Below, piece by piece: positions 1 to 5,417 of a stretch of 5,417 nt of DNA. The position numbers and the translations under genes were made by a program. Each line of letters starts with the position of its first letter. Within the stretch, counting starts at the first letter, position 1. Under the pieces are notes generated by a model, which saw nothing but the letters and a program-made list of their open reading frames with translations, did not search any database and had not been told where the DNA came from. Source of the DNA: an uncultured bacterium (GTDB taxonomy: Bacteria; Patescibacteriota; Gracilibacteria; Absconditabacterales; Absconditicoccaceae); the NCBI GenBank assembly GCA_903943625.1, contig CAJAPL010000144.1, forward strand, positions 1 through 5,417, given 5' to 3'.

Positions 1-1
1 G

Positions 2-445
2 GAAATTTTATGAACCCTCTATCAAGAAGAATCTGTTTTGGTAAAGGATATAGAAGTACTTTGAAAAAATAAATATAAAATAAAATATGTGTTCCCAGAA
101 TATAAACTAGTTAAAAATAAAGTTGATCATGTGTCTGGTATGCAGATGCAACTTGCGATATTCCAGTGATTATTTGCGAGTATTTGATTATATATCAAAA
201 ACAATCCTAGTTGAATATTAAATTTTGATACTTTTTTGAAAATAAGAATGGACGCATTGTATCGTAGAGATCAAAGAACTTTTACAAAAAAAATTAAAGC
301 CAATCAAGAAGCTTTCTTGATTTTTGAGATAACAGACATTCGTAAAAAATGAAATATTTATAGTGTATTATGTAAAATGAATTCATCTCCAGATACATTT
401 ATTCGTTGAGAGGTAGAATGTATTTTAGAAGATAATTATATTTAA
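2..445 (+). CDS. 3' part of an FcoT-like hotdog-fold protein (5' end outside window)
   Basis: This frame is open from the window edge to TAA at 443-445, giving 147 residues, if TGA is read as Gly; seven of its eight glycines are TGA. No start is visible, so the N-terminus lies upstream of the window. The order of segments resembles FcoT-type thioesterases (compared from memory). A central helix, DHVSGMQMQLAIFQGLFAS (residues 42-60), sits where the long hotdog helix would be. It is followed by beta-strand-like segments around 77-86, 93-111 and 117-127, and then FIRGEVECILE (133-143), which parallels the closing Gly-Glu strand of that family. Hotdog enzymes of this type hydrolyse acyl-CoA or acyl-carrier thioesters, or act as dehydratases. 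I cannot identify catalytic residues, so the substrate is unknown. The stop lies 39 bases before ychF on the same strand with no terminator hairpin, so co-transcription is possible. The reading frame is secure; the family call is tentative. Confidence 0.7.
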
Positions 446-484
446 ATTCAGCATTATTATTTTTTAGTTATTATTTATTAGTTA

Positions 485-1591
485 ATGAAAATCTGAATAG
501 TTTGACTTCCAAATGTTTGAAAATCCACGCTTTTCAACGCACTTACCAAATCATATTCTGCTCCTGCAGAAAATTTCCCATTTTGTACTATAGATCCAAA
601 TATCTGAATCGTAGAAGTCAAAGATCCTAGAGTTGATAAACTTGCTGAGATGTCGCAGTCCAAAAAAATAGTCCATGCGCACATAGAATTTGTCGATATA
701 GCATGACTTGTAAAATGAGCTAGTAAAGGGGAGTGATTAGGCAATAAATTCCTATCCCATATCCGTGAAGTAGATGCTATTGTGCAGGTGATTAGATATT
801 TTCAAGATCCTGATGTTGTTCATGTAGAGTGAAATATAGACCCGCTTAGAGATGTGGAAATCATAAACACAGAACTTATCATGGCAGACTTGGAACAGAT
901 AGATAGACATCTTCCCGCTATAGCTAAAAGATGACAAATCGCGGCTAATAAAGATGATCACAAATTAGCAGAGACACTTAGCAAAATCCAAAAAGTTCTT
1001 CAGCAATGAAAAATAGCACATAGTATCAGACAAGATCTTAGCGAAGAAGAGCATAAACTTATCAAACCATATAACTTCCTTACTATGAAACCATTTATAT
1101 ATGCTATCAATGTTTCTCAAGAAGACTTAGCTTCAGCACATCATATCACAGATGATTTTATTCTCAAGCTTCAATCCCCAGTTTCAGTAGTATCAGCTAA
1201 ACTTGAGTCTGAGATGATGGATATGACAAATGAAGATAAGCAAGAATTTATTACTGAACTTTTGGCGATCGATAAAGTCACACATATCCCTACACTAGAC
1301 GACCTTATTTCACTAGCTTTCAACAAGGTATGACTGATGTATTATTTCACTACTTGAGAAAAAGAAACAAAAGCTCGGATCATACCACTAAATTCTACAG
1401 CACCACAAGCCGCTTGAGCGATACATTCAGACTTCGAAAGATGATTCATCAAAGCCGACGTTGTCAAGTACTCAGATTTGCTATCAGCCTGATCTCGATC
1501 CAAGGCCAGAGAGTCATGATTGCTCAAAATGCAATGAAAAGATTATGTGGTCCAAGACTGAGATGTTATGATATTTAAATTCAACGTGTAG
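485..1591 (+). CDS. ychF: Redox-regulated ATPase YchF (OLA1/Obg-family P-loop NTPase), UGA-recoded
   Basis: YchF is a ribosome-associated Obg-family NTPase that prefers ATP to GTP and is linked to translation and stress responses. The product is 368 residues, close to the 363 of E. coli YchF, so it looks full length. Visible motifs are the P-loop GLPNVGKST (7-15), switch I-like [10 protein letters not shown] (30-39), G3 motif DIAGLVKGAS (71-80), and His113 in VVHVEG, matching the His needed for hydrolysis in E. coli YchF. Next come a helical insertion (about 130-190), NVSQE (209-213) at the base-specificity loop, and a C-terminal TGS domain (about 283-366) with [17 protein letters not shown] (305-321) and GKDYVVQDGDVM. 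About 18 of 20 glycines are TGA, including all P-loop glycines; read with the standard code the gene would stop at codon 4. The ATG at 485 puts the P-loop at the family position. It has no Shine-Dalgarno sequence, only an A/T leader. The gene ends in TAG. Confidence 0.97.
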
Positions 1592-1612
1592 CCACCAAAA
1601 CGCTTAATATTT

Positions 1613-1687
1613 AGACAATTTGACGCTTTTACATTACATAAAAATCTCTTGACATTGATGCGTGAATTCTTATATATCAGACAATTT
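1613..1687 (+). repeat. 9-bp direct repeat AGACAATTT flanking a promoter
   Basis: AGACAATTT occurs at 1613-1621 and again at 1679-1687. The copies are 66 bp apart. The first lies about 28 bp upstream of the -35 element at 1649; the second begins just after the -10 element and covers the expected transcription start. This placement would suit a pair of operator half-sites, but the sequence is AT-rich and a 9-bp match could be chance. No other binding-site evidence is visible. Confidence 0.3.
1649..1677 (+). promoter_or_regulatory. Sigma70-type promoter for the sigma-4/HARE-HTH gene
   Basis: A perfect -35 element, TTGACA, lies at 1649-1654. It is followed after 16-17 bases by TATATA or ATATAT (1671-1677) as the -10. 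Transcription would start near 1683-1685, leaving a 5' leader of about 35 bases before the ATG at 1719. The site lies in the 127-base gap after ychF, which otherwise holds only the AGACAATTT repeat. I see no convincing terminator hairpin after ychF, so read-through from upstream is also possible. Confidence 0.55.
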
Positions 1688-1718
1688 ATTAAACCTTTAC
1701 CTAATAAATAAAAATCGA

Positions 1719-2819
1719 ATGAACTTTAACGTAAAAATGGATGACAAGAAGATCAAAGTCGATATTGAAGGTACACAGTTAAAAGATGTGCTGATTTATT
1801 GTAAACCAAAAGAAAGATTAGTTCTCATAAAGAAATTCTGACTTACATGAGACAAAGAAATACCACTTCAAAGAATCTGAAAAGAATACTCTCTTACAAG
1901 AGAAAGGATTAGACAGATTGAAACTCAAGCTCTTATGAGATTTAGGAGACTTATAGTCGGCAACGAAACCTATATGTCAGTTTTGCAAGAAGCAAAAAAA
2001 ATCTTAGATACTCACTGAGGTATATTGGGGGAAGATGTTTTGATAGCAAAGTTAGTTAACAAAAATGTTTTCAAATTTTCAAAACAAGAATTAAAACTGA
2101 TTTTAGTTTCAGATTTTGATGTTACATATCTCAAGAGAAATAAATATCTAAATAAGGCTTTCTACCTAGAGCCTTTATACGAAGATATGCTTACAAAATT
2201 AGTGTTGGTGATTGCAGATTATTTCGAGAAAAGAAAAAAGAGCCAAGATATATATGAATTTATTGGAAGCTTAAAAGAAAATTTTGCAAAGGATTACAAA
2301 GACGTTCACTATCTCAAAAACGATTTGTTCTATATTCATTTCTTTGATATTATCAGGGAGATAAGCGTGTTTGATGGTAAACTTTGATTGCCGGTTTTTG
2401 CAGATGTTAATCCCAAAACAATCAAACTTAAGATCTTATATACTATGAGAAGAATCAATAAACCTATCCACTATCAGGAATTGCCAGCAAAAATTATTGA
2501 ATGGTTCCCTGCTAAGAGTGTAAAGGTGAATACAATTCACAACGAATTAGTTAAAAACAATACTATATTTGTAAATCTATGACTAGGTATATACTGACTA
2601 AAAGAACGATGATATGAATGAGGTATGGTAGTTGAAATATTGGTAAGGATATTTGAGAAAAACAATAGACCTATGAATGTAAAAGAACTTTGTAAAGAAA
2701 TGTTAAAGGAAAAAATGGTAAGTCCAAACACAGTTATGTTAAACTTACAAAAATATAAAGATCTTTTCAAGAGAGTAGAGAAGTGAGTTTATGAATTGAT
2801 TACCAAAAAATCCAAATAA
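1719..2819 (+). CDS. Sigma-70 region 4 HTH protein with two C-terminal HARE-HTH-like winged helices
   Basis: The product is 366 residues with ten TGA glycines. Residues about 21-78 resemble sigma-70 region 4, the helix-turn-helix that binds -35 elements: a helix with KPKERLVLIKKFGL (29-42), then PLQRIGKEYSLTRERIRQIE (49-68), the classic recognition-helix signature, and ALMRFRR. No sigma region 2 or 3 is present, so it lacks the usual core-binding and -10 melting parts. Residues 85-225 are mostly helical and not recognised. Residues 232-296 (KLKILYTMRRINKPIHYQEL to IYGLKE) resemble a HARE-HTH domain, the winged helix of RNA polymerase delta subunit and ASXL/HB1. Residues 302-363 (EILVRIFEKNNRPMNVKELC to GVYELI) form a second, similar winged helix. 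A DNA-binding regulator or polymerase-associated factor is my inference; its targets are unknown. Start choice: ATG 1719 follows a good promoter; ATG 1737 is also possible. A terminator follows. Confidence 0.88.
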
Positions 2820-2839
2820 TTATAATTAGTTAAAATATA

Positions 2840-2878
2840 AGATTGAGTCTTCGGAAACGGAGATTTTTTCTTTAATCT
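2840..2878 (+). terminator. Rho-independent terminator after the sigma-4/HARE gene
   Basis: A 7-bp stem GTCTTCG (2847-2853) and CGGAGAT (2858-2864), including two G-U pairs, closes a stable GAAA tetraloop (2854-2857). It runs straight into six T residues (2864-2869). An outer pairing of AGATT (2840-2844) with AATCT (2874-2878) could extend or replace the hairpin. It starts 21 bases after the TAA at 2817 and separates this gene from the tRNA region. A further T-run follows at 2884-2890. Confidence 0.75.
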
Positions 2879-2894
2879 AATAGTTTTTTTAAAC

Positions 2895-2922
2895 TTGATA
2901 ATAATTAGCTAATTTTTAATAT
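2895..2922 (+). promoter_or_regulatory. Probable promoter for the tRNA-Leu transcript
   Basis: TTGATA (2895-2900) and TAATAT (2917-2922) are spaced by 16 bases. Transcription would start near 2929-2932, at the first base of the tRNA-like half-copy and about 80 bases before the mature tRNA. The spacer contains the perfect 12-bp palindrome AATTAGCTAATT (2903-2914), which could be an operator or a coincidence of AT-rich DNA. The position between a terminator and a tRNA supports the call, but the elements are not exact matches to consensus. Confidence 0.4.
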
Positions 2923-2931
2923 AAACCAAAA

Positions 2932-2981
2932 GCTCAGGTGATGGAACTGGTATATTTATCCCGCAAGGCGGGGCATGTACG
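2932..2981 (+). pseudogene. Degenerate copy of the tRNA-Leu 5' half
   Basis: Bases 2932-2954 are identical over 23 bases to the start of the tRNA-Leu gene at 3012-3034, covering the 5' acceptor strand GCTCAGG, the D-arm and GGTATA. The copy is then interrupted by 19 bases containing the hairpin CCCGC-AAG-GCGGG, and resumes with CATGTACG (2974-2981), matching 3035-3042. It diverges inside the anticodon stem. There is no anticodon loop of the right kind, no T-arm and no 3' acceptor strand, so it cannot be a tRNA by itself. It is either a broken duplicate or a tRNA-like leader of the transcript. Confidence 0.75.
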
Positions 2982-3004
2982 TCGGCTGAAAGCCGAGAGA
3001 TAAA
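2955..3004 (+). other. Compact two-hairpin structured element between the tRNA-Leu copies
   Basis: Two strong GC-rich hairpins stand out in AT-rich surroundings: CCCGC-AAG-GCGGG (2960-2972, 5 bp, 3-base loop) and TCGGCT-GAA-AGCCGA (2982-2996, 6 bp, 3-base loop). An outer stem TTTATC (2955-2960) with GATAAA (2999-3004) can close both into a three-way junction; its C2960 is shared with hairpin 1. The composition and tight loops resemble short palindromic (REP-like) insertions, or a structured RNA leader. No coding potential is seen. The function is unknown. Confidence 0.6.
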
Positions 3005-3011
3005 ATTAAGC

Positions 3012-3093
3012 GCTCAGGTGATGGAACTGGTATACATGTACGATTGAGGTTCGTATGCCGTAAGGCTTGTGGGTTCGAGTCCCATCCTGAGCA
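3012..3093 (+). tRNA. tRNA-Leu (anticodon GAG)
   Basis: A complete class II tRNA of 82 bases. The acceptor stem GCTCAGG (3012-3018) pairs perfectly with CCTGAGC (3086-3092), and the discriminator is A3093, as expected for leucine. The D-arm is ATG/CAT with GG in the loop. The anticodon stem TACGA (3039-3043) and TCGTA (3051-3055) encloses the loop TTGAGGT, with anticodon GAG at 3046-3048, reading CUC and CUU. A long variable arm contains GCC-GTAA-GGC (3057-3066). The T-arm is GTGGG-TTCGAGT-CCCAT (3069-3085). The CCA end is not encoded and must be added after transcription. A partial copy of its 5' half lies 80 bases upstream, probably on the same transcript. Confidence 0.95.
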
Positions 3094-3141
3094 AATTCTA
3101 AATCATAAATTTCACATTTATCATTTAAAATAGTACAAACT

Positions 3142-3591
3142 ATGTCATTATTAGAACAGATTATGTCTGATTACAAACAAGCAATGATTGCCAAAGAAGA
3201 GCCCAAAAAAACAGTTCTCAATATGATTATTGCAAGAGCAAAAAATAAGAAAATTGAACTTCAAAAAGACTTGGAAGATTCAGAAATAATCCAATTAATC
3301 AAAAAGGAAATCAAAGAAATTGCCGAATCGATGTGATTTCTTGAAAAAGCAAATAGAGTAGAGGATCTAGAAGTAGAGAAACAGAAAAAACTTTTGCTAG
3401 AATTTTATCTGCCTTCTACTATGTCTCCAGAACAGACAAAAGAGCTTATAACCTCGCTAATCACGGAGTTGAATATAACAGACCTTGCTAAAGAAAGGTG
3501 AATCCTTATGAAAGAATTAATGGCAAAATACAAATGACAAATAGATTGATCTTTGGTAAATGAAATTATAAATAGTATGCTGACTGCATAA
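3142..3591 (+). CDS. yqeY: GatB/YqeY domain-containing protein
   Basis: The product is 149 residues, the usual length for free-standing YqeY proteins. The family shares its fold with the tRNA-binding tail of GatB, the amidotransferase subunit that makes Gln-tRNA or Asn-tRNA; the role of stand-alone YqeY is not settled. The N-terminus MSLLEQIMSDYKQAMIAKEE matches the family start. EIKEIAESMGFLEKANRVED (residues 56-75) corresponds to the conserved segment before the Asp-Leu motif, EFYLPSTMSPEQ (88-99) to the YLP motif, and KYKGQIDGSLVNEIINSML (129-147) to the C-terminal helix motif. All four glycines are TGA, at the expected family positions, so standard-code annotation would cut the protein at 64 residues. 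The start has no Shine-Dalgarno sequence. The gene begins 48 bases after tRNA-Leu and ends 20 bases before the next gene, with no terminator on either side, so the three may be co-transcribed. Confidence 0.93.
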
Positions 3592-3611
3592 ATTTATTAC
3601 TATCTATTAAT

Positions 3612-4847
3612 ATGTTCAATCATCAGACCATATTCAGATTTTTTTCTCTGGTATTTATTGCTTGAATATTTTTTGGATTAAGTAATGTATTGTGACAATG
3701 TACAACAGGGACTAATTGATGATATAATTGATGAAGTATGCCGTCCCCCAATACCTGCTTGTCAGTCCAAACGAACCAAAGTAGTCTAGATCGATATAAT
3801 AATGACCAAGAACTATTAGACGGAGCAAAAAGATTTATAGTCGCATACGATCTATTAGCCTCGTTCGATTTATCTTGCGAAGCAAACAATGTCCGTGCTA
3901 TACAAAATCAAATGCAAATAGTTTGATGAGCTTGTACAACGTGTTTAGATTGAAGATTTTGAAAAGATACAAAACTCAAATTAGAAAATAGTTGTTCTCC
4001 TGTATGTAATGGTACCAACAAGCCCGTAAATATAAACTTTCAAACTCCATGTGATAGTTGATACACGCTTGATAGTTATATTTGATGCTGTATTCCCACA
4101 CCCCCTCCATGATGAAACAATAATACCTGATGAAATAATACCTGATGAAACAACACCTGATGAAACAACACCTGATGAAACAATCCATGACCAGGACTAC
4201 CTTCAAATATCACGTGAGTGGAATCTCAGTGTGGATTGCCCGCTTGAACATTAAATCCTACTACTGTGACCTGTGTGAAGAATCAATGAGGTGGTTGTTG
4301 TGTAGATAGCGGTATTCGAGCTTCAATATCACAATGACAGACCAAACCAAATTTAAGTTTTTGTCCAAATGCAAATACTCCACAAAATAATTGTACCAAA
4401 ACATGAGAAGTCGGTACTTTATCTTGAGGTACTACACGATCTTGCAAACAGTGCTGATCTTGAAAAATGGCAAACATCGATCATACAAAATGTATTTGTG
4501 ACCCATGACAATGATGTTGTGGAATCCAGCTAAATACCGTTGTTCCATTCATATGAGATTGTATAGAGATGAGCAATGAAGAATCAGCTGGTAATACAAC
4601 CAGAGTTAATCCTCTCAATGCATTCCCTAGGCTCATGTGATGACTTAGTAAGATTATTGTTACTGCTATACTTATATTCTCATTTGTTATGGTTGTAGTA
4701 GCATGAGTACTTATTACTTCTTGAGGAATCCAGCAAGAAAACTACAAAAAATGACTAGAGATAATCAAAAAAGTTATTATGGCTTTGGCTCTATTATGAG
4801 CATCATGAATTATATTGCGTCTTATCAATCCAAACTTCTTTGGTTAA
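3612..4847 (+). CDS. Secreted Cys-rich protein with C-terminal T4SS-pilin-like two-helix module
   Basis: The product is 411 residues with about 41 TGA glycines. Residues 1-29 look like a signal sequence: hydrophobic FRFFSLVFIAGIFFGLSNVL, with cleavage near residue 29. An exported domain with about 23 cysteines follows, including CTTC (108-111) and CSPVC (128-132). Three Cys-Cys pairs, at 159-160, 229-230 and 302-303, each sit near the end of a Cys-rich stretch, suggesting disulfide-bonded modules. A Gly/Asn linker of five GGNN units (167-192) separates the first module from the rest. The C-terminus has two membrane helices: about 346-370, ending in ITSGG, then the charged loop QQENYKKGLEIIKK, then 388-404, ending ILRLINPNFFG. 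This helix-SGG-charged loop-helix pattern matches the VirB2/TrbC-like pilins common in Patescibacteria. A membrane-anchored or assembled surface protein is inferred. ATG 3612 gives the signal peptide; no Shine-Dalgarno sequence is present. Confidence 0.88.
4110..4187 (+). repeat. 15-bp tandem repeat encoding the GGNNT linker
   Basis: Five in-frame units, based on TGATGAAACAACACC, encode GGNNNT, GGNNT, GGNNT, GGNNT and GGNNP. The first unit is 18 bases because of an extra Asn codon; the others are 15. Units differ at a few third positions, and units 3 and 4 are identical. Every unit carries two adjacent TGA glycine codons. Because the unit is a multiple of three, gain or loss of copies would change linker length without breaking the frame. 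Confidence 0.92.
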
Positions 4848-4885
4848 TATTTTATTCTGCAATTTTTAATTAGTTAATTATAATA

Positions 4886-5308
4886 ATGGTAAATTTTAAA
4901 ATCGATCCAGATGGATACATTATCGAATCCAAGTTTTTATATGCCTTTACACAACCAAGCAAAAAATATATCAATTTGAGTGTCAATGTTTGAGAGGATA
5001 TGGTTTACACAAAGTCAGATTATAATATAATCGATTATCCTTGAGAATACGATATCGATGGTAAGGTTATTAGGTGCTTGATTTGAAAAGATAATAAGCT
5101 CAATTATCTAATATTTGTAAACTGAAAAAAATTCTGAATCATCCAATCTCCAGATATTCTTGAGAGTGATGATGTAGAGGACATGGAATTCCGATTATAC
5201 ACAAACGATGCTGTAGAAAGGAAAATCGACCAATTGGAACTTGAATGAGCAAAGGTAAAACTAGAAGAAAAACCCAAGCTTGAAGACCAAGCAGAAGGGA
5301 CTGCCTAA
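4886..5308 (+). CDS. Acidic 140-residue protein of unknown function with a PGEYDIDG motif
   Basis: The frame runs from ATG 4886 to TAA with six TGA glycines out of nine. There is no signal peptide or membrane segment, so it is probably cytoplasmic. A strand-rich core contains NIIDYPGEYDIDGKVIRCLI (47-66), then KLNYLIFVNGKKFGIIQS (71-88), an acidic stretch (ILESDDVEDME, 91-101) and a likely helix AVERKIDQLELEG (109-121), ending in a charged tail. The 'YPGEY-I-G' turn followed by a strand with YLI and another with GI-Q recalls short metallo-beta-lactamase-fold (COG2220-like) proteins seen in Patescibacteria. I see no HxHxDH metal site, however, so this would be a degenerate or partial relative at best. 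It starts 38 bases after the pilin-like gene, with only AT-rich DNA between. Its stop overlaps that of a convergent gene. Confidence 0.75.
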
Positions 5309-5417
5309 CCATTAATCACTATAATACCATCGCCAGGCTCCATTTTGAGCATTTTGTAATTAATTTGCTTTTCCTGGAGATATCAGTATAATAAAGACAA
5401 TTTGTTACGATACTTGA
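5305..5417 (-). CDS. Probable 3' end of a convergent minus-strand gene
   Basis: Reading the reverse strand from the window edge with TGA as Gly, one frame stays open for 36 codons and ends at TAG (complement of 5305-5307). The visible C-terminus contains KLSLLYGYLQEKQINYKMLK and then MEPGDGIIVING. The competing reverse frames are less protein-like or stop early, and the forward strand has no continuing gene. The helix followed by a short strand at the very end is loosely like the C-terminus of FtsQ-type division proteins, but that is a weak impression and I assign no function. The stop overlaps the stop of the forward gene within the bases CTAA. With so little sequence, a chance open frame remains possible. 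Confidence 0.45.

Follow-up and report, generated by a model that had tools for sequence, protein, structure and literature searches.

A broken copy of tRNA-Leu(GAG) in an Absconditicoccaceae genome as the probable relic of a small GIY-YIG nuclease element

Why should an intact tRNA gene be preceded by a broken, hairpin-bearing copy of its own 5' half? This question is raised by a 5,417-nt stretch of DNA (hereafter the window) from an uncultured member of the Absconditicoccaceae. Read with TGA as glycine (translation table 25), the window carries genes for a YchF GTPase, a sigma-70-region-4 protein, tRNA-Leu(GAG) and YqeY, together with ORFs lacking a Pfam match, one of them a predicted ORF of 411 aa (3612-4847, table 25) that is cysteine-rich with glycine/asparagine repeats. 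The tRNA-Leu(GAG) gene at 3012-3093 is the sole tRNA called by ARAGORN and Rfam (49.3 bits), and yqeY (3142-3591, Pfam PF09424) served as a marker for identifying the same locus in relatives. Both genes, the parts of the broken copy and the sites upstream of it lie on the plus strand.

The broken copy begins with 23 nt (2932-2954) that are identical to nt 1-23 of tRNA-Leu(GAG), comprising the acceptor 5' strand and the D arm to the D loop, and its start lies 80 nt before that of the tRNA; an exact repeat of this length inside 350 bp is, by simple arithmetic, far above chance expectation. A 19-nt D-loop insert follows at 2955-2973, made of TTTA and a hairpin (core CCCGC AAG GCGGG), which corresponds to a recurrent 'hairpin-TAAA' unit in reverse orientation and has a near-identical counterpart in the sister species G001. 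The half-copy then continues with CATGTACG (2974-2981), equal to tRNA nt 24-31 and present as the same word in the intact tRNA at 3035-3042. The exact copy and its spacing, the hairpin insertion and the renewed match had all been described in the initial annotation, and all are borne out here. Its statement that the sequence then diverges proved too simple: the anticodon arm of the copy holds, at 2982-3004, a second hairpin (TCGGCTGAAAGCCGA) and then GAGATAAA, the hairpin itself spanning 2982-2996 with GAGATAAAATTAAG after it, and the G001 copy, which has hairpin-TAAAATTGAGG at the equivalent place, runs on in tRNA-like form. Finally, comparison by eye with L031 points to a last tRNA-like remnant, ATTAAGC (3005-3011; anticodon-loop ATTGAGG in G001), which directly abuts the intact tRNA.

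Upstream of the broken copy, a promoter-like site (TTGATA-16-TAATAT, 2895-2922) is recognized by consensus match only (9/12), in a stretch where the same kind of scan finds 5 such sites vs 1.6 in shuffles, and both of its hexamers are conserved in G001. A terminator-like hairpin with a T run, likewise a consensus match only, ends the upstream gene at 2845-2866, and a very similar stretch exists in G001. Since these promoter-like and terminator-like sites both precede the broken copy and are both kept in G001, this copy apparently stands where the gene originally began and, with the promoter-like site ahead of it, is probably transcribed as a leader. An Rfam scan of the window (E <= 1) returned the tRNA only, with no group I or group II intron, T-box or other leader RNA. 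An intron of group I or group II in the tRNA gene was rejected for want of an Rfam match, the downstream tRNA moreover needing no splicing to be complete. Tandem tRNA genes were rejected as well, a single tRNA being found by ARAGORN and Rfam; the initial annotation had likewise taken the locus for neither a normal tandem tRNA nor a known intron pattern.

A comparison with related genomes, which had been suggested as a check, recovers the same copy, longer and tRNA-like, at the same place before tRNA-Leu(GAG) and yqeY in G001, a species of the same genus assembled in 8 contigs (98% identity over positions 8-57 of the query 2925-3100). In that species the copy is laid out as a D-loop hairpin, a hairpin-TAAA unit in the anticodon loop, the anticodon loop ATTGAGG, a variable arm and a T-loop hairpin, and it reaches the T arm but has no acceptor 3' strand. 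Judged from this alignment, the copy in the window is a G001-type copy cut short in the anticodon loop. When 28 tRNA-Leu(GAG) loci, not all beside yqeY, were compared, a piece of this tRNA scoring 26 bits or more lay within 450 bp in 10; the other 18 had none, two of them having one flank shorter than 65 nt and a third, L034, bearing a very worn remnant by eye.

The most complete arrangement occurs at the tRNA-Leu(GAG)-yqeY locus of Candidatus Gracilibacteria bacterium S5_H10 (L036, JAEHHG010000011.1), where a complete sandwich is found: a 5' half-copy from 2773 (nt 1-28, hairpin TCCGCCTAGGCGGA, nt 44-61), a GIY-YIG ORF at 2869-3111 (PF01541, 62.9 bits), the intact tRNA-Leu(GAG) at 3115-3197, a 3' half-copy from 3222 whose hairpin is identical to that of the 5' half-copy, and yqeY at 3319. 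Similarly, at the Leu(GAG) locus L040 a GIY-YIG ORF (4430-4669) lies between the 5' copy and the intact tRNA, together with tRNA remnants, and that of G015 bears a truncated GIY-YIG ORF with tRNA remnants. The alleles of this locus thus comprise the full sandwich of L036, broken copies without GIY-YIG in the window's own genome (G000), G001 and G002, and the complete genome RAAC1_SR1_1, in which no copy was detected. In the window, no GIY-YIG ORF adjoining tRNA-Leu(GAG) was found, and the whole of its genome has one GIY-YIG match, on a different contig. The earlier suggestion of a scar of insertion or partial duplication is thereby supported and made more specific, a relative having a GIY-YIG gene between the broken and intact copies of the same tRNA.

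The association of such genes with tRNAs goes beyond this locus. Six relatives together hold 31 GIY-YIG matches, of which 21 loci were viewed directly, and at least 14 of the 31 lie within 150 bp of a tRNA (binomial P ~2e-16 against an assumed 1.9%), the other 17 not being found within that distance of the tRNAs listed. Thirteen of these 14 are on the strand of the tRNA and one, beside tRNA-His, is on the opposite strand. All 13 same-strand ORFs have an intact tRNA on one side and a broken copy of it on the other, the copy at L100 being weak by score. The order is broken copy, GIY-YIG, intact tRNA for Val, Leu(UAG), Lys(UUU), Lys(CUU) and Leu(UAA), and the reverse for Tyr, Cys, Ile2/Met and Leu(GAG). 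The ORFs measure 73-85 codons, and at a Leu(UAG) locus with GIY-YIG in genus g4 (L203) the D-loop insert has the same TTTA-hairpin design as in the window. In relatives, the whole element brings together a GIY-YIG ORF, an intact tRNA and a half-copy, 5' or 3', of that tRNA's isotype.

In a tree of 46 GIY-YIG proteins, three of whose rows are short fragments, 10 of the 14 tRNA-linked proteins fall in two supported clades (99/98 and 99/97) without unlinked members; the remaining four form a Lys/Cys grade, beside which falls the unlinked L112, a long branch encoded 337 bp from tRNA-Trp. One Tyr and one Val version are sisters, as if moved between isotypes. Considering only the best GIY-YIG match per genome in 30 genomes, a tRNA lies within ~150 bp at no more than 5 loci, one being the tRNA-His case, which speaks against a general link; most of these best-match genes are other GIY-YIG types. 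Genomes with the arm-swap pattern described below carry modestly more GIY-YIG genes, on average 4.6 vs 2.6 in those without (P = 0.0096, with relatedness not corrected). Genes of the S23/IVP four-helix type (PF05635) were also considered as a general tRNA partner and discarded, at least one of 41 matches in six genomes being beside a listed tRNA; they were seen near tRNAs at G001:C2:71350 and, by eye, at L033 4540-4900.

Broken copies themselves were surveyed in the tRNA-bearing stretches of the window's own genome and six relatives, amounting to 147 distinct tRNAs. A same-strand fragment of the tRNA itself (at least 30 bits, within 450 bp) accompanies 29 of them and an antisense one none (0/147); when fragments of a tRNA were instead sought beside other isotypes in its genome, 108 of 3840 pairs had one. 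The survey rules out a curiosity unique to one genome. Leaving aside loci selected for GIY-YIG or Leu(GAG) (L052, L053, L093-L112 and the window) gives 16/122, and the strictest subset, from which L059, L122 and L132 are also removed as they hold GIY-YIG or Leu(GAG) sites, gives 9/101. In G016, none of 24 tRNAs has a copy, and its one GIY-YIG gene has no listed tRNA near.

The copies follow a recognizable scheme. Most upstream copies retain the start of the tRNA, beginning at or near nt 1 and matching up to nt 24-29, and most downstream copies retain its end. In many upstream copies, a G+C palindrome of 16-19 nt, sometimes imperfect, replaces the anticodon arm before the tRNA resumes at nt 41-46, and this swap is met in Val, Pro, Leu, Lys, Gly, Tyr, Met/Ile2 and Ala isotypes. 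Upstream copies end at nt 48-64 in 19 of 25 cases and at nt 28-41 or 72 in the rest, a scatter too wide for a single clean cut site in the T loop, which was dismissed on that ground. Exceptions to the scheme are an upstream tRNA-Cys copy with both ends in G001, a middle piece of tRNA-Thr, and a 5' piece of tRNA-Glu located downstream in G015. In addition, half-copies form tandem arrays of two to five units in G001 (Ile2/Met), G032 (Ala), G024 (Gly, and before tRNA-Ala) and G030; that of G001 at L067:5238-5830 has three hairpin-bearing units of 83 bp before tRNA-Met/Ile2(CAU), and the one near tRNA-Ala in G024 (L166, contig C12) has five of ~104 bp.

When the pattern of a D-arm end followed by the arm-swap hairpin was searched more widely, it gave 21 matches, spread over 10 of the family's 49 genomes, and its backwards control gave none; at 19 of 20 such loci examined, several of them belonging to one array, an intact tRNA lies no more than 450 bp away. 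Among the other genomes of the phylum, the pattern occurs in 12 of 378 vs 15 matches of the backwards control, so that by count a spread outside the family is background; L160 alone among the 12 loci concerned has an intact tRNA that near. By eye, the matches at L153, L159 and L160, from other families of the phylum, resemble tRNA relics, and the half-copy phenomenon may extend past this family. Viral contigs contain at least 120 arm-swap stretches, and 2 of 80 such loci examined have a tRNA within 450 bp.

As regards the hairpins, a G+C-rich one is present in the adjoining 45 nt of 29 of 45 fragments vs 24 of 626 controls drawn from those flanks, and perfect stems of 5 bp or longer occur in 33 of 45 vs 216 of 626. 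They come in two forms, the anticodon-arm swap and a loop insert of ~19 nt that joins a hairpin to TAAA or, reversed, TTTA to a hairpin; the 19-nt insert of the window is of this second form, reversed. TAAA adjoins the hairpin at 12 of 176 ends vs 2.2 expected from its frequency, and is found at 7 of 198 hairpin ends in bulk G001 DNA. Given that similar palindromes occur between genes elsewhere in G001, the hairpins are probably a dispersed palindrome family of their own; the 16-mer at L062:6795, for instance, is identical to the hairpin in the tRNA-Met copies of L067. In the same species, 41 intergenic non-terminator hairpins were noted in ~45 kb outside ORFs of at least 80 codons (L057-L072). 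A derivation of the hairpins from mutated anticodon arms was unconvincing, the longest shared word being 3.8 with the own arm vs 3.4 with other arms in 14 pairs. One guess would be that the palindromes, whether in place of the anticodon arm or within the D, anticodon and T loops, prevent cutting, processing or tRNA-like folding of the half-copies.

Replacement of a tRNA gene is suggested by another locus of the window's own genome, L157 (G000:C97, ~1490-1860). A hairpin-bearing 3' remnant there matches the tRNA-Gln(CUG) of the sister G002 at 29 of 30 positions, while the adjacent intact tRNA-Gln(CUG) is 69.9% identical to that of G002 and 80.8% identical to the genome's own tRNA-Gln(UUG). Since the remnant agrees with the sister gene and the adjacent intact gene diverges from it, the native tRNA-Gln(CUG) seems, from these identities, to have given way to another gene, with its 3' part surviving as a relic. 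A 3' remnant of tRNA-Leu(UAG) lies further along the same locus. The Gln(CUG) pair thus looks like the foreign functional part and displaced native part expected of a mobile ORF of the fungal type discussed below; for Leu(GAG) in the window, the two parts are identical over 23 nt. In G051, from another family, a tRNA-Leu(CAA) appears by eye to be split in the D arm by an inverted-repeat insert that carries a second, complete and different tRNA-Leu(CAA) (L026).

Taken together, these data make it probable, at roughly two chances in three, that the segment in the window is a decayed remnant of a small element, carrying a GIY-YIG nuclease, that had invaded tRNA-Leu(GAG). On this view, positions 2932-3011 would hold the displaced 5' part of a tRNA gene, with its predicted promoter still attached, and the cell would live on the intact tRNA downstream. 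By analogy with the phage endonuclease SegB, the nuclease would cut tRNA genes, probably in conserved arms, and repair from an element-bearing copy would place the ORF and an intact tRNA next to a half-copy; in time, the ORF would be lost and the half-copies sometimes amplified in tandem. Cleavage and homing by the tRNA-linked GIY-YIG proteins are likewise inferred. In the relatives, whose elements have the PF01541 domain, an endonuclease ORF separates the functional copy of a gene from its displaced copy; the window has no such ORF and is accordingly filed as a relic, not a member, of the free-standing GIY-YIG homing endonuclease elements. Nevertheless, many half-copies have no adjoining nuclease gene, the scattered break points and the copies that depart from the two-sided scheme also speak against the model, and it gives no reason why the intact tRNA escapes cutting or why the anticodon arm is exchanged. 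A bolder version is tentative and rather doubtful at present: the element might be a natural cleave-and-rescue system, in which a minimal GIY-YIG nuclease destroys essential tRNA genes and carries an intact replacement tRNA, the conquered genes being bracketed by anticodon-less, hairpin-swapped halves, and the window representing the end state after loss of the nuclease.

Several known systems resemble this arrangement in part. Integrative elements with tRNA attachment sites restore a working tRNA, a displaced fragment of which marks their far end; unlike them, the sandwiches examined hold a GIY-YIG ORF of ~0.25 kb with no room for an integrase, and 5' parts are duplicated here besides 3' parts. 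Double-hairpin elements and small inverted repeats of fungal mitochondrial DNA are short mobile G+C palindromes, and the hairpins found here are likewise short G+C palindromes but lie in bacterial tRNA half-copies.

SegB of phages T4 and T6 is a free-standing GIY-YIG homing endonuclease of tRNA clusters (PMC13096335, PMC2988022). It cleaves within tRNA genes, its activity is required for the tandem amplification of a tRNA-Tyr segment, and its gene is found close to tRNAs in phages (PMC13096335). The likeness consists in a small GIY-YIG gene beside tRNA genes. The SegB motif, RAWTSGAAC, is the reverse complement of GTTCSAWTY, read here as T-loop sequence, and thus of the arm in which several 5' half-copies end. 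Unlike SegB, the present genes lie on bacterial chromosomes, are ORFs of 73-85 codons and are accompanied by half-copies with swapped anticodon arms. A tblastn search with one tRNA-linked GIY-YIG protein against 50,697 phage records gave three weak matches, all in unannotated records, and among four proteins compared with NCBIfam one had a sub-cutoff match to a group I intron endonuclease and three had none.

A second parallel comes from fungal mitochondria, where mobile ORFs replace the end of a host gene (atp6, atp9, cox2 and nad3 in Glomus, atp6 in Allomyces), with a GIY-YIG nuclease in Glomus atp9 and LAGLIDADG ones in the other three Glomus genes (PMC3630166). The likeness is that an endonuclease ORF separates the functional gene, restored, from the native piece that it displaced (PMC3630166), and the difference is that those are mitochondrial protein genes, whereas tRNA genes, a whole replacement copy, and left- and right-hand forms are involved here. 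Homing nuclease elements and displaced host-gene ends are already known; literature searches, judged by titles and abstract openings, gave no recognizable account of a bacterial tRNA-bracketing form with hairpin-bearing half-copies.

The alternative that survives best, although rather improbable, is a plain tandem duplication of tRNA-Leu(GAG) followed by decay, in which dispersed G+C palindromes would land in the dead copy and the nucleases would be passengers in tolerant spots. It agrees with the fact that copies adjoin their own tRNA and often share local sequence with it, with the palindromes of the same kind elsewhere between G001 genes, including the 16-mer shared with the tRNA-Met copies, and with the existence of tandem arrays without nuclease and of a few middle or odd fragments. 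Against it, all 13 same-strand tRNA-linked GIY-YIG genes sit between intact and broken copies and belong to largely separate clades, and random decay does not readily yield the retention of starts in most upstream and of ends in most downstream copies, or the arm swaps at much the same place in many isotypes.

Far less probable is a functional tRNA-like leader RNA, in which the half-copy would compete for the 3' end of the intact tRNA and so regulate tRNA-Leu maturation. The promoter-like site ahead of the half-copy is in its favor, as is the predicted equilibrium fold of 2930-3100, where the first GCTCAGG pairs with the tRNA 3' end (p ~0.99 for most pairs) and the tRNA's own 5' strand does so with p ~0.01; the same calculation in G001, however, favors the intact stem (p ~0.70). 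The covariance search and folding that had been proposed for this region give a single tRNA at 3012-3093 and suggest that the half-copy could capture its 3' end in the window but less so in G001, a calculation on which the main conclusion does not rely. Moreover, copies occur downstream as well as upstream of tRNAs, some in tandem arrays and in many isotypes; 18 of the 28 Leu(GAG) loci had no detected copy, and no Rfam leader or T-box was matched (E <= 1). The deliberate tRNA-like leader offered as an option by the initial annotation is consequently not favored. Lastly, an assembly artefact or collapsed repeat, conceivable for a genome in 216 contigs, is very improbable, since the 8-contig sister G001 carries the same copy with its 98% identical stretch and analogous structures occur in many other genomes.

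If the reading as a nuclease-element relic is true, tiny selfish nuclease elements that supply a replacement tRNA of their own would be overwriting essential tRNA genes in a reduced bacterial lineage. This would account for the tRNA half-copies, the replacement of tRNA genes and the GIY-YIG genes between tRNAs in genomes of the SR1/Absconditabacteria type, and would provide a bacterial counterpart to SegB and to the fungal mobile ORFs. The exchange of anticodon arms for G+C palindromes is a separate puzzle, now testable, and there would be many natural test cases for the attack and rescue of an essential gene by an element.
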